This document shows, in pieces, positions 1 to 64,000 of a stretch of 64,000 bases of DNA; the stretch's first letter is position 1; each line of letters starts with the position of its first letter. Under the pieces are notes generated by a model. It was not told where the DNA came from, made no database searches, and saw nothing but the letters and a program-made list of their open reading frames with translations. The stretch is from Desulfoluna sp. (GTDB lineage Bacteria; Desulfobacterota; Desulfobacteria; Desulfobacterales; Desulfolunaceae). The position numbers were made by a program, and so were the translations under genes. The stretch spans positions 62,001 through 126,000 of the forward strand of contig NZ_JAQYWB010000002.1 of NCBI RefSeq assembly GCF_030145185.1, read 5' to 3'.

Positions 1-541
1 TGGAGACAATCCCCTCGCCCACACGGGCAAGAATCGTATCGGCACCGGCGCCCCCCACCAGGCGATCGAGGTTCGCGCGAACCGTCACCAGAGCCAGGGC
101 TTTCAGCTGAATGCCGTCCTTGGCCATGGCGGCAATTTTCGGGGTCTCGATGACCTTGGGGTTGACACTCATCTGCACGGCTTCGAGCACATCACGTCCG
201 GCCAGGTCAATGGCCGCCGAACGGTTAAACTCCAGCTCGATGTTGGCTTTATCAGCCGCGATAAGGGACTGGACCACACGGGCCAGGTTACCGCCAGCCA
301 GAAAATGGGATTCCAGCATGTCCGTGTCAATATCGATTCCCGCCTTCACGGCCATGATCTTGGATTCAATGATCAGCGGAGCCGGGACCTTCCTGAGCCG
401 CATAAAGACAATGTTCAACATCCCCACATGGGCACCGGAGACCAGGGCCTGAATCCAGAGCTTGATGGCGGAGCCGATGACAAACAGAATCACCAGCACA
501 ATGGCCAAGACGACAAACGTTAAAATCATATTCGGGTTCAT
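1..541 (-). CDS. floA: Flotillin-like protein FloA (partial, N-terminal 180 residues)
   Basis: Reading the minus strand from the ATG at 541 gives an uninterrupted frame that leaves the window at base 1. It begins with one hydrophobic segment (about residues 4-26). A soluble part follows with stretches such as [33 protein letters not shown] and [17 protein letters not shown], which are typical of the FloA (YqfA/UPF0365) family. FloA proteins are membrane-anchored scaffolds of lipid microdomains; the family is about 330 residues, so the C-terminal half is missing here. The gene lies directly downstream of two NfeD genes on the same strand, the usual nfeD-floA operon. Family assignment is firm; the client proteins in this organism are unknown. 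Confidence 0.93.
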
Positions 542-661
542 GTATTCTCCTGGGTTACGCGTTATCTAAATGGCCTTCCGCTTCCAAAAGACCGGGTTTC
601 GTCTAAAAACTGCCCACGGTGTCACAGGGGGAGGACCCAAGGGGCACAAAAAAGCCACCTT

Positions 662-1138
662 CTACCCCACCTTTTTGACAATCACGCGGTTGGCGGTGAC
701 GGAGAGTACCCGCAGGGGACTCCCCTTTTCGATGTATTCGCCACGAGTGACCACATCGATGCGTTCGTCACCTAAAAGGGCCACGCCCGATGGGCGCAAA
801 TCGGTCAGGGCACGTCCTTCGAGCCCCACGAAATGATCCAGGCCTTTTTTCTGTGAGGTGGCACCTTCGGATCGTTTCAACTGCTGCTTGAGGGTGATCG
901 GGGAATGTTCCAAGAGTCTGACCCCCAAAAAAATGGCGGCGGGGACCAGGAAGAGGTCGGCAATCAGCAGGGCATAGCCCATCTGGCTGGAAACCTCGGT
1001 AAAGACCATATAGAGAGAGAGACCCAGAAGCGACGCAGCGATGACGGAGATCACCCCAAAAGAGGGAATGAGAAACTCTGCAATGATGGCGGCAGCCCCT
1101 GTGAGTTGCAGGAAAAAAATGGCGAAAGCAAATTTCAT
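662..1138 (-). CDS. Short NfeD-family membrane protein
   Basis: The product has 158 residues. Three hydrophobic segments fill the first ~75 residues. A C-terminal OB-fold-like domain follows (about 95-158), with GLEGRALTDLRPSGVALLGD and the ending NRVIVKKVG, the signature of the NfeD C-terminal domain. It lacks the ClpP-like protease domain of its upstream neighbour, so it is the truncated NfeD class that partners flotillin-like proteins. It starts 18 bases after the stop of the long nfeD gene and precedes floA by about 120 bases. The three are probably co-transcribed and act together at membrane microdomains (inferred from gene order). Confidence 0.9.
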   Translation of the reverse strand: MKFAFAIFFLQLTGAAAIIAEFLIPSFGVISVIAASLLGLSLYMVFTEVSSQMGYALLIADLFLVPAAIFLGVRLLEHSPITLKQQLKRSEGATSQKKGLDHFVGLEGRALTDLRPSGVALLGDERIDVVTRGEYIEKGSPLRVLSVTANRVIVKKVG

Positions 1139-1156
1139 GATCGTGGGTTGACTCCT

Positions 1157-2635
1157 TTAAGAGACAGATTCAGAAGATGGCCCCTTCCAGGCCACAAGGA
1201 TACGATTGCCTTCGACAGCGGTCACCACAACGGGGTCGCTTCGATCTATAAAATCCCCCTGGGTGACCACGTCAAAGGGCTCGCCATGGAATTCCGCCTT
1301 GCCTGCCGGACGAAGGGGGGTGAGAGCGACGCCGTTCTCTCCCACGGCGATCCGAGAGGTCTCCTCGGAATCGGCTTTGGACGCTTTAAGGTCTGCATCC
1401 AGATAGGGTCCGCTCACGCGGCCTGCCATGGCGGGCACAAGATAACGCAAGAGCATGACGGCCATGAGCACGGAGGCCCCGACGGAGATCACCACGGTCA
1501 ACAGGTTGCCCCGGAACAGGGTGCCCTCCCAGGGCAGGGTGGGGTCAGGCAATACGAAATCCTGAAGCGAAAGGATCAGGCCAATCATCACCAGCAGAAA
1601 CCCGCTGATGCCTGCCACCCCGAACCCGGGGAGAATAAAAATCTCCACAATGATCAGCAGCAGGCCCATGACGATAATCAGAATCTCCGCATAAGTGGCG
1701 AGCCCGGCGATATGATGGCCGAAAAGAGCCAGCCCCAGGGCGCTGAGGCCCACGATCCCGAAGATGCCAAATCCCGGGGCCTTGAGTTCGGTGTAGAGAG
1801 CCCCCAGCCCGATCATCATAAGAACAGGGGCGATGGAGAGAATCCAGCCGGAGAGCCCTTCGGACCAGGAGGGGATGACACGCGTCACCGGCAGGGCACC
1901 ATGGCCCATGGCCCCAGCCACCTCGGCGGTGGTTTTTACCGTGGCCCGGGAAAAACCGAACCCCTTGGCTTCCACATCATCCATGGTGAGGAGTTCCCCC
2001 TTGCGCACCACGGTCCGAACGTGTTCGGGCTTCTCCTTCAAGTCCTCGTAGGCCTGCGCTTCCATATAGAGGGTTTTTCCCTCTGCCTCATACGCAACGA
2101 TCTCCAGATCGGCGGTCACCATGGACTCGGCCAGGGATTCGCTGTAGCCGTTTTTTCGGGCCAGCGCCCGGAACTTGGCCCGAAGAGGGGACTGAAATTT
2201 TTCGCCCAGCATTTGGGGACCCTCCTTGCCCACGGCAATGGGGGCACAGTCCCCGATGGTCGTGCCCGGGGCCATGTAGAGGGCATCTGCGGAGAGGGCA
2301 ATCAGGGCACCGGCACTGATCGCCTTGGTTTTCACCCAGGCCACGCTGGGAACCTCAAGGGAGGTAATCGTATCCACAATTTTCAGGGCGGAGTCCACGC
2401 GGCCACCGAAGGTATCCATCTCAAAAATGACGAGGGACGCCCCGTCGGTTTCTTTCACTGCCCGTGCAATGAAGGCGGCCATGGAAGGGGACACCTCCCC
2501 GGAAATGGGAATCAGGCGAATTTCCCCGGCCGTGGCCTGGGCCCCTGCAAGGGGACCACCCACCGGGAGAAACCACGAGAAGAGCACACCGACAAAAAGC
2601 CAGAGCGAAAGAAGAGAGAACGTCGATTTATTCAT
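1157..2635 (-). CDS. Long NfeD protein with ClpP-class serine protease domain
   Basis: The product has 492 residues. An N-terminal signal or anchor segment (about 5-32) leads into a ClpP/crotonase-like domain (about 38-220) with the serine motif KAISAGALIAL and MAPGTTIGDCAPI, matching the Ser-Lys dyad region of NfeD1b proteases. About four membrane helices (250-375) and a C-terminal NfeD OB-fold domain (about 430-485, GVALTPLRPAGKAEF) follow. This is the complete domain order of long NfeD proteins, which cleave membrane-associated substrates near their C termini. It is the first gene of the nfeD-nfeD-floA cluster. Substrates are not known. Confidence 0.93.
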   Translation of the reverse strand: MNKSTFSLLSLWLFVGVLFSWFLPVGGPLAGAQATAGEIRLIPISGEVSPSMAAFIARAVKETDGASLVIFEMDTFGGRVDSALKIVDTITSLEVPSVAWVKTKAISAGALIALSADALYMAPGTTIGDCAPIAVGKEGPQMLGEKFQSPLRAKFRALARKNGYSESLAESMVTADLEIVAYEAEGKTLYMEAQAYEDLKEKPEHVRTVVRKGELLTMDDVEAKGFGFSRATVKTTAEVAGAMGHGALPVTRVIPSWSEGLSGWILSIAPVLMMIGLGALYTELKAPGFGIFGIVGLSALGLALFGHHIAGLATYAEILIIVMGLLLIIVEIFILPGFGVAGISGFLLVMIGLILSLQDFVLPDPTLPWEGTLFRGNLLTVVISVGASVLMAVMLLRYLVPAMAGRVSGPYLDADLKASKADSEETSRIAVGENGVALTPLRPAGKAEFHGEPFDVVTQGDFIDRSDPVVVTAVEGNRILVAWKGPSSESVS

Positions 2636-3115
2636 GGTGATGCCTGGGGTTCAGTTAAAGAGAGCCGCGCCGGGAACCGATACAGGGGAGTCCAAAAAAT
2701 CCATGACCCAAACACACCACGCGATCAAAAAGGATCATCCTGTTCGCCACGGCACATCTGGAAGTGCGTCAGATGACACCTTGTTGACTATTCGTATATA
2801 CAGGAAAAGCTGAAAGCGTGCAAGAACAGGGAACCCGCAACCCTTTCACATCGGGCCAGACGAGTGCATCAAACAAAGTGCGTAGATCCATCAAAATTTT
2901 TCACCTCTCGATGGCGTTTCTTTGGCGTCCCGCTTCTGCTATAGTGCGGCGGTTTATCGTGAAGGCGCCACGGCAGAGCATCCTTATTGAAGCGCCTTAT
3001 CACGTCATTGCTATAGATGTCGGATGACACATCATCGCACCCTAAGGCTTTCTGACGCCTTTGCCCGAGCCCTGGCAAACCCGTCGGAGATCGATGAGAC
3101 GAGGCACAATCAACC
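2636..3115. other. Intergenic region between divergent nfeD and isomerase-like genes
   Basis: No coding frame here looks real. A TTGACT hexamer near 2784 has no good -10 partner on the plus strand. TTGAAG/TATAGA with a 19-base spacer ending near 3017 is a weak promoter candidate for the plus-strand gene at 3116. The region must carry the divergent promoters, but none can be assigned with confidence. No convincing hairpin was seen. Confidence 0.4.
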
Positions 3116-3949
3116 ATGCTGATGGATGAAACAATGCGAACCGCGGCCCAAAAGGTACACGTCAATGTGCCCTACCGCATGCTCGTAGAGGAGAAGGGAC
3201 TTTTCGATCTCTTCCTCTCTCTGACCCTCAATCCCGAGCTGGGAATGGACATCCCCACCCTCGACACCTACGATCTCGCCCACTTTAAAAAAACGGCGGA
3301 AACCTTTCGCCGGGCCGGAGCACGTCTCACGATCCACGGCCCTTTTGAAGGCGTGGACCCGGGTTCAGCGGATGCCACTCTGCGACGCAGCAGCGAAAGG
3401 CACCTTCAACGCCTCACCGACGCTGTGGCCATCATACGGCCGGCAAGCGTGGTCTGTCACACCGGATTTCAACCCAACCAGCAGGACGGGGATTTTTCCG
3501 GCTGGCTGGAAAGAAGCCGCAGGGCCTGGACGGAGCTGGCGGCGTCCTTCGCCGCCTTAGACACCCGCCTTCTCCTGGAAAACGTCCATGAAGGCTCTCC
3601 GGCCGAGATGGCGAGCCTGACCCACGACATCGAGCACCTGGGGCTCTGCCTCGACACGGGCCATCTGAACGCCTACGGCAATGGAGACCTCGCAGGGTGG
3701 GTGCAGACCCTCGGGCCTTTAACCGAAGAGGTACATCTCCATGATAACCACGGAACGGAGGATGAGCACCTGCCCCCTGGCCAGGGAGAAATCGATTTTA
3801 CTCCCTTGTGCTCCCTGACCCGCCGCCGCTCCCTGATCATCACCCTGGAGCCCCACACCCGGGAGGACCTCCCACCGGCTCTGGACTTTCTCCTGCGCCA
3901 CCCCGATCTTCTGCCAAGACAACCCCGAGGGACACGACAATGGTTTTGA
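3116..3949 (+). CDS. Sugar phosphate isomerase/epimerase-like TIM-barrel protein
   Basis: The product has 277 residues and the pattern of the AP-endonuclease-2/xylose isomerase-like TIM barrel. Visible landmarks are RLTIHGPFEGVDPGS near residue 75, SVVCHTGFQ near 117, LLENVHEG near 157, CLDTGHLNAYG near 182 and EVHLHDNHG near 204, where conserved Glu, Asp and His residues usually bind a divalent metal. Family members act on sugars, hydroxyacids or abasic DNA, so the substrate cannot be named. The start is uncertain: ATG codons at 3116, 3122 and 3134 are all possible and none has a strong ribosome-binding site. The gene stands alone upstream of the dsr promoter region. Confidence 0.8.
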   Translation: MLMDETMRTAAQKVHVNVPYRMLVEEKGLFDLFLSLTLNPELGMDIPTLDTYDLAHFKKTAETFRRAGARLTIHGPFEGVDPGSADATLRRSSERHLQRLTDAVAIIRPASVVCHTGFQPNQQDGDFSGWLERSRRAWTELAASFAALDTRLLLENVHEGSPAEMASLTHDIEHLGLCLDTGHLNAYGNGDLAGWVQTLGPLTEEVHLHDNHGTEDEHLPPGQGEIDFTPLCSLTRRRSLIITLEPHTREDLPPALDFLLRHPDLLPRQPRGTRQWF

Positions 3950-4124
3950 TATGACTGAGTTACCCCATGGTCTGAGGAGAACAAACCACGAATTCTGAAG
4001 ACGGAAATACTATCGAAACATGGAGGGGTATCAAAAAAAGCCCCCCCTCGTTACTTCGATGAGAGATAAACGTAATATCCTTTAACAAAGCATACTTCAG
4101 CCCTGTTTGCAGGGAAAGTAGTTC

Positions 4125-4154
4125 TTGACACTAAAACGGAAATTGATCTATATC
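4125..4154 (+). promoter_or_regulatory. Sigma-70-like promoter of the dsr operon
   Basis: TTGACA at 4125-4130 and TATATC at 4149-4154 are separated by 18 bases, in an AT-rich stretch upstream of the RsbRD-dsrMKJOP genes. The -35 hexamer is a perfect match. The leader to the ATG at 4255 would be about 95 bases. An FNR-type palindrome overlaps the -10 element. Pattern evidence only. Confidence 0.55.
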
Positions 4155-4157
4155 AAT
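4142..4157. promoter_or_regulatory. FNR/CRP-family binding site upstream of dsr operon
   Basis: ATTGATCTATATCAAT contains a perfect TTGAT-N4-ATCAA, the FNR consensus. Its centre is at 4149.5. For the TTGACA/TATATC promoter it would cover the -10 and act as a repressor site. A TATTAA at 4185-4190 would instead place it about 47 bases upstream of a start near 4197, close to a class II activator position. Which regulator binds is unknown. Confidence 0.55.
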
Positions 4158-4254
4158 CGTTTAAACTTAAAAATTTTTGTTTTGTATTAAGTGACTGTTA
4201 CCAATGAAATTCTAAGGAAAACCCACGCTCGCAATCAGGTGGGAACGAGGAACC

Positions 4255-4857
4255 ATGGGTATTTATAAACACCTCGACAGCCATGCCAAAGAGATTGTCA
4301 AAGCATGGAACGCCCGTTTTGCGGGCAGCTACCCCTCAGAAGGCGGCCGATTCATCATGAAGGAGAAAGACCCCTTCAACAATCCCATCGGCGCCATGGC
4401 CCAGAAAGCGTTCACTGAAGTTTTCGCCATTCTGTCCCAGAAAAGCGAACCGGATCCCGAGGCGCTTCGCGCCAAAATCGATCCCATCATCCGTCTGAGG
4501 GCCGTCCAGACCTTTATTCCCAGTGAAGGCGTTGCCTTTATTTTCCCACTGAAAGACGTGGTCCGAGACGCACTGAAAAAAGAGGTCAAAGAGGGCATGG
4601 TGTCCCAAAAAGATCTCGACGCATTTTACAACCGGGTGGACCAGCTCAGCCTGTGGGCCTTCGATGTTTACATGGCCTGCCGTGAGCAGATCTATCGGCT
4701 GCGCGCAAGCGACGTGCGCACCAGAACCCTCAATGTGTTGAAAAACAAGGGTATATTGTGTGAGGTTCCCGAAGTCGGGACCGAAATTTTACCACATGAT
4801 GTTTATAAAAACGGGGGCTTTGAAAAATCGGATGAAGATCCGGATCGAGGGCTGTAG
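4255..4857 (+). CDS. RsbRD N-terminal domain protein, first gene of dsr operon
   Basis: The product has 200 residues and no membrane segment. An all-helical domain covers about residues 8-150: an opening region with IVKAWNARFAGSYP, then NPIGAMAQKAFTEVFAIL and RLRAVQTFIPSEGVAFIFPLK. This is the RsbRD N-terminal fold (globin-like sensor domain of RsbR-type co-antagonists). The STAS partner domain of true RsbR proteins is absent. The ATG follows GGGAACGAGG. Genes of this type are found just upstream of dsrM in several sulfate reducers, and here the gap to dsrM is about 120 bases. A sensing or assembly role for the Dsr membrane complex is inferred from position only. Confidence 0.82.
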   Translation: MGIYKHLDSHAKEIVKAWNARFAGSYPSEGGRFIMKEKDPFNNPIGAMAQKAFTEVFAILSQKSEPDPEALRAKIDPIIRLRAVQTFIPSEGVAFIFPLKDVVRDALKKEVKEGMVSQKDLDAFYNRVDQLSLWAFDVYMACREQIYRLRASDVRTRTLNVLKNKGILCEVPEVGTEILPHDVYKNGGFEKSDEDPDRGL

Positions 4858-4976
4858 GACGGTCGCATGACAGCCATAGGGAGAGTTGCCGGCTCACCCG
4901 ATGCTGTGTCCGTCTTTTACAAACTTTCAATTCGGGTGCATTCGTTTAATCAAGCACCAAAGGGTGAGGAAAAGGT

Positions 4977-5975
4977 ATGAACGTTAATATTGTGTTGTCC
5001 CTGGTAGCGGTCGTTGTGCTGGGTGCACTCGCCTTTCTGGGCGGCAGTGCGCCTGCGCTACAGGGGGTGTTTGGGATCCTGATACCCTACATCGCCTTCG
5101 TCATGTTCCTGGGCGGTTTTATCTGGCGTATCATGAAATGGGCCAAGTCACCGGTGCCCTTTCGTATTCCGACCACCTGCGGTCAGCAGAAATCATTGTC
5201 ATGGATCAAGCATGACAAGATTGAAAACCCGACCACTGGAATCGGTGTCGTGATCCGAATGGCCTTGGAGATCCTAACTTTCAGATCTCTGTTCCGGAAC
5301 ACCAAAGCCAAAATTATAGGGGACAGGATCTCTTATGAATTAGAACTCTGGCTCTGGCTTTTTGCCCTGGTCTTTCATTACAGCTTTCTGGCCGTGCTGG
5401 TCCGTCACATGCGCTTCTTTTTAGAGCCTGTGCCTGTCTGCATCACATTCCTGGAAGCGGTCGACGGTTTTTTCCAGATCGGGCTTCCCATCGTGCTGAT
5501 GTCCGGCGTACTCCTCTTTGCCGCGGTGGCTTTTCTTTTCTTACGAAGGATTGCAACGCCCACCCTTCGGTACGCCTCCCTTGCCGCCGATTACTTCCCC
5601 CTCTTCCTGATTATGACGATCGCAGGCACCGGCATGTATATGCGGTACTTCCTGAGGGTGGACGTTGTGGCCGTCAAAGAGCTTACCATGGGCCTGGCGA
5701 CTCTGCATCCTTCCATTCCGGCCAACATTGACCCCTTCCTTTTCGTGCATCTGTTTCTCGTATGCGTTCTGTTCGTATACTTCCCCTTCAGCAAGCTGAT
5801 GCATGCCGGTGGTATTTTCTTTTCTCCCACCCGGAACATGGCCAACAACAGCCGAATCAAGAGACACATCAACCCCTGGAACCCCGATCTACCCTTCGTG
5901 ACCTATGAAAAATATGAAAATGCCTTCAGAGAAAAAATGATCGAAGCGGGTATCCCAGTGGAAAAGGAGTCATAA
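4977..5975 (+). CDS. dsrM: DsrM, cytochrome b subunit of DsrMKJOP complex
   Basis: The product has 332 residues with about six membrane helices (near 5-25, 30-50, 120-145, 165-190, 200-225 and 248-275). Histidines lie in or near helices (FHYSF, VRHMRFF, FVHLFL, KLMHAGG) and are candidate ligands for two b-type hemes. It resembles the NarI-like membrane subunits of respiratory enzymes. DsrM exchanges electrons between menaquinol and the cytoplasmic DsrK. The ATG follows GAGGAAAAGG. The ribosome-binding site of dsrK (AAAAGGAG) lies inside the last codons of this gene, so the two are tightly coupled. Confidence 0.96.
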   Translation: MNVNIVLSLVAVVVLGALAFLGGSAPALQGVFGILIPYIAFVMFLGGFIWRIMKWAKSPVPFRIPTTCGQQKSLSWIKHDKIENPTTGIGVVIRMALEILTFRSLFRNTKAKIIGDRISYELELWLWLFALVFHYSFLAVLVRHMRFFLEPVPVCITFLEAVDGFFQIGLPIVLMSGVLLFAAVAFLFLRRIATPTLRYASLAADYFPLFLIMTIAGTGMYMRYFLRVDVVAVKELTMGLATLHPSIPANIDPFLFVHLFLVCVLFVYFPFSKLMHAGGIFFSPTRNMANNSRIKRHINPWNPDLPFVTYEKYENAFREKMIEAGIPVEKES

Positions 5976-5978
5976 ATC

Positions 5979-7592
5979 GTGGACATCAAACCAGAAGAGA
6001 TGATCAAGATACACAACCCGATCCCGAAGAAGTCGTGGATGGATACGCCACCGGATTTGTCCGAAGGCAAGTTCTGCTATCCCGCCAAGGCGAAGACTAT
6101 GGAATACTTGGGGATTCCCAACGCACGAGACTGGTCTCCTGCCGACGAAGACTGGAAGCTTCCTGAAAACTGGCAGCAGATCATTCATGAAGGTTTCAAG
6201 GATCGCCTCGACAAATACCGTTCCCTGAAAGTGTTCATGGATATTTGTGTCCGCTGCGGCGCCTGCGCCGATAAATGTCACTTTTTCATCGGCTCGGGCG
6301 ACCCCAAGAACATGCCGTTCCTTCGGGCCGAGCTGCTCCGAAGCATCTACCGAAACGACTTCACCGCCCTGGGCAAGCTCCTCGGTAAAATCGGCGGTGC
6401 CCGCAAAATCACCCCCACGGTCATCAAGGAGTGGTTCTCCTATTTCTACCAGTGCACCGAATGCCGCAGGTGTTCCGTCTTCTGCCCCTATGGCATCGAC
6501 ACCGCAGAGGTCACCATGATGGGCCGCGAGCTTCTCAGCCTCCTCGGCATCAACATCAACTGGATCTCGGATCCCGTGGCCAACTGTTCCAAAACCGGGA
6601 ACCACCTGGGCATCCAACCCCAGAACTTCAAAGAGATCGTCGAGTTCTTCTGCGAAGACATTGAAGAGATCTCCGGCATCAAGATCAACCCCAGCTTCAA
6701 CCGAAAAGGCGCAGAGATTCTCTTTGTCACGCCTTCAGGGGATGCCTTTGCCGATCCCGGTACCTACACCTTTATGGGGTACCTGATGCTCTTCGAGCAC
6801 ATCGGCCTGGACTACACCCTTTCCACCTATGCCTCCGAGGGCGGCAACTTCGGTCTCTTCACCTCCTCGGACCAAATGAAGAAGCTCAACGCCAAGATGT
6901 ACCACGAAGCCGAACGCCTGGGCGTTAAGTACATCCTCGGCGGCGAGTGCGGTCACATGTGGCGCGTCGTCAACCAGTACATGGGGACGATGAACGGACC
7001 GGCGAACTTCCTGGAGGTTCCCAAGAACCCCATCACCGGCACGGTATTTGAAAACTCCGCGTCCACGAAGATGGTTCACATCGCTGAGTTCACCGCCGAC
7101 CTCATCAAGCACAACAAGCTCAAGCTCGACCCGAGCCGTAACGATCACCTCAACGTGACCTGGCACGACTCCTGTAACCCGGCCCGAGCCATGGGGATCC
7201 TGGACGAGCCCCGTTATGTGCTGAAAAGCGTCTGCAACAACTTTCATGAAATGCCGGTCAACACCATCCGTGAGCAGACCTTCTGCTGCGGCTCCGGTGC
7301 AGGCCTCAATACCGAAGAGATCATGGAACAGCGCCTTCGTGGCGGCCTGCCCCGTGCCAACGCGGTCAAGTACGTCCACGAGAAGTACGGCGTCAACTCC
7401 CTGGCCTGTATGTGCGCCATCGACCGGGCGGCCCTGCCCCCCCTGATGGATTACTGGGTACCTGGTGTCGATGTCACGGGTCTCCACGAGCTGGTGGGCA
7501 ACGCCCTGGTCATGGATGGTGAGAAAGAACGAACCTTAAACCTGAGGTTAGAGGATTTACCTGGAGCGGAGGGTGATTCTGATGAAAGATAA
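5979..7592 (+). CDS. dsrK: DsrK, HdrD-like iron-sulfur subunit of DsrMKJOP
   Basis: The product has 537 residues. Two ferredoxin-type clusters are visible: CVRCGACADKC near residue 90 and CTECRRCSVFCPYG near 159. The CCG-type half sites HDSCNPAR (about 396) and FCCGSGAGLN (about 435) build the noncubane cluster shared with heterodisulfide reductase HdrD. The protein is cytoplasmic and is thought to reduce the DsrC trisulfide made by sulfite reductase. The start is GTG at 5979, only 3 bases after the dsrM stop, with AAAAGGAG 8 bases upstream. The end overlaps dsrJ by 11 bases. No dsrC is present in the window. Confidence 0.97.
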   Translation: MDIKPEEMIKIHNPIPKKSWMDTPPDLSEGKFCYPAKAKTMEYLGIPNARDWSPADEDWKLPENWQQIIHEGFKDRLDKYRSLKVFMDICVRCGACADKCHFFIGSGDPKNMPFLRAELLRSIYRNDFTALGKLLGKIGGARKITPTVIKEWFSYFYQCTECRRCSVFCPYGIDTAEVTMMGRELLSLLGININWISDPVANCSKTGNHLGIQPQNFKEIVEFFCEDIEEISGIKINPSFNRKGAEILFVTPSGDAFADPGTYTFMGYLMLFEHIGLDYTLSTYASEGGNFGLFTSSDQMKKLNAKMYHEAERLGVKYILGGECGHMWRVVNQYMGTMNGPANFLEVPKNPITGTVFENSASTKMVHIAEFTADLIKHNKLKLDPSRNDHLNVTWHDSCNPARAMGILDEPRYVLKSVCNNFHEMPVNTIREQTFCCGSGAGLNTEEIMEQRLRGGLPRANAVKYVHEKYGVNSLACMCAIDRAALPPLMDYWVPGVDVTGLHELVGNALVMDGEKERTLNLRLEDLPGAEGDSDER

Positions 7593-7965
7593 AGGCAAAA
7601 TAATAGCCGGGGTGGCCATCTTCGCCGCCCTGGTTTCCTTCCCGTTCTGGTACAACACGGGAACGGCCAAACCTGCACCGGAGCTGATCCTCGCGCCGGA
7701 AGCCAAAGCGGCTGTGACATGTATCCTCCCCAAAGACCAGATGGCCAAGGAGCACATGCAGCTCCTCGACGGCTGGAGAAACTCGGTGGTTCGTGAAGGC
7801 CAGCGCGTCTATGTGGCGGAAGACGGCAAAAAGTACGACATGAGCCTGTCCAACACCTGCCTGGAGTGTCACACCAACAAGGCGGATTTCTGCGACAAGT
7901 GCCATGATTACGCCGCTGTTAACCCCTACTGCTGGGATTGCCACGTGAATCCGAAGGAGAAGTAG
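7582..7965 (+). CDS. dsrJ: DsrJ, triheme cytochrome c of DsrMKJOP
   Basis: The product has 127 residues from the ATG at 7582, which sits 8 bases after GGAGGG; an upstream GTG at 7573 would fall inside that ribosome-binding site. One N-terminal helix (about 6-23) is a signal or anchor. Three heme c motifs follow: CLECH, CDKCH and CWDCH. A lone cysteine at residue 47 (AVTCILP) matches by position the Cys46 of Allochromatium DsrJ, a reported axial ligand of a His/Cys heme. The protein faces the periplasm and passes electrons within the complex. It overlaps dsrK and is followed 2 bases later by dsrO. Confidence 0.95.
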   Translation: MKDKGKIIAGVAIFAALVSFPFWYNTGTAKPAPELILAPEAKAAVTCILPKDQMAKEHMQLLDGWRNSVVREGQRVYVAEDGKKYDMSLSNTCLECHTNKADFCDKCHDYAAVNPYCWDCHVNPKEK

Positions 7966-7967
7966 TG

Positions 7968-8750
7968 ATGAAAGAAAGCAGAAGAAGCTTCCTGAAGATC
8001 GCTGGAGTATCCGCACTGGGCGTGACAGCAGCGTCCAACGCCCACGCCATTGGCGAATACTTCATCCCTTCAGAGCAAGCCATTAAAGACCAGAAAGTCA
8101 GCACGGCAGACCGATGGGGCATGGTCATCGATACCCGTAAGCTCACCCATGAGCTGAACGAGAAAATCGCCAAGTCATGCCACCTGAACCACAACGTGCC
8201 CACCCTTGAGAACAAAAACCACGAGATCAAGTGGATCTGGGAAGAGCACTACGAGCACGCCTTTACACAGCAGCCGAATGAGTTCCAGGCGGAGGAGACA
8301 GCCCACGCCCCCATCCTGACTCTGTGTAACCACTGCGACAACCCTCCCTGCGTCCAGGCCTGCCCCACCAAGGCGACCTTCCAGCGGGAAGACGGTATCG
8401 TTCTCATGGACTTCCACCGCTGCATCGGCTGCCGCTTCTGCATGGCTGCCTGCCCCTATGGTTCCCGAAGCTTTAACTTCAGGGATCCCCGGGATGCAAT
8501 GGAGGATGGAAAACCCACCAACCCCGAGTTCCCCACCCGCACCAAGGGTGTCGTGGAGAAGTGTAACTTCTGCGCGGAAAGACTGGCCGTTGGCAAGGAT
8601 CCCTACTGCGTAGAGGCCTCTGAGGGCGCCCTCGTCTTCGGTGACCTCTCCGATGAAAATTCAGAAATTCGGAAAGTCCTGAAAGAGAACTACACCATTC
8701 GGCGAAAGGCCAGTCTTGGTACCGGGCCTTCGGTCTTTTACATCGTTTAA
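7968..8750 (+). CDS. dsrO: DsrO, periplasmic iron-sulfur subunit with Tat signal
   Basis: The product has 260 residues. The chosen ATG at 7968 follows AAGGAGA by 7 bases and exposes a twin-arginine signal (SRRSFLK) with a short hydrophobic stretch ending near NAHA, so export is folded, via Tat. Cysteine groups CNHCDNPPCVQACP, CIGCRFCMAACPYG and CNFCAERL...YC resemble the NrfC/HybA class of [4Fe-4S] proteins. DsrO hands electrons between the cytochrome DsrJ and the membrane subunit DsrP. It is placed between both in the operon with gaps of 2 and 12 bases. Confidence 0.95.
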   Translation: MKESRRSFLKIAGVSALGVTAASNAHAIGEYFIPSEQAIKDQKVSTADRWGMVIDTRKLTHELNEKIAKSCHLNHNVPTLENKNHEIKWIWEEHYEHAFTQQPNEFQAEETAHAPILTLCNHCDNPPCVQACPTKATFQREDGIVLMDFHRCIGCRFCMAACPYGSRSFNFRDPRDAMEDGKPTNPEFPTRTKGVVEKCNFCAERLAVGKDPYCVEASEGALVFGDLSDENSEIRKVLKENYTIRRKASLGTGPSVFYIV

Positions 8751-8762
8751 CGGGAGGTCATC

Positions 8763-9920
8763 ATGCTTGAAAAAGCATTAAGCGGAAGCAGAAATTACTG
8801 GCTGTGGATTGCCGGTCTGATGGCCGTCATTGCGGTGGCCTTTATGGGATACCTGCAGCAATGGGAGTTCGGTCTCGGCGTCACCGGCATGAGCCGTGAC
8901 GTCTCCTGGGGCTTTTACATTGCCCAGTTCACCTTCCTCGTCGGCGTCGCCGCCGGGGGTGTGATGCTGGTGCTGCCCTACTACTTGCACGACTACAAGG
9001 CCTTCGGCCGCATCACCATCCTGGGGGAATTCCTGGCGGTGGCGGCGGTCGTCATGTGCCTGCTCTTCATCCTGGCCGACCTTGGCCAGCCCAAGCGCGC
9101 CATGAACGTGATCTTCAACGCCACACCCTACTCGATGCTCTTCTGGGATGCCCTGGTTCTCAACGGCTATCTCCTGCTGAACATCGTCATCGGGTGGAAG
9201 CTCCTTGAAGCGGAGAGAAATGCGGTCCCTGCTCCCAAATGGATCAAGTATCTCATCTATCTTTCCATCCCCTGGGCCTTCGGCATCCACACCGTGACCG
9301 CCTTCCTTTACTGTGGCCTTCCCGGTCGTGGTTACTGGCTCACGGCGATCCTTGCCCCCAGGTTCCTGGCCTCGGCCTTTGCCGCCGGTCCCTCGTTTTT
9401 GATCCTCCTTTGCTTCATCGTTCGCAAAGTGACCAAATTCGATCCCGGCACAAAAGCGATGCAGACCCTCATGAAGATCATCACCTACGCCCTGATTGCG
9501 AACGTGTTTTTCCTCCTCTGTGAAATCTTCACCGTTTTTTACAGCCAGATCCCCGAGCACATGGACCACCTGAAGTATCTCTTCTTCGGACACGGTGACA
9601 AGGTGGCTCTGGTACCCTGGATGTGGACCTCCATGTTCCTGATGCTTTCGGCCATCGTCCTTCTCGTGATTCCCAAAATCAGAAACAACGAGAAGTACAT
9701 GCCCTTCATCTGCATCATGGTGTTCGTCGGAACCTGGATCGACAAAGGCATGGGCATGATCGCCGGTGGCTTCGTCCCCAACGCCATGCACACCTACCAC
9801 GAGTACACACCGACCCCCCTGGAGATTCTCATCACCGTGGGTGTCTACGCCACAGGCCTGCTCGTCGTGACGATCCTTTACAAGATCGCCACACAGATCA
9901 AAGAAGAGGTCAACGCGTAA
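8763..9920 (+). CDS. dsrP: DsrP, NrfD-family integral membrane subunit
   Basis: The product has 385 residues and about ten membrane helices, with the NrfD/PsrC-type sequence WGFYIAQFTFLVGVAAGGVM early on and FAAGPSFLILLC in the middle. It is the second quinone-interacting module of DsrMKJOP and pairs with DsrO. The ATG follows GGGAGGTCATC. It is the last gene of the operon; a strong terminator lies about 50 bases downstream. All five subunits have expected length and motifs, so the complex appears complete. Confidence 0.96.
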   Translation: MLEKALSGSRNYWLWIAGLMAVIAVAFMGYLQQWEFGLGVTGMSRDVSWGFYIAQFTFLVGVAAGGVMLVLPYYLHDYKAFGRITILGEFLAVAAVVMCLLFILADLGQPKRAMNVIFNATPYSMLFWDALVLNGYLLLNIVIGWKLLEAERNAVPAPKWIKYLIYLSIPWAFGIHTVTAFLYCGLPGRGYWLTAILAPRFLASAFAAGPSFLILLCFIVRKVTKFDPGTKAMQTLMKIITYALIANVFFLLCEIFTVFYSQIPEHMDHLKYLFFGHGDKVALVPWMWTSMFLMLSAIVLLVIPKIRNNEKYMPFICIMVFVGTWIDKGMGMIAGGFVPNAMHTYHEYTPTPLEILITVGVYATGLLVVTILYKIATQIKEEVNA

Positions 9921-9971
9921 GCAACGCTTTTTTATAGGTTGTACGAATCCGGAACGCCAACTGGATTGTTT

Positions 9972-10009
9972 AAAACCCGCCCTCCTGGAAACAGGGGGGC
10001 GGGTTTTTG
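9972..10009 (+). terminator. Rho-independent terminator of dsr operon
   Basis: AAAACCCGCCC pairs with GGGCGGGTTTTT across a short loop, followed by a T-rich stretch. It lies about 50 bases after the dsrP stop and closes the operon. Confidence 0.88.
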
Positions 10010-10351
10010 CTTTTGGGGCTGTGGGTGGAGAGAAGACGGACAGGAAGGAAACACCCCCCGCGATGAAAACGCCATGAACCCCGATGGCCGTCTCTGTGAG
10101 CATAGGCCAGTGTCCTCGCTCACCCCAAATTCAAAACAAAGATTCTTCAGCATTGCCTCGATCCGAGCCAACCTTTTTGTTTAACGCTTTGATCTTGACT
10201 CACCCATAAGAAAATGTTTAAAAAGCTCATACGTTAACATAGAACACATATTCTAGACTCAAGCGCCCTCCCCCGGAACGATTCCCACGTCCCATCTCAT
10301 CCCCCATCTCCGGGGAGGCCCGACCATAGAGAAGGACAGAGGTGCCCACCC
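10010..10351. other. Non-coding leader region before the activase gene
   Basis: No gene is visible. TTGACT at 10195-10200 followed after 17 bases by TTAAAA is a possible weak promoter for the activase gene. The rest shows no hairpin, repeat or RNA that can be named. Confidence 0.35.
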
Positions 10352-13300
10352 ATGAAAGCAGGACTTGACTTCGGATCCAAGTATATCCACTACGCCGTGG
10401 TGAACGCCGAGCGTATTGTGACGCGCGGCAGCATTCTCCACAACGGCAACCTTGAAGACGCCCTCGACCAGGCCCGACAGGCCATGGAAATCCAGGCGCC
10501 TGCCCCCATCACTCACTTTGGGGTCACCGGCAACATCACCCTCTCAGAGGTCCGGGTCTTTGACCCAGTCATCGCCTCGGTGGAGGCCGCCGCTTTCCTC
10601 CACACCCCCTGCCGGAACATCCTCTCCATCGGCTGCGAAAGCTTTTACCTCATCCGACTGGATGAGGAGGGACACTACATGGAACATGTGGTGAACTCCG
10701 ACTGCGCCTCCGGCACCGGCTCCTTTATCGATCAGCAGGCAGAGCGCCTCGGGTTCTCCACAGAGGCCCTGGCGGAGAAGGCAGCCGCCTTTACGGGCAA
10801 AGCGCCCTCCATCGCCACCCGATGCGCAGTCTTTGCCAAAAGCGACATCATCCACGCCCAGGCCCAGGGGTATGCCAAAGAGGCCATCGCCACGGGGCTC
10901 TGTGAAGGCGTTGCGCGCAGCGTCCTGGCCAACACGGTCCGGGGCCGCGAGCTCAAAGGCGACCTCCTCTTTATCGGCGGGATGGCCGCCAACACAAAAA
11001 TGGTTCGGGAAATTGAAACCGCCTTGGACCTCTCCGTCTCGGTGCCTGAACAGGCTCAAAGTATCAACGCCATCGGAGCGGCCTCCCTGGCCGATCAACC
11101 CTGGGATTTGAGCAAGAACCTCATCGCCCGCATGGGCCGGGTCAGAACGGTGCGCCCCGCCCTGGACACGGACATGCCTCACTACCCGGCATTTGAAGGT
11201 CTCACCTTCGAAGAAATCGATGGGATCGAGATCACCCTCTACCAGAAACCCGCCCCAATCTGCGAAGCCTACATGGGCATCGACGTGGGCTCCACCAGCA
11301 CCAAAGCGGTCCTCACTGACAAAGAGGGGGCCATCCTGGCCGGCCTCTACGGCCGCACCCAGGGCGACCCGGTGGACGCCGTCACCCGCCTCTTTGTGCA
11401 GGTAAAACATCTCTTCAACGACGTGGACCTCACCATCTGTGGCGTGGCCACCACCGGCTCGGGCCGGGAGCTGATTAAAGAGGTCATCGGGGCAGACCTC
11501 GCCATCAACGAAATTACCGCCCACGCCAAAGGCGCCACCTTCCTGGACCCGGAGGTCGACACCATCATCGAGATCGGCGGCCAGGACTCCAAGTTCACCC
11601 GCCTGAAGGATGGGGTGGTGACGCATGCCGTCATGAACTACGTCTGTGCGGCCGGTACCGGCTCCTTTATCGAAGAGCAGGCCAAACGCCTTCACATGAC
11701 CCTGCCCGAGATCTCCGACATCGTGGAAGGCGCCAAAGCCCCCTTCACCTCCGACCGCTGCACCGTGTACATGGAGCGGGATCTCAACATCTTTCTCTCG
11801 GAAGGGTGGAAAAAGGCAGAAATCATGTCGGCTGTGCTCCACAGCGTCCGGGACAACTACCTCTCCAAGGTGGTGGGCAAGAGCACCCCAGGCCACCGGG
11901 TCTACTTCCAGGGAGCCACGGCACGCAACAAAGCCCTGGTGGCCTGTTTTGAGCGGGAGCTGGGCCAAAAAGTGCAGGTCTCCAAGTTCTGCCATCTCAC
12001 CGGCGCCCTGGGCTGCGCCGTGGCTTTGAAAGAGGCGCAATTCCCCGCCTCCACCTTCACGGGCATCGACTTCTCCTGCACCGTAGAGACCGAAACCTGC
12101 GAGCTCTGCGCCAACCGCTGCGAGCTGCGCGTCTACACCGTGGGGAATAAGAAAAACGCCTGGGGCCTGAAATGCGGACGGGACTATGCGGAAAAAAAAG
12201 TGGGGGGCAAAGAGACCGTCTCCTCCCTCGAAAAACGGTTTAAATCCATTTTCAAAACGGAGGATGTGGCCGCCACAGGGCAAAAAACCATCGGCATTCC
12301 CGAGACCCTCTTCATGGTGGAGTACACCCCCCTCTTCAAGGACATCTTCCAGCGCCTGGGATTTAACGTGGTGGTGGAAAAAAGCACGGCCGGCAAACTG
12401 GCCCACGGCATGAAACTCATCAACGCCGATTTCTGCACCCCCATGGCCCTCACCCACGGCATGGTCGCCGCCCTGGATCAGCGCGGGGTGGATTTTATCT
12501 TCCTGCCTACCCTCATCAGCGAGCAGAACCTCCTTGAGACGCTGCCCATGGAAGAGGCCTTCGGCACCAAAGCCACGGACAGCTACTTCTGCTATTACTC
12601 CTCCTACGCCGCCACCATCATCAACAACCTGCCCGGCATGAATTTCGGCGGACGCCTCCTCCACCCCACCATGCGCATGAACAACGTGGCCGACGAGATC
12701 ATCGGTGAACGGCTGGCTGCTGACCTGGCACAGGCCCTGGACCGACCCGAAGAGGCCGTGGTCCATGCCTTCATCGACGCCAGACAGGCCTTTATGAAGA
12801 TGAAAAATGCGTGGGTGGCCGAAGGCACAAAACAGCTCGCCACCCAGGGCAAGAAGCCAAAGGTTCTGCTTTTGGGGCGTCCCTACGCCCTCTTCGACAA
12901 GCGGGTCAACCTGGGCATCCCCGCACGCATCGAGTCCATGGGGTTTGATATCGTCTCCCAGTCCATGATGGACCTCACGGCCAATCCCAAGGACATGCCC
13001 GATCACCTGCCCAACATGCACTGGTACTTCGGCCAGCAGATCCTGCTTGCCTTAGACGCCGTCCGCAAACACCCTGATCTCTACCCCGTCTTTCTTACCT
13101 GCTTCCGATGCAGCCCTGACGCCTACCTGATGAACCACATCAAGGACGCCATGGAGAAGATGGGCAAACCGTTCCTGATCCTCCAGCTCGACGAACACAG
13201 CAGCGACGTGGGCTATCTGACACGCATCGAAGCGGCCATCGACACCTTCGTGGCTGACTACGACCGACGCAAAACGCACACGGATGAGATCGTCATCCCC

Positions 13301-14467
13301 CGGACCGCCTTCACCCCGGACACCCCCGAAGAGGGCGACACCGTCCTGATCCCCATGGTGGATGCCCGCATCAACCGCCTCCAGGCCGAAGTCTTTAAGA
13401 CGGCGGGGTACAAGGCGGAGGTCCTCCCCATGGACAACGAGACCTTAAACCTCGGCTACCGCTTTGCCAGCGGCGGGGAATGTCTGCCCAACGTCGCCAT
13501 CGTGGGATCGGTGATCTCCAGGCTCTCCAAAGGGGATCTTGAGGCCTCCAAAGCCATCGTCTACCTGCCGAACATCTGCCTCTCCTGCAACTTCAACCAG
13601 TACGCCAACCTGGTGAAAGCGGCCGGGGCCAAGTCCGGGTTTTCCGGCATCAAGGTGATGAACACCAACGGACAGGCAGCGGTTCCGGGCATCTCCGCCC
13701 GCCAGAACGCCCTGCTCCTCTCGGTGACCATCTTAAGCTCCATCCTCTCCAAGCTGCGGTTTCGTTTCCTCCCGTATGAGGCCGAGACGGGTGCCACCCA
13801 ACGCATCATGGCCGAGGCAGAAGCCCTCATCGCCTGGCACATTGCCCACCGCAAATCCCTGATGACCGCCGCGGAAAAGGTGAGGGATCTCTTCGACGGG
13901 CTGCCCCTGCCGAAAACACGAAAACCCCGCATCGGCATCCTCGGGGACATGTACGCCAAGTACAACGAGGTCTTAAACGAGTCGATCTGTGACCATGCCG
14001 AAGCCTTGGGGGGCGAAGTGATTCTTCCCTCCTACAACGAGCTGGTGGTCCACTCCATCTATGCGGACACCCGCCAAAACGCCACCGGAGAGAAACTCCT
14101 CGCCACCATGACCGGCTACGAGGAAAAATTTGAGGCGATCTTTGCCGATCTCCTCGAAGGCGTCACCGAACCGCCTCTGGACGAATGCCAGGCGCTCATG
14201 GAAGAGTTCGGCCTCACCAGCTTCATCGCCGGGGAAACCGCTGTTTCTTTGGGCCGCATGCTCTACTACATCAAGCACAACCTCGTCTCCGCCGTCATCC
14301 ACGTCAACCCGGTCTTCTGTTGCCCCGGAGTCATCAGCGCCTCCATCTTCCGCAAGATACAGGAGCGGTTCGGCGTGCCCGTCATCGATCTTTTCTACGA
14401 CGGCACCAACAAACCCAACCGCATGATCGACCCGCATATGTTCTACCTGACGCGGAAGGCGGGGTAA
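10352..14467 (+). CDS. Two-headed acyl-CoA dehydratase activase fused to dehydratase-like domains
   Basis: The product has 1371 residues. Two BadF/BcrA/HgdC-type ATPase modules sit in tandem: residues about 1-280 (GLDFGSKYIHYAVV, CASGTGSFIDQQAERL, ATRCAVFAKSD) and about 303-560 (GIDVGSTSTKAVL, CAAGTGSFIEEQAKRL, SDRCTVYMERD). Each keeps the cysteine pair that in HgdC-type dimers binds the shared [4Fe-4S] cluster, so the cluster may form within one chain. A Cys-rich linker (CELCANRCELRVY, about 582) leads to a DUF2229-like domain and a C-terminal dehydratase D-like domain with GGECLPN, CLSCNFNQ and FCCPG. Single-chain proteins of this kind are widespread in anaerobes; the substrate is unknown. 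No separate dehydratase subunit genes are adjacent. Confidence 0.88.
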   Translation: MKAGLDFGSKYIHYAVVNAERIVTRGSILHNGNLEDALDQARQAMEIQAPAPITHFGVTGNITLSEVRVFDPVIASVEAAAFLHTPCRNILSIGCESFYLIRLDEEGHYMEHVVNSDCASGTGSFIDQQAERLGFSTEALAEKAAAFTGKAPSIATRCAVFAKSDIIHAQAQGYAKEAIATGLCEGVARSVLANTVRGRELKGDLLFIGGMAANTKMVREIETALDLSVSVPEQAQSINAIGAASLADQPWDLSKNLIARMGRVRTVRPALDTDMPHYPAFEGLTFEEIDGIEITLYQKPAPICEAYMGIDVGSTSTKAVLTDKEGAILAGLYGRTQGDPVDAVTRLFVQVKHLFNDVDLTICGVATTGSGRELIKEVIGADLAINEITAHAKGATFLDPEVDTIIEIGGQDSKFTRLKDGVVTHAVMNYVCAAGTGSFIEEQAKRLHMTLPEISDIVEGAKAPFTSDRCTVYMERDLNIFLSEGWKKAEIMSAVLHSVRDNYLSKVVGKSTPGHRVYFQGATARNKALVACFERELGQKVQVSKFCHLTGALGCAVALKEAQFPASTFTGIDFSCTVETETCELCANRCELRVYTVGNKKNAWGLKCGRDYAEKKVGGKETVSSLEKRFKSIFKTEDVAATGQKTIGIPETLFMVEYTPLFKDIFQRLGFNVVVEKSTAGKLAHGMKLINADFCTPMALTHGMVAALDQRGVDFIFLPTLISEQNLLETLPMEEAFGTKATDSYFCYYSSYAATIINNLPGMNFGGRLLHPTMRMNNVADEIIGERLAADLAQALDRPEEAVVHAFIDARQAFMKMKNAWVAEGTKQLATQGKKPKVLLLGRPYALFDKRVNLGIPARIESMGFDIVSQSMMDLTANPKDMPDHLPNMHWYFGQQILLALDAVRKHPDLYPVFLTCFRCSPDAYLMNHIKDAMEKMGKPFLILQLDEHSSDVGYLTRIEAAIDTFVADYDRRKTHTDEIVIPRTAFTPDTPEEGDTVLIPMVDARINRLQAEVFKTAGYKAEVLPMDNETLNLGYRFASGGECLPNVAIVGSVISRLSKGDLEASKAIVYLPNICLSCNFNQYANLVKAAGAKSGFSGIKVMNTNGQAAVPGISARQNALLLSVTILSSILSKLRFRFLPYEAETGATQRIMAEAEALIAWHIAHRKSLMTAAEKVRDLFDGLPLPKTRKPRIGILGDMYAKYNEVLNESICDHAEALGGEVILPSYNELVVHSIYADTRQNATGEKLLATMTGYEEKFEAIFADLLEGVTEPPLDECQALMEEFGLTSFIAGETAVSLGRMLYYIKHNLVSAVIHVNPVFCCPGVISASIFRKIQERFGVPVIDLFYDGTNKPNRMIDPHMFYLTRKAG

Positions 14468-14479
14468 AAAAGAAAAACG

Positions 14480-14665
14480 GCCTCCGGCGACGAGGTGTGC
14501 CACCTCGAAAGCGGGTTGCGAATGCTGCCTCCCTTCGTTTCTCAGGGTGTTCACATTCGCTGATGGCGTAGCCAATGGCCAAGGGGGCCATGGCCTCAAT
14601 GATCAAGTAAAAATCTGTTTGTCAAACGTATCACCCGTTTGGCGCCCGGCAGGGCCGCCGGAGGC
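14480..14665 (+). repeat. Interspersed structured repeat, copy A
   Basis: Starts GCCTCCGGCG-like and ends GCCGCCGGAGGC. Hairpin 1 is CGAGGTG/CACCTCG (14491-14507). Hairpin 2 is GCGAATG (14518-14524) with CATTCGC (14554-14560). The right end has CAAACG...CGTTTG and then CCCGGCAGGGCC. Same orientation as copy B at 16720. It sits in the gap after the activase gene. Confidence 0.85.
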
Positions 14666-14692
14666 ATCTATAACTTAGCTGCCTCCGGCGGC
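14654..14692. repeat. 13-base inverted repeat at the right edge of repeat copy A
   Basis: GCCGCCGGAGGCA (14654-14666) is mirrored exactly by TGCCTCCGGCGGC (14680-14692) around a 13-base centre. It looks like the right end of copy A facing the left end of a second, otherwise missing element. It could also act as a terminator hairpin. Confidence 0.7.
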
Positions 14693-14903
14693 GCACCTGG
14701 ATTTTTGTCTCTGCCGGTCCGTGTCTCCCTGTTGCCCGTCCAGATGGATACCGCTGCCCATAATCCACGCGACCTATCCCCCCATTATTCTTGAGAAAGT
14801 ATGGACACCTCCCCGGAAACCCAGTAAAATCACACCTTCGATCGAAGGAGAAAGCCATCCCATTGACCGCAACCACGTTTTTGCAACCGCCCTGGAGTCC
14901 GTT

Positions 14904-16679
14904 ATGAAACCGCGCCGTATCATCTGCCCTGTTCTTCTCGTTACCCTCCTGCTCCTCCCGTTTTCCGCGTGGGCCGCTCCGGAGAGACCGAACGACCCAA
15001 CCCTGACCGCCACCCACAACACCCTCACCGTCTCCTGGGAGGCCGTGACCGATGCCGAGGGCTACACTATTTACTGGGGCGAAACGGAGAGCGAAATCAC
15101 GGATAAAACCCACCCTCTCAAGCGCACCAACAGCGAGCTCGGGCTCCCCGAACCCGTATCCGAAGGGGATAAGGTGACCTTCACCCTCGGTGCCTCCTCC
15201 GGCGTCACCCTGGAACCGGAGACCCGCTACTATGTTGCCCTCTCGTCTTACGACGAATTCCGTGACAGCACGCTTTCAGACATCGCTGACGTCACCACCC
15301 AGGCCGCCCTCCAAGTGCCCCCCAGCCCCCAGAACCTCTCCCTTCAAGCGAGAACAGAAGAGAGGGTCACCTTTGCCTGGGACACAGTCACGGGGGCCAG
15401 CGTCACAGCCTACAAGGACTCCGTGGAAAAACGCACGGGCGGACTCTTTGCCCCTGCCTCTCTCACGCCCGATGCGCCCGCAAATCTCGAAACCCCTTCT
15501 GCCAACTTCTCCGGTCTTGAATCAGACACCCGTTACCGATTCCGCGTCAAAGCCACCAACGCCGAAGGCGATTCGACCCCCTCGGCCTGGCTGGTGGTGG
15601 ATACCTTTGCCGCTGGAGAATTACGGGACACCCTGGCCCCCAACACCCCCATCCTCTCCCCCTCCGCCCACCCGCCTGAGCTCCAGGAAGACCAGAGCGT
15701 GCGCCTTCGGTTTGACGGAAACAACAGCGGCATGGCCGACCTGGCTGGCTACCGAGTCTTTTACGGCACCAACGCCGGAGCCCTGGATCAACAGAAGGAT
15801 TTCACCCCCGATGCCGATGTCCGCATCACCGACCTGGAGAAAGAGGTCCTCTACACCTTCCGCCTCTCGGCCTTCGACACCAGCGACAACGAAAGTCCCC
15901 AGTCCGAGGAAAGTGTCTCCATCCTCGTCGAAGAGGTGCGTGGCCTCCTGGACGATCCGGACGCCTTCGAGGGGGGATGCTTCATCACCACCCCCCAGAG
16001 CAGGGCCGTCCCCTCCCTTTTCATGGGAATCGCCCTTCTCCTTTGTCCCCTCGTTCTCGTCTTTGTCCCCCGCAAAAAAGTGCTCACAGCAACACTCCTC
16101 GCCAGCCTGAGCCTTTGTCTTCCCACCCCCGGAGTCGCAGAGGAGGCCAACACCCTCGGCATCAAGGCGGGGGCCCACATCCTCTCAGATTCATCTCATA
16201 AAGACATCTACGACTCGGACGCCGCCTCCTTCACCCTCTTCTACCAGAGAAAACTCATGGGTCCCTTCTCCGCGGCCCTCGAAGCGGGCTACCTGAAACG
16301 TGATGGAAACAAACGCACCACCTCCGGCCTGCCAACCGAGGTGGCCACGGAGCTGATCCTCGCCCCCCTCTCGGCCAGCCTCCTCTGCGACATCCCCCTC
16401 ACCCCGGAGATCATCCTCTTTGCCGGTGGCGGGCTGGACTACTGGTACTATAAAGAGACCAGCGACACCCATGAGGTGGACGCAAAAGAAGAGAACGATT
16501 ACGGGGTAGGCGGGTACCACGGACGCGCCGGCCTCAAACTGCTCACCCGGGACCCCATGTTTCACCACAGAGCCGGAGTGATCATCGAGACCGTCTACTC
16601 CGTCATCGATCGCTTCGGAGAAAACGAAATAGACCTCGGAGGCTGGACCTTCAACGCCGGGATTTTCTGTACGTTCTGA
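14904..16679 (+). CDS. Exported fibronectin type III protein fused to an outer-membrane barrel-like domain
   Basis: The product has 591 residues from the ATG at 14904 (GGAG 6 bases upstream); a longer in-frame extension to 14721 lacks support. Residues 1-25 are a signal peptide ending AWA. Three fibronectin III-like domains cover about 28-130, 132-232 and 238-345. Near 357 comes GGCFITT, then a membrane helix and basic PRKK (about 366-390), resembling a C-terminal protein-sorting tail. Instead of ending, the frame runs through a second signal-like hydrophobic segment ending GVAEE (about 411) into a ~180-residue beta-rich region with alternating pattern and a final aromatic residue (GIFCTF), like an outer-membrane barrel. 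Two exported proteins appear fused. The gene sits between direct repeat copies A and B. Confidence 0.72.
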   Translation: MKPRRIICPVLLVTLLLLPFSAWAAPERPNDPTLTATHNTLTVSWEAVTDAEGYTIYWGETESEITDKTHPLKRTNSELGLPEPVSEGDKVTFTLGASSGVTLEPETRYYVALSSYDEFRDSTLSDIADVTTQAALQVPPSPQNLSLQARTEERVTFAWDTVTGASVTAYKDSVEKRTGGLFAPASLTPDAPANLETPSANFSGLESDTRYRFRVKATNAEGDSTPSAWLVVDTFAAGELRDTLAPNTPILSPSAHPPELQEDQSVRLRFDGNNSGMADLAGYRVFYGTNAGALDQQKDFTPDADVRITDLEKEVLYTFRLSAFDTSDNESPQSEESVSILVEEVRGLLDDPDAFEGGCFITTPQSRAVPSLFMGIALLLCPLVLVFVPRKKVLTATLLASLSLCLPTPGVAEEANTLGIKAGAHILSDSSHKDIYDSDAASFTLFYQRKLMGPFSAALEAGYLKRDGNKRTTSGLPTEVATELILAPLSASLLCDIPLTPEIILFAGGGLDYWYYKETSDTHEVDAKEENDYGVGGYHGRAGLKLLTRDPMFHHRAGVIIETVYSVIDRFGENEIDLGGWTFNAGIFCTF

Positions 16680-16719
16680 AAAAGGCTAAAAAGAAAGTAA
16701 CGATTCAGCGCCCCAAAAA

Positions 16720-16891
16720 GCCTCCGGCGGCAAGGTGTGCCACCTTGAAAGCAGGTTGCGGATGCGCTTTGCCCCTCGTTCCTCGGGTCAAATCACATCC
16801 GCATTTAGGTCGACGTAAATCTGAAATATGTACTTAAGACCTGTTTGTTAAACTTTTCAAAAGTGTAGCCCCCGGCAGGGCCGCCGGAGGC
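16720..16891 (+). repeat. Interspersed structured repeat, copy B
   Basis: Begins GCCTCCGGCGGC and ends GCCGCCGGAGGC. Hairpin 1 is CAAGGTGTGCCACCTTG (16731-16747). Hairpin 2 is GCGGATG (16758-16764) with CATCCGC (16796-16802). An AT-rich hairpin near the right end contains ACTTTTCAAAAGT. A direct copy relative to A; together they flank the fibronectin III gene. Confidence 0.87.
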
Positions 16892-16946
16892 ACACGCTGA
16901 ATAGTTACAAAAGAAAAATCAAAAACGTCTCCGGCAGCTTTTGGTT

Positions 16947-17741
16947 TTATCTCTGGATACGATCAGGATGGGTATACACGAAGAGACCTTCGCCCCGGGC
17001 GAGGGAGCAGAGGGTGATGTTGAGGCCCTGGGCGAGTTCGACGGCCAGGGCGGTGGGGCGGGAGACGGCGGCGATGATGGCGACGCCGGCGCGGGCGGCT
17101 TTCTGAACCATCTCGTAGCTGATGCGCGAGGAGAGAACGAGAAAGCGAGCCTGGTCGAGATTTTTTTCGAGGAAGAGCAGGCCCACGGCTTTATCGAGGG
17201 CGTTGTGGCGGCCGGCGTCTTCGGCCACGGCGAGAAAATGCCCCTGTTCGCCAACGAGGGCGGCGGCGTGGGAGGCACGGGTGATTTTTCGTAAGGGCTG
17301 GTGGGCGCTGAGTGCATCCAGGGCCTGGGCCACGGTGGCAAAAGCCACGGGGGAAGCATCCACGGTGCAGGTGGCCTGACGCAGATCGTCGATCAGCTCT
17401 TTGCCACAGATGCCGCAGCTGGTCTGGCTGATAAACCCCCTGCGATCGAGGATCTCAGGCACTTTTTCGCTCCGTTCGGGGGTCAGGGTCACGGTGACCA
17501 CGTTGACGTCGGCCTCACAAAAAGCAAGGGTCCCGAAGTCCTCGACGGCATCCACAATGCCCTCGCCAAGGCAAAAACCGGCCACATGGGCGATTTCATC
17601 TCCGGGGGTCCGCATCACCACGGTGTAGGGCTTGCCCTGAACACGGATGGAAAGAGGCTCTTCCGCGAGGAGGGCCTGGGTGGACTCCCGGGCCTCTCCC
17701 GAGGTCATGTGACGGATGGAATGCACCTGATGATTCTTCAT
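16947..17741 (-). CDS. fdhD: FdhD, formate dehydrogenase accessory sulfurtransferase
   Basis: The product has 264 residues from the ATG at 17741, which follows AGAAGGGG; an ATG at 17756 is an alternative. The key motif SQTSCGICGKE carries the two cysteines (CGIC) that take sulfur from IscS-type desulfurases and pass it to the molybdenum or tungsten cofactor of formate dehydrogenase. EDAGRHNALDKAVG and the ending YTHPDRIQR are also typical of the family. The protein is cytoplasmic. No formate dehydrogenase gene lies in the window, so the client enzyme is elsewhere. Confidence 0.95.
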   Translation of the reverse strand: MKNHQVHSIRHMTSGEARESTQALLAEEPLSIRVQGKPYTVVMRTPGDEIAHVAGFCLGEGIVDAVEDFGTLAFCEADVNVVTVTLTPERSEKVPEILDRRGFISQTSCGICGKELIDDLRQATCTVDASPVAFATVAQALDALSAHQPLRKITRASHAAALVGEQGHFLAVAEDAGRHNALDKAVGLLFLEKNLDQARFLVLSSRISYEMVQKAARAGVAIIAAVSRPTALAVELAQGLNITLCSLARGEGLFVYTHPDRIQR

Positions 17742-17797
17742 GGCCCCTTCTATCATCCGAACAGAGATAAATAAAGAATGGTCTGGGCGTCAGACGC

Positions 17798-18595
17798 TTA
17801 GACCGCAACACCCCGTCCCCCGGCTTGCCTTCCACGCCCTTTAGAAAGGGTGGTTTCGGTTGCGTGCACATGCTCTTCCACATGGGAGCCGATGAGTTGA
17901 CGAACCATCTCGGCCGTCTCTTCCACGGAGAGGTGAGCATACGCCTCATAGGGAATTTCATCGAGAATATCAATGCTCAGGTACTGCTTCCCGGTAAAAT
18001 TCATGCTGTACTTGGGCAGGGCTTTTCGTGTCCCGTTGATGGCAATGGGCAGGATGGGGAGCTTCATCTGATGGGCCAGAATGAAGGCCCCGGGTTTGAA
18101 GACCCTCAAGTGCCCGTCAAAGGAGCGCGTCCCTTCGGGAAAAAAATAGACGGAGGCGCCCTCTTTCAAGGTCTTTTCACAGGCAGCCATCATCTCGGCG
18201 ATGCTCTCTTTGTCCCCACGCTTCAATCGAATGTACCGGTTCATCACCATGTTCCACCCAATAAGGGGAAGCTTGAACACCTCGGCTTTGGAGACCCATT
18301 TAAAGGGAAAAAAGAGGGTAAACGCCGCCAGAATATCCAGCTGAGACTGATGGTTGGAGACCACCATATAGGTCTTCTTCCAGTCCACTTTCTTTCGGCC
18401 CCGGGTGACGATCCGCCAGGCGGGCATGGTCCAGATATACACAGAGGCCCAGAAGCAGGAGTAAAGATGTAAAATGACAAGTCGCTTATCAAAGGGTCGA
18501 GTAACCACCCAGATCAACACGGCTATCACATAAAAAACAAGACTGGTCAGCGCAATGTAGGCCAGAAACAACTTGGAAATCAATCGATTCAGCAT
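17798..18595 (-). CDS. plsC: 1-acylglycerol-3-phosphate acyltransferase (PlsC family)
   Basis: The product has 265 residues from the ATG at 18595, preceded by AAAAGGGA; an ATG at 18619 would add eight residues but has no ribosome-binding site. Two N-terminal hydrophobic segments (about 8-40 and 48-65) anchor it to the inner membrane. The acyltransferase box NHQSQLD (HX4D) and the second box FPEGTRS are both intact. It is predicted to make phosphatidic acid from lysophosphatidic acid. It follows fdhD upstream on the same strand without an obvious functional link. Confidence 0.9.
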   Translation of the reverse strand: MLNRLISKLFLAYIALTSLVFYVIAVLIWVVTRPFDKRLVILHLYSCFWASVYIWTMPAWRIVTRGRKKVDWKKTYMVVSNHQSQLDILAAFTLFFPFKWVSKAEVFKLPLIGWNMVMNRYIRLKRGDKESIAEMMAACEKTLKEGASVYFFPEGTRSFDGHLRVFKPGAFILAHQMKLPILPIAINGTRKALPKYSMNFTGKQYLSIDILDEIPYEAYAHLSVEETAEMVRQLIGSHVEEHVHATETTLSKGRGRQAGGRGVAV

Positions 18596-18871
18596 GAGAA
18601 TTCGGTCCCTTTTCATCAATGTCTATTTTATGAAACCGTCGTTCTATTTGTGGCACAAAGTGATCTTAATTTCAAGATGTCCTCACGGAATCTCGTTTCA
18701 TTGACCACCCTCCCCATGCTATGAAGAAAACAAACTTTTTTATAACCCAGGGACCCCAGCTTAAAACAGGTTCCCCCCTTCATCCCAATACACCCATTGC
18801 CATGTGACACTCTGTCGGCACCCTGACGCGAGTATCCATGTTTATAATATCGCACCCTTCGAGGAGGCAAT

Positions 18872-19735
18872 ATGGCGGTCCAGTGGTATCCCGGACATAT
18901 GAAAAAAGCGAGCGACGAAATTCGCGAAGCCTTAAAAAGAGTGGATGTGGTCATCGAAATCATCGATGCCCGCATCCCCATATCCAGTTCCAATCCCATG
19001 CTCAAAGAGTTAAAGGGATCCAAGCCCTGTGTACGGGTTCTCAATAAAAAAGACCTGGCCGACCCTGAGGTGACCGCGCGCTGGATCCTGGCCATGGAAA
19101 AAGAGGTGAATGTCCGGGCCGTTGCCATTGAGGCCTTGAAGAAAAAAGAGGTGGACAAGGTCAAAAGTATCGCCATCTCCCTGGCTCCGGACGAGCTGAA
19201 ACGCGGCGTCCGCGCCCTGGTCGTGGGCATCCCCAACGTGGGAAAATCCACCTTCATCAACACCCTGGCCGGGCGCAAGGTCGCCAAGACAGGGGATGAG
19301 CCCGCGGTGACCAAACAGCAGCAGCATGTCCGCATCGAGGGCGGTCGAAAAGGATTTGATATCTCCGACACCCCGGGCGTTCTCTGGCCCAACCTGGCAG
19401 ACAGAAAAGGGGGCATCCGCCTGGGCGCAACCGGCGCGGTGCGGGACACGGCCCTGGACTATCTCGAAGTGGCCCCCCAGGCCGCTGTGGACCTTCTGAC
19501 CCATTATCGGGACCTGGTCGTCGAGCGTTACAAGCTCAAAGGAGAATCCGAAGAAGGGATGGATATTCTGGCTGAAATTGGAAAAAAACGAGGCTGCTTG
19601 AGGAAAGGGGGCATTGTCGACCTCCATAAAGCGGCCGAAATTGTCTGCCGGGAGATCAAAGCCGGAGATCTTGGACGTATCTCCCTGGATTGGCCTGAAG
19701 ATTACGAGATTGAAAGTAATACGGACTCGGACTAA
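18872..19735 (+). CDS. ylqF: Ribosome biogenesis GTPase YlqF (RbgA)
   Basis: The product has 287 residues. It is a circularly permuted GTPase: the G4 motif NKKDL (about 62) comes before G1 GIPNVGKST (about 123) and G3 DTPGV (about 168). Family members bind the 50S subunit late in assembly and help mature it. The opening AVQWYPGHMKKA is diagnostic. The ATG is preceded by GAGGAGGCAAT. It stands alone between divergent plsC and the PilZ gene. Confidence 0.95.
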   Translation: MAVQWYPGHMKKASDEIREALKRVDVVIEIIDARIPISSSNPMLKELKGSKPCVRVLNKKDLADPEVTARWILAMEKEVNVRAVAIEALKKKEVDKVKSIAISLAPDELKRGVRALVVGIPNVGKSTFINTLAGRKVAKTGDEPAVTKQQQHVRIEGGRKGFDISDTPGVLWPNLADRKGGIRLGATGAVRDTALDYLEVAPQAAVDLLTHYRDLVVERYKLKGESEEGMDILAEIGKKRGCLRKGGIVDLHKAAEIVCREIKAGDLGRISLDWPEDYEIESNTDSD

Positions 19736-19839
19736 GATTTGCTTCAGGAGGGAGTGAAAACACGGCCAGCAAAGGCTCTCTATCCTGCGTTGGCCTTCAC
19801 TATCCTTGTGGGATCTCCGGCCGTTATGGCGATAACCGA

Positions 19840-19868
19840 TTGACAAACAGAGGGCAACTCATTTAGAT
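19840..19868 (+). promoter_or_regulatory. Candidate promoter of the PilZ gene
   Basis: TTGACA (19840-19845) and TTAGAT (19863-19868) are 17 bases apart, about 65 bases before the ATG at 19933. Pattern evidence only. Confidence 0.5.
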
Positions 19869-19932
19869 ATACTTTAACGGGCAATGAATTATTTCTTCTC
19901 ATCCACAGATAGTTACACACAACTCAGGACCT

Positions 19933-20391
19933 ATGCTAAAACGATCCAAACAAAAAAGAGAGATGTCCCTGTCTGAAGCAACCTCACGACTGATTTCCCA
20001 TATCCTCAAAATGGGTCAGGGTGAGATCATGGAACTTCTCGAGCTTGTTGAGAAAAAAAACTTCGAGAAGAAAAGAAAATCACCCCGTTTCGACTACTAC
20101 GGAGAAGCCGTCTACGTGGTGAAAGGAAGAGCGTACACAGGGTTTATCAAAAACATCAGCTCCGAAGGGGTGTATATTGAAACCCCGGACATGGCAGATG
20201 CCGGTGAAAAAATCATCCTCTCCTTTGAATTACCCGATGGCGAACACATCCGCGTATCCGGGACGGTGGTCCGGGGAGAAGGAAACGGGTTTGCCGTCTC
20301 TTTTGACCGCACCATTGACGGGAACCTCTCCCGACTGGCCTCCTCTCCCTCAGAGCCCGAAGGCCCCGGTCTGTTCAAGCGGGGAAAATAA
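19933..20391 (+). CDS. PilZ domain protein (predicted c-di-GMP receptor)
   Basis: The product has 152 residues. A charged, helical N-terminal part (1-50) precedes a PilZ domain (about 53-135) with KKRKSPRFDY at the entrance and NISSEGVYIE, matching the RxxxR and D/NxSxxG elements that bind cyclic di-GMP. No output domain is fused, so it probably acts by protein contact. A promoter-like TTGACA/TTAGAT lies upstream and a bidirectional terminator downstream, so it looks monocistronic. Confidence 0.85.
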   Translation: MLKRSKQKREMSLSEATSRLISHILKMGQGEIMELLELVEKKNFEKKRKSPRFDYYGEAVYVVKGRAYTGFIKNISSEGVYIETPDMADAGEKIILSFELPDGEHIRVSGTVVRGEGNGFAVSFDRTIDGNLSRLASSPSEPEGPGLFKRGK

Positions 20392-20420
20392 GCACCGCCT
20401 GAGCCTTACAGAAAAACAAA

Positions 20421-20453
20421 AAGGCCCGCCACAATATGGCGGGCCTTTTTTTA
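20421..20453. terminator. Bidirectional terminator between PilZ gene and lysC
   Basis: AAGGCCCGCC pairs with GGCGGGCCTT around ACAATAT. T-runs follow on both strands, so it can stop both convergent genes. Confidence 0.9.
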
Positions 20454-20495
20454 TCCCCTGTCATGCGGGGCAAGCCTCGAAAACCTTCCGTTTCT

Positions 20496-21713
20496 CTACA
20501 TGGTATCCAGAGAAAAGGCGTCGTGCAGAATACGTACCGCCAGCTCGGCATAACGCTCATCGATCACGCAGGAGATCCGGATCTCGCTGGTGGTGATCAG
20601 GCGAATGTTGATGTTCTCGTCCGCCAGGGCCTGGAACATACGGGAAGCCACCCCGGAGTGATTCTTCATGCCCACGCCGATCACGGAGACCTTGGCGATA
20701 TCATCGGCCACCAGCACCTCTTTGCCCCCAAGCTCCTCAGCCACCCGTCGGGTAATCTCGATGGCTTCCTGGTAATCGGTCTTGGTCACGGTAAAGGTGA
20801 GGTCGGTTTCCCCGCCGGACCGAGTGTTCTGGATGATCATGTCCACTTGAATACCGGAAGCGGCCAGGGGAGAAAAGATTTTGGCGGAGACGCCAGGCTG
20901 GTCAGGGACTTTCTTGACGGTAATACGCGCTTCGTTCTTATCCAGGGTCACGCCGGAGACAACAAGCTGCTCCATTCCGGACTCTTCATTAACAACCATG
21001 GTCCCTATCTCCTCATTGAAAGATGATCTAACGTGAATCGGCACGTTGTATTTTTTTGCAAAACCCACAGAACGAATCTGAAGGACCTTGGCCCCCAGAC
21101 TGGCCATCTCAAGCATCTCATCGTAGGAGATCCTCTCCAGCTTTCTCGCTTTGTCACAGATCCTGGGGTCGGTGGTGTAGATCCCGTCCACGTCGGTATA
21201 AATTTCACAGGCATCCGCCTTGATAGACGCGGCGATGGCCACAGCAGAGGTATCGGAGCCCCCGCGACCCAGGGTGGTGATGTTGCCATCGGAATCCATC
21301 CCCTGAAACCCGGCTACCACAACGATCTTCTTTTCCGCCAGCAGACTTTTGATGCGATTGGCGCCGATCTTCATAATCCGAGCTTTACCGGCGCCGTTGT
21401 CCGTCTGGATCTCGGCCTGGAACCCTAAAAGAGACTCGGCACGATAGCCCATCTGCTGCAGGGTGATCGCCATCAGGGAGACCGTGGTCTGCTCACCCGT
21501 GGAGAGCAGGACATCCATCTCGCGTTTGCTGGGCTTTTCTGAGGCCTGATAGGCCATCTCAGTCAATTTATCGGTCACGCCGCTCATGGCAGAAAGCACC
21601 ACCACCACGTCGTTCCCTTCGTCATAGGCCTTGGCAACGCGCGTGGCCACGTTGTGTATGCGCTCCAGGTCCCCGACGGATGTGCCACCATATTTTTGTA
21701 CGATCAATGCCAT
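20496..21713 (-). CDS. lysC: Aspartate kinase LysC
   Basis: The product has 405 residues. The kinase domain (1-245) begins VQKYGGTSVGDLERI and contains GRGGSDTSAVA. Two ACT domains follow (about 265-400), where lysine or threonine feedback usually acts. It catalyses ATP-dependent phosphorylation of aspartate, the first step to lysine, threonine and methionine. It is monofunctional, with no homoserine dehydrogenase fused. The ATG follows GGAGAGAC. It is the downstream gene of the tsaE-lysC pair, separated by about 90 bases. Confidence 0.97.
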   Translation of the reverse strand: MALIVQKYGGTSVGDLERIHNVATRVAKAYDEGNDVVVVLSAMSGVTDKLTEMAYQASEKPSKREMDVLLSTGEQTTVSLMAITLQQMGYRAESLLGFQAEIQTDNGAGKARIMKIGANRIKSLLAEKKIVVVAGFQGMDSDGNITTLGRGGSDTSAVAIAASIKADACEIYTDVDGIYTTDPRICDKARKLERISYDEMLEMASLGAKVLQIRSVGFAKKYNVPIHVRSSFNEEIGTMVVNEESGMEQLVVSGVTLDKNEARITVKKVPDQPGVSAKIFSPLAASGIQVDMIIQNTRSGGETDLTFTVTKTDYQEAIEITRRVAEELGGKEVLVADDIAKVSVIGVGMKNHSGVASRMFQALADENINIRLITTSEIRISCVIDERYAELAVRILHDAFSLDTM

Positions 21714-21802
21714 TGTCTCTCCATAACGAACAAATTCGAAATCACTTGTCCCGGGATATTGTCACAAAGGTGTAAAAGCCCCATACGTTTCAGGCTCTTG
21801 TA

Positions 21803-22300
21803 TCAGACTTGTTCTCTCAAGTCCACATTCGGATGCAAACAGCGCATCGTAATCACGCGCTCGTCCGGTCCCTCTTCGCCCAGAACAATGGCCAGATCCG
21901 TGCCAAGCTCATCATCATCGGACCGTTCGGGCCATTCCACCACGATCACTCCCTCCTGCTGCTGCATATCGCGATACCCGATCTCTTCAAGCTCCTCGCC
22001 TCCCCCCAAACGGTAGAGATCGAGGTGGAAGAGAGGCAACCGCCCCGGATACTCATTGACGATGGTGTAGGTGGGGCTGGTGACAGGATACCTCTCGTCT
22101 ACCCCCAACCCCCGGGCGAGACCGCGGGCAAAACAGGTCTTCCCACTGCCCAGGTCTCCGGCAAGGGTCATCACAATCGGGCCGTTGATCGCACGGCCCA
22201 TCAGCCGCCCCACCTCTTCGGTCTCCTCGGTGGAATCCGTGGTGAGGACAAGACGACCCGCGGCAAGCAGTTCGCCGATATACGATGGTTTGATGTTCAT
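21803..22300 (-). CDS. tsaE: TsaE, tRNA t6A biosynthesis ATPase
   Basis: The product has 165 residues. The Walker A motif GDLGSGKTCFARG (about 47) and SPTYTIVNEYPG identify the TsaE family, the ATPase that works with TsaB and TsaD to make threonylcarbamoyl-adenosine at position 37 of ANN-decoding tRNAs. Length is normal. It lies between nnr (upstream) and lysC (downstream). The nnr-tsaE order is common in bacteria. Confidence 0.95.
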   Translation of the reverse strand: MNIKPSYIGELLAAGRLVLTTDSTEETEEVGRLMGRAINGPIVMTLAGDLGSGKTCFARGLARGLGVDERYPVTSPTYTIVNEYPGRLPLFHLDLYRLGGGEELEEIGYRDMQQQEGVIVVEWPERSDDDELGTDLAIVLGEEGPDERVITMRCLHPNVDLREQV

Positions 22301-22382
22301 AGATATGCCACACTTCGGCTTCTAAAAAGCCGTTATTTTATATATTGATTGATGGTCACGAAAAATCTGCAGCAGACACATT

Positions 22383-23972
22383 TCAGAGCACCCAGGCCTC
22401 TGCCGCTCGGGGCCCCAGAGTACTGCGGGCCGCATCGGAGAGGACACCCGGCAAAAGATCAATGAGCCGGGAGGCGGCCATGCCGGTTTCAAGGCCCTGG
22501 TCCATCAGACGGTTGGCGGCTTCACCGTGGAGGTAAACCGCGATCTCAGAAGCCTCTTTGCAGGGGATCCCCTGGGCGAGGAGGGCGCCGATAAACCCGG
22601 TGAGCACATCTCCGGTACCGCCGGTGGCCAAAAGCGCATTGCCGGTCGGGTTGACGGCACAGCGGCCGTCCGGGTGGGCCACCACGGTGCCGGCCCCCTT
22701 GAGGACCACATGAAGGCCGGTCTGGGTCGCAAAGGATCGGGCAGCATGGATCCGGTCCGCCTGAATCTCAGGGACAGAAAGTCCCATCAACCTGGCCAGC
22801 TCTTTGGGATGCGGGGTAATCACCGCATCGGCTTTGATCTCACGAATCAGCTCCGGTTTTTTGGCCAGAAGGTTGAGCGCGTCGGCGTCCAGAACCATGG
22901 GAACCAGACAAAAATCAATGGCCGCGGTGAGGGCCGCCAGGGCGCCTGGGGAGGTCGTCAGCCCCGGCCCGATGGCCACCGCGTCCCGGCCATCCAAAAA
23001 ATCGGCAATGGCCTGGCCGCAACCGGGATGAAAACTGCCGTCCGAATCATGGGGCAAAGGCAGGCTCATGGCCTCCAGACACCGGGTTTCAAAGACCGCG
23101 TTGATGCATGACGGCAAAGCCGTGGTGACCAGCCCTGCCCCCCCGGCAACGGCTGCCGCAGACGCCAGGACAGCCGCCCCGCTTTTTCCCAGGGAGCCCG
23201 CCACCAGCGCAAGATGCCCCCGGGTGCCTTTATGGGCATGGGGACTCAAAGGGACGACACGCTGGGAGACCGACTCACTGGAGATCAACCGGGTCTCCAC
23301 GTTCGCCTGGTCCACGGCCCGCTCTGGGATCCCAATGTCCACGATGGAGAGCTCACCCGCGTACTCCCTGCCGGGGGAGAGAAAATGACCCGGCTTGGGC
23401 CGACAAAAGGTGGCGGTGGCGGCGGCCTTAACCGCACACCCCAAGACCCTGCCGGTGTCCGCACACACCCCGGAAGGGATATCCACGGAAACAACCGGTC
23501 GGCCGGAGGCATTAACGGCCTGAATCACCTCCGCGTAAAGCCCCGTGACCTCCCGCTGAAGTCCTGTGCCAAAAAGCGCGTCCACCACCAGAGAGCTGTG
23601 GGACAGGGCGCGATGCAAAGCCGTCAGATCGCCGGCCTCAGCCACCGCCATCACCGCCACATTCAACGGCTCCAGAAGTTCCAGGTTTTCCAGGGCCTCC
23701 CCTTGGATCCCGTCCACGCCCCCCACCACAAACACAGGGACCTCCATCCCGCGCTCCGCGAGATACCGGGCAACGACAAAGCCGTCCCCCCCGTTGTTCC
23801 CGCGACCCGCCACCACAACCCCCTGGGTCAAAGGCTTGCCAGCCATCAGCCGGTCAAGGGCCGACACGCACCCGCGCCCCGCGCTCTCCATGAGTACCCG
23901 CCCGGGAATACCGATCTCCTGTATGGTTCGGTGATCGATCTCCTGCATCTGTTTTGCTGTGGTCAACTGCAT
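22383..23972 (-). CDS. nnr: Bifunctional NAD(P)H-hydrate epimerase/dehydratase
   Basis: The product has 529 residues. The N-terminal epimerase domain (about 1-215, YjeF_N) has RGNNGGDGFVVARYL and VDIPSGVCADTG. The C-terminal dehydratase domain (about 230-520) has AIGPGLT, LDADALNLL, ITPHPKELARL and the ATP-binding NALLATGGTGDVLTG. Together they repair damaged NADHX and NADPHX. The ATG follows AGGGAGA. Repeat copy C begins just upstream of the start, so the promoter lies within or near that element. Confidence 0.96.
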   Translation of the reverse strand: MQLTTAKQMQEIDHRTIQEIGIPGRVLMESAGRGCVSALDRLMAGKPLTQGVVVAGRGNNGGDGFVVARYLAERGMEVPVFVVGGVDGIQGEALENLELLEPLNVAVMAVAEAGDLTALHRALSHSSLVVDALFGTGLQREVTGLYAEVIQAVNASGRPVVSVDIPSGVCADTGRVLGCAVKAAATATFCRPKPGHFLSPGREYAGELSIVDIGIPERAVDQANVETRLISSESVSQRVVPLSPHAHKGTRGHLALVAGSLGKSGAAVLASAAAVAGGAGLVTTALPSCINAVFETRCLEAMSLPLPHDSDGSFHPGCGQAIADFLDGRDAVAIGPGLTTSPGALAALTAAIDFCLVPMVLDADALNLLAKKPELIREIKADAVITPHPKELARLMGLSVPEIQADRIHAARSFATQTGLHVVLKGAGTVVAHPDGRCAVNPTGNALLATGGTGDVLTGFIGALLAQGIPCKEASEIAVYLHGEAANRLMDQGLETGMAASRLIDLLPGVLSDAARSTLGPRAAEAWVL

Positions 23973-23996
23973 GGTGAAAGTCTCCCTATAAAAGCA

Positions 23997-24316
23997 GCCT
24001 CCGGCGGCCCTGCCGGGGGCTAAACTTTTAAAAAGTTTAACAAACAGGTCTTAAACATTCGTCTTGAATGAATTTTGTTTTAAAGGCGGAGATGATTTAG
24101 CGTGAGGGATCCGTCTTCGCCTGCAGCTACGCCGTGACATGGGGCAAAGCGCATCTGCAACCTGCTTTCAAGGTGTTTTATACGTTGCACAACATGAAAA
24201 AGGTATAAATAACCGCACTGTTTCTCGAAATACGCCGTTGCGATTTGACCCGAGGAACGAGGGGCAAAGCGCAGCGGCAACCCGCTTTCAAGGTGGCTCA
24301 CCTTGCCGCCGGAGGC
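23997..24316 (-). repeat. Interspersed structured repeat, copy C (inverted, longest)
   Basis: This is the reverse orientation of copies A and B. The left edge GCCTCCGGCGGC continues as CCTGCCGGGGGCTAAACTTT. The right edge reads CAAGGTGGCTCACCTTG, then GCCGCCGGAGGC. Hairpin 2 is GCCGTTGCG (24234-24242) with CGCAGCGGC (24270-24278). An internal segment (about 24120-24175) partly duplicates the CTTTCAAGGTG-proximal part, explaining its 320-base length. It fills the gap between pdxJ and nnr. Confidence 0.87.
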
Positions 24317-24328
24317 ATTTTTTTGCTC

Positions 24329-25054
24329 TTAGCTGTGCAGCTCTTTCACCAGCTGGGCCATGTCGCGGACGGCCTGGTCCAGACCGATCATGGAGGCTCT
24401 GGCGATGATGCTGTGGCCGATGCTGTACTCGTCGATCTCGGGAACCTCTTTGAAGGCTTTCACCGTATCGTAGTTGATGCCGTGGCCGGCGTTGACGCCC
24501 AGAGCCAGCTCGTGGCCGAGTTTGGCGGCGGCTTTGATGCGGTCCATCTCTTCGCGTTTTTCCGCGTCGGTGATGGCATCGCAATAGGCCCCGGTGTGGA
24601 TCTCGATAAAATCAGCCCCCACCTCTTTGGCGGTACGGATCTGATCAAGATCCGGGTCGATAAAGATACTCACAGGGATCTCGCCCTCCTGAAGTTCTTT
24701 GATGGCCTCAGTGATATGGGCCTTGTGGGTAAGCAGGTCCAGTCCCCCTTCGGTGGTCACCTCTTCCCGGCTCTCTGGAACGAGGGTCACCAGCTCGGGC
24801 TTGATGTCCAGGGCAATGGCCAGCATCTCTTCGGTGGCGGCCATCTCAAGGATAAAACGGGTCTGAATGACCTGACGAAGCAGGCGAATGTCCCGGTCCT
24901 GCACGTGGCGGCGGTCTTCACGCAAGTGGGCGACAATGCCATCGGCACCGGCCATTTCAGCGCGTAAAGCGGCGGCGATGGGATCGGGGTAGGTGGCCCT
25001 GCGGGCCTGACGAAGGGTGGCGATGTGATCGATATTGACTGCAAGTCCTGCCAT
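24329..25054 (-). CDS. pdxJ: Pyridoxine 5'-phosphate synthase PdxJ
   Basis: The product has 241 residues. LAVNIDHIATLRQARR at the start, HLREDRRHVQDRDI and EIHTGAYCDA are hallmark segments of PdxJ, the TIM barrel that condenses 1-deoxyxylulose-5-phosphate with 3-amino-2-oxopropyl phosphate to give pyridoxine phosphate. The start ATG follows GGAGTGACC. The gene ends 12 bases from repeat copy C, so transcription may run into or stop in the repeat. Confidence 0.97.
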   Translation of the reverse strand: MAGLAVNIDHIATLRQARRATYPDPIAAALRAEMAGADGIVAHLREDRRHVQDRDIRLLRQVIQTRFILEMAATEEMLAIALDIKPELVTLVPESREEVTTEGGLDLLTHKAHITEAIKELQEGEIPVSIFIDPDLDQIRTAKEVGADFIEIHTGAYCDAITDAEKREEMDRIKAAAKLGHELALGVNAGHGINYDTVKAFKEVPEIDEYSIGHSIIARASMIGLDQAVRDMAQLVKELHS

Positions 25055-25246
25055 GGATAGGTCACTCCAAATAGATCGATAGGTTAGTATGACGACTCCG
25101 CGGACAGACCGAACGGAAGGCGGAGCATTGAATCAACGGGCACGGCAACGCAACCGGAGGGGCCGGTCTGCGAGGGTATTTTTCCGAAGTCTAACACCGG
25201 GTTTATCCCGGATCAAGCCCTGTTGATCATCTCTCGAAGCACAAAC

Positions 25247-25271
25247 AAAAAAGGGCTCCGAAGGGGAGCCC
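25247..25271 (-). terminator. Terminator of the phoH-HD-ybeY operon
   Basis: On the minus strand GGGCTCC pairs with GGAGCCC and is followed by a T6 run. It lies about 50 bases after the ybeY stop. Confidence 0.88.
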
Positions 25272-25318
25272 TGCCTCGGCAATTCGCCAAGGAGCTGTTC
25301 ATCTGTATGTTATGCCAC

Positions 25319-25774
25319 TTAGAAATAATCCAGAGCGGCATCGGGCTCAATGAGCCGAAGGAGTTCCCGACTTTTTTCAGCCATGACCGCCTCCGCGTCC
25401 TCCCCGAGTTCATGGTCGTAACCGGCCAGATGCAAAATGCCGTGAACCAGAAGCTGGCTGTAGCGCTGTAAAAGAGTCACGCCCCGCTCTTCGGCCTCTC
25501 GGGCTGCGGTGTCGCAGGAGATAATCACATCCCCCAGAAGGGGCGAGACAAACGACGAGTCGCCATCATCCATGGCAAAGGAGAGCACGTTGGTGGTGGC
25601 TTCCTTTCCCCGGTACTGATGATTGATCTCGAACATCTCGGCGTCATCCACAAAGGAGAGGGAGAGTTCCCTCTCATGTAATGCCAAGGCGTTTAAGATG
25701 ACTGTCCCTCTCGCCTGTATCTCGTCCTGAGGAACCGTATGCCTCTCCTGACGATTGTCGATTTGAATCTCCAT
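25319..25774 (-). CDS. ybeY: Endoribonuclease YbeY (rRNA maturation factor)
   Basis: The product has 151 residues from the ATG at 25774 (AGAGGG upstream). A longer frame to 25849 lacks a ribosome-binding site and would overlap the upstream gene even more. The zinc site HGILHLAGYDHE (three histidines) is intact. YbeY processes 16S rRNA 3' ends and takes part in 70S quality control. The start lies 100 bases inside the 3' end of the HD-domain gene, in another frame. The order phoH, HD protein, ybeY is a classic cluster. Confidence 0.94.
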   Translation of the reverse strand: MEIQIDNRQERHTVPQDEIQARGTVILNALALHERELSLSFVDDAEMFEINHQYRGKEATTNVLSFAMDDGDSSFVSPLLGDVIISCDTAAREAEERGVTLLQRYSQLLVHGILHLAGYDHELGEDAEAVMAEKSRELLRLIEPDAALDYF

Positions 25775-28103
25775 TTTTTGCCCTCTGTCCGTTCCCCGAT
25801 TTTTCAGGGTATTTGATGCGGTGGTGGTTGATGCCGCTGAGAACCACATTAAATCGCTTGGCCATGTTGTGAAGATCTTTCAGGGTGATCTCACTGTAAT
25901 CCAGCTGGCCTGAAACGAAAATCTTATTGATCAGATTCTGAACCAACCCCTGAATACGCGCTGGGGTGGGGTTGTCCAGGGCCCTAGTGGCGGCCTCCAG
26001 CACATCGGATATCATCACGATGGCGGCCTCCACGGTCTGGGGCTTGGGCCCGGGGTACCGGAAATTATCAGCGTTCACCGTCTCTTCGCTGTCCTCTTTC
26101 TGGGCCTTGGCCTTCTCATAAAAAAACTCGATGAGGCTGGTCCCGTGGTGCTGCTGAATGGTATCCATGATGGTCTGGCCCAGTCGGTATTGCCGGGCGA
26201 TCTCGATGCCTGATTTGACGTGCCCGGTCAGAATCAGGGCGCTCATGGAAGGGGCCAGTTTGTCGTGACGGTTTTTCCCATCCGTCTGGTTTTCAATGAA
26301 GTACTGGGCCTTTTCAATCTTCCCGATATCATGATAGTAGCCGCAGACCCTTGCCAGGAGCGGATTGGCCCCGATCTCCGAGGCAACCGCATCGGCCAGG
26401 GTCCCCACAATCACGCTGTGATTGTACGTGCCGGGTGCCTCGATCATCAGGCGCCGCAAAATGGGTTGATCCAGGTTGGCCAGCTCCAGCAGCTTGATGT
26501 CCGTGGTGTAGTCGAAAAGCATCTCCAGGAGGGGCGCGATGCCAGCGGTGACAATGCCCGAGGCGAGTCCCCCGGTAAAGGCAAAAAATGCACTCCAGAG
26601 ACAGATCTCCACAGACACATCGTTGGCATAGGCCATGACCCCGGCGGCCAGGGCCACATTAAACAACCCCAGCTTGGCTCCGGCCTTGATAAACACTTTG
26701 CGTTCCCGGCAATTTTTCAACCAGAAGGCCGCCATGGAAGAGCTTAAAAAGATATAGATAAACAGGGTAAACTGGTTGGAAAAAACCAGGGTGACCAGGG
26801 CCGCAAAGACGATGGAGAAGAAGAGCGCCGCGTCCAGACCCATGAAGAGACAGACCGTCATGGCACCGGCCGCCACGGGCATCCCGAAGTAAACCGAGGT
26901 CTCTTGAATATCGAACTCCACTGTGGCTCCGATGACTCCCGGGACCGACAGGGAGACCTTGGCGACCAGAAGAAAAGTGATCAGCACCGTGGCGAGAAAA
27001 AACATGTTCTTGTTTCGGTCCTCAATCCCTTCGTTCCTGGGATGAAAGTGGACCAAAAAGGCAATCAGAATAAAAAAGGCCGTGATCATGGCCGCGCCGA
27101 TGCTGCGAGAAAAAATATGGCGATTCTGGGTCTGGATTTGCAGCTCCCGGAGTTTCACCAGCTGCAGTTCCGTTACCCGCTCGCCTTCACGCAGGATCAT
27201 CTCCCCAACTTTGACCTTGAAAAGAACCGGCTTCACCTCTTCAGCAAATCGCCGGGCCCGAATTTCAGTTTCGCTGCCGTTTACGGTGATATTGGGCCGC
27301 AGCATGCGCTGGGCAAAATCCACAATCAGATTCAAGGCGGTATAATCGACATCCACGGCCTCTTGTTTAAAGAGAGGGTCCGCCACAATACGCACCATGG
27401 TCTGCGCCTGCTCCAGGCCATAATAAGCCTTCAGGTTCTTGGCGATGGACTCCTCTTTCCCATCCAGAGTCCGGAGCGTGATGCCCCGATCGCCCTGACG
27501 GAGCAGCAGGGCCTTGTTGGCCACCACGCCGTTGGTCACGATCTCGGCGTAGATCCGGCAGATCAGATTCTCAATCGTCTTGGAGAAAAGATGGGTCTCC
27601 AGGACCTGAAACGCGCCCCGGCTGACCTCAATGCCCATTTTATCCTCGAACTCCTGCTTTCTCAGCCACACCTCATCCAGGGGGGTGGCGGCCAGGCTAG
27701 ACTCAAGGCCCCGATCCAAAGCGGGCTGGGGAGGGGGAGGCACCGGGGGCTGGGTCAACACAGTCCGAAAGGTAGAGAAGGCGCTTCGGACATGGGCGAC
27801 CTGCCGAACCACCATCTCTGTGTTGTGGTCATACACGGGCAGTACCGAACGAATGGCCAGCTTACGGCTCGACTCGGTGGCGGCATCGTCCTGAATAAAA
27901 AAATCCCGGGGTGCCTTGATGTTCTTTTCAGCAATATCCCCCACATTGTAGGAGAACTTGGTCACGGAAAGGTTGGGATAAATAATGAGGGTAAAAAAAA
28001 GAGTGATGGCAGCCAGAAGGACCCAGAGGACACGACTGCTCGTCGCAAAAAATACACGGACCGACTCACGCAAAGGGAGCCGCTTCTCAGATGGAAGATT
28101 CAT
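25674..28103 (-). CDS. 7TM-HD domain phosphohydrolase (PgpH-like)
   Basis: The product has 809 residues. After an N-terminal membrane helix (about 25-45) comes a large extracytoplasmic 7TMR-HDED region (about 60-335). Seven membrane helices follow (about 345-535), then a cytoplasmic HD domain with YNHSVIVGTLADAVASEIG, CGYYHDIGKI and the HxxHD-type metal residues. In Listeria the homologue PgpH hydrolyses cyclic di-AMP; the same nucleotide is plausible here but not shown. A ~40-residue polar tail after KYPEK overlaps ybeY. It starts 17 bases after the phoH stop. Confidence 0.9.
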   Translation of the reverse strand: MNLPSEKRLPLRESVRVFFATSSRVLWVLLAAITLFFTLIIYPNLSVTKFSYNVGDIAEKNIKAPRDFFIQDDAATESSRKLAIRSVLPVYDHNTEMVVRQVAHVRSAFSTFRTVLTQPPVPPPPQPALDRGLESSLAATPLDEVWLRKQEFEDKMGIEVSRGAFQVLETHLFSKTIENLICRIYAEIVTNGVVANKALLLRQGDRGITLRTLDGKEESIAKNLKAYYGLEQAQTMVRIVADPLFKQEAVDVDYTALNLIVDFAQRMLRPNITVNGSETEIRARRFAEEVKPVLFKVKVGEMILREGERVTELQLVKLRELQIQTQNRHIFSRSIGAAMITAFFILIAFLVHFHPRNEGIEDRNKNMFFLATVLITFLLVAKVSLSVPGVIGATVEFDIQETSVYFGMPVAAGAMTVCLFMGLDAALFFSIVFAALVTLVFSNQFTLFIYIFLSSSMAAFWLKNCRERKVFIKAGAKLGLFNVALAAGVMAYANDVSVEICLWSAFFAFTGGLASGIVTAGIAPLLEMLFDYTTDIKLLELANLDQPILRRLMIEAPGTYNHSVIVGTLADAVASEIGANPLLARVCGYYHDIGKIEKAQYFIENQTDGKNRHDKLAPSMSALILTGHVKSGIEIARQYRLGQTIMDTIQQHHGTSLIEFFYEKAKAQKEDSEETVNADNFRYPGPKPQTVEAAIVMISDVLEAATRALDNPTPARIQGLVQNLINKIFVSGQLDYSEITLKDLHNMAKRFNVVLSGINHHRIKYPEKSGNGQRAKNGDSNRQSSGEAYGSSGRDTGERDSHLKRLGIT

Positions 28104-28120
28104 CTTATGTCGTATGCCTC

Positions 28121-29119
28121 TTAAAGTGCCTGTTCCGCACGTCGAAGTTTGGAAAGGTCGTTCTTCTCGTAGGCCGAGATAATTTTCATCACCAGTTTGT
28201 GGCGTACCACATCGTCCTTGGAAAATTCCACAAAAGAGATGCCGCAGATCCCGCCCAGAATCGAGCGAGCCTCTTTCAGGCCCGGAATCTTGCCCTGGGG
28301 CAGATCCACCTGGGTGACGTCACCGGTGATGACCGCTTTGGAGTTAAACCCGATGCGGGTCAAAAACATCTTCATCTGTTCAGAGGTGGTGTTCTGTGCC
28401 TCGTCCAGAATAATAAACGCGTTGTTCAAGGTTCGCCCCCGCATAAAGGCCAGGGGGGCCACTTCAATGGCTCCCTGCTCCATCAGCTCCGCGACCTTTT
28501 CATAGCGCAGCATATCATGAAGGGCATCGTAGAGAGGACGCAGATAGGGGTCGACTTTCTCCGCAAGGTCACCGGGCAGAAATCCCAGAGACTCCCCCGC
28601 CTCCACGGCGGGTCGCGTCAGAATGATTCGGCTGACCTGTCCGCTGGTCAGGGCCGCGACGGCCATGGCCATGGCCAGGTAGGTCTTTCCGGTACCGGCC
28701 GGACCAATACCAAAGACGATATCGTGCCCTCGAATGGCATCAATATAAGCTTTCTGGCTGGGACTTTTGGGGGTAATGGGACGTTTCGTGGCGGTGATAA
28801 ACACCGTATCCATGAAGATAGACTTCAAGTCCACCGAAGGATCACTGCTCACCGCCTTAATGGCGTGGTCGATGTCGCTGGGGTAGAGGGGCAGACCCTC
28901 TTTGATCAGGGCGTAAAGCTGATTCAGTAAGGTGATGGCCAGCTTGCGGGCCACCGCGTCACCCTGAAGGGTCACCTTGTTGCCCCGGGCATGAATGGTG
29001 ATGGCCAGGGCGTCTGCGATTTTGGTGAGATGATGATTCTTCTCACCGAACAACTGGAGAGCATATGAGTTGTTGGAAAACGCCAACTCAGTGGTGCTAT
29101 TCTCCGAATTTCCTTCCAT
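28121..29119 (-). CDS. phoH: PhoH-like ATPase (YbeZ)
   Basis: The product has 332 residues. An N-terminal KH-like part (about 15-105) precedes the ATPase domain with Walker A GIGPAGTGKTYLAMA (about 137) and Walker B FIILDEAQN. PhoH/YbeZ proteins partner YbeY in rRNA processing, and ybeY is in the same operon here. Length matches the family. It is the first gene of the cluster; a 530-base non-coding region separates it from divergent cvpA. Confidence 0.93.
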   Translation of the reverse strand: MEGNSENSTTELAFSNNSYALQLFGEKNHHLTKIADALAITIHARGNKVTLQGDAVARKLAITLLNQLYALIKEGLPLYPSDIDHAIKAVSSDPSVDLKSIFMDTVFITATKRPITPKSPSQKAYIDAIRGHDIVFGIGPAGTGKTYLAMAMAVAALTSGQVSRIILTRPAVEAGESLGFLPGDLAEKVDPYLRPLYDALHDMLRYEKVAELMEQGAIEVAPLAFMRGRTLNNAFIILDEAQNTTSEQMKMFLTRIGFNSKAVITGDVTQVDLPQGKIPGLKEARSILGGICGISFVEFSKDDVVRHKLVMKIISAYEKNDLSKLRRAEQAL

Positions 29120-29651
29120 GTATGCGCCTTCGCGATGCCCGTCCTTTCATGGTCTGAAAGGGTGCCGGGCCGTCCCTTGAGTGTTGCTGAACCCCACTTT
29201 TGACAGGGAAAATCAAAAACGGTGGTAACGTTAGAATCCAGAACGGCACAACCGCCCGGAGCCCCTCAGAATAAACGGTATAGAGGTATCTGCCTGAGAG
29301 TGAACGTCATTTTGATAATTATGCATTCTTAGCACACATGATTTACCGAATGCAAACTGAAACGTAACCCCCTTTAACCCAAGGAAAAATGCCTTGACTC
29401 CCCGGCTTGGGTTCTGTTAATCAAGCAGTTTGATCGGTGTGAGGGACACACCGTGCCTTGGCATTGAAAAACTATTTCACCGAAACGTTGCACGCTTAAC
29501 TGAGCCCGTAGAATGTCCTGCGAATCCTTACTAATCACGCGACAAACCTACCTTCTCCAGCGAAGGAACCTGTGAGTTCCTGATGTGCCGCTTAACCCTT
29601 TTTCCGGTGAGACCCGCTTGACCCGACCCAGCTGACCATGGAGGCCCACTG
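29120..29651. other. 532-base non-coding region between phoH and cvpA
   Basis: No gene is visible. A plus-strand promoter candidate TTGACT (29394-29399) with TTAATC (29417-29422) has a 17-base spacer. It lies inside an inverted repeat AACCCAAG (29376-29383)/CTTGGGTT (29406-29413). Just after the expected start point is a perfect hairpin CGGTGTG-AGGGA-CACACCG (29435-29453). This could be a structured leader of cvpA or a small RNA; no known family was recognised. Confidence 0.4.
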
Positions 29652-30179
29652 ATGAACCCACTTGATATCACTTTTTGTATCGTTATTGCCTTCTGCTTGA
29701 TTCGGGGCGGCTTTCGGGGGATTGTCAAAGAAGCCTCCGCCATCATCGGGGTCTTCGGTGGTTTTTTCGCCGCCTACAGCTACTACCCCCTTCTCGGCCA
29801 GCAGCTCGCCCGCTTCATCGACTCCACCGCCTGGCTCAATATCATCAGCTTTCTGATCATCTTCGGCGTGATCTTTGCCGCCGTCTCTGCCCTGGGCGTC
29901 CTCATCAAGTACCTGCTGAAGGTGGTGTTCCTCGGCTGGGTGGATCGCCTCTGCGGTGCAGGATTCGGCCTGGTGAAAGGGATCCTGATCTCCGCCGTGC
30001 TCCTGATGGTCTTTGCCACCTTCCTGGACAAGGGGAGCCCCCTGATTCGCAACTCCAAAACAGCCCCTTACGTCACGATTGTCTCAGAAGCCCTCTCCGG
30101 TTTTACCTCCAAGGATTTAAGGCAGCAATTCAACACCAAAATCGATGACGCCCGAAAAAAATGGGGCCAGCACTTCTAA
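29652..30179 (+). CDS. cvpA: CvpA family membrane protein
   Basis: The product has 175 residues with four membrane helices (about 5-22, 28-47, 60-85 and 100-122). The opening NPLDITFCIVIAFCLIRGGF and the stretch GWVDRLCGAGFGLVKG are typical of CvpA, named after colicin V production and linked to envelope integrity in enterobacteria. The ATG follows GGAGG. A terminator lies 44 bases after the stop, so read-through into mazG would be partial. Confidence 0.9.
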   Translation: MNPLDITFCIVIAFCLIRGGFRGIVKEASAIIGVFGGFFAAYSYYPLLGQQLARFIDSTAWLNIISFLIIFGVIFAAVSALGVLIKYLLKVVFLGWVDRLCGAGFGLVKGILISAVLLMVFATFLDKGSPLIRNSKTAPYVTIVSEALSGFTSKDLRQQFNTKIDDARKKWGQHF

Positions 30180-30222
30180 GCACCGCCCCAAACACCGGAC
30201 TGAACGTTGTGCATTCCAAACA

Positions 30223-30251
30223 GCCCTGCTCTCCGGCAGGGCCTTTTTTAT
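30223..30251 (+). terminator. Terminator between cvpA and mazG
   Basis: GCCCTGC pairs with GCAGGGC around TCTCCG and is followed by TTTTTTATT. Its position rules out the upstream start at 30207 for mazG. Confidence 0.85.
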
Positions 30252-30272
30252 TATCATGAGAAGGTCGCCCCC

Positions 30273-31034
30273 GTGAACGAAACACGTGAACTTATCAAAC
30301 GCCTGAGAGCCGAAAATGGCTGTCCCTGGGACCGAAAGCAGACCCCCGTCACCCTGGTCCGTTACCTCATTGAAGAGAGCTATGAGCTCCAGGAAGCGAT
30401 CCATGGGGGGGACCCGGAAGAGATGACCGATGAGCTGGGAGACACCTGGTTTCAACTGGTTTTTCTCATCCACCTCCTCGAAGAGACCCACGGCCTCTCC
30501 TTTTCCGAGGTGGTGAAAAACAACCACCGCAAAATGATCCGCCGTCATCCCCATGTCTTCGGCGATGAAACCGCCGAGACAGAAGAAGAGGTCAAAGCCC
30601 ACTGGGCAAAGATCAAAAAAGAAGAAAAATCCGATCAACCGACCTCTCTTCTGGACACCGTCACCTCAGGCACCCCACCCTTGATGCGGGCGAGGGATGT
30701 CTCCAAGGTCACCGCGGAGGCGGGTTTCGACTGGGACGACATGGACGGGGTGATGGAGAAGGTGGACGAAGAGTGGAACGAATTCACCGAAGCCCTGGGC
30801 TCAGGGGACAAAAAGGCCGCCTCTATGGAATTCGGAGACCTCCTCTTTACCCTTGTCAATGTGGCCCGGGTGGCCGGAATCGATACCGATGCGGCCCTCT
30901 CCTCCTCGGTGGCCAAATTTGAAAACCGCTACCGCCTCATGGAACAGCTCCTGGCCGAAAAGGGGCAGAGCCCCGACCGACGGAGTTCGTCCGAGGTCGA
31001 CGCCATGTGGGACCGGGCCAAAGAGCAGTTTTAA
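30273..31034 (+). CDS. mazG: MazG nucleoside triphosphate pyrophosphohydrolase
   Basis: The product has 253 residues from the GTG at 30273 (GAGAAGG 8 bases upstream). Two MazG domains are visible: the first (about 5-105) starts with RLRAENGCPWDRKQTP and has EESYELQEAI and DELGDTWFQLVF; the second (about 135-225) has EVDEEWNEF-like and EFGDLLFTLVNVAR motifs that bind magnesium. Tandem-domain MazG hydrolyses NTPs to NMP and pyrophosphate, cleaning the nucleotide pool. Located between cvpA and hisHF. Confidence 0.94.
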   Translation: MNETRELIKRLRAENGCPWDRKQTPVTLVRYLIEESYELQEAIHGGDPEEMTDELGDTWFQLVFLIHLLEETHGLSFSEVVKNNHRKMIRRHPHVFGDETAETEEEVKAHWAKIKKEEKSDQPTSLLDTVTSGTPPLMRARDVSKVTAEAGFDWDDMDGVMEKVDEEWNEFTEALGSGDKKAASMEFGDLLFTLVNVARVAGIDTDAALSSSVAKFENRYRLMEQLLAEKGQSPDRRSSSEVDAMWDRAKEQF

Positions 31035-31112
31035 TCCCTTCCCCGAGCGCTGAGTGACGCTTTTGACAGGGGCACACCCCCTTGAAACAACCTTATGGAG
31101 ATGTGACACACC

Positions 31113-31742
31113 ATGATAGCCATCATCGACTACGAAGCCGGAAACCTCACCAGCGTCGAGCGGGCCGTTCGGTCCCTGGGTCGCGACTGTGTGGTGACCA
31201 GCGATGCCCAGACCATCCGCGAAGCCGAGCGGGTGATCTTCCCCGGCGTGGGCCAGGCAGGCAGCGCCATGGCCAGCCTTGCACGCACGGAGCTTTCCTC
31301 TGTCATCCGGGATGTCTACGCCTCGGGCCGCCCCTTCATGGGCATCTGCCTGGGAACCCAGATCATCCTCTCCCACAGCCAGGAGTACGACACCCCCTGC
31401 CTGGGCCTTCTTGAAGGAGAGGTCGACGCCTTTCCCCTCAAGATGACGGACACAGACGGCTCCCGGCTCAAGATCCCTCACATGGGATGGAACCGAATCC
31501 ATCCGGTGGTGGCCCACCCCATCCTCGAGGGGATCACCGATGACGACGAATTTTACTTTGTCCACAGCTACTACCCGGCACCCGCCCACCGAGAACATGT
31601 CGTGGCCGAGTGCACCTATGGCTTCACCTTTCCCGTCATGCTGGGTCACAAAAATCTGGTGTCAACCCAGTTTCACCCGGAAAAAAGTGGCAAAGCCGGT
31701 CTTACAATCTTAGAAAACTTCTGCAGGTGGGAACCATGTTAA
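31113..31742 (+). CDS. hisH: HisH, glutaminase subunit of imidazole glycerol phosphate synthase
   Basis: The product has 209 residues, a class I glutamine amidotransferase. The nucleophile elbow GICLGTQ (about residue 75) and the His-Glu pair TQFHPEKS (about 187) complete the triad. It releases ammonia from glutamine and channels it to HisF. The ATG is preceded by TATGGAGATG. Its last 7 bases overlap the hisF start, giving translational coupling. Other his genes are not in the window. Confidence 0.96.
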
Positions 31743-32515
31743 GCAGGCGCATTATCCCCTGTCTCGACGTGCGTGAGGGGCGCACCACAAAAGGTATCAA
31801 GTTCAAGAACAACGTGGACATCGGCGATCCCGTGGAGATGGCCAGGCTCTATTATGAGCAGGGGGCCGATGAGATTGTCTTCTACGACATCACCGCCTCC
31901 CATGAAAAACGGGACATTATGATCGATGTGGTCCGCCGCGTGGCTGAGACCATTTTTATTCCCTTCTCCGTGGGCGGAGGCATCCGCACCGTAGAAGACA
32001 TGCGGGCCGTGCTTTTGGCTGGCGCCGAAAAGGTGAGCGTCAACTCCGCCGCCGTGAAAAACCCCGAGATCATCCGCCAGGGCGCCGAAGCCTTCGGTAA
32101 CCAGTGCGTGGTGCTCGGCATGGATGTGAAGCAGGTGGAAGTAAGCGAGGCCATCCCGTCAGGCTACGAGATCGTCATCAACGGCGGGCGCAAGCACATG
32201 GGCATGGACGCGGTGCAGTGGGCCCTCAAAGCCCAGGAGCTGGGTGCCGGTGAAATCTGCCTCAACTCCATCGACGCCGACGGCATGAAAACCGGCTACG
32301 AGGTCACCCTCACCCGTCTGATCTCCGAGACCGTGGACATCCCCGTCATCGCCTCCGGCGGCGCCGGAGAACCCGAACACCTCCGGGAGGTCCTCACCGA
32401 CGGCAAAGCCGATGCGGCCCTTATCGCCTCCATGGTCCACTACGGCGACTACACTGTCCCCGGCATAAAAACCTATCTGAACGAGGCAGGCGTCAAAGTA
32501 CGGAACCGCTGGTAA
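31736..32515 (+). CDS. hisF: HisF, cyclase subunit of imidazole glycerol phosphate synthase
   Basis: The product has 259 residues from the ATG at 31736; a longer frame to 31610 would lie inside hisH. It is a TIM barrel starting [13 protein letters not shown], with the catalytic Asp in PCLDV and a second in LNSIDADG (about residue 177), plus SVGGGIRT and ASGGAGE phosphate-binding loops. With HisH it makes imidazole glycerol phosphate and AICAR. A strong terminator follows. Confidence 0.96.
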
Positions 32516-32545
32516 GGGCTCGTGCCTCGCGCTCCCAAACGTTAA

Positions 32546-32587
32546 AGGCCCCAGAGAATCCTGACGGATTTTCTGGGGCCTTTTTTA
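32546..32587 (+). terminator. Rho-independent terminator after hisF
   Basis: A long stem pairs GGCCCCAGA with TCTGGGGCC, extended by further pairs, and is followed by TTTTTTATT. Confidence 0.92.
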
Positions 32588-32629
32588 TTCCACGGGCATG
32601 TTCTTAAAAGATCGTCGTGATTGGACCTG

Positions 32630-32714
32630 AGGAATCCGCCTGCGGCTGCGCCGTGACATGGGGGCAAATCGCAGCGGTAACACGCTTTCAAGGTGGCTCA
32701 CCTTGCCGCCGGCG
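32630..32714 (-). repeat. Interspersed structured repeat, copy D (partial, inverted)
   Basis: Only the hairpin-1 end is kept: CAAGGTGGCTCACCTTG next to GCCGCCGG, with a drifted terminus (GCGC instead of AGGC). The inner part GCCGTGACATGGGG matches the internal segment of copy C. It lies between the hisF terminator and the next minus-strand gene, and the other end of the element is absent. Confidence 0.78.
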
Positions 32715-32724
32715 CTGATTTTAT

Positions 32725-33195
32725 TTACAGATAATCGCCCCTGCTGAACTTCACGGATTCGATGCCGGCCAGAGCCGCGCTCTGTTCGGCGAGCTCGCGG
32801 ATGCGGGGGTCGGGCTCATCGCCCAGAGAGGCGGCGAGGGCCTTGGCCAGGGTGCCCATCTCTCCCACCAGGGATGCCACCTCTTTCAAGGGAACCTCGT
32901 CGGACTCCATCTTCTGGGCGTAGTTTTCCAAAAGATTCAGAAGGGCAACCGTTCCTTCGGCCGCGGGGGAGGGCATCCCGGACGTCATGGACGGCATAAG
33001 GGATCGGATTTCGCCAAGGGGAGCGACCGCCAAAGCCGCCGCTGGGCTAGCCGGGGTCTCGGCGGGGCCAACCGACGCCTGGGTGGCCTGGTTCAGCATC
33101 TGCCCGAAAGAAGGAGACCCTTCACGGGTCTTCACGGATCCTGCCGGGCTCGTGGGTACCGTGGGGCCTAAAGGTTGGATGGAATTAAGTTTCAT
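32725..33195 (-). CDS. Uncharacterised small protein downstream of flgM
   Basis: The product has 156 residues and I do not recognise a family. No signal peptide or membrane helix is visible. An Ala/Pro/Ser-rich, probably disordered first half contains SFGQMLNQA, which recalls the N-terminal segment of FliE-type flagellar proteins. The second half (about 90-150) is helical (VALLNLLENYAQKM, LAKALAASLG). It follows flgM on the same strand after a terminator, so it may have its own promoter. A flagellar link is inferred only from position and the short motif. Confidence 0.6.
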   Translation of the reverse strand: MKLNSIQPLGPTVPTSPAGSVKTREGSPSFGQMLNQATQASVGPAETPASPAAALAVAPLGEIRSLMPSMTSGMPSPAAEGTVALLNLLENYAQKMESDEVPLKEVASLVGEMGTLAKALAASLGDEPDPRIRELAEQSAALAGIESVKFSRGDYL

Positions 33196-33445
33196 GGTGG
33201 ACTCCTATAGGGAGGTCTAAGTGACCGGGTGCCATCGGGATCTGTCGCCGACATCGCCCCGCCGGAAAACCCCTTTCCGGCATACGCACCGCTCACATAC
33301 CCCGCCTGTTTATCTTTACGCCTCCCCCCGATTCTTACGGGACAAGGTCTGCCACCCCTACACTTATACAAAATATGTGCCAGGTCATGATTTGTTCGAC
33401 CCAAGGCCTGAAAACCCCTAAGTATCCCAGGTTTTTCCCTCACCC

Positions 33446-33494
33446 AAAAAAAGAAAGGCACCGCGATATGGGAAAATTTTTCCCCTCGGTGCCT
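33446..33494 (-). terminator. Terminator after flgM
   Basis: On the minus strand AGGCACCG pairs with CGGTGCCT around an AT-rich centre and is followed by TTTC and a T-run. It lies about 50 bases beyond the flgM stop. Confidence 0.75.
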
Positions 33495-33543
33495 CGGGTC
33501 TTTCTAAAACAGGGCTGAATTTGGGTACAAAGACCCCCTCGGA

Positions 33544-33852
33544 CTAGACGTACTCGTTAATGGCGGAAGCGATAATCTTATCCGCCACCTTATCAGCGGG
33601 CACGGCATAACGACCGGCCTTCACTTCGTTTCGGAGTTCTTCTACCTTTTCGGTACGAATATCCGGGGCATTCATCATCGCATCCCGGGCAATCTGCATA
33701 TCCCGAGAGTCTCTGGAAAGGGTCACCTTGTCACCCGCCGTTGCGCGTTCCTGTCCCCTTGCCTGACTCCCCTGCTTTGCCGGGTTGGCTTCCGCCACCT
33801 CTCTCATGTAGAGCTGCCTGCCATAATTGGCATTTGAATCAGAGATTTTCAT
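33544..33852 (-). CDS. flgM: FlgM, anti-sigma-28 factor
   Basis: The product has 102 residues. The disordered first half and the conserved second half (DKVTLSRDS, RTEKVEELRNEVKAGRY, ADKIIASAINEY) match FlgM, which holds the flagellar sigma factor FliA until the hook is finished and FlgM is exported. The ATG follows GGAGGAAAGCC. Its start overlaps the end of the upstream DVU0524-type gene by 14 bases, so the two are coupled. A sigma-28-like promoter lies upstream of the pair. Confidence 0.92.
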   Translation of the reverse strand: MKISDSNANYGRQLYMREVAEANPAKQGSQARGQERATAGDKVTLSRDSRDMQIARDAMMNAPDIRTEKVEELRNEVKAGRYAVPADKVADKIIASAINEYV

Positions 33853-34294
33853 GGCTTTCCTCCGGGTCGAGGTTTCCCTCCTCCCGTCTGTAGTGATCCA
33901 CCAGGGACTTTATTCTCTCCCCTTGGGGACCGCTGTTACCGACGGAAAGGGTACTGGTGGTCTTTTCGTCGTCTTCACCGATATAGTTATAAACAAACCG
34001 ACCGTTTTTTTTGCGCTCGACGCCGGGCTCCCCGCTCTTTTCCTTCCAGACCTGTGCGGAGACTTCCACTTCCTTCTCGCCGGAGGTTCCGGTCGTGGTG
34101 AGGCGATTGATGATGTCTGACGCCACCTTATCGATGACGGCCTTCCGCTTTCCTTCCGCTGACAAAGTGATCTTATCATGGGCCGGTGCATTGTCAAGAC
34201 CGAGATCTTTCTGACTATTCAATGCCTTATTCTGGCTTACCTGACGGCTGTAAACCTTTAAAACATTGTTTATCTGGTATGACGGTACATGCAT
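33839..34294 (-). CDS. DVU0524-family FlgM-associated protein
   Basis: The product has 151 residues and is probably cytoplasmic. VLKVYSRQVSQN at the N terminus, DKITLSAEGKRKAVIDKVASDIINRL in the first half and NGRFVYNYIG later are typical of the family found beside flgM in sulfate reducers. The segment DKITLS is similar to DKVTLS in the neighbouring FlgM, hinting at a shared binding mode. The molecular role is unknown. AAGGAG precedes the ATG closely. Confidence 0.78.
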   Translation of the reverse strand: MHVPSYQINNVLKVYSRQVSQNKALNSQKDLGLDNAPAHDKITLSAEGKRKAVIDKVASDIINRLTTTGTSGEKEVEVSAQVWKEKSGEPGVERKKNGRFVYNYIGEDDEKTTSTLSVGNSGPQGERIKSLVDHYRREEGNLDPEESHENL

Positions 34295-34316
34295 GACATC
34301 TTTCTCCTTAGTCTTG

Positions 34317-34343
34317 CCATCGGCAAAAATTGCCGCGACATTA
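34317..34343 (-). promoter_or_regulatory. Sigma-28 (FliA)-like promoter of the flgM operon
   Basis: On the minus strand TAAT (34340-34343) is followed after 15 bases by GCCGATGG (34317-34324). The FliA consensus is TAAA-N15-GCCGATAA, so 9 of 12 positions match with perfect spacing. The leader would be about 15 bases and include the AAGGAG ribosome-binding site. Confidence 0.55.
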
Positions 34344-34387
34344 AGGAAAAAAACAAACTAAATGCAATAAATCATCTCGTGACCCCC

Positions 34388-34966
34388 TCACACTCGTTCA
34401 GGATCCGAGGTGGTACGGGTCAAAAGATAATTGCGGATAAAATGCTGGTGGCTCCGGAAGGCAATCTCCGGCAGGGCGTCCAGGGGAAAAAAACTGGCCT
34501 CATCGGCGTCATCACCTGCCACGGGAGTCCCGATCCAGTGTCGCACCAGATACCCCATCAAAAGCACGGTACTGTAATCCGGGTTGGGGTTGGTGATCAC
34601 CCCAAGCAGGCATTCAATACGACCGGCAATGCCAGCCTCCTCCTGCAGCTCTCTCACCGCCGCCTCTTCAGGCGATTCAAACAGCTCCATAAAACCACCG
34701 GGCAGGCACCACATGCCGACCTTGGGAGAGACATTACGCTTCACGAGAAGCAGCCGCTCCTGATCATCCACCACCACCACACAGGAGGCGGGCACGGGGT
34801 TTTCGTAGAGGGGTGAGGCGCAGGCCTCACAATAGAGCCGATCCCGACCTTCCACAAATCGCAAATCGAGAAGGCCGCCGCAAAAGGGGCAATAGCGTTT
34901 TTTTCGTGGTGTGGCCTCAAGATCCGTCAGGGAACGGCAAGGGGTGAGAGTGGATTCTGTCGTCAT
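34388..34966 (-). CDS. NUDIX hydrolase with N-terminal zinc ribbon
   Basis: The product has 192 residues. A zinc ribbon (about 23-52: YCPFCGG and YCEACA) precedes the NUDIX fold. The NUDIX box GGFMELFESPEEAAVRELQE continues as EAG, with all catalytic glutamates present (about 85-107). This layout resembles NADH pyrophosphatase-type NudC without its N-terminal domain, and also ADP-ribose or NTP hydrolases, so the substrate is open. It stands alone between the flgM operon and the aldolase terminator. Confidence 0.88.
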   Translation of the reverse strand: MTTESTLTPCRSLTDLEATPRKKRYCPFCGGLLDLRFVEGRDRLYCEACASPLYENPVPASCVVVVDDQERLLLVKRNVSPKVGMWCLPGGFMELFESPEEAAVRELQEEAGIAGRIECLLGVITNPNPDYSTVLLMGYLVRHWIGTPVAGDDADEASFFPLDALPEIAFRSHQHFIRNYLLTRTTSDPERV

Positions 34967-34990
34967 GGGCCCTCCTTCGAGTGAAACATG

Positions 34991-35024
34991 AAAAAAAGGC
35001 GGCCCGACATGACATCGGGCCGCC
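34991..35024 (-). terminator. Terminator of the aldolase gene
   Basis: On the minus strand GGCGGCCCGA pairs with TCGGGCCGCC and is followed by T7. It lies about 30 bases after the stop. Confidence 0.92.
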
Positions 35025-35055
35025 TGGAGCGCTTTATAAAATGTTCGTGCAGGGA

Positions 35056-36327
35056 TTACTCGTCAAAGTCGCCGTCCGGTCCCTTGTCCGTCGTCATCAA
35101 CGCTGCCCTGGCTCGAATTTTCTCTTCGGTCCACTCGGCCTTGTCCTCGATGACCTTGGCGCTGAAACCGGGGTTGTAGCTCCCTTTTTCGAGAATCTCC
35201 TCGATGCAGAGGCTGCCGGTTCCGGCGGCGTTAAAGACCTCGGTCAGCAGGGTGTAGGTAAACTCTTCCACCCGCTTGGCCATACGATCACGCACCTCGC
35301 GGGACTGGCCCAGGATCTTGTTCTCAAAAGGCAGGTTCAGCTTCTTGAAGTTGCTGCCCTTGATGCCCTTTTCATCGGCGTAGGCCTTCATCTCCACCCA
35401 CAGTTCGTCGGTGAGGCCCTCCCCCTTGATCTTGATCAGGTCTCCGTTTTCGTCCATCACTGCGTTGCCGAACTCGTTGACCTCCATGCCCCAGGAGAGG
35501 AGCTGAAGGGCCGTGGCGACGTTGGCTTTGGTGGTGGAGGTTTTTTCTGCAATATCACGGAGGCGATCGGAGTCGTTGCCGCTGGTACCGTGCTGGGCAC
35601 CATTGACACCGTAAGGGGCCAAGGCATCATGAACGGCCTGGGTCAGCTCGACGTCGATGCCGGTGCCACTGGCTTCGATGCCGTGGGTGGTGCCATTATT
35701 CAAGGCGATCCAATCGGCATGGATGTTGTGAGCGTTCAGCCCCTGAATGAGAAAAAGAGCCTCCTCCGGAGAAGAGAGCCCTTCGGTCCCTTTGATCTCA
35801 CCGACTTCCGTCTCAAGACCGGCCCACTCGGGAATGTAGGGAGCCAGGGCAATATTGGCCAGGAGGTTATCGGCATCGGGCTGATGGGAGGCATCGAGGG
35901 CGATGGAGGTGATGCCCGCCTCAAAGAGGGTCGGAATCTCAACCCTGGCCGCATCCAGGTCGGCCTGGGTCTTGATGGCATAGTGGTCGGCATGAATCGC
36001 CACGGGGACGGTAACGCCCAGCTCATTCATCACCGCATCCACCTGACGGGCCATATTCCAGAGGCTGGTGGGGCAATAGGCATTGGCACCGCCTTCGGAC
36101 TTGGCGATCTCAATGATGATGGCCGCATCGGCACGCTGAGCCGCTGCAAGAACGCCACGGATCACCAGATGACTGCGCCCATTGGCCGCAATGGTCATGG
36201 CGCCACCCTTCTTCTTCATGGCACGATCGATGTAACGACCGCTCACCAGAAGGGCTTTGGAGTTGGGAAAGAGTGTTGCTATCGTGGGGGGACGACCGAT
36301 TTTGAGTGCGCGATCAAAGTCAGACAT
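35056..36327 (-). CDS. fba: Class II fructose-bisphosphate aldolase
   Basis: The product has 423 residues. Metal-binding and catalytic segments of class II aldolases are visible: AIHADHYA (about 111), ETEVGEIKG (about 173), NNGTTHGI (about 214) and NGAQHGTSGN (about 247). It cleaves fructose-1,6-bisphosphate to two triose phosphates, or runs in the gluconeogenic direction in an anaerobe fixing C2 or C1 units. It is longer than the ~345-residue E. coli type, with an extended C terminus. It is monocistronic, with its own terminator. Confidence 0.88.
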   Translation of the reverse strand: MSDFDRALKIGRPPTIATLFPNSKALLVSGRYIDRAMKKKGGAMTIAANGRSHLVIRGVLAAAQRADAAIIIEIAKSEGGANAYCPTSLWNMARQVDAVMNELGVTVPVAIHADHYAIKTQADLDAARVEIPTLFEAGITSIALDASHQPDADNLLANIALAPYIPEWAGLETEVGEIKGTEGLSSPEEALFLIQGLNAHNIHADWIALNNGTTHGIEASGTGIDVELTQAVHDALAPYGVNGAQHGTSGNDSDRLRDIAEKTSTTKANVATALQLLSWGMEVNEFGNAVMDENGDLIKIKGEGLTDELWVEMKAYADEKGIKGSNFKKLNLPFENKILGQSREVRDRMAKRVEEFTYTLLTEVFNAAGTGSLCIEEILEKGSYNPGFSAKVIEDKAEWTEEKIRARAALMTTDKGPDGDFDE

Positions 36328-36722
36328 GATCTCTCTTCTTCTCCTCTATATTAGGGGCAACAAGGCCCCTTTGTCGCGGTTGAAAAACATGGAATAGCCG
36401 ATACTGCGAATCTGTCTGGGCTGGCCCCATTAAACGATATAAAGCGCATCTGCGCTTCCCGGGAGCCGCCGCAAAAAATAAACCGGCTTTTTAATGAACC
36501 CAATATATTTTATTATTGTAAAGGAATTGTAAAGAAAAAAACAGTGGAAGATCACCGACACCCTCTGCTTTTTCCATGCGATATCAAGAAGGTAAATACG
36601 GAGCGCCGCATCTTGACTTTTGGGGGCGGAATGGCTTAGGTTTTTGGGAGAATCCCCGTTTACGGCGGCAGACACCCGGAAAGCCCGCGCACCCGTTCCA
36701 CCCTTCATTCCAGGGAGACCCC
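36328..36722. other. Non-coding region between fba and the MscS-like gene
   Basis: No gene is visible. The AT-rich stretch 36480-36545 stands out from the GC-rich surroundings and probably holds the divergent promoters. No clear -35/-10 pair or hairpin could be assigned. Confidence 0.35.
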
Positions 36723-38405
36723 ATGACACACCCTCTTCGACGTCCTCTGCTCTCCGTTTTTTCACTGCTGATCGCAGGGGGATGCCTCCTCCTGCCGTCC
36801 CCCCTGACGGCCGAGATGACGACACCCGCCGCCATGGAAACCTCCACCCGGAAAATCGACAACCTGACCCGCCTACTCACCACCATCGAGCACGTTAAAA
36901 CAGAGGTCGTGGAGGCCCAAAGCAATCTGTCCAGCCCGGCCTCCCTGGGGAAAGAGTAGTGGTACCGCGTCCGCATTGACCTGCTCACCACCCGACTCAC
37001 CGCCCTGGAGGAGGGCTTTGAACAGCTGGCCACCGGCGTGGAAAAAACAACGAGCACCGCCACCGGCGCGTCAGGCAGCGCCTTTGAGTGGAACAACGAA
37101 CTCAAGGAGCTGCTCGCCCCCCTGCTCATGGAAATCAAACGCATGACGGCCAGACCCCGTGAAATTCAAGGGCTCCGCAGCGTTCTGGAGGGGTATGATG
37201 AGGAACTCACCCGGGTCACCCGCGCCCTGGCCAACGTCACCCGCCTGCAGTCGCACCCAGAGCTGAGCCCCTCCCTGATCCAAGAACTTCGCAGGCTGGC
37301 GGCCAAATGGCAGCATCGCAAGCAGGAGCTCACCTCACTGAAAGGCCTGGCTGAACTGAACCTGGAAGAGAAGGAACAAGGGAAACGCTCCCTTTCCGGC
37401 TCCCTTCAAGACTTCACCCGCCTCTTTTTCAAAAGCCGGGGCCGCAACCTCATCATGGCCCTTGGGGTCCTCTTCGGCACCCTTTTCGCCATGGGAAGGC
37501 TCCGTACCCTCATCGAGACCCGCAGCCGCCTCTACGATCGAGCCCAGACCGTCTATGCCCGGATTTTTGACCTCACCTACATGCTCATGACGGTATCGGC
37601 CGCCCTGCTCGTCACCATGGGGACCCTCTATCTGGTGAGCGACTGGGTTCTGCTCTCCATCCTGCTGATCTTCGTCTTCGGCCTGCTCTGGGCCTCCAAA
37701 GAGGCCATCCCCAAAGTGTGGGGCCAGGTCCGCATGCTCCTCAACCTGGGCGTGGTCCGAGAGGGTGAACGCGTGGTCTACCAAGGCGTCCCCTACAAAG
37801 TCACCACCATCAACCTCTACTCCGAGCTGGAGAACGAGGCCCTCCAGGGAGGCCGGGTGCGCCTGCCGTTAAAGGACCTGTTTACACTGCGCTCCCGCCC
37901 CTGCCACCCGGACGAGCCCTGGTTTCCCACACAGTGCGGGGACTGGGTGCTGCTCGCAGACGGGACCCACGCTGAAGTAACGGTGCAAAGCCCGGAGTAC
38001 ATCGGTCTGCGCCTTCTGGGCGGGGCCACCCGCCACCTTCCCCCCGGCGACTTCCTGAACGTCTCCCCCACCAACCTCTCCCACGGATTCCGCCTGGAAA
38101 CCCGATTCCGCTTGGCCCCCGCCTACCAGGCCGAGGTCGCCACCACCCTTTCGAAACAGCTGGAAGCCAGCCTGACAGACCGCCTCAAAGCCACCGACTG
38201 GCCTTGCCAAGCCCTCTCGGTACTCTACCGACGCACCCTCCCCTCTTTCCTGGAATTATCCGTCCTCGCCGATTTTCCCGGCTCCTGCGCCAAAGACCAC
38301 CCCCTCATCGCCATGGCCCTCGAACAATTCTGCCTGGAGACCGCAGAAACCATGGCCTGGGAACTCCCCTCCCACCGCATGGCCGTGCAGATGGTGCAGG
38401 GGTAG
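36723..38405 (+). pseudogene. MscS-like mechanosensitive channel interrupted by an in-frame TAG
   Basis: One frame of 561 codons runs from the ATG at 36723 (AGGGAG upstream) to TAG at 38403, broken only by TAG at 36957 (codon 79). Before the stop are a signal peptide (about 1-30) and a helical start (residues 31-78). After it the same frame continues without loss: coiled helices, membrane segments near codons 240-260, 282-304 and 306-325, and an MscS-type beta domain (GVVREGERVVYQGVPYKV). The context KE-stop-WYRVRIDLL would be repaired by one C-to-T reversal (CAG, Gln). A downstream GTG at 37038 could restart translation but loses the signal peptide. Read-through, recoding, decay or sequencing error are all possible. 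Confidence 0.78.
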
Positions 38406-38417
38406 GAAAAAGAGCAC

Positions 38418-38725
38418 GCCTCCGGCGGCCAGGGGATAATCCCCTGGACCCCATATGGCGAATGCGCAACGGCTGTCACCACTCAAAGCGCTTTGTATCC
38501 GCATTCGCGTGATTTTCGAGGAAGGGCACCTGCCGTCGCAAAGACATGGGCTGGTCATGTTTCGAAACACACGCAAAGAGTGTCATACCCCACACTTATT
38601 TCGGCCAAAATCAAAACCGTTGTCCACGGGCGCAGCCCGTCAGCGAATGTGACAACCCGAGGCACGAGGGTTGGAGCATTCGCGAACCAGGGGTGCAGGG
38701 GATTTATCCCCTGCCCGCCGGAGGC
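38418..38725. repeat. Interspersed structured repeat, copy E (MITE-like, ~35-base inverted ends)
   Basis: The left end is GCCTCCGGCGG followed by hairpin CCAGGGG-ATAAT-CCCCTGG and ACCCC. The right end is its near-perfect mirror, with CAGGGGATTTATCCCCTG then CCGCCGGAGGC. Interior stems are GCGAATGCG/CGCATTCGC near 38458-38508 and CAACCC/GGGTTG near 38654-38673. It lies between the convergent MscS-like and TrkH/KtrB genes. It shares the termini with copies A-D and F but has a different hairpin sequence. Confidence 0.85.
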
Positions 38726-38739
38726 ACGCCTTTGTTTTT

Positions 38740-40122
38740 TTACCCAATCATGATGTCTTCTTCGGCCCAGCGATTTCGGGGAGCGATGTCGCGACTGATG
38801 GCGATGGCCAGGGCCATGGGGCCGAGGCGGCCCACGAACATCAGGAGGGTGACGCAGAGGCGACCCAGGGTGGAAAGAGTGGGGGTGACGCCCATGGAGA
38901 GACCCACGGTGCCGAAGGCGCTGACACTCTCGAAGAGGAGCTCCAGAAAGCGACCCCGACTCTGGGTATGGGCCAGGCCACCCATCTCGCTGGAGAGAAG
39001 CACCAGGGTTCCGCAGATCACCACGGCAAAGGCCAGCATCATCAAATGAGTCGCTTTTTCCACGCTTTTATCTGGAATGGTTCTGGAAAATGCGGAGACA
39101 TGGGCAGCGCCTCGCAGACGGCTCCGCCCCATGAGAAAGAGGGTGGCAGCGGTGGTGGTTTTCACGCCCCCGCCGCAGGACCCGGGCGAGGCCCCGATAA
39201 ACATGAGGATCATGGAGATAAAAAGGGTGCCGTTGGCCATGGAATCAAAATCAAGGGTATTGAAACCCGCGGTTCTCAGGGTCACCGACTGAAAAAAAGC
39301 AGCCAGCAATTTTTCGGAAAAAGGGAGCCCGCCCAGGGTGTTGTGCCACTCCAGCACCAGGGTCGCCAGGGTACCGAAGAGCAGGAGGACAAAGGAAGCG
39401 GTAACCACCAGGCGGGTGTGGAGGCTGAGCCGTTCCCAGCGCCATCTTCCGGGGCGACATTTCCCCTGGAGTTCGGAGATCACCAGAAACCCCAGGCCGC
39501 CGGCAACAATCAGAAAGGAGACCGTCCCGTTGACCAGAAGATCCCCCCGGAACCGGGTGAGGCTGTCGGGATAGAGGGCAAACCCCGCATTGCAGAAGGC
39601 GCTGATGCTGTGAAACACCGACAGCCAGAGGGCCTGCCCGAGATCAGGGGAACCGGGGTAAAAGCGACAGAAAAGCAGGAGAGCCCCCAGGAATTCCAGG
39701 ATCACGGTCACCTGAACCACGGCTCGCAGGATATCGCTGGGGCTTTTTTTTCCACTGTGGGTAAAGCTGTCCTGAATGATGAGATTTCCGGCAAAGCCCA
39801 CCCGGCCCCGGGCACCTAAGATGATCAGGGTGGAGAGGGTCATGATCCCGAGCCCGCCCAGCTGAATCAGGGCAAGCAGCACCCCCTGCCCGAAGGGGGT
39901 CAGGACCTGCCCCACATCCATCACCGAGAGGCCGGTGACACAGCCCGCCGAGGTGGCCGTGAACAAGGCGTCCACAAAGGAGAGAGAGCCTGTGCGAGAA
40001 GACGCGGGAAGCATCAGCAGCAGAGCGCCGAATGCGATCATGGCCATAAACGAAAAGACGAGAAGGCGCGCGGGCGATTGCCTTCGCATCACGGCACGCC
40101 ATGTAAGGTTGAGTGACTTCAT
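38740..40122 (-). CDS. TrkH/KtrB-type potassium uptake channel subunit
   Basis: The product has 460 residues with about ten membrane helices. Four selectivity-filter regions are visible: ATSAGCVTGLSV (about 58), ISAFCNAGFALYP (about 175), LRTAGFNTLDF (about 290) and SAFGTVGLSMG (about 405), each with the conserved glycine. Length and pattern fit KtrB/TrkH ion-conducting subunits that need a cytoplasmic TrkA/KtrA gating ring. No such gene is adjacent, so the partner must be encoded elsewhere. lon lies just upstream on the same strand. Confidence 0.92.
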   Translation of the reverse strand: MKSLNLTWRAVMRRQSPARLLVFSFMAMIAFGALLLMLPASSRTGSLSFVDALFTATSAGCVTGLSVMDVGQVLTPFGQGVLLALIQLGGLGIMTLSTLIILGARGRVGFAGNLIIQDSFTHSGKKSPSDILRAVVQVTVILEFLGALLLFCRFYPGSPDLGQALWLSVFHSISAFCNAGFALYPDSLTRFRGDLLVNGTVSFLIVAGGLGFLVISELQGKCRPGRWRWERLSLHTRLVVTASFVLLLFGTLATLVLEWHNTLGGLPFSEKLLAAFFQSVTLRTAGFNTLDFDSMANGTLFISMILMFIGASPGSCGGGVKTTTAATLFLMGRSRLRGAAHVSAFSRTIPDKSVEKATHLMMLAFAVVICGTLVLLSSEMGGLAHTQSRGRFLELLFESVSAFGTVGLSMGVTPTLSTLGRLCVTLLMFVGRLGPMALAIAISRDIAPRNRWAEEDIMIG

Positions 40123-40174
40123 CCCCTCTGTTTACCAGAGTGCGGAAATCATGGCAATTGACAGGGCCATCCCG

Positions 40175-42652
40175 TCAAACACGTCGATCCATCGTCTCCC
40201 CCTTCACGGCGGAGGCCATGGCCGGTCGACGGCGTTCCCCGGAGCCGTGACGCTGCTCTGAACGAACCCCCTGGGCCTTGCGACGGCGTTCTTCATCGGC
40301 CCGACGGTCGATGGCCAGCTCCAGCACCTCCACCATGTCCGAGACCAGATGAATGGTCAGCGCCTTCAGGACTTTTTTAGGCAACTCCTCCAGATCTTTC
40401 TCGTTTTGACGGGGCAGAATCACGGTTTTCATGCCCACCCGATGGGCGGCCAGCACCTTCTCCTTGACCCCACCCACGGGCAGCACTTTCCCCCGCAGGG
40501 TGATCTCCCCGGTCATGGCCAGGTTCTTTCGCACCACCCGATTGATCAAAAGAGAGACCAGGGCCGTCATCATGGCCACCCCTGCCGAGGGGCCATCCTT
40601 GGGAATCGCCCCGGCGGGAACGTGCACATGCAGATCAATGGTCCGGAAGATCTCATCGTCGATGCCCAGCGCTCGGCTGTTGCTTCGCACAAAAGAGAGG
40701 GCCGTGCTCACCGACTCCTTCATGACGCTCCCCATCTGACCGGTGAGGTTAAGCCCTTTGTTCCCCTTCATGGCCGTCACTTCGATATAAAGGATTTCTC
40801 CCCCGGCCGGGGTCCAGGCAAGCCCCATCACCACTCCGGGCACGCTGATGCGATCGTTCACGTCATGGGTGTATTTTTCGGTCCCCAGGAATTTCGGGAC
40901 GGTCACGACATTAACGGCCACCTCCTTGGCCTCTTCCTGGGCAATGAGGGTGGCGGCACCCCGACAGACACCGGCGATCTCGCGTTCCAGATTCCGCAAC
41001 CCCGCCTCCCGGGTGTAGCCGGAGATAATTTTCTTTACCGCCCCCTTGGTCAGAGAAAAATTCCCCGCGGACAGCCCGTGGGCCCTGCGCTGCTTGGGGA
41101 TAAGATACCGGTTGGCGATTTTTACTTTCTCATCATCGGTGTACCCCGGAAGTTCCAGCACCTCCATCCGGTCCAGCAGGGCGGGCGGAATCGTGTACAA
41201 GACATTGGCGGTGGTAATAAACATCACATGGGAAAGATCAAAGGCGACATCCAGGTAATGATCGGTGAAGGTGTGATTCTGTTCGGGGTCCAGCACCTCC
41301 AGGAGGGCCGAAGACGGATCCCCTTGAAAGCTGCTGCCAATTTTATCCACCTCGTCGAGCACCACCACAGGATTTCGAGAGCCCACACGCCGAAGCCCCT
41401 GGATAATCCGTCCGGGCAGGGCGCCCACATAGGTCCGGCGATGACCGCGAATCTCGGCCTCGTCCCTCACCCCCCCCACGGCGATGCGGATAAACTCCCG
41501 CCCCATGGCCCGGGCCACGGAACGGCCCAGGGAGGTTTTCCCCGTCCCTGGAGGACCGGCAAAACAGAGAATCGGCCCCTTGGAACTCTGGGTCAGTTTA
41601 CGAACGGCCAGGTATTCAATGATGCGCTTCTTGGGTTTGTCGAGCCCGAAATGGTCATCATCTAACACCTTGCGAGCCCGTGGGATGTCCAGATTGTCCT
41701 GGGTCTCCTTCTGCCAGGGCAGGGAGGTGACCCACTCCAGATAGGTGGTGGCCACGGAATATTCCGATGAGGAGGGGGGCATCCGTGCCAGCCGGGAGAG
41801 CTCCCGCTCCGCCTCTTTTTTCGCCTCTTCGGGCATACCCGTGCCCTCAATTCTGGCCTGGTACTCCGACACTTCGGCGGCAAGATCTCCCTCTTCTCCC
41901 AGTTCCTCCTGCATCGCCTTGATCTGCTGCCGCAGATAGAACTCCTTCTGCTTGTTGCCCATGTCCTCCTTGACCTGGGTCTGAATTCTCGTCCCGATCT
42001 CGAGAATTTCCAGCTGGTAATTCACCAGCTCCGTCACCTTTTGCAGGCGCTCACGGACATCGGCAAGCTCCAGCACCTCCTGCTTCTCATCCAGGCTGAC
42101 GTTGATGGTCGAGGTGATCATATCGGCCAGGGTCCCCGGAGCGGGAATGGAGCGGGCCATCTCCCCCAACTCCTGGGGCAGGGAGGGGGTCAGCTTGATC
42201 ACCTTCTGATACTGGGCCAGGAGATTGGTCGCCAGGGCCCCGGCCTCTTTATCGTCTAAGAGAATATCGGGCACCAGCGTCACCCCAGCGCGCAGATAAG
42301 GCTGGTCCTGGGTGTAGTCACGAATGCTGAACCGCCCCATGCCCTGAACCATCATCTGAATTTTGCCGTCGTCCTCCCGGGCCCTCTTCAGAATCATGGC
42401 CACCGTGCCCACGGTATGAAGCTCCGAGGGAAGATGGCGCCCTTCGTGGCTCTCTTTTCTGGAGAGGAGCAAACCAATCATCCGGCTGCCCCGCATGGCG
42501 TCATCCACCAAGGCCGACGCAGCCCCTTCGGCCAGCTGCAGGGGCAACACCATCTTTGGAAACAGGGAGACATCATACACAGGAAGAATCGAAAGTTCAT
42601 CCGGGATCTCTTCGGGAGCCAGGGTCCCGCTGGAGAGTTCATTAAAGGTCAT
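40175..42652 (-). CDS. lon: ATP-dependent protease Lon
   Basis: The product has 825 residues from the ATG at 42652, which has GGAGG 5 bases upstream; a TTG at 42670 is less likely. Domain order is the N-terminal substrate domain (about 20-215), AAA+ module with [15 protein letters not shown] (about 365) and Walker [11 protein letters not shown], and the C-terminal protease with the Ser-Lys dyad (GPSAGVAM near 690 and [10 protein letters not shown] near 734). It degrades misfolded and regulatory proteins in the cytoplasm. No heat-shock promoter could be assigned. Confidence 0.97.
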
Positions 42653-42956
42653 GGTCGCCTCCGAAGTCAAACACAGGGCAAAATCCCCTGTGGGGTGTGG
42701 ATGCCAGGCCGGGAAGTGAGGCCGTCCCGGCGGAGAGTTTTACTACGGGGTATGGTGTGCATATTGGGGTGGGTGTGCTATAACGCTCGAAGAAGAAGAT
42801 GAAAAAGCGTGGTCAGGTTTCTGAACGTTGTTGGCAGGTCTGCCGGGTCACGGGCGCGATGCCGTCATCGACCGTTTTTTGATGAGGCAGGCTGCCGCGA
42901 GAGCCGCTTTAACGCTTTAATAAGTACCACGACCCTTGGATTGATGTAAAGGAAAG
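42653..42956. other. Non-coding region between divergent lon and MFS gene
   Basis: No gene is visible. The region must hold both promoters, but no convincing -35/-10 pair, sigma-32 element or hairpin was found by eye. Confidence 0.3.
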
Positions 42957-44144
42957 ATGGACCCAACCCCTCGCAACATAAGCACAATCCCCCACGGAAG
43001 GGTCCGCCCCGCCACCATCCTCTCCATCCACTATTTCCTTTACTTCGGGATGATGGGGCTCTTCCTGCCCTACTTCAACCTCCTCTGCCACCGGATTGGC
43101 CTGTCAGGCTTTGAAATAGGAGTCCTAAACTCCACTCGCACCGTCGTCATGGTCCTCTTCTCTCTCTTCTGGGGTGCTCTGGCCGACCGCCTGGCCCTGA
43201 GACGACCCGTCTTCATCGCCACCGCCTTTCTCAGCGCCGCCGCCTGGGGAGGCTATCTCCTCACCGAGGCCTTCCTCCCCATGCTGGCCGTCACCGTGGT
43301 CTATGCCCTCTTCTTTGGTCCTGTGATCCCCTTCCTCGAGACCTTTACCATGGAAGCCCTCGGCCGCAACAACGGAGACCAGAACGGCTACGGGCACATC
43401 CGGGCCTGGGGATCCTTAAGCTTCATCGGGGTCGTGCTGATCATGGGAAAGCTCGTTGAGGTGACCTCCATTCGCCTGGTGGTCCCCCTGATCCTCCTGG
43501 CGTCCCTCCTGCTGGCCCTCTGCTCCCTGGCCATGCCAAAAGACTTATCTACACAAAAGCGGAGCCAGACCTCCGATATCCGCAGTCTTTTCAACCGCCG
43601 GGTTCTTGTTTTTCTTCTGGCCAATTTTCTCATGCTGGCCGGGCACGGAACGTACTACGGGTTCTTCTCCATTCACCTGGCGTCCCTGGGGTATGGCTCC
43701 GGCTTCATCGGCCTGGCCTGGGCGTTGGCCAGCCTGGCGGAACTGGCGGTGATGATGGGCTCTGCCCGCATCTTCAAAACCCTTCCCATCGACCGGGCCC
43801 TTTTTCTCGCCTGTCTGGTGGCGGCGATCCGGTGGGTGATGCTCTTCTTCTTCACCTCCCGAGAGGCCATTCTTCTCTCCCAGCTTCTCCACGCCGCGAC
43901 CTATGGGCTCTTTCACATCGCCTGCATTCTTTACATGGACCAACTCTCCACCCCCTCCACCCGTACCGTGGCCCAGGTGGCCAACAACGCCGTCTCTTAC
44001 GGCCTGGGCTTAATGACCGGCTTCCTGGTCAACGGATGGCTCTATGATCGATACGGGGCTCTTCTCTTTCTCATGAGCGCAGGGATCTCCCTTTGCGGGG
44101 CGGCCCTGATCCTTCAGACCATCACCTCCAGACCCCGCTCCTGA
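42957..44144 (+). CDS. MFS transporter, HcaT/MFS_1-like family
   Basis: The product has 395 residues with twelve predicted membrane helices. SIHYFLYFGMMGLFLPYFNL in helix 1 and the loop LFWGALADRLALRRP after helix 2 are typical of the MFS_1-like group, which includes phenylpropionate and nucleoside permeases. Substrate is unknown. The ATG follows GTAAAGGAAAG. It is transcribed alone, with 500 bases of non-coding DNA downstream. Confidence 0.85.
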   Translation: MDPTPRNISTIPHGRVRPATILSIHYFLYFGMMGLFLPYFNLLCHRIGLSGFEIGVLNSTRTVVMVLFSLFWGALADRLALRRPVFIATAFLSAAAWGGYLLTEAFLPMLAVTVVYALFFGPVIPFLETFTMEALGRNNGDQNGYGHIRAWGSLSFIGVVLIMGKLVEVTSIRLVVPLILLASLLLALCSLAMPKDLSTQKRSQTSDIRSLFNRRVLVFLLANFLMLAGHGTYYGFFSIHLASLGYGSGFIGLAWALASLAELAVMMGSARIFKTLPIDRALFLACLVAAIRWVMLFFFTSREAILLSQLLHAATYGLFHIACILYMDQLSTPSTRTVAQVANNAVSYGLGLMTGFLVNGWLYDRYGALLFLMSAGISLCGAALILQTITSRPRS

Positions 44145-44645
44145 GTGAAACGACAGGTACCCGTCATAGACGAGGCCTGCCCCCAAGCGTCAATGCCTAC
44201 TTACACTCCTCCTTAGTTTACCCTCAACGGCCTGTTTTACCCCACCATTCTGGTATAGATTGGAGACAAACCTCGGGCTCACTCAGGCCGTTCAAAACGG
44301 CTGACAGGGAATAAAAACAGGACTTTCAAACACGGATCAACAGTGCTGAGGTACCATCACTCTCAAAACAATGTACAGAGCGTATTTTTTACTCGAAAAA
44401 TGTACTGGTGGTAAAAAAAACATGCCCGTGATCCCCCCCCGGCAACTCGCCCTAAATAGTCACGATGACAGTAAGTATAAGCGTGCAGGCATAATTCCTG
44501 ACCGCGGGTCAAAGAAAAAACAATAATTTCACTATTGAAAAGCCCAAAATATTTTTTTATATCCGTTTTTTACCCAGTTTTTCATACGAGTGGAAAATTT
44601 TGGCAGGCGTTTTGAATTTTTTACTCACAGAGGGGATAAAATATC
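44145..44645. other. 501-base AT-rich region between MFS gene and XRE regulator
   Basis: No gene is visible. The region is clearly more AT-rich than its surroundings. An imperfect hairpin around 44373-44405 pairs GTACA with TGTAC and TTTTT with AAAAA. The XRE promoter candidate lies at 44535-44563. Confidence 0.4.
44535..44563 (+). promoter_or_regulatory. Promoter candidate of the XRE regulator
   Basis: TTGAAA (44535-44540) and TATATC (44558-44563) are 17 bases apart, giving a leader of about 75 bases before the ATG at 44646. Pattern evidence only. Confidence 0.55.
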
Positions 44646-45056
44646 ATGGAAAATGACGCAGGCAAAGGGAAACAGGTTGTAAAGTCCATCGGCAAGGCCA
44701 TGCAGTTCTGGCGCAAACTTGAAGGACACGACCAGAAAGACTTTTCTGAGGTGATCGGTACCTCTCGCTCTTATGTGGCCAAGCTGGAAAACGGGCACGT
44801 GGGCGTCTCCATCAACCGCATTGCAGAAATTGCAGAAGCGCTCGGCATCTCGCCCTATACCCTGATGCGAGGCGTACCTGAAAAAGAGGAGCTGGAAGCC
44901 CTCCTCGACCTCTACACCGACGATGACCTGCGGGTCACCAAGTCGGAGATGGAAGACCTCTTCTGCGAACGGCTCCGAAACCACAGAGTGCCCAGGGAGT
45001 ATTATATCCACCTCCTGGAACTCTTCCGATCGGGCAAATACAACAGGGTCGCTTAA
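44646..45056 (+). CDS. XRE-family transcriptional regulator
   Basis: The product has 136 residues. A helix-turn-helix domain (about 12-70) contains AMQFWRKLEGHDQKDFSEVI and GTSRSYVAKLENGHVGVS, the recognition-helix layout of Cro/CI-type regulators. An acidic helical C-terminal part (about 75-136) may be for dimerisation or ligand binding. The start follows AGAGGGGATAAAATATC, with a GAGG ribosome-binding site. A terminator follows, so it is monocistronic. Its targets are unknown. Confidence 0.88.
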   Translation: MENDAGKGKQVVKSIGKAMQFWRKLEGHDQKDFSEVIGTSRSYVAKLENGHVGVSINRIAEIAEALGISPYTLMRGVPEKEELEALLDLYTDDDLRVTKSEMEDLFCERLRNHRVPREYYIHLLELFRSGKYNRVA

Positions 45057-45081
45057 GACCTCCCTGGCGTAGGCTCTACAC

Positions 45082-45115
45082 AACCCCTCGCAGTAAGCGC
45101 TGCTGCCGGGGTTTT
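45082..45115 (+). terminator. Terminator after XRE regulator
   Basis: AACCCC pairs with GGGGTT, with an inner GCAG/CTGC stem, followed by TTTTG. Confidence 0.65.
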
Positions 45116-45244
45116 GTATTCGGAAAAGGGCGTGAGGGTCACCGGCATCCGTGGCGACCCTTGAACACGCCCGAGACATAGGGAAAGGACGCCCACACCG
45201 GGGCGGATTCAATCCACCCGGAAAACTGTGGCGCCCAACCCTAG

Positions 45245-47249
45245 TTATTCCACCGCACGCCCCGCGGCAAAGCCCTGATGAACGGCGTCGAAGGCCAGGG
45301 CGATCCCTTTGGCATCCCCCACGACGGAGACGGAAGCACCCTTCCTCTCCAGCCATTCGGAAAAGGGATCCACGGGAAGGGCCCCGGCGGCGAGAACCAC
45401 GGTATCGGCGCTCAGCGTGTCCATCTCTTCCCCACACTGCACTGTCACCCCCTCACGGGTTATCTCAAGGGCGCGGGTACCGGTCCGCACGACCACACCA
45501 CTCCTGGCTATCTCCTGACGCATCCCCCACTTGGTGGTCTTCCCGATCTCCTGCCCCACCGTGTCCATCCTCTCAATAAGCACCACCTCTTTAGACCCCT
45601 TAGAGGCCAAGCGCCTCAAGGTCTCCGGTGACTCTGCCCTGTTGAGGAGAAGAAACGTCACGGCCTCAGGGGAAAGGGTTCCCTTTTCAGCGAGAAAAAG
45701 AGCCGTCTCCACCCCCACGGCTCCCCCACCGATAATCACCACTTTTTTTCCGGCCTGGACCTTCTCAGCGAGGACATCCCAGGCCTGGACAACATGCTTT
45801 GCGTCCACGCCCCGGATGGGAGGCGTGAGGGGCAGGGCACCGGTGGCGACAATGACATGGTCTGGGTTTTCGGCGTTGAGGAGGGCCTCGTCCACACAGG
45901 TGTTCAACGCCAGGCGGACATCAGTCATCTCCAGCAGGTGGGTAAGATCTTTAACCAGCTCGAGAAACTCCTGGCGGCCTGGGGGGGGCCGCGGCGAGAT
46001 GAAGCTGCCCGCCCAGGCGCATCGCCTTTTCATAAAGCGTCACCTGATGTCCCTTCTCATGGGCCGCCAGCGCCGCCGTCATCCCGGCGGCTCCCCCGCC
46101 TATGATCATCACTTTTTTCGGGGCAGGGCTTTTCACAAGGCGGGTCTCCTCTTCATGACCCGCCCGGGGGTTGCAGAGGCACTCCACATGCTTAAGCTGA
46201 AACAAGTGATCAAAGCAACCCTGAGCACAGGCGATGCAATGCACAATCTCCCGTTCCCGACCGGTGCGAGCCTTTTCAGGAAGAAAGGGATCGGCGATGA
46301 GGCTTCGGCCCATGGCCACCATGTCACACCAGCCTTCTCCGATGAGCTCACGGGCGATGGCCGGGTCATTGATGCGATGGCTGGCGATGACGGGCACCGA
46401 GACCCTCTCCTTGACGTTTCTGGCAAGATAGCCGTACACACCTCTGGGCACATTCGGGGTCAGCTGAGGCGTCCGGGCCTCATGCCAGCCCCCCTTGATG
46501 CAGAGGGCATCCACCCCCGCCGACACCAGCCGTTGCGCATAGGTCTCCAGCTCCTCCCGGGGCATGCCCCCTTCCATAAAGTCGTGGTTATCCATGCGCA
46601 CGAGCAGGGGGTAATCGGCCCCCACCCGCTGCCGAATAGCCCCCATAATCTCAAGCCCCAGGCGCATACGGTTCTCCAGGGGTCCTCCGTAGGCGTCGTC
46701 CCGCGTGTTGGTTAAAGGGGAGAGAAACTCGCTGATCAGGTACCCGGTACCGGAGAGCACCTCCACCGCGCTGAAGCCTGCTTTTTTAACCCGCGCTGCG
46801 GCATCGGCAAAAGACGCCACCACGGAGCGGATACCCTCAAGGGTCAACGCCTCCGGCACTTCCCCGGTCAAGCTGGAGGCAATGGCCGAGGGAGCCACCG
46901 GAGCCCGACCATCCAGAAACACCGAGTGACAGTAACGACCCGCATGATTCAACTGAACGGCAGAGTGGGCGCCATTTTCATGGATCGCAGCGGCCAGCCG
47001 AGTGAGCCCGGGGAGATGGGCATCCAGATGGGCCCCGATGTACTGAGAGTTTCCAGAACACTCGTCCACGGTGGCGTTGCCCACCACGATCATCCCGGCG
47101 CCCCCCTTTGCGCGCTCGGCATAAAAAGCGACAAGGCGGTCATTCACCAGAAATTCTTCGCACATGCCCAGGTGCATGGCGGGCAGATAAATTCGGTTTT
47201 TAAGCGTCAGCCGGTTGATACGAATCGGTTCAAACAACGGATCTTTCAT
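45245..47249 (-). pseudogene. NADH:flavin oxidoreductase (enoate reductase/FadH type) frameshifted at a G8 tract
   Basis: Two overlapping frames make one ~667-residue protein. The first (47249 to 45951) has an old-yellow-enzyme TIM barrel (about 1-335, IRINRLTLKNRIYLPAMH), the Fe-S cysteines CIACAQGCF and CLCNP, and an FAD GxGxxG (MIIGGGAAGMTAA). It then derails after GGQLHLAAAPP. The second frame resumes with GRQEFLELVKDL and supplies the NAD(P)-binding half (VVIIGGGAVGVETALF) to the stop at 45245. The switch is at eight Gs on the plus strand, 45981-45988; seven would restore one frame. Such enzymes reduce C=C bonds of enoates or dienoyl-CoA. Real frameshift, phase variation and sequencing error cannot be told apart here. 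Confidence 0.85.
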
Positions 47250-47560
47250 GACGTCCCCTTTTCTGCCCCCTGCGGTCTCACGACGTAAAGCGGGGTCTCA
47301 TTGTGTCATCACTCAAAAGGACGCTGCGGGACCATAGACAGGAAGAATCCGGCGCGCCATATAATTCGTACACCAACTATAAAAATAGACAGGTCCCCAG
47401 GGGGATCGCCTCGTTTCCCCTTAAAAGCAAGAGAAAAGACTTATTATTCACCAACAGTTCCCATAGACCGACGCCCTCGAGAGCATCATCCCCAATGAAT
47501 ACTACGTGTACAAAGTATTTTGTTTTCAAGGGGCCTGTCAAGCAAAAACGACGGCCCCAC
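47250..47560. other. Non-coding region between sfsA and flavoenzyme gene
   Basis: No gene, hairpin or repeat could be supported. It should contain the promoter of the minus-strand flavoenzyme gene, but no clear hexamer pair was seen. Confidence 0.3.
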
Positions 47561-48304
47561 CTATAGATCCACAGGCAGGGGGCGTTCTAAAATCACATGG
47601 GTTTCCGTCACACGCGCACACCACGCCTCTATCTCCACACCCTCTGCCGCCACTTCCCTCAAGGCCTTTCCGTAGGCGGGGTCGATATCGTCGGCCGGGG
47701 TAAACCGGGCGGCATCGGGACGCTGAATAAAAAAGAAGATCACCGCACGCTCTCCCTTTGCCTTCATCCTGGCCAGGGCCCGAAGGTGTTTCAGCCCCCT
47801 TTCCGTCACCGCATCGGGAAAAGCCGCCACGCCATTGCGAACCAGGGTGCAGTTTTTGACCTCCACGTTGCAGGAAGGGTGCCCCTCTTTGTAAAGGACC
47901 ATGTCAAGACGTGTCCCCTTCTCGACGGTCACCTCCCGACGAAGGGAATCATAGCCATCAAGGGCCGGGACGCCCCCGGCCTCAATGGCTGTCGCCACCA
48001 GAAAGTTGGGGAGCAGGGTGTTGATACCCACAAGGCATTCCCGGGTTTCCACCAGTTCCCAGGAGTAGGCGTGCTTGCGTTTGGGGTTGTCGTGATGACT
48101 CAACCAGACCCGGGAGCCGGGTTCCGAGCACCCCTTCATGGAACCGGTGTTGTTGCAATGGGCGGTAATCAGGGCACCGTCCTCCATGCGAACATCCACC
48201 AGAAAGCGCTTGTACCGTTTGATAAGAACCCCGGGGTAAAGTTCCGGAAGCGCCACGGAAACCATGACTTTCTTTCCTGATTCACCACGCACAGACCGAT
48301 CCAT
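47561..48304 (-). CDS. sfsA: SfsA family DNA/RNA nuclease
   Basis: The product has 247 residues. The OB-fold N-terminal part (GVLIKRYKRFLVDV, HCNNTGSMKGC) and the nuclease-like C-terminal part (CNVEVKNCTLVRNG, FPDAVTERGLKHLR) are characteristic of SfsA, first named for sugar fermentation stimulation and now classed as a PD-(D/E)XK-like nuclease. Length is normal. It stands alone. Biological role remains poorly defined in any organism. Confidence 0.94.
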   Translation of the reverse strand: MDRSVRGESGKKVMVSVALPELYPGVLIKRYKRFLVDVRMEDGALITAHCNNTGSMKGCSEPGSRVWLSHHDNPKRKHAYSWELVETRECLVGINTLLPNFLVATAIEAGGVPALDGYDSLRREVTVEKGTRLDMVLYKEGHPSCNVEVKNCTLVRNGVAAFPDAVTERGLKHLRALARMKAKGERAVIFFFIQRPDAARFTPADDIDPAYGKALREVAAEGVEIEAWCARVTETHVILERPLPVDL

Positions 48305-48521
48305 AATCCTCCAATACTGTTGTAAAACAAGGCAAAATGCATTATGACTGATGCCTTAATGAATGGACCGCCATCGCATGACTACCTGAGTCCCATGCCC
48401 TCGGCCGACAGAAGATTTCACCGCTTCGGTTCACCCTCTCATCACCCTGAGCCGACGTCAACATCCGAGATCCCGGCCCGTAGCCCGTTGTTCCGGACCT
48501 TTGCCTCGCAAGGAGATCCTC

Positions 48522-49052
48522 GTGCCCCTTTACAGCCTGAAAGACCTGCACCCCGCCTGCCACCCCTCGGTGATCCACCTGCCCGGCTCCGTCGTGGTAG
48601 GAAACGTCACCCTCGCCGAGGAGGTCTCCGTCTGGTTCAATGCCGTCATCCGAGGCGACGCCGACGCCATCACCATTGGCGCCCGCACCAATATCCAGGA
48701 TCTGTCCATGCTCCACGCAGACCCAGGCCAGCCTCTGACCATCGGGGAAGAGGTAACGGTGGGCCACCGTGCCATTCTCCATGGCTGCACCATCGAAGAT
48801 TGCTGCCTGATCGGCATGGGAGCGGTGGTGATGAATGGGGCATGCGTGGGGCGAGGGTCCATCATTGCCGCAGGGGCGGTCGTCCTTGAAAACACCCTCA
48901 TTCCCCCTTACTCTCTGGTCGCCGGGATGCCGGGTGCCGTGAAAAAAACAGTCTCCCAGGACATCCTGGAGGTGATCCGCGCCTCGGCGGATATCTATGT
49001 GGAAAAGTCCCAGCACTACGGGCAACCCCACCTTTTCAAACCCATGGAGTAA
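48522..49052 (+). CDS. Gamma-carbonic anhydrase family protein
   Basis: The product has 176 residues from the GTG at 48522, 6 bases after AAGGAG. Left-handed beta-helix repeats (VVVGNVTLAEEVSVWFNAVI, then IRGDADAITIGARTNIQD) and histidines in LHAD, VGHRAILHG match the zinc-binding gamma-class carbonic anhydrase family. Many bacterial members are inactive or of unknown role, so catalysis is not certain. The sensor kinase starts 3 bases after its stop and probably shares its mRNA. Confidence 0.9.
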   Translation: MPLYSLKDLHPACHPSVIHLPGSVVVGNVTLAEEVSVWFNAVIRGDADAITIGARTNIQDLSMLHADPGQPLTIGEEVTVGHRAILHGCTIEDCCLIGMGAVVMNGACVGRGSIIAAGAVVLENTLIPPYSLVAGMPGAVKKTVSQDILEVIRASADIYVEKSQHYGQPHLFKPME

Positions 49053-49055
49053 GGC

Positions 49056-51299
49056 ATGAAGCTCCTTTCCTCCGTCCTGACCAGAGTTCAGCGCCACTGG
49101 GCAGCGATTCCCGCCGCCATGCGGCAGGATTTCAACGCCCATGTGCGCCTCACCAACGCCCGTCGGCTCACCCTCATGTATATGACCTTTTTGGTGGTGA
49201 CACCGATCCTCTCTCTCTTTCGTGTCATCATGGCTCGAGGGGTCGAGCCCCCGCTGTACCACGCCCTGTTCCTGACCATGGCCGGAGGGATTATCGCCTC
49301 CGCCCTCACCCTCCTGCTCATTCATCGACACATAGACGCGAAAAAAAAGGCCTGTCACTCTCCCCTCGTGCTGGGGGTGACGATTCTGAGCCTGGGCGGT
49401 GCCCTGGCGGTGGTTGCCGGTCTCGAATACGCCTCCGTCGGCACCCTCACCCGATTTTACCTCACTATTTTCGGTCTCTGCACCACCCTGATTCTCCCCC
49501 CCGGCCCCTTGCTCCTCTCCTTTACCTGGACAGCCTCCTGCCTGATGGCCACGATCTGGGTCACCCAAGGGACCCCGGTCCTCTTTCTCTTCAAGAACAT
49601 GCACCTGGTGGGCCTGTTTCTGATGGGCGGCGTCATTTCCCGAACCCTGTCCACAACCTTTATCCGGGACTACCTTCTCTTTCAGGAGGTCAAACACTCC
49701 AACCGGGAACTGAGGCGGGAGATCCATGCGCGGGAAAAAATCATGCGACGCCTGGCCCGCTCGGAGCGAGAATTTAAAAACACCTTCAAGTACGCCCCGG
49801 ATGCCTACATCCTCACCGACCCGGCCGGCAAAATCAGCCGCATCAACCGAGCCGCGCTGGAACTCATCGGAAAGACGCAAAAAAAAACCGTAGACAAACG
49901 GCCCCAGGAGATGAAGTTTCTTCAGGGCAACAACCTGTTTCAAGTAGAGCGGATGCTGCGTGAAACCCTCATCTGTGGACGCTCCGGCCCCTGCGAACTG
50001 GAAAAAATTATCCTGACCGAGAACCTCACCATGCACCTGGAGCTCCACGCCTCCATGCTCCACCTCGAAGACCGGGAGATGGTCCTCACCATTGCCCGGG
50101 ATATTTCCCAGCGCAAGGAGGGAGAGGCGCTCTTAAAAGAGTCTCAAAAACGACTGGAGGAACGGGTTAAGGAACGGACAGAAGAGCTGGAGCACATCAA
50201 CATCCGCCTCCAGGGGGAAATCACCGAACGCATCGCCACCGAGGCGGCCCTGGCCAAAGCCGAAACCCACTATCGGCTCCTGGTGGAGAACATGAATGAG
50301 GGGCTGGCCATTTTCAATGCCGAAGGCCACTTCACCTATACCAACGACTGTCTCTGCGCCATGACAGGATACAGCCGGGCAACCCTCATGGGCAAAAAAA
50401 GCACCTTTGTGGTGGCCCCGGAAGATCATCCCCCCATCGGGGACAAGGGGCGATATGAAGATCGCGGCTCCTACGAAGCCCGGCTCGCCACGGCCTCAGG
50501 AAAGAATCTTCATATTCAGATCTCACCGGAGCCCCTGGTCGATGATCAGGGCAACGATCGGGGAAGCTTCGTGGTGATCACCAACATCACCGAACTCAAG
50601 GCCGCGGAGAAACAAATCCGGTCCCTCTCCCAGGAACTTATCAAAGCCCAGGAGAACGAACGCCAACGCATTGCCAGGGACCTCCACGACAACGTGGCCC
50701 AGAACCTCGCTACCCTTAAAATTGGCTGGGACACCCTCCTTGATACCCTCCCCGAATCCGCCCCCGCACTCCAGGTTAAAACACGGGCCCTCTCCCGACT
50801 GCTGCGCGGATCCATCGAGAGCATCCGGGGCCTGGCCTACAACCTGCAGCCCCCGGAGCTGGAACAGTTGGGCCTCATTACCGCCATCCGGCGCTATTGC
50901 GAAGAGCAGGCCACCCACTCCAACCTCCCCATCGACCTCTTTACCGCCGGCGTGAAGGAGCTGCACCTCTCCTTTGATATTCAGATCAACCTCTACCGCC
51001 TGGTCCAGGAGGCCCTCGCCAATGTTCGGAAACACGCAGACGCCACCCGGGTGGTTATTCGCCTCACGGCCTCCCACCCCTGCCTGATTTTAAAAGTGGA
51101 AGACAACGGCAAAGGGTTCCATGTCAAAAAACGACTGGCCGAAGCGGTCCATGAAAAACGCATGGGCGTTCGCAGCATGGAGGAACGCGTCAGCCTCCTT
51201 CATGGTACCATGAAGCTCACCTCCTCTCTGGGCACAGGGACACGCCTGCGCATCGAGGTCCCGGCTGCGCGCGAATTGTCCAGCGTCCCCTTGGCCTGA
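49056..51299 (+). CDS. Membrane PAS sensor histidine kinase (NarL-type HisKA_3)
   Basis: The product has 747 residues. About six membrane helices (30-200) are followed by two PAS domains (about 238-350 and 405-520) linked by a coiled coil, a HisKA_3 dimerisation domain (RIARDLHDNVAQNL, phospho-acceptor His near 543) and a HATPase domain with EDNGKGF and MEERVSLLHG (about 640-740). Kinases of this class normally pair with LuxR/NarL-type response regulators; none is in the window. The gene begins 3 bases after the carbonic anhydrase gene, suggesting translational coupling. The signal sensed is unknown. Confidence 0.9.
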   Translation: MKLLSSVLTRVQRHWAAIPAAMRQDFNAHVRLTNARRLTLMYMTFLVVTPILSLFRVIMARGVEPPLYHALFLTMAGGIIASALTLLLIHRHIDAKKKACHSPLVLGVTILSLGGALAVVAGLEYASVGTLTRFYLTIFGLCTTLILPPGPLLLSFTWTASCLMATIWVTQGTPVLFLFKNMHLVGLFLMGGVISRTLSTTFIRDYLLFQEVKHSNRELRREIHAREKIMRRLARSEREFKNTFKYAPDAYILTDPAGKISRINRAALELIGKTQKKTVDKRPQEMKFLQGNNLFQVERMLRETLICGRSGPCELEKIILTENLTMHLELHASMLHLEDREMVLTIARDISQRKEGEALLKESQKRLEERVKERTEELEHINIRLQGEITERIATEAALAKAETHYRLLVENMNEGLAIFNAEGHFTYTNDCLCAMTGYSRATLMGKKSTFVVAPEDHPPIGDKGRYEDRGSYEARLATASGKNLHIQISPEPLVDDQGNDRGSFVVITNITELKAAEKQIRSLSQELIKAQENERQRIARDLHDNVAQNLATLKIGWDTLLDTLPESAPALQVKTRALSRLLRGSIESIRGLAYNLQPPELEQLGLITAIRRYCEEQATHSNLPIDLFTAGVKELHLSFDIQINLYRLVQEALANVRKHADATRVVIRLTASHPCLILKVEDNGKGFHVKKRLAEAVHEKRMGVRSMEERVSLLHGTMKLTSSLGTGTRLRIEVPAARELSSVPLA

Positions 51300-51351
51300 G
51301 AGGCTCAGCGGTGGTACAATTTAAAAAACCGTCACTCTTCAGCCAAAAAAA

Positions 51352-51394
51352 ACCTCCGGCGGCAAGGTGTGCCCCCTTAAAAGCGGGTTGCCTG
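51352..51394 (+). repeat. Interspersed structured repeat, copy F (left-end remnant)
   Basis: CCTCCGGCGGCAAGGTG is followed by a decayed hairpin arm (TGCCCCCTT in place of TGCCACCTT) and AAAGCGGGTTGC. The remainder of the element is missing. It lies between the sensor kinase and the M18 aminopeptidase. Confidence 0.75.
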
Positions 51395-51447
51395 TGTATC
51401 AAACGTGTCAAAAAATCATGCACGCGCCACGGACTGAAAGGACCCCC

Positions 51448-52746
51448 ATGAACAAACGCCCGTTTAACGAAGGACTTCTCCATTTTCTCGGCACCTCTCC
51501 CACGCCCTTCCATGCCGTGGCCTCCCTGGTCCACCTCCTGGAAGCCGAAGGGTTTCAACGCCTCCACGAAAAAGATCGGTGGACGCTCCAACCGGAGAGC
51601 CGTTATGTGGTCACCCGAAACGACTCATCCCTTATCGCCTTTACCACGGGTCGCCGCCCTTTTTGCGAAACCGGCCTGGCCATGGGCGGCGCCCACACGG
51701 ACAGCCCCTGCCTGAAAGTCAAACCGGTGGCTGAGATGGAAAACGGCGGGGGGGCCAGGCTGGGTGTGGAGGTCTACGGAAGCCCTCTGCTGACCACCTG
51801 GTTTGATCGGGACCTTTCCCTGGCAGGAAGGATAACCACCCTTGACAACAGCGGAAATCGACCCGGCGTCAGACACACCCTCATCGACATGAAACGCCCC
51901 GTGGCCATCATCCCCAACCTCGCCATCCACCTGGACCGCGAGGCCAATAAGAACCGCCAGGTAAACCCCCAGACAGAGCTGCCACCCCTGATAGCCATGC
52001 CCGGAGGCCTCTCAGGCACTCTGGAGACCCTGCTTCGAAAAGAACTGACGAACCAAGAGATTGAGGTGGCCCCGGAGGCCGTCCTGGAGTTTGAGCTCTC
52101 CTTTTACGATACCCAGCTCCCCGCCCTCACCGGTTACAACCAGGAGTTCATCACCGGAGCCCGCATCGACAACCTGCTCTCCTGCTTCGCCCTGGCCCGG
52201 GCCCTTGCCAGGTCGACCGGGGAATCGCCCGCTTTAATGGTCTTAAATGATCATGAAGAGGTCGGAAGCCAGACCCCTTCAGGGGCGAGCGGGAACTTTC
52301 TGGTGCAGGTCCTTGAACGGCTGATTCCAGACCCGGAAGAACGGGCCATGGCATCGTCCCGATCCCTTATGATCTCTTCCGACAACGCCCACGCGCTCCA
52401 CCCGGCACATCCCGGGAAATACGACCCCGCCCACAGCCCCCGGCTCAACCAGGGTCCGGCGATCAAGTACAACGCCAACCAGCGCTACGCCACTTCAAGC
52501 ACCACCGCGGCGTATTTCAAAGAGATCTGCAGACGAAACGAGGTGCCTGTCCAGGCCTTTGCCATGCGAAACGACATGCCCTGCGGCAGCACCATCGGCC
52601 CCATCACCGCCGCCATCACAGGAATTCCCACCCTTGATGTGGGCGTCCCCATGCTGGCCATGCACTCCATACGGGAAACCGCCGGTTGTGAGGATGCTTT
52701 TTACCTCTATCGCGCCATGACCGATTTTTTCCAGAGCATGGCGTAA
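51448..52746 (+). CDS. M18 family aminopeptidase
   Basis: The product has 432 residues from the ATG at 51448 (AAAGGA upstream); an upstream in-frame extension lies in repeat copy F. Metal-binding segments of family M18 are present: GGAHTDSPCL (about 79), TTLDNSGN (about 131), NDHEEVGSQ (about 267) and SSDNAHALHP (about 311), with the C-terminal MHSIRE. It removes N-terminal residues, preferably acidic ones in characterised members. The fold is dodecameric and cytosolic in the family. Confidence 0.94.
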   Translation: MNKRPFNEGLLHFLGTSPTPFHAVASLVHLLEAEGFQRLHEKDRWTLQPESRYVVTRNDSSLIAFTTGRRPFCETGLAMGGAHTDSPCLKVKPVAEMENGGGARLGVEVYGSPLLTTWFDRDLSLAGRITTLDNSGNRPGVRHTLIDMKRPVAIIPNLAIHLDREANKNRQVNPQTELPPLIAMPGGLSGTLETLLRKELTNQEIEVAPEAVLEFELSFYDTQLPALTGYNQEFITGARIDNLLSCFALARALARSTGESPALMVLNDHEEVGSQTPSGASGNFLVQVLERLIPDPEERAMASSRSLMISSDNAHALHPAHPGKYDPAHSPRLNQGPAIKYNANQRYATSSTTAAYFKEICRRNEVPVQAFAMRNDMPCGSTIGPITAAITGIPTLDVGVPMLAMHSIRETAGCEDAFYLYRAMTDFFQSMA

Positions 52747-53125
52747 AGACCCCGGAGGACATCACGCAGCCATGCCTTGGTGGTATAAAGGAGAGAAATA
52801 TTTCGATAAATGAAAGGGAGGTTTTTTTCGAAGAGAGAGATTCCGAAGAATTCACAGGAGGACCCACGTACAGACAAAACAGTGCCACACGTTCGGGCGT
52901 TAAAACCCTGACGTGCTTTGATTCAGGAGAGAGTTATGGCATTTGGAAGACGCGGGTCCGGCCTGTGAAACCGGGTATGCCATGCAAAAAGCATGAACAT
53001 ACTATATAGAATACAACGGCCATCATGGCACCGCCCAAATGGGGCTGATACCGGCACATCATATGTGTGAAATGAGGTTTTTTTATGATTTTTAAACAAA
53101 AAAAAACCGAAAAAGAAGAGAAATG
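52747..53125. other. Non-coding region between M18 gene and tRNA cluster
   Basis: No convincing gene. A 10-codon frame (MAFGRRGSGL, from 52936) follows a good ribosome-binding site CAGGAGAGAG, but nothing supports its use. T-rich minus-strand sequence just after tRNA-Glu may help end the tRNA transcript. Confidence 0.3.
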
Positions 53126-53203
53126 TGGCGTCCCCAAGGGGATTTGAACCCCTGTCGCCGGCGTGAAAGGCCGGTGTCCTGGACCAGGCTAGACGATGGG
53201 GAC
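53126..53203 (-). tRNA. tRNA-Glu (TTC)
   Basis: The minus strand folds as a tRNA: acceptor GTCCCCA/TGGGGAC, anticodon loop CTTTCAC (anticodon TTC), T loop GGTTCAAATCC, and an encoded CCA. It is the third gene of a Phe-Asp-Glu cluster. Confidence 0.95.
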
Positions 53204-53231
53204 GCAATATTTCTTTTCTTTTTCAGGTTTA

Positions 53232-53308
53232 TGGCGGGAGTGACGAGACTCGAACTCGCGACCTCCAGCGTGACAGGCTGGCGTTCTAACCAACTGAACT
53301 ACACCCCC
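53232..53308 (-). tRNA. tRNA-Asp (GTC)
   Basis: The minus strand shows acceptor GGGGGTG/CACTCCC with one G-T pair, anticodon loop CTGTCAC (anticodon GTC), T loop GTTCGAGTC and an encoded CCA. Confidence 0.95.
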
Positions 53309-53329
53309 GCAACCCGAAAGGTTGTCAAG

Positions 53330-53405
53330 TGGTGCCCAGGGGCGGAATCGAACCACCGACACGGGGATTTTCAGTCCCCTGCTCTACCGACTGAGCTACC
53401 TGGGC
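53330..53405 (-). tRNA. tRNA-Phe (GAA)
   Basis: The minus strand shows acceptor GCCCAGG/CCTGGGC, anticodon loop CTGAAAA (anticodon GAA), T loop GGTTCGATTCC and an encoded CCA. It is the first gene of the cluster, just after the promoter. Confidence 0.95.
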
Positions 53406-53421
53406 TCACCGAACGAGAGAA

Positions 53422-53450
53422 GGTTTAAAGAAATTTGCCGGTGGTGTCAA
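53422..53450 (-). promoter_or_regulatory. Promoter of the Phe-Asp-Glu tRNA cluster
   Basis: On the minus strand TTGACA (53445-53450) is followed after 17 bases by TAAACC (53422-53427), about 17 bases before tRNA-Phe. The -35 is perfect; the -10 is weak. Confidence 0.6.
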
Positions 53451-53854
53451 CCAAAAGCTCAGCTTTTTTTCCAAAAAAATGAGCCTGTAAACAAATGCCA
53501 CGTGATTGCGATCGGTTATCCATCAGACACCTTCATCCGCCCAGGGTCTCCCCCTGCCCCAGGAGCCTCTTCCCGCCACTTGGTACCCCAGGGAAAAAGT
53601 CCCCTTCTGCCACCCCACCCCAGCCGCCCTTTAATAACAAGGATGCCCCCACCCTTTGGAACCGCTTTAACGGCCCCTCAGGTCGCCTTAAGGCGACCCA
53701 CCCATTCCGGCTCTGCCCTCCCGGCACCCCCGCCCACAAAAAGAGATGCCGCCGCCTGAACGCAAACCACAGACACGGCACCTGAAACCAAGGGCCCTGG
53801 CAGATCCCCTCCTGCCCCAAAAAACAATCACGGCAACTTTTTTTCATTTTGGGG

Positions 53855-53884
53855 TTGACTCAACGGAAGAGATGGCGGTATAAA
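53855..53884 (+). promoter_or_regulatory. Promoter of tRNA-Gly
   Basis: TTGACT (53855-53860) and TATAAA (53879-53884) have an 18-base spacer and lie 15 bases upstream of the tRNA. Confidence 0.75.
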
Positions 53885-53898
53885 CTCTCCCGTGCTGA

Positions 53899-53973
<75 letters not shown>

Positions 53974-53986
53974 ACAAGACGATATA

Positions 53987-54019
53987 GCCCCCGAGTCCTC
54001 AGGATTCGGGGGCTTTTTT
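53987..54019 (+). terminator. Terminator of tRNA-Gly
   Basis: GCCCCCGAGTCC pairs with GATTCGGGGGC around a short loop, followed by T6. Confidence 0.92.
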
Positions 54020-54200
54020 GTTGGCTGCCCGTCACCTGACCCCCCTTTCGACCTCTATATCCCACGGATGACGCCCGTTCCCACCCGCTTTCAAAATGTG
54101 CTATAAGGAAACCGGTGATCATGAAAGGCGCCAGAGACGCCTCCGACCCCACAGAATCCGACACCGCAGAAGCACCCCTTTAAGAGGAGAGGAGAAACCC

Positions 54201-54557
54201 ATGAAGACCCAGGTATTCAAAGCCCACGAGAAAGAGGGCCAAACCTTTGATGGTGGCCCTGCATCCGGCGTCACCGGACGCATCCTCATCGGCCGGGAGA
54301 CAGGCGCAGAGAACTTTTGTATGCGCCTGTTCGAGATGGCCCCTGAAGGCCACACCCCGAGCCACACCCACGACTGGGAACATGAAATCTTCTTTCACGA
54401 AGGCCAGGGCGAACTCCTGGCCAACGGCGTCTGGGAACCCGTTGAAAAAGGGTCCGTCGCCTTCGTCCCCGGCGGCGCCCCCCACCAGATCCGAAACACC
54501 GGCACCACCCCCTTAACCTTCGTCTGCCTCGTTCCCAGGGGAGCCCCTGAGCTTTAA
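54201..54557 (+). CDS. Small cupin-domain protein
   Basis: The product has 118 residues from the ATG at 54201, preceded by GGAGAGGAGAAACCC. A single cupin barrel shows the first motif GHTPSHTHDWEHEIFF (metal-binding His and Glu) and the second PGGAPHQIRNTG. Small monocupins bind metals and act as isomerases, dioxygenases or sensors; the activity cannot be named. Its stop codon overlaps the stop of the convergent LUD gene by 4 bases. Confidence 0.88.
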   Translation: MKTQVFKAHEKEGQTFDGGPASGVTGRILIGRETGAENFCMRLFEMAPEGHTPSHTHDWEHEIFFHEGQGELLANGVWEPVEKGSVAFVPGGAPHQIRNTGTTPLTFVCLVPRGAPEL

Positions 54558-55198
54558 TACCCCAGCGATTCTCCCACGACCAAAACGGTCACCTCGGTGA
54601 GCATGGGTTTGCGGTGAAGAATGGTGGTGATATTGCAAATTCGCATGGGCGCGTTGCAGTCAGAGCAGACACCGGTGATGGCGCAAGGGGTGTCCACGCC
54701 CAGGCTTTTGGCGCGCAAGGGGCCGGCCACCTCCCGGATACGACGCAGGGCGGCGTGAAGGTCCGAGGCGACTTTGTTGTAGCCGGCCACCACCACCACG
54801 CGGGACGGACCGAAGCCCATGGCGCTGGTGCGGTTCCCGATGCCATCCATGTTGACGATCTCTCCGGTCTCACTCAGGGCGTTGGCGCTGGTAAAAAAAA
54901 GGTCGCAGCCCTGCTGGCCCTTTCGAATGGCCAGGGTCTCGTCGTAGGTGAGGCCGGGGCGATGATGGTCAAAGAGCTCTTTGCCCATCTCCTCGGCCAG
55001 GGTGTGAAGGCCCAGGGAGCGAACGGTATCAGACCCGCCAAAGCCCACGGTGGTGGCTTCCTCCAAAAAGGGCCTCACCCGCTCCGCCACCTCCTCTGCG
55101 GTCTCCAGATAATGGGCATCAAAACGGTGTTTGGACAGACGGTCCACGCAGCGTTGGGCCCGCTGCGCAAGAAGCCATGTTTTTTCATCTCCGGTCAT
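54554..55198 (-). CDS. LUD domain protein (LutC/YkgG-like)
   Basis: The product has 214 residues. TVGFGGSDTVRSLGL, LFFTSANALSETGEIVN and VVVVAGYNKVASDL are typical of the LUD (DUF162) family, whose members LutB and LutC serve L-lactate oxidation. A CSDCNAPMRIC segment near the end could bind a metal or cluster. No lutA or lutB is adjacent, so a lactate role is not established. It lies downstream of trmH on the same strand, 36 bases apart. Confidence 0.88.
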   Translation of the reverse strand: MTGDEKTWLLAQRAQRCVDRLSKHRFDAHYLETAEEVAERVRPFLEEATTVGFGGSDTVRSLGLHTLAEEMGKELFDHHRPGLTYDETLAIRKGQQGCDLFFTSANALSETGEIVNMDGIGNRTSAMGFGPSRVVVVAGYNKVASDLHAALRRIREVAGPLRAKSLGVDTPCAITGVCSDCNAPMRICNITTILHRKPMLTEVTVLVVGESLGY

Positions 55199-55234
55199 CT
55201 GTGTCTCCTTTCGTTAAAAGTCTCGGATGCAGAG

Positions 55235-55921
55235 TCAGGGAAGCTTCCCTGCCCCTTTTTGCTCCTCGAGGACCAGGAAGCCCTCGTCATTGATGGGGGG
55301 ATAGGGTTTCCCCTGTTTTTGATAATACGGCACCAGCCGGGGATACCCCCACTCGAACAAAAGGGCCTGATAGGTCGCATCGTCCATGGAGCGCTCGTCG
55401 TACATCCCTTTTTCCAGGCGCTGTCTCTGGGCTTCGTAGAGGATCAGGGCGGTCGCCACGGAGACGTTAAGAGACTGAACCATCCCCAGCATCGGCACGA
55501 TCATAGACCCATCGGCCTTGGCGACCGCCTCCTCGGTGATCCCGTCGAGCTCCGCGCCCACCACGATGGCCGTGGGCAGCGTAAAGTCCACCGCGCGAAA
55601 ATCTACGGCCCCTTCGTCAAAGTGGGCACAGAGGATACGAAGCCCCTGGCTCCTCAGGTGGGCATAGGCCTCGTCCACGCTGCCGTGACGCTTGACCCCC
55701 ACCCATTTCTTGCTCCCGCTGGCCGTATGCGACCTTAAAACCACCTCCTGCTTCGCGCTGATGGCATGGGTCTCAAAGACCCCCACCGCATCGCAGCTTC
55801 GGGCCACCGCCGCCAGGTTATGCGGCTTATGCACATTCTCCATCACCACGGTCAGATCCATCTGCCGGCTCTTGAGGATGGCCTTCAATTTTTCAAAACG
55901 TTCAGGTGTCATACACGTCAT
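55235..55921 (-). CDS. trmH: TrmH, tRNA (guanosine-2'-O)-methyltransferase
   Basis: The product has 228 residues. The SPOUT knot motifs are clear: MENVHKPHNLAAVARSCD (motif 1), VVGAELDGITEEAV (motif 2) and MVPMLGMVQSLNVSVA-like SIIVPM...QSLNVS (motif 3). It methylates the 2'-OH of G18 in the tRNA D loop using SAM. It probably shares its mRNA with the LUD gene. Confidence 0.93.
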   Translation of the reverse strand: MTCMTPERFEKLKAILKSRQMDLTVVMENVHKPHNLAAVARSCDAVGVFETHAISAKQEVVLRSHTASGSKKWVGVKRHGSVDEAYAHLRSQGLRILCAHFDEGAVDFRAVDFTLPTAIVVGAELDGITEEAVAKADGSMIVPMLGMVQSLNVSVATALILYEAQRQRLEKGMYDERSMDDATYQALLFEWGYPRLVPYYQKQGKPYPPINDEGFLVLEEQKGAGKLP

Positions 55922-56043
55922 TCCATTTCTCTAATATTCTGCCGCACGAAGCCATGGCTGAGTGGCCGGTGTCTATTTTCTTCCAAACCATGCCACATCC
56001 TCAAGAATAATTCACGACGATTTGGCGCCTGCAGAAGGGGGCT

Positions 56044-59000
56044 TCACAAGGGAGGCCTGTCGGGTCTCTGATACGCCGGAGGGAGACTTTTAAACAGCTT
56101 GATCTTCCCGGAGCCCCCGGCCTGGGCATGGGCCAGATCGGCCACGGGGAGCCCCACCGACTGAACGGAAAACAGATTGGCTCCCTCCTGGCGATAAAGG
56201 GTCCGCCTCCAGGGTTCGTAATACGGAGAGACCGCGAGGCTGCCGCCGTAAAACCCGGTGTTGCAGATGACCACGTTGCAGTAGAGGGTCTTGGAGAGGG
56301 CGTCGGCCAAATGGTAAAAGGAGTCAATGTCCCGGTTGTAAGCCAGAACAAAGAGATGGTGAATCTGCCCCCGATAGATGGCGTAACGTTCCACATCCAT
56401 AAAATCGTAGCAGATGCAGACCCCGATCCGGCCGTACCCCCCGGCATCGATGATCCAGACCGCAGGATCCGGCACAAAGGTGTTCCCACTCCTTACAATC
56501 CCGCTCTCCTCGGGCGGGGCCATGAAACTCTTGCCAAACCAGAAGGTGCTGCATCGTCCGGACTCACGGGGATTTAGCCAATGCCGCGGGACGGTCACCA
56601 CGGCCCGATTGCGAACTCGCTTGGTCTCGGGGTTCACCAGGTAGTCCACCCCGGTGACCACCGCCACCCCGCTTCGAATGGAGAGGCGCTTGAGGCTCTC
56701 CAGCCGATGCACCGGCAGGGCCAGCTCCGGCATGACGATAAACGAAGGGATGGGGCCTGCCTGGGTGAGAATTCGAAACCCCTCCCGAATCTGGTGCCAG
56801 GCACGGTCGCCCTCGGCCCGACTCATGCGGGGCGTCTCCTTCCAGGCGGCCCGGGCGTCGGTGGTGGTCTGAATAAACCCGACCCGCAGCAGGGGTCGAT
56901 AGGCCCCCTGCTGGAGGTCCCTGGCGGCGGTGGCGTGGTGGACCATGGAGACGGGAATCAGCTGTCTCAGGTGCCGGGTCCGTCCACCGGATTGATGACG
57001 TTCCAGGGTCTGCATCGCCGCCTCCACCTGACGGTGAAAGACGGCAAGATCACCGCAGACAGGAGGATCAAGCAGGGTGTCATCCCCGTCCACATCGCCT
57101 CCCTGCCGCCGAATAATCAGGGTTTCCAATTGGCGCGGCTCCAGGACCCCCAGAAGAAGCCGCCGGGTGTCAGACGAGATAGACAGGGACTCAATCAGGC
57201 CGTGGATGGGCACATCCGTCAGGTGGCCAAAGGGATGCGCGAGGTACCCGGGAAGGTCGAAACAGCGCCGGAGGGTTCCCAGCAGAATCAAGGCCAGACT
57301 GCGTGTGGCGGCCCACACCAGCTGCCGCTCACCCAAGGCCTCTACCGGGGGAATCACCCCGCCCCCTGCCCCCTCCGGGGAAAGACGCGGGAGTGCCTCG
57401 GTGACCTGTCGGCGCCAGGATTCCCAGGAAGAGACGTGACCCCCATCTCCCCCCCAGCACCTGGGAATAAAAACCTCCTCGGGCTGGAGACACCGCGCCC
57501 CGTCTTTCATCAGGTGATGGCAGGCCTGACGGGCGACAAACAAGGCGGTCCACTCCGAGGCCCTGGGATCAAAGAGCTCTGCCGAATCCGGCGTCAAAGC
57601 CGTCACCCACTCATTTAAAGGCGTCTCATCCGGCCTCGGCCCGCTTCCGGCCGCCGCAACCCGCTGGGGCCTCCGCGTGTCGAGACGCTGCTGTTCCATA
57701 TAAAAACGAAACGCCGAGACGCCCTTCGGGTCCATGTCTCGGGGCAGCGCCTCCAGTCCCCTCAAGGAAAACCCTCTCTCATCAAAAATCTCCCGGGCGG
57801 CCCCTAAGGCCTCACCGAGCGCCCTCAGTGCGGACGCCACCAGGGGAGACCCCTCCACCCTCAGCGCCAGCCCCTCACGAGCCAAGGCTTCCAGGAAGAC
57901 GCGCGCCCCCTCCCTCTCGCCGTCAAGTCGCCGGACATCGAGGCATATCCGCATGCAGGTGCCCGCCTCCCGTGCCATCCGCCCCAGAAGAAGGGCCGCA
58001 AGGTAAGGCCCATCCTCTCTGTCAAGGGGGAGGCGATCCAGGAGCGGGGCCAGGGTGCTGAAGCCGCTGCGGCGCATGTGGCCGAGGGCTCGACTCCAGA
58101 GCGCAGGAACCTCGGGATAGCGCTCCGCCGCCTCCAGAAGCACCAGAAGGCTGCGCTGTCTCTGACGCACCGAAATCATGCGCTGCTGGTAGAGACGGCT
58201 GGTCACCTCGTCATCGGTGCTGCCGTCGGCGCTCCGTTCCAGGGAACAGACCACCGAATGATCCGGTTCCGAGGCATCGGCCGCCCTGCGCGAGAGAAGG
58301 GCCGAAGCGAAATCGATACGCAATCGCTCCGAAATCCCCGTGCCGGCAAACGGGTCCAGAAGCAGAGACTCCAAGCGTGCGATGTGGTCCCGTTTGCCCC
58401 GACGATCCAAAAGGGTGTAGTCGGCGCTGTGGATGGAGGCCATGGCCTCCACGGGGCGTGTCACCTCAGGAAGAGGGTTGATGGCATCCAACCGCACCCC
58501 GTGATCCGAAGCCGTCCCCGAGGGCCACATCCCTTTAGGCAAGAGGGTGGCCCGGTGAATGCCCCCGAGACCCTTTGCCTGCAACAGGGCCTCATAGGTA
58601 TCGATCCAGCCGGACAGACGCTCTGGGTCGCGTGCGATGATCACGTGCTCCGTGTCATGTCGAAAGTGAGCCACGGCTCCGGTCATGCCCTCGGCGTCAA
58701 AGGCCGCCATCACCGCACGATCCACCGGGAGCATGGCCACATTCAAGAGAAAGCCCGACACGGACAGCTCCGCCGGCAGAGGATTCGGCCCCTCTCCCTG
58801 GCCCTCCCAGGTAAAATCGAGCATATCACCCAAAGCACCCACCGCCTCCGTGCCGATGGAGGAGGAGACCGATTGAACCCCCCGACGGGCCGCGGCCGCG
58901 CCATCCACCCCGGTGGTATCCAGGGTGAAGCTGGCCCAGTAAAGCTGTCGAACCGGGCCACCACCCTTCGGGCCGGAGAGATACGGTGTGGATTCGGGCA

Positions 59001-59544
59001 GAAGAATCCGCCCCTCATCCCCCCTGAAAAAGCCGGGAATCCCCAGCTCACTCTGCAAACCGGTCATGGCTCGGGTCGCCTGAAGAATATGACGCCGATA
59101 GGCGGGCCAGACCCGGGTGGGATGGCGGTAGAGACGGGCAGAGGTCCTGCGGTGCCACCCCTGACGATACCGGGCCATGCCACCGCTGCGATCAATCCAC
59201 TCCGACCGGTGAAGCCGGCTGCCATAGCTCCACAAGGGCATGACGGCCTCCACGGCGGACCCCAGGGCCTGGACCAGGGCGATCCAGAGAACCTGATCGG
59301 ACAAATCCAGGCAAAACCCCACCTCTTTCGGCGTCCGAACCGGCACCAGGGGACGGGGTGAAAAATCACCGGCGGTGAGGCGTCCCTTCAACTCCGCAAC
59401 CAGGGCCGGGGCGTCTACTGCCCGCCTCACCATGGCCCCAATATCCACCCACTCCCCATGCCACATCTCATGGCGAACGAACGTTTGAAACGCCCAGTAG
59501 AGATTTTCCGTATACCCGGCTCTCTCAAGAAACCTCTGATCCAT
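56044..59544 (-). CDS. Reverse transcriptase-nitrilase fusion, DRT type 1-like anti-phage protein
   Basis: The product has 1166 residues from the ATG at 59544; the ribosome-binding region is AAAAAG followed by nine Gs. Residues about 60-340 are an RT palm: motif A YWASFTLDTTGVD (Asp209), motif B LPAELSVSGFLLNVAMLPVD (256-275), and a YxDD position that reads FRHD (294-297), so the first Asp is His. Residues ~345-890 are of unknown fold. The C terminus (about 896-1150) is a nitrilase with Glu940 (MPELALP), Lys1005 (FGKSF) and Cys1045 (CICYDFMD). RT-nitrilase fusions are known as defence-associated RTs type 1. It lies alone between trmH and a small acidic gene. Confidence 0.88.
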   Translation of the reverse strand: MDQRFLERAGYTENLYWAFQTFVRHEMWHGEWVDIGAMVRRAVDAPALVAELKGRLTAGDFSPRPLVPVRTPKEVGFCLDLSDQVLWIALVQALGSAVEAVMPLWSYGSRLHRSEWIDRSGGMARYRQGWHRRTSARLYRHPTRVWPAYRRHILQATRAMTGLQSELGIPGFFRGDEGRILLPESTPYLSGPKGGGPVRQLYWASFTLDTTGVDGAAAARRGVQSVSSSIGTEAVGALGDMLDFTWEGQGEGPNPLPAELSVSGFLLNVAMLPVDRAVMAAFDAEGMTGAVAHFRHDTEHVIIARDPERLSGWIDTYEALLQAKGLGGIHRATLLPKGMWPSGTASDHGVRLDAINPLPEVTRPVEAMASIHSADYTLLDRRGKRDHIARLESLLLDPFAGTGISERLRIDFASALLSRRAADASEPDHSVVCSLERSADGSTDDEVTSRLYQQRMISVRQRQRSLLVLLEAAERYPEVPALWSRALGHMRRSGFSTLAPLLDRLPLDREDGPYLAALLLGRMAREAGTCMRICLDVRRLDGEREGARVFLEALAREGLALRVEGSPLVASALRALGEALGAAREIFDERGFSLRGLEALPRDMDPKGVSAFRFYMEQQRLDTRRPQRVAAAGSGPRPDETPLNEWVTALTPDSAELFDPRASEWTALFVARQACHHLMKDGARCLQPEEVFIPRCWGGDGGHVSSWESWRRQVTEALPRLSPEGAGGGVIPPVEALGERQLVWAATRSLALILLGTLRRCFDLPGYLAHPFGHLTDVPIHGLIESLSISSDTRRLLLGVLEPRQLETLIIRRQGGDVDGDDTLLDPPVCGDLAVFHRQVEAAMQTLERHQSGGRTRHLRQLIPVSMVHHATAARDLQQGAYRPLLRVGFIQTTTDARAAWKETPRMSRAEGDRAWHQIREGFRILTQAGPIPSFIVMPELALPVHRLESLKRLSIRSGVAVVTGVDYLVNPETKRVRNRAVVTVPRHWLNPRESGRCSTFWFGKSFMAPPEESGIVRSGNTFVPDPAVWIIDAGGYGRIGVCICYDFMDVERYAIYRGQIHHLFVLAYNRDIDSFYHLADALSKTLYCNVVICNTGFYGGSLAVSPYYEPWRRTLYRQEGANLFSVQSVGLPVADLAHAQAGGSGKIKLFKSLPPAYQRPDRPPL

Positions 59545-59865
59545 ACCCCCCCCCTTTTTCAAGACTCCAGACAGGATGGTCCTTAACTTCCGACTGGTTA
59601 TCCCTATACACCCAAAATCCCGAGACCTCAACGGGCCAATGGGTTCCCCCTGTGAGGTAAACCGAAACACCGAAAGGGACTCACGAGGTCAACACCCTTG
59701 TTTTACAGAGCATAACAGCCTTGTCATCTCAACGAAAATCATGCCTCATCTTGACACCACGGCAACCCATCTCTTATACTCCCCCTTTGCAATCAGAGAA
59801 CTCACCGACCGCCCTGCCTGCCCGTCCTAAGGCGTCGGCCACTTACCTTATAAAGGAGCCACACC
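59545..59865. other. Divergent promoter region between RT-nitrilase and small acidic gene
   Basis: Holds a good plus-strand promoter (59751-59780). For the RT-nitrilase gene a minus-strand TTGACC (59689-59694) has only a poor -10. A nine-C run (plus strand, 59546-59554) directly precedes the RT start codon. A non-coding RNA cannot be excluded but no clear fold was seen. Confidence 0.45.
59751..59780 (+). promoter_or_regulatory. Promoter of the small acidic gene
   Basis: TTGACA (59751-59756) and TATACT (59775-59780) with an 18-base spacer, about 85 bases before the ATG at 59866. One of the best sigma-70 matches in the window. Confidence 0.7.
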
Positions 59866-60285
59866 ATGACCCATCCCACCATTTTAAATGCCGTTAACGC
59901 CTTCACCGAGAGTTGGACCGAGACGGAAACACGCATGAAGGAAGCCTTTCTAAACCTCAAAGACTACCTCGAAACAAAAGAGGGGGTCACCCTGGATTTC
60001 AACAGTCGCCCCGGCGTCAGCTACTCCCTCAGGGCCTGCCACGCCGCCCAGACGGAGAGGGATCTCTTTGTCATGATGGACGTCATCGACGACGACCCGG
60101 CCGAACGCTGGCTCTCTGTCTGCTTTTACGGAGACATGATCACCGACCCCGAGGAAGAAGGCGACCTGATCCCCGAAGGCCTGAAAGGAAGTGACGGCTA
60201 CTGCTTTGATATGGATGATTATGACGAAGAGAAGGTGGCCTACCTGAAAGCCCGTTTTGATGAGGCCTGCACAAACGCCTCCTGA
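59866..60285 (+). CDS. Small acidic protein of unknown function
   Basis: The product has 139 residues and I do not recognise a family. It is strongly acidic (DVIDDDPAERW, DPEEEGDL, DMDDYDEEKV) and has no signal peptide or membrane helix. A helical start (about 8-40) is followed by a mixed part with GVSYSLRACHAAQTE and LSVCFYGDMI. The ATG has AAAGGAG 7 bases upstream, a near-consensus promoter and a terminator, so it is a genuine, probably well-expressed gene. It diverges from the RT-nitrilase gene; a link to defence is only a positional guess. Confidence 0.72.
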   Translation: MTHPTILNAVNAFTESWTETETRMKEAFLNLKDYLETKEGVTLDFNSRPGVSYSLRACHAAQTERDLFVMMDVIDDDPAERWLSVCFYGDMITDPEEEGDLIPEGLKGSDGYCFDMDDYDEEKVAYLKARFDEACTNAS

Positions 60286-60337
60286 AGAAGACCGGCACCC
60301 ACGCCACCCGAGCCCCTGCCCGGGGGGAGAAAAAAAA

Positions 60338-60377
60338 CAGGCGAGGAGCACTCGCGTGCCACCTCGCCTGGTTTTTT
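60338..60377. terminator. Terminator between acidic gene and yhbY
   Basis: CAGGCGAGG pairs with CCTCGCCTG and is followed by T6 on the plus strand. On the minus strand an A/T-rich run also follows, so it may serve both convergent genes. Confidence 0.85.
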
Positions 60378-60456
60378 GTATACATAAAAGCTTCAAAAAA
60401 ACACGATCACATGAACTTGGAACACCGCTCCACTCTCACGTCATACCGCGCTATTT

Positions 60457-60783
60457 TCACGCAAGATCCTGGCGTGTCTTGGGAACGGTAATCTGCCGTT
60501 TCTTTGAATCTTTCTGGGGACGATAAAAAATGGCCACGTGGCCGATGATACCCGCCAGACAGCTGTCCGTCCGGCTCTCAAGCTCTTCCGAGAGGGTCTG
60601 CTTGGCCTCTTTTTCCTTAAAGTCTAAGAATTTCACCTTGATCAATTCATGGGTGTCAAGGGCCTCCTCCATGGAGAGAATCAAAGCGTCTGTCACCCCT
60701 TTTTGCCCCACAAAAACAACCGGCTTAAACCCGTGGGCCAACCCCCGTAAATATTTTCTCTGAAATCCCTGCAGCTCTTTCAC
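60457..60783 (-). CDS. yhbY: YhbY family RNA-binding protein
   Basis: The product has 108 residues from the GTG at 60783 (GGGAGAGAAG upstream); an in-frame ATG at 60939 adds a low-complexity extension not seen in the family. A CRS1-YhbY (KH-like) domain is visible: GFQRKYLRGLAHGFKPVVFV, VGQKGVTDALILSM and IGHVAIFYRP, with the GxxG-type loop. YhbY proteins associate with pre-50S ribosomal particles. Monocistronic, convergent with the acidic gene. Confidence 0.9.
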   Translation of the reverse strand: MKELQGFQRKYLRGLAHGFKPVVFVGQKGVTDALILSMEEALDTHELIKVKFLDFKEKEAKQTLSEELESRTDSCLAGIIGHVAIFYRPQKDSKKRQITVPKTRQDLA

Positions 60784-61018
60784 GTCACTTCTCTCCCAGG
60801 CCTGCACTGCGGCCTCATCGCTTCGACGCCTTGACGGCACCGTCAAGCATGGTGGTATCGCTTCATTGTGTTTCACGGATGCCCCAAACGGGGCACTGCC
60901 GCAGACCATTCTGCGGCCCCTGTCTCGAAGGGTTGCCATCCATGGCGACCTTCCAAGACCTGCATCATACCTTCACGTCACGTCCAAGGCAAGTCCGTAG
61001 CCTTCCTGTCAATTCTCC

Positions 61019-61047
61019 TTGATAAGTCACATTTCGTCTGGTATACT
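61019..61047 (+). promoter_or_regulatory. Promoter upstream of the TetR regulator
   Basis: TTGATA (61019-61024) and TATACT (61042-61047) have a 17-base spacer. The expected start point is near 61054, just before the palindrome. Confidence 0.7.
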
Positions 61048-61069
61048 GGTGTTAACTTTACGGTATCTC

Positions 61070-61087
61070 GTTTCCATACATGGAAAC
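61070..61087. promoter_or_regulatory. Palindromic operator candidate for the TetR regulator
   Basis: GTTTCCATACATGGAAAC is a perfect 8-base inverted repeat with a 2-base centre, lying about 16-33 bases after the predicted start point. Position and symmetry fit an autorepressor site for the TetR protein encoded downstream. Confidence 0.6.
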
Positions 61088-61281
61088 AGTTACAGCTAAG
61101 CTCGACCCTTCCACACTGCGATAACTATCACTAGAGGTTTAATCAAAGCCCCTTCCATACAGGCTGGTTCAATCCGTCACAATTCGGAGTCGTAACTTCC
61201 ACATACAATCTTTGCGCGCGATGGACGGACCTCTTGTATGCGATCAATAGGCGCATAACGTAACAATCAGGATTCTTGGAC

Positions 61282-61899
61282 ATGATGGACAATAAATCAA
61301 AGTTTCTCAAGCTGAAAGAGGGTGAACGCGAGGCTCGAAGAGAGATTCTCATCGAAGCCACTCTGGAACTTTTCGGCAAGAAACCCTTCGATGAAATCGG
61401 CGTCAGAGACATTGCTGCCGCTGTCGGCGTATCTCCCGCATCGATGTACCGGTATTTCCCCAGTAGAGAAGATCTCTTTGTAGAGGCCTTCATCAAAGAC
61501 CTCCGGGAAATGGAAAAATGGCTCGGCAATCTTTTGGATGCTAACGAGGAGCTCTCTCTGGAAGACTTTTCAGACTCGCTGATCCGATACCTGATTGACA
61601 GCGAGCCCACCTTTCAGATGATGAGCTACCTGATGATCAAGGGGTCCATGACCCCGGACCTGCTGCGCAAATACAACGGCGTTCAGCGGGCCATGCTCAA
61701 CAAATTTGAGCAGGTGCTCAAGCGCAACGGCATCGAATGCTCAGACCGCATCCACGCCCACGCTTTCTACGCCTCTCTCAACGGCATTCTGATGACCTTC
61801 CGAAACTACCCTGGCCGTACCCGCGAGGAGATCGAAAAGCACATCAACCGCCTCTCATCCCTCCTGTGCAAAATGCTTCGCGCCAGCACCGAATCATAG
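61282..61899 (+). CDS. TetR-family transcriptional regulator
   Basis: The product has 205 residues from the ATG at 61282 (CAGGA upstream; an ATG at 61285 is equally possible). The N-terminal helix-turn-helix (about 15-65: REILIEATLELFGKKPFDEI, VRDIAAAVGVSPASMYRYFP) is complete. The ligand-binding half (about 80-200) is helical and too divergent to predict a ligand. A palindromic operator candidate lies in its own leader. No transporter or enzyme gene follows in the same direction, so targets beyond itself are unknown. Confidence 0.9.
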   Translation: MMDNKSKFLKLKEGEREARREILIEATLELFGKKPFDEIGVRDIAAAVGVSPASMYRYFPSREDLFVEAFIKDLREMEKWLGNLLDANEELSLEDFSDSLIRYLIDSEPTFQMMSYLMIKGSMTPDLLRKYNGVQRAMLNKFEQVLKRNGIECSDRIHAHAFYASLNGILMTFRNYPGRTREEIEKHINRLSSLLCKMLRASTES

Positions 61900-61937
61900 C
61901 CCTACCCCCCCCCTTGCGGAACATCCGCCGAAAATGC

Positions 61938-61968
61938 AGCAGGCCGAAAGGCCTGCTTTTTTGTTTTT
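61938..61968 (+). terminator. Terminator after the TetR gene
   Basis: AGCAGGCC-GAAA-GGCCTGCT forms a tight hairpin with a GAAA loop and is followed by a long T-rich stretch. Confidence 0.92.
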
Positions 61969-61973
61969 AAGCC

Positions 61974-64000
61974 CTACCGTCGAATCCCCAGCCTCGTATT
62001 CAGATCGGCGCAGAGACCCTCGGCCCCACCTTTCATCTCCATTCCATCCACCGACAGCACCGGGACGGCCCCCATGAGGGCGTTGGTGGCCATCACCCCG
62101 TCCATGGCGGACAGGTCCGTGACATCAAGCCGCTCCTGGACCCTTCGGTACCCCCAGGCGTCCAGAACCGACAGCACCTGGGCCTGCATCACCCCGGGAA
62201 GCACATGGGCCGACAAAGGCAGAATCGCCCGGTCTCCAGAGAGAGCGATGAGATTGGCCGTGGCCAGCTCCGAAACAGAGCCATCGGCATTCAGTAAAAG
62301 AGCGTCCTCGGCCTCCATGGCTCCGGCATAAGCCAAAGCCTTCAGGCTTAGCAGGTAATTAAGGCTCTTGTGATCGGCAAGGGGGGAGGTGCGGGGATAG
62401 GGAAAGGTGACCACGCTGAGCCCTTTTTTTCCGGAGACCGTCAGCCTATGGGTGTAAGGTCGCGCGGTCAGGACCAGGTGCCCTCCGAACCCGGCACCTC
62501 TCTCTTGCCCCTCTCCCACCATGATTTTGACCGCCGCGGTCTTCTCCTCCAGCCCATTGGCCTCAACAAGCTGAGAAATAATCGTCTCCCAGGTCAAATC
62601 GGGCAACGCCGCGCCGAAGAGCCCTCGCCAGCTTTTCTCAAGCCGCGCAAGATGCTGCGCAAGAAACGGCGCCTGGCCCCTCTCCACGCGCAGGGTCTCA
62701 AACACTCCGGCGCCATACTGCACAGCCCGGCTCATTACAGGGAGGCTCGCCTCGCCTGCCGCCGTCAGACGCCCATCCAGCCAGACCCACTCGTCTCCCT
62801 CCGTCGCCGGCCGACGCCCTGTAAACGCCTTCATCAAGGTCTCTCCCTTATGAAGGGTCTCCTCGTACTCCGCTTCGGGATCGGAGTCGTACACCACCCC
62901 CCCCCCAACGGAAAAGACCACCCGCCCCTGTGAAAGGGTGGCGGTGCGGATGGCAATGGAGAGATCCAGAGTGTCGTGAAAACTGAGATACCCGATGGAA
63001 CCGGTATAGAGATGCCGCGCATCGCTCTCCATCTCATCAATGATCTCCATGGAGCGGATCTTCGGGCAGCCGGTGATGGAGCCCCCGGGAAAGGTGGCTC
63101 GAAGCAGATCGACCGCATCGACCCCGTCATCCAACTGTCCGTCCACCAGGGAGACCAGGTGAAACACATTTTTGTAGGCCTCGACCCGCTTGTGCTCACG
63201 GACCCTGACACTTCCTGCCTGACACACCTTGCCCATGTCGTTTCGCATAAGATCCACAATCATGGAGAGCTCTGCGTCGTCCTTGGGGCTTGAAGAGAGC
63301 TCCTGCCGGAGGGCGTCATCGTCTTCAGGCGTCTTTCCCCGGGGGCGGGTGCCCTTGATGGGACGCGCCTCCACGGCTCCCTGGTCCCTCTTGATGAACC
63401 GCTCCGGAGAGGTGGAGACGATTTGATGGGAACCGGCCTGGACATAGGCAAAGAACGGGGCCGGGTTGTCGGCAAAGAGCGCCAGAAAGAGAGCATACGG
63501 ATCGCCGGTAAAGTGGCCCTCAAAGCGCTGGGACATGTTCACCTGATAGATGTCTCCGGAACCAATGTACCCCTTGATACGCTCAATGGCGGCCATGTAC
63601 CCCGGCAAATCAAAGTTGGAGACAAAATCCCCTCCCCCGAAACGGCCGGGAGAGGGCAGGGGGCACGCAAGACGTGCCTGAAAGACCCGGGAGGCCTCAT
63701 CGATCTCTGCCTCACTTCTCCCCGTCACCCAGAGCACCCTCTCCCCTAAGAGGCGATCCTCAACCACCAGAATCCTCGGAGCAGACAGCCAGAGATGGGG
63801 AAGCTGAAAACGATCCAGGGTCGTGCGGGGAAGCCGCTCCACGACATCCTTCAGGTCATAGGAGAAGTAGCCGAAAAGCCCAGATGCCACGGGTCCCCAG
63901 GCCTGGTCACCGGTCAAGGCAAACCGGGAGGTCAGCGCCCGCACCGTATCAAAGGGATCGGCGATGAAGGTCTCCTGCCGACCCTCCCCGGCAAGGGTCA
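61974..64000 (-). CDS. pabB: Aminodeoxychorismate synthase component I fused to PabC-like lyase (partial, 5' end missing)
   Basis: The frame is open to the window edge at 64000, so the N terminus is missing; an internal GTG at 63944 is not the true start. The chorismate-binding domain has DIYQVNMSQRF, RPIKGTRPRGKTPEDD and SITGCPKIRSME, the PabB/TrpE signature. From about 415 residues into the visible part follows a class IV aminotransferase domain (VWLDGRL, SRAVQYGAGVFETLRV, LLNADGSVSELATANLIAL) typical of 4-amino-4-deoxychorismate lyase PabC. The fused protein would turn chorismate into para-aminobenzoate for folate synthesis with a separate glutaminase. PabB-PabC fusions are known. Confidence 0.93.
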   Translation of the reverse strand, partial: TLAGEGRQETFIADPFDTVRALTSRFALTGDQAWGPVASGLFGYFSYDLKDVVERLPRTTLDRFQLPHLWLSAPRILVVEDRLLGERVLWVTGRSEAEIDEASRVFQARLACPLPSPGRFGGGDFVSNFDLPGYMAAIERIKGYIGSGDIYQVNMSQRFEGHFTGDPYALFLALFADNPAPFFAYVQAGSHQIVSTSPERFIKRDQGAVEARPIKGTRPRGKTPEDDDALRQELSSSPKDDAELSMIVDLMRNDMGKVCQAGSVRVREHKRVEAYKNVFHLVSLVDGQLDDGVDAVDLLRATFPGGSITGCPKIRSMEIIDEMESDARHLYTGSIGYLSFHDTLDLSIAIRTATLSQGRVVFSVGGGVVYDSDPEAEYEETLHKGETLMKAFTGRRPATEGDEWVWLDGRLTAAGEASLPVMSRAVQYGAGVFETLRVERGQAPFLAQHLARLEKSWRGLFGAALPDLTWETIISQLVEANGLEEKTAAVKIMVGEGQERGAGFGGHLVLTARPYTHRLTVSGKKGLSVVTFPYPRTSPLADHKSLNYLLSLKALAYAGAMEAEDALLLNADGSVSELATANLIALSGDRAILPLSAHVLPGVMQAQVLSVLDAWGYRRVQERLDVTDLSAMDGVMATNALMGAVPVLSVDGMEMKGGAEGLCADLNTRLGIRR

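What the first reader, a model, noticed from the sequence alone, without database searches (positions are those of the whole stretch)
56044..59544. RT-nitrilase (DRT type 1-like) defence protein with an altered YxDD box
The protein keeps RT motifs A and B and a complete-looking nitrilase Glu-Lys-Cys triad (940, 1005, 1045), but where RTs have YxDD it reads FRHD. The first Asp is His, a single base (CAT for GAT) away. If the alignment is right, DNA synthesis may be lost or changed while the nitrilase domain remains. That would point to an RT fold used as a sensor or scaffold. About 545 central residues have no recognised fold.
Basis: partly seen in the sequence, partly recalled or inferred. Interest (0 to 1): 0.65.

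Follow-up and report, generated by a model that had tools for sequence, protein, structure and literature searches.

The report
Inactivated reverse transcriptase fused to nitrilase
A bacterial protein of a virus-defence type has lost the catalytic residues of its DNA-making half, as have the relatives found in related bacteria, while its nitrilase half looks intact, so the nitrilase is probably controlled without making DNA.

Summary
The gene is real: a 1,166-residue minus-strand protein with an RT fold, a helical middle and a nitrilase. It is a fusion of a UG6-type RT with the RT-associated nitrilase, not DRT1. Motif A is not kept (Asp is T207), and motif D Lys is lost. The conclusion is stronger than claimed: 11 of 11 readable Desulfobacterota UG6 RTs lack the motif A Asp and the first YxDD Asp, while 2 UG6 RTs from elsewhere and 8 DRT1/UG5-type references keep both. 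The 10 dead RTs put in a tree form one clade (97/99.5 without motif columns). Between Desulfoluna species the dead RT is under purifying selection (dN/dS 0.17-0.22, like the flanking PabBC gene). Nitrilase Glu-Lys-Glu-Cys is intact. The fusion occupies one chromosomal site in four Desulfoluna genomes; a congener shows the empty site. In DRT1, RT knockout gives a monomer without defence (PMC13275509). This clade has fixed comparable losses, so its nitrilase probably assembles or triggers without DNA adducts. Defence function is untested.

The parts
56044..59544 (-). Fused UG6-type RT / nitrilase gene, ATG start, 1,166 aa (a GTG further upstream would give 1,208 aa)
   Evidence: RTasNitrilase E 1.7e-94 and RT_UG6 E 5.7e-71
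58285..59544 (-). RT-fold domain, residues about 1-420, catalytically inactive by sequence
   Evidence: fold matches to solved RTs: 9d4s_B Z 19.7, rmsd 6.1, 309 aligned; 6ar3_A Z 18.8, rmsd 3.3, 259 aligned; alignment
58924..58926 (-). Motif A position: T207 where active RTs have the catalytic Asp
58747..58779 (-). Motif B remnant LPAELSVSGFL, residues 256-266
58648..58659 (-). Motif C: H296 D297 T298 E299 in place of Y-V-D-D
   Evidence: hairpin in model
58546..58548 (-). Motif D position, residue 333: Lys of intact rows replaced by Ser, Thr or Phe in the dead rows
56905..58284 (-). Middle region, residues 421-880, mostly helical; second half matches RT_UG6 profile positions 660-920
56047..56904 (-). 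Nitrilase domain, residues 881-1166
   Evidence: 5g3o_C Z 20.6, rmsd 3.2, 228 aligned
56725..56727 (-). Nitrilase catalytic Glu940
56530..56532 (-). Nitrilase catalytic Lys1005
56509..56511 (-). Nitrilase second Glu1012
56410..56412 (-). Nitrilase nucleophile Cys1045, aligned with C1116 of solved DRT1
56071..56091 (-). C-terminal tail K1152-SLPPA-Y1158, like the DRT1 lid tail K1219-TQPAG-F1225
55235..55921 (-). Downstream neighbour, SpoU/TrmH-type methylase; one border of the insertion site
59866..60285 (+). Upstream neighbour, 139-aa protein without a Pfam match; other border of the insertion site

Best explanation
The protein is a naturally RT-dead, single-chain member of the UG6 RT / nitrilase group. 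An ancestral two-gene system (active UG6 RT plus separate nitrilase) lost RT catalysis in an ancestor of the Desulfobacterota members. In the Desulfoluna lineage the RT and nitrilase then became one chain and settled at a single chromosomal site. Shown by sequence: loss of the motif A Asp, first motif C Asp and motif D Lys; intact nitrilase tetrad and C-terminal tail; purifying selection on the RT domain; fixed locus. Inferred: the RT fold now works as a non-catalytic platform that holds the nitrilase off or lets it assemble, and that may still bind nucleic acid, nucleotide or a phage product through the retained finger residues. A trigger would then switch on the nitrilase without protein-primed DNA synthesis. 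That the trigger is a phage, and that the outcome is abortive infection, is assumed from DRT1.
For: Motif losses in 11 of 11 Desulfobacterota RTs against 0 of 10 other RT-nitrilase-type proteins. Dead rows form one clade, 100/99.8 with motif columns and 97/99.5 without; one change on the tree. RT-domain dN/dS 0.174, 0.169, 0.215 against 0.159, 0.166, 0.190 for PabBC in the same three pairs. RT fold retained in the model. Pfam RVT_1 above its cut-off in L005 and L058 but no Pfam match in P0001 and no RVT_1 in L006 or L053. Nitrilase tetrad 22 of 22 rows. DRT1-like tail K..P retained. Same neighbours in four Desulfoluna genomes, empty site in G600.
Against: No activity was measured. The known relative DRT1 needs RT activity for oligomerisation and defence (PMC13275509, sections 5 and 6), so by analogy an RT-dead form should not work; either the mechanism changed or the function did. 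Only two intact UG6 RTs were found, both outside Desulfobacterota. The nitrilase tree supports the dead clade only weakly (70/72.9). Long branches meet in the RT trees. In g252 the RT part has higher dN/dS (0.25-0.45) and one of six g252 genomes has the RT in two frames. Model confidence is modest (mean pLDDT 66.9, pTM 0.62).
Confidence: 0.62

Rival explanations
1. Housekeeping reuse: the fused protein has left defence and is an ordinary cellular amidase or nitrilase whose RT part is only a structural cap.
For: Fixed site among core genes in four Desulfoluna genomes; nitrilase is the most conserved part (dN/dS 0.09-0.10); no defence gene among the neighbours scanned with Pfam. By contrast intact L005 lies beside an Eco57I-type restriction-modification gene.
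Against: The separate dead RT gene is kept next to its nitrilase in g252 and Desulfogranum genomes, in different neighbourhoods, which looks like a mobile accessory system. A cap would not need an RT domain conserved at the level of PabBC.
Confidence: 0.2
2. Residual or shifted catalysis: acidic residues D209, D297 and E299 in Desulfoluna form an altered metal site and some nucleotidyl transfer persists.
For: D209, D297 and E299 are present in 4 of 4 Desulfoluna rows; three g252 rows (L053, L054, L060) keep the second motif C Asp.
Against: The sister rows have E, K or N at the 209 position and G at the 297 position; motif A Phe-Tyr and motif D Lys are gone too.
Confidence: 0.08
3. Decaying relic: the RT part is a leftover on its way to loss.
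For: Long branches for the dead rows; in one g252 genome (G794) the RT is split over two frames; g252 RT dN/dS up to 0.45.
Against: Open in 4 of 4 Desulfoluna copies; RT dN/dS 0.17-0.22 with bootstrap upper bounds of 0.29 or less against the window copy; fold retained.
Confidence: 0.05
4. One reading: only the first YxDD Asp is changed, by one base, in a DRT1-like protein.
For: FRHD and CAT are in the sequence.
Against: Register fixed by the gap-free FR....H context in UG6 rows and the model hairpin; motif A Asp absent; best profiles are UG6 and RTasNitrilase.
Confidence: 0.02

Closest known systems
UG6 RT with separate RT-associated nitrilase (PADLOC RT_UG6 / RTasNitrilase), intact example L005 (Elusimicrobia MAG)
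   Same: Same domain order as the operon, RT_UG6 and RTasNitrilase profiles both match, conserved context around motif C, same nitrilase tetrad and tail
   Different: L005 has LDLKRFYP and YVDD and two genes; the window protein has lost the catalytic residues and is one chain
G419 protein (L058): fused UG6 RT-nitrilase with intact motifs
   Same: Single chain RT plus nitrilase, RT_UG6 and RTasNitrilase matches
   Different: Motifs intact (SIDFEKFYPSI, FRFVDDH); very distant from P0001, so fusion in the two may be independent (inference)
DRT1 / UG1 RT-nitrilase (PDB 9YFD; PMC13275509)
   Same: RT, helical middle, C-terminal nitrilase with aligned Cys, tail K..P
   Different: DRT1 has an active RT and needs it: RT knockout is monomeric and loses defence. 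Only the nitrilase part of P0001 matches DRT1 by sequence
Prp8 of the spliceosome
   Same: An RT-like domain inside a protein that acts as a hub (passage of PMC4830896); that it lost catalytic Asps is recalled, not from a call
   Different: Eukaryotic splicing factor, no nitrilase, no homology beyond the RT fold claimed here

Membership tests
UG6 RT with RT-associated nitrilase | Match to the RT_UG6 profile | tested here: met
   P0001 E 5.7e-71 in 3 stretches; two-gene dead relatives L006, L053, L055 match almost the whole profile
UG6 RT with RT-associated nitrilase | Associated nitrilase of the RTasNitrilase type | tested here: met
   E 1.7e-94, residues 878-1160, tetrad present
UG6 RT with RT-associated nitrilase | Catalytic motif A Asp and YxDD of an RT | tested here: not met
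   T207 and T298/E299. Masking test: the RT_UG6 profile rewards YVDD by 18.4 bits and LDLKRFYP by 30.3 bits, but also FGVD by 7.7 and ISFEACIS by 7.3, so its training set probably already held dead members; filed as a UG6 homologue, not as an active UG6 RT
DRT1 (UG1) | Whole-length match to Drt1a | tested here: not met
   Drt1a matches residues 935-1141 only; L059 shows the full-length match for comparison
DRT1 (UG1) | Intact RT catalytic residues (D324/D325) | tested here: not met
[quoted passage not shown]
   needs biochemistry; losses argue against DNA synthesis
Nitrilase superfamily | Glu-Lys-(Glu)-Cys active site in a nitrilase fold | tested here: met
Anti-phage defence system | Protects cells against phage | not testable with these tools
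   no assay; only resemblance to DRT1
Protein kinase-like fold in the middle region | Kinase sequence motifs or profile match | tested here: inconclusive
   VIA-align Z 12.1-12.8 to kinases, within the range the tool warns about for helical domains; no sequence support (Foldseek E)

The most novel reading that the evidence does not exclude
A whole clade of RT-nitrilase systems works with a dead RT. The RT fold has become a sensor and assembly platform that gates the nitrilase by binding a ligand or phage product, replacing the DNA adduct that DRT1 makes for itself. This would be a natural separation of the polymerase fold from polymerase activity within a bacterial immune enzyme, comparable to Prp8 in splicing.
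Probability: 0.45. Interest if true: 0.78.

Novelty: new variant of a known kind. Interest (0 to 1): 0.62.

Why it matters
In DRT1, the one RT-nitrilase solved, DNA synthesis is said to be needed for oligomerisation and for defence, and RT-inactive DRT1 is a monomer (PMC13275509). A natural clade that has dropped RT catalysis but kept the rest under selection gives a direct way to ask what the RT domain does apart from making DNA, what triggers the nitrilase, and what the nitrilase substrate is (unknown for DRT1). It also warns that a profile match to an RT defence family does not prove RT activity: PADLOC names these proteins as RT_UG6.

Tried and rejected
Sequencing error or decay was rejected for Desulfoluna. 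An intact YxDD elsewhere in the chain: the alignments place motif C only at 296-299.

Searches that gave no further relatives: viral contigs, four scans, no relative; phage records, no match; plasmids, 15 records matching P0001 only in its C-terminal part, residue 855 onward, and none matching the L005 RT. RT_UG6 genome searches: 1 of 395 in the phylum sample, 10 of 389 in the class sample, 1 of 242 in the class of G399, 3 of 198, 1 of 95 and 1 of 235 around the Elusimicrobia genomes (G411 is a weak match that reads as Drt1a-like).

Kinase-like middle: 50 of 50 listed VIA rows are protein kinases, Z 12.1-12.8, but Foldseek gave no E below 0.001, Pfam gave no kinase for 7 members, a profile search of PDB sequences gave no kinase, and a comparison with one Pkinase-matching protein was negative. 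Kept as a lead only. The viral fold library gave nothing for the middle. Rfam gave no RNA family in window 55000-61500, and no inverted repeat was found in the upstream stretch 59400-60000. DRT1 9YFD was not among the rows listed by the fold searches; that is no evidence against similarity.

A partner RT in trans: three other RVT_1 matches exist in the genome but were not characterised.

Rows left out: one search left out L068 (no RT part) and L057; one search used 17 of 22 rows, one search used 15, one search used 12 of 13. L004 and L036 (G926) read the same in the stretch compared and were both shown. Seven of the 15 plasmid records were fetched.

Literature: the natural loss was not found in the listings. 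I saw abstract, outline and sections 4-10 of PMC13275509; passages only of PMC8934634, PMC12632851 and PMC4830896; a term search without hits in PMC13213688. The paper that defined the UG/Abi classes (10.1093/nar/gkac467) is not held, so it may already mention dead members.
Full report
What is there. The stated coordinates hold a minus-strand open frame, 59544 to 56044, of 1,166 residues. Pfam and NCBIfam give no match. PADLOC gives RTasNitrilase (E 1.7e-94, residues 878-1160), RT_UG6 (E 5.7e-71, three stretches, best 623-878) and weaker UG5-nitrilase and Drt1a matches limited to the nitrilase part. The only solved relative by sequence is DRT1, 9YFD, again over the nitrilase only.

Relatives. 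One genome scan found six loci: three Desulfoluna species (73-76% identity, same fusion), a Desulfobacterales MAG fragment, an Elusimicrobia MAG and Desulfogranum marinum. In the last three the nitrilase is a separate gene after the RT gene. Genome searches with RT_UG6 added six genomes of one genus in the same order, called g252 here, and G419, which has an intact fused form. One of the six g252 genomes has the RT in two frames.

Register of the motifs. Around motif C the rows read L005 HFRYVDDHTILA, L058 IFRFVDDHVILS, window HFRHDTEHVIIA, L001 HFRYDTEHIVIA, L002 HFRHDAEH, L003 HFRHDLEH, Desulfogranum HFRFGYNH and g252 HFRFGVDH, HFRFGSEH or HFRFGADH. FR and the following His are shared without a gap, so YVDD corresponds to residues 296-299, HDTE. 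Motif A reads GLDLKRFYPSV and SIDFEKFYPSI in the intact rows, and SFTLDTT, CFNVDTS, SFVLDTT, QLSFNTT, QISFEAC, QISFKTC, KLSFNNC or QISFETC in the others, so the catalytic Asp is T, N, V or S. All 11 Desulfobacterota rows lack both the motif A Asp and the first motif C Asp; three of them (L053, L054, L060) keep the second motif C Asp. In a wider alignment all 10 other proteins (two UG6, eight DRT1/UG5-type or related) have the motif A Asp, YVDD or FVDD, and the motif D Lys, and the 10 dead rows used there have none of the three. Comparing 12 rows, 54 of the 160 columns in which the two intact rows agree occur in no dead row; these include D207, F211, Y212, P213, D298 and K333. Of 37 columns invariant in all 12 rows, 11 lie in the finger region 81-165. 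With only two intact rows this count is descriptive.

Register against DRT1. The Desulfoluna DRT1-like protein L059 aligns end to end with 9YFD, and its YVDD falls on the 9YFD YVDD. That row is in the alignment, which ties the window's T298/E299 to the DRT1 pair D324/D325 named in the paper.

Structure. The AlphaFold model of the whole protein (10-row alignment, mean pLDDT 66.9, pTM 0.62) has hairpin strands 291-296 and 299-304. Foldseek and VIA-align match the N-terminal part to group II intron-type and DGR RTs (9d4s_B Z 19.7, rmsd 6.1, 309 aligned; 6ar3_A Z 18.8, rmsd 3.3, 259 aligned) and the C-terminal part to amidases and nitrilases (5g3o_C Z 20.6, rmsd 3.2, 228 aligned). The RT fold is thus predicted to be kept although the catalytic residues are gone.

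Selection. Nei-Gojobori dN/dS of the window copy against three species is 0.174, 0.169 and 0.215 for the RT part, 0.197-0.222 for the middle, 0.092-0.099 for the nitrilase, and 0.159, 0.166 and 0.190 for the neighbouring PabBC gene. Synonymous change is near saturation, so these are rough. Among g252 RTs the value is 0.25 to 0.45, which is weaker constraint and should be weighed against the reading.

Tree. The 10 dead RTs form one clade with support 100/99.8 (17 rows), and 97/99.5 after the motif columns were removed (15 rows); one change suffices. The nitrilase tree agrees but with low support, 70/72.9. The program warns of long branches meeting, so a single loss is likely rather than proved.

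Locus. PabBC, TetR, a YhbY-type protein, a 139-aa protein, the fusion, a TrmH-type methylase and a LUD protein lie in the same order in the window and L001-L003. The fusion is in 4 of 6 genomes of the genus and 0 of 2 others of the family. In G600 the methylase and the 139-aa gene are 194 bp apart; in G601 a response-regulator/GGDEF gene lies between them; in G603 there are 642 bp. The methylases of G600 and G601 are less similar to the window's (75-78%) than those of L001-L003 (85-87%), so a gain in the ancestor of the four is likely (inference; no species tree was made). The two-gene dead form lies in different neighbourhoods in the g252 genomes, and intact L005 lies next to an Eco57I-type restriction-modification gene.

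Nitrilase and tail. Glu940, Lys1005, Glu1012 and Cys1045 are present in 22 of 22 rows, including the 12 rows that go with a dead RT (two of these, L004 and L036, look like the same genome). The C-terminal tail KSLPPAY resembles the DRT1 tail KTQPAGF, in which K1219 and A1223 are reported to be needed for defence.

How it may work. For DRT1, the paper reports that RT activity makes covalent DNA adducts that drive tetramers and filaments, that the D324N/D325N protein is monomeric, and that both RT and nitrilase mutants lose defence. The window protein has lost comparable residues naturally, yet is kept. The most economical reading is that its nitrilase assembles or is triggered in another way, with the RT fold as a non-catalytic platform or sensor. 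The steps shown are sequence loss, retention of fold (predicted), selection and locus. The trigger, substrate and biological role are inferred or unknown.

Known or new. The family is known: PADLOC already holds RT_UG6 and RTasNitrilase. A masking test suggests its UG6 profile was trained mostly on intact members but already includes some of the dead kind: YVDD is worth 18.4 bits and LDLKRFYP 30.3, while FGVD is worth 7.7 and ISFEACIS 7.3. No paper in the searched listings describes a naturally RT-dead clade, but the main classification paper is not held. I rate it a new variant of a known kind.

Noticed in passing
window 56992-57660 (residues about 628-851): The second half of the middle region aligns with protein kinase folds (50 of 50 listed rows, Z 12.1-12.8, about 160 residues) and two-gene relatives have a catalytic-loop-like LHPLNILV; no sequence method supports it.
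   Followed up: partly
L059 (G602:C48) 6117-9998: Desulfoluna spongiiphila also carries a full-length DRT1 with intact YVDD, separate from the dead fusion.
   Followed up: partly
L058 3398-7210 (G419): A fused UG6 RT-nitrilase with intact RT motifs, so RT-nitrilase fusion and loss of RT catalysis are separable.
   Followed up: partly
L057 7543-10847 (G794): The dead RT gene of this genome is split over two overlapping frames while its nitrilase gene is intact.
   Followed up: no
L053 13295-17672: Upstream of the two-gene dead system in one g252 genome lie ApbE, TPR and RRXRR-HNH genes on the same strand.
   Followed up: no
L005 9283-9294: RT and nitrilase are in the same frame, separated by one stop codon, with a possible TTG start just after; a natural step towards fusion.
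   Followed up: no
window 53126-53973: Four tRNA genes (Glu, Asp, Phe, Gly) lie about 2-3 kb from the locus.
   Followed up: no
window 59545-59559: A run of nine G's preceded by a run of A's lies directly before the ATG.
   Followed up: no
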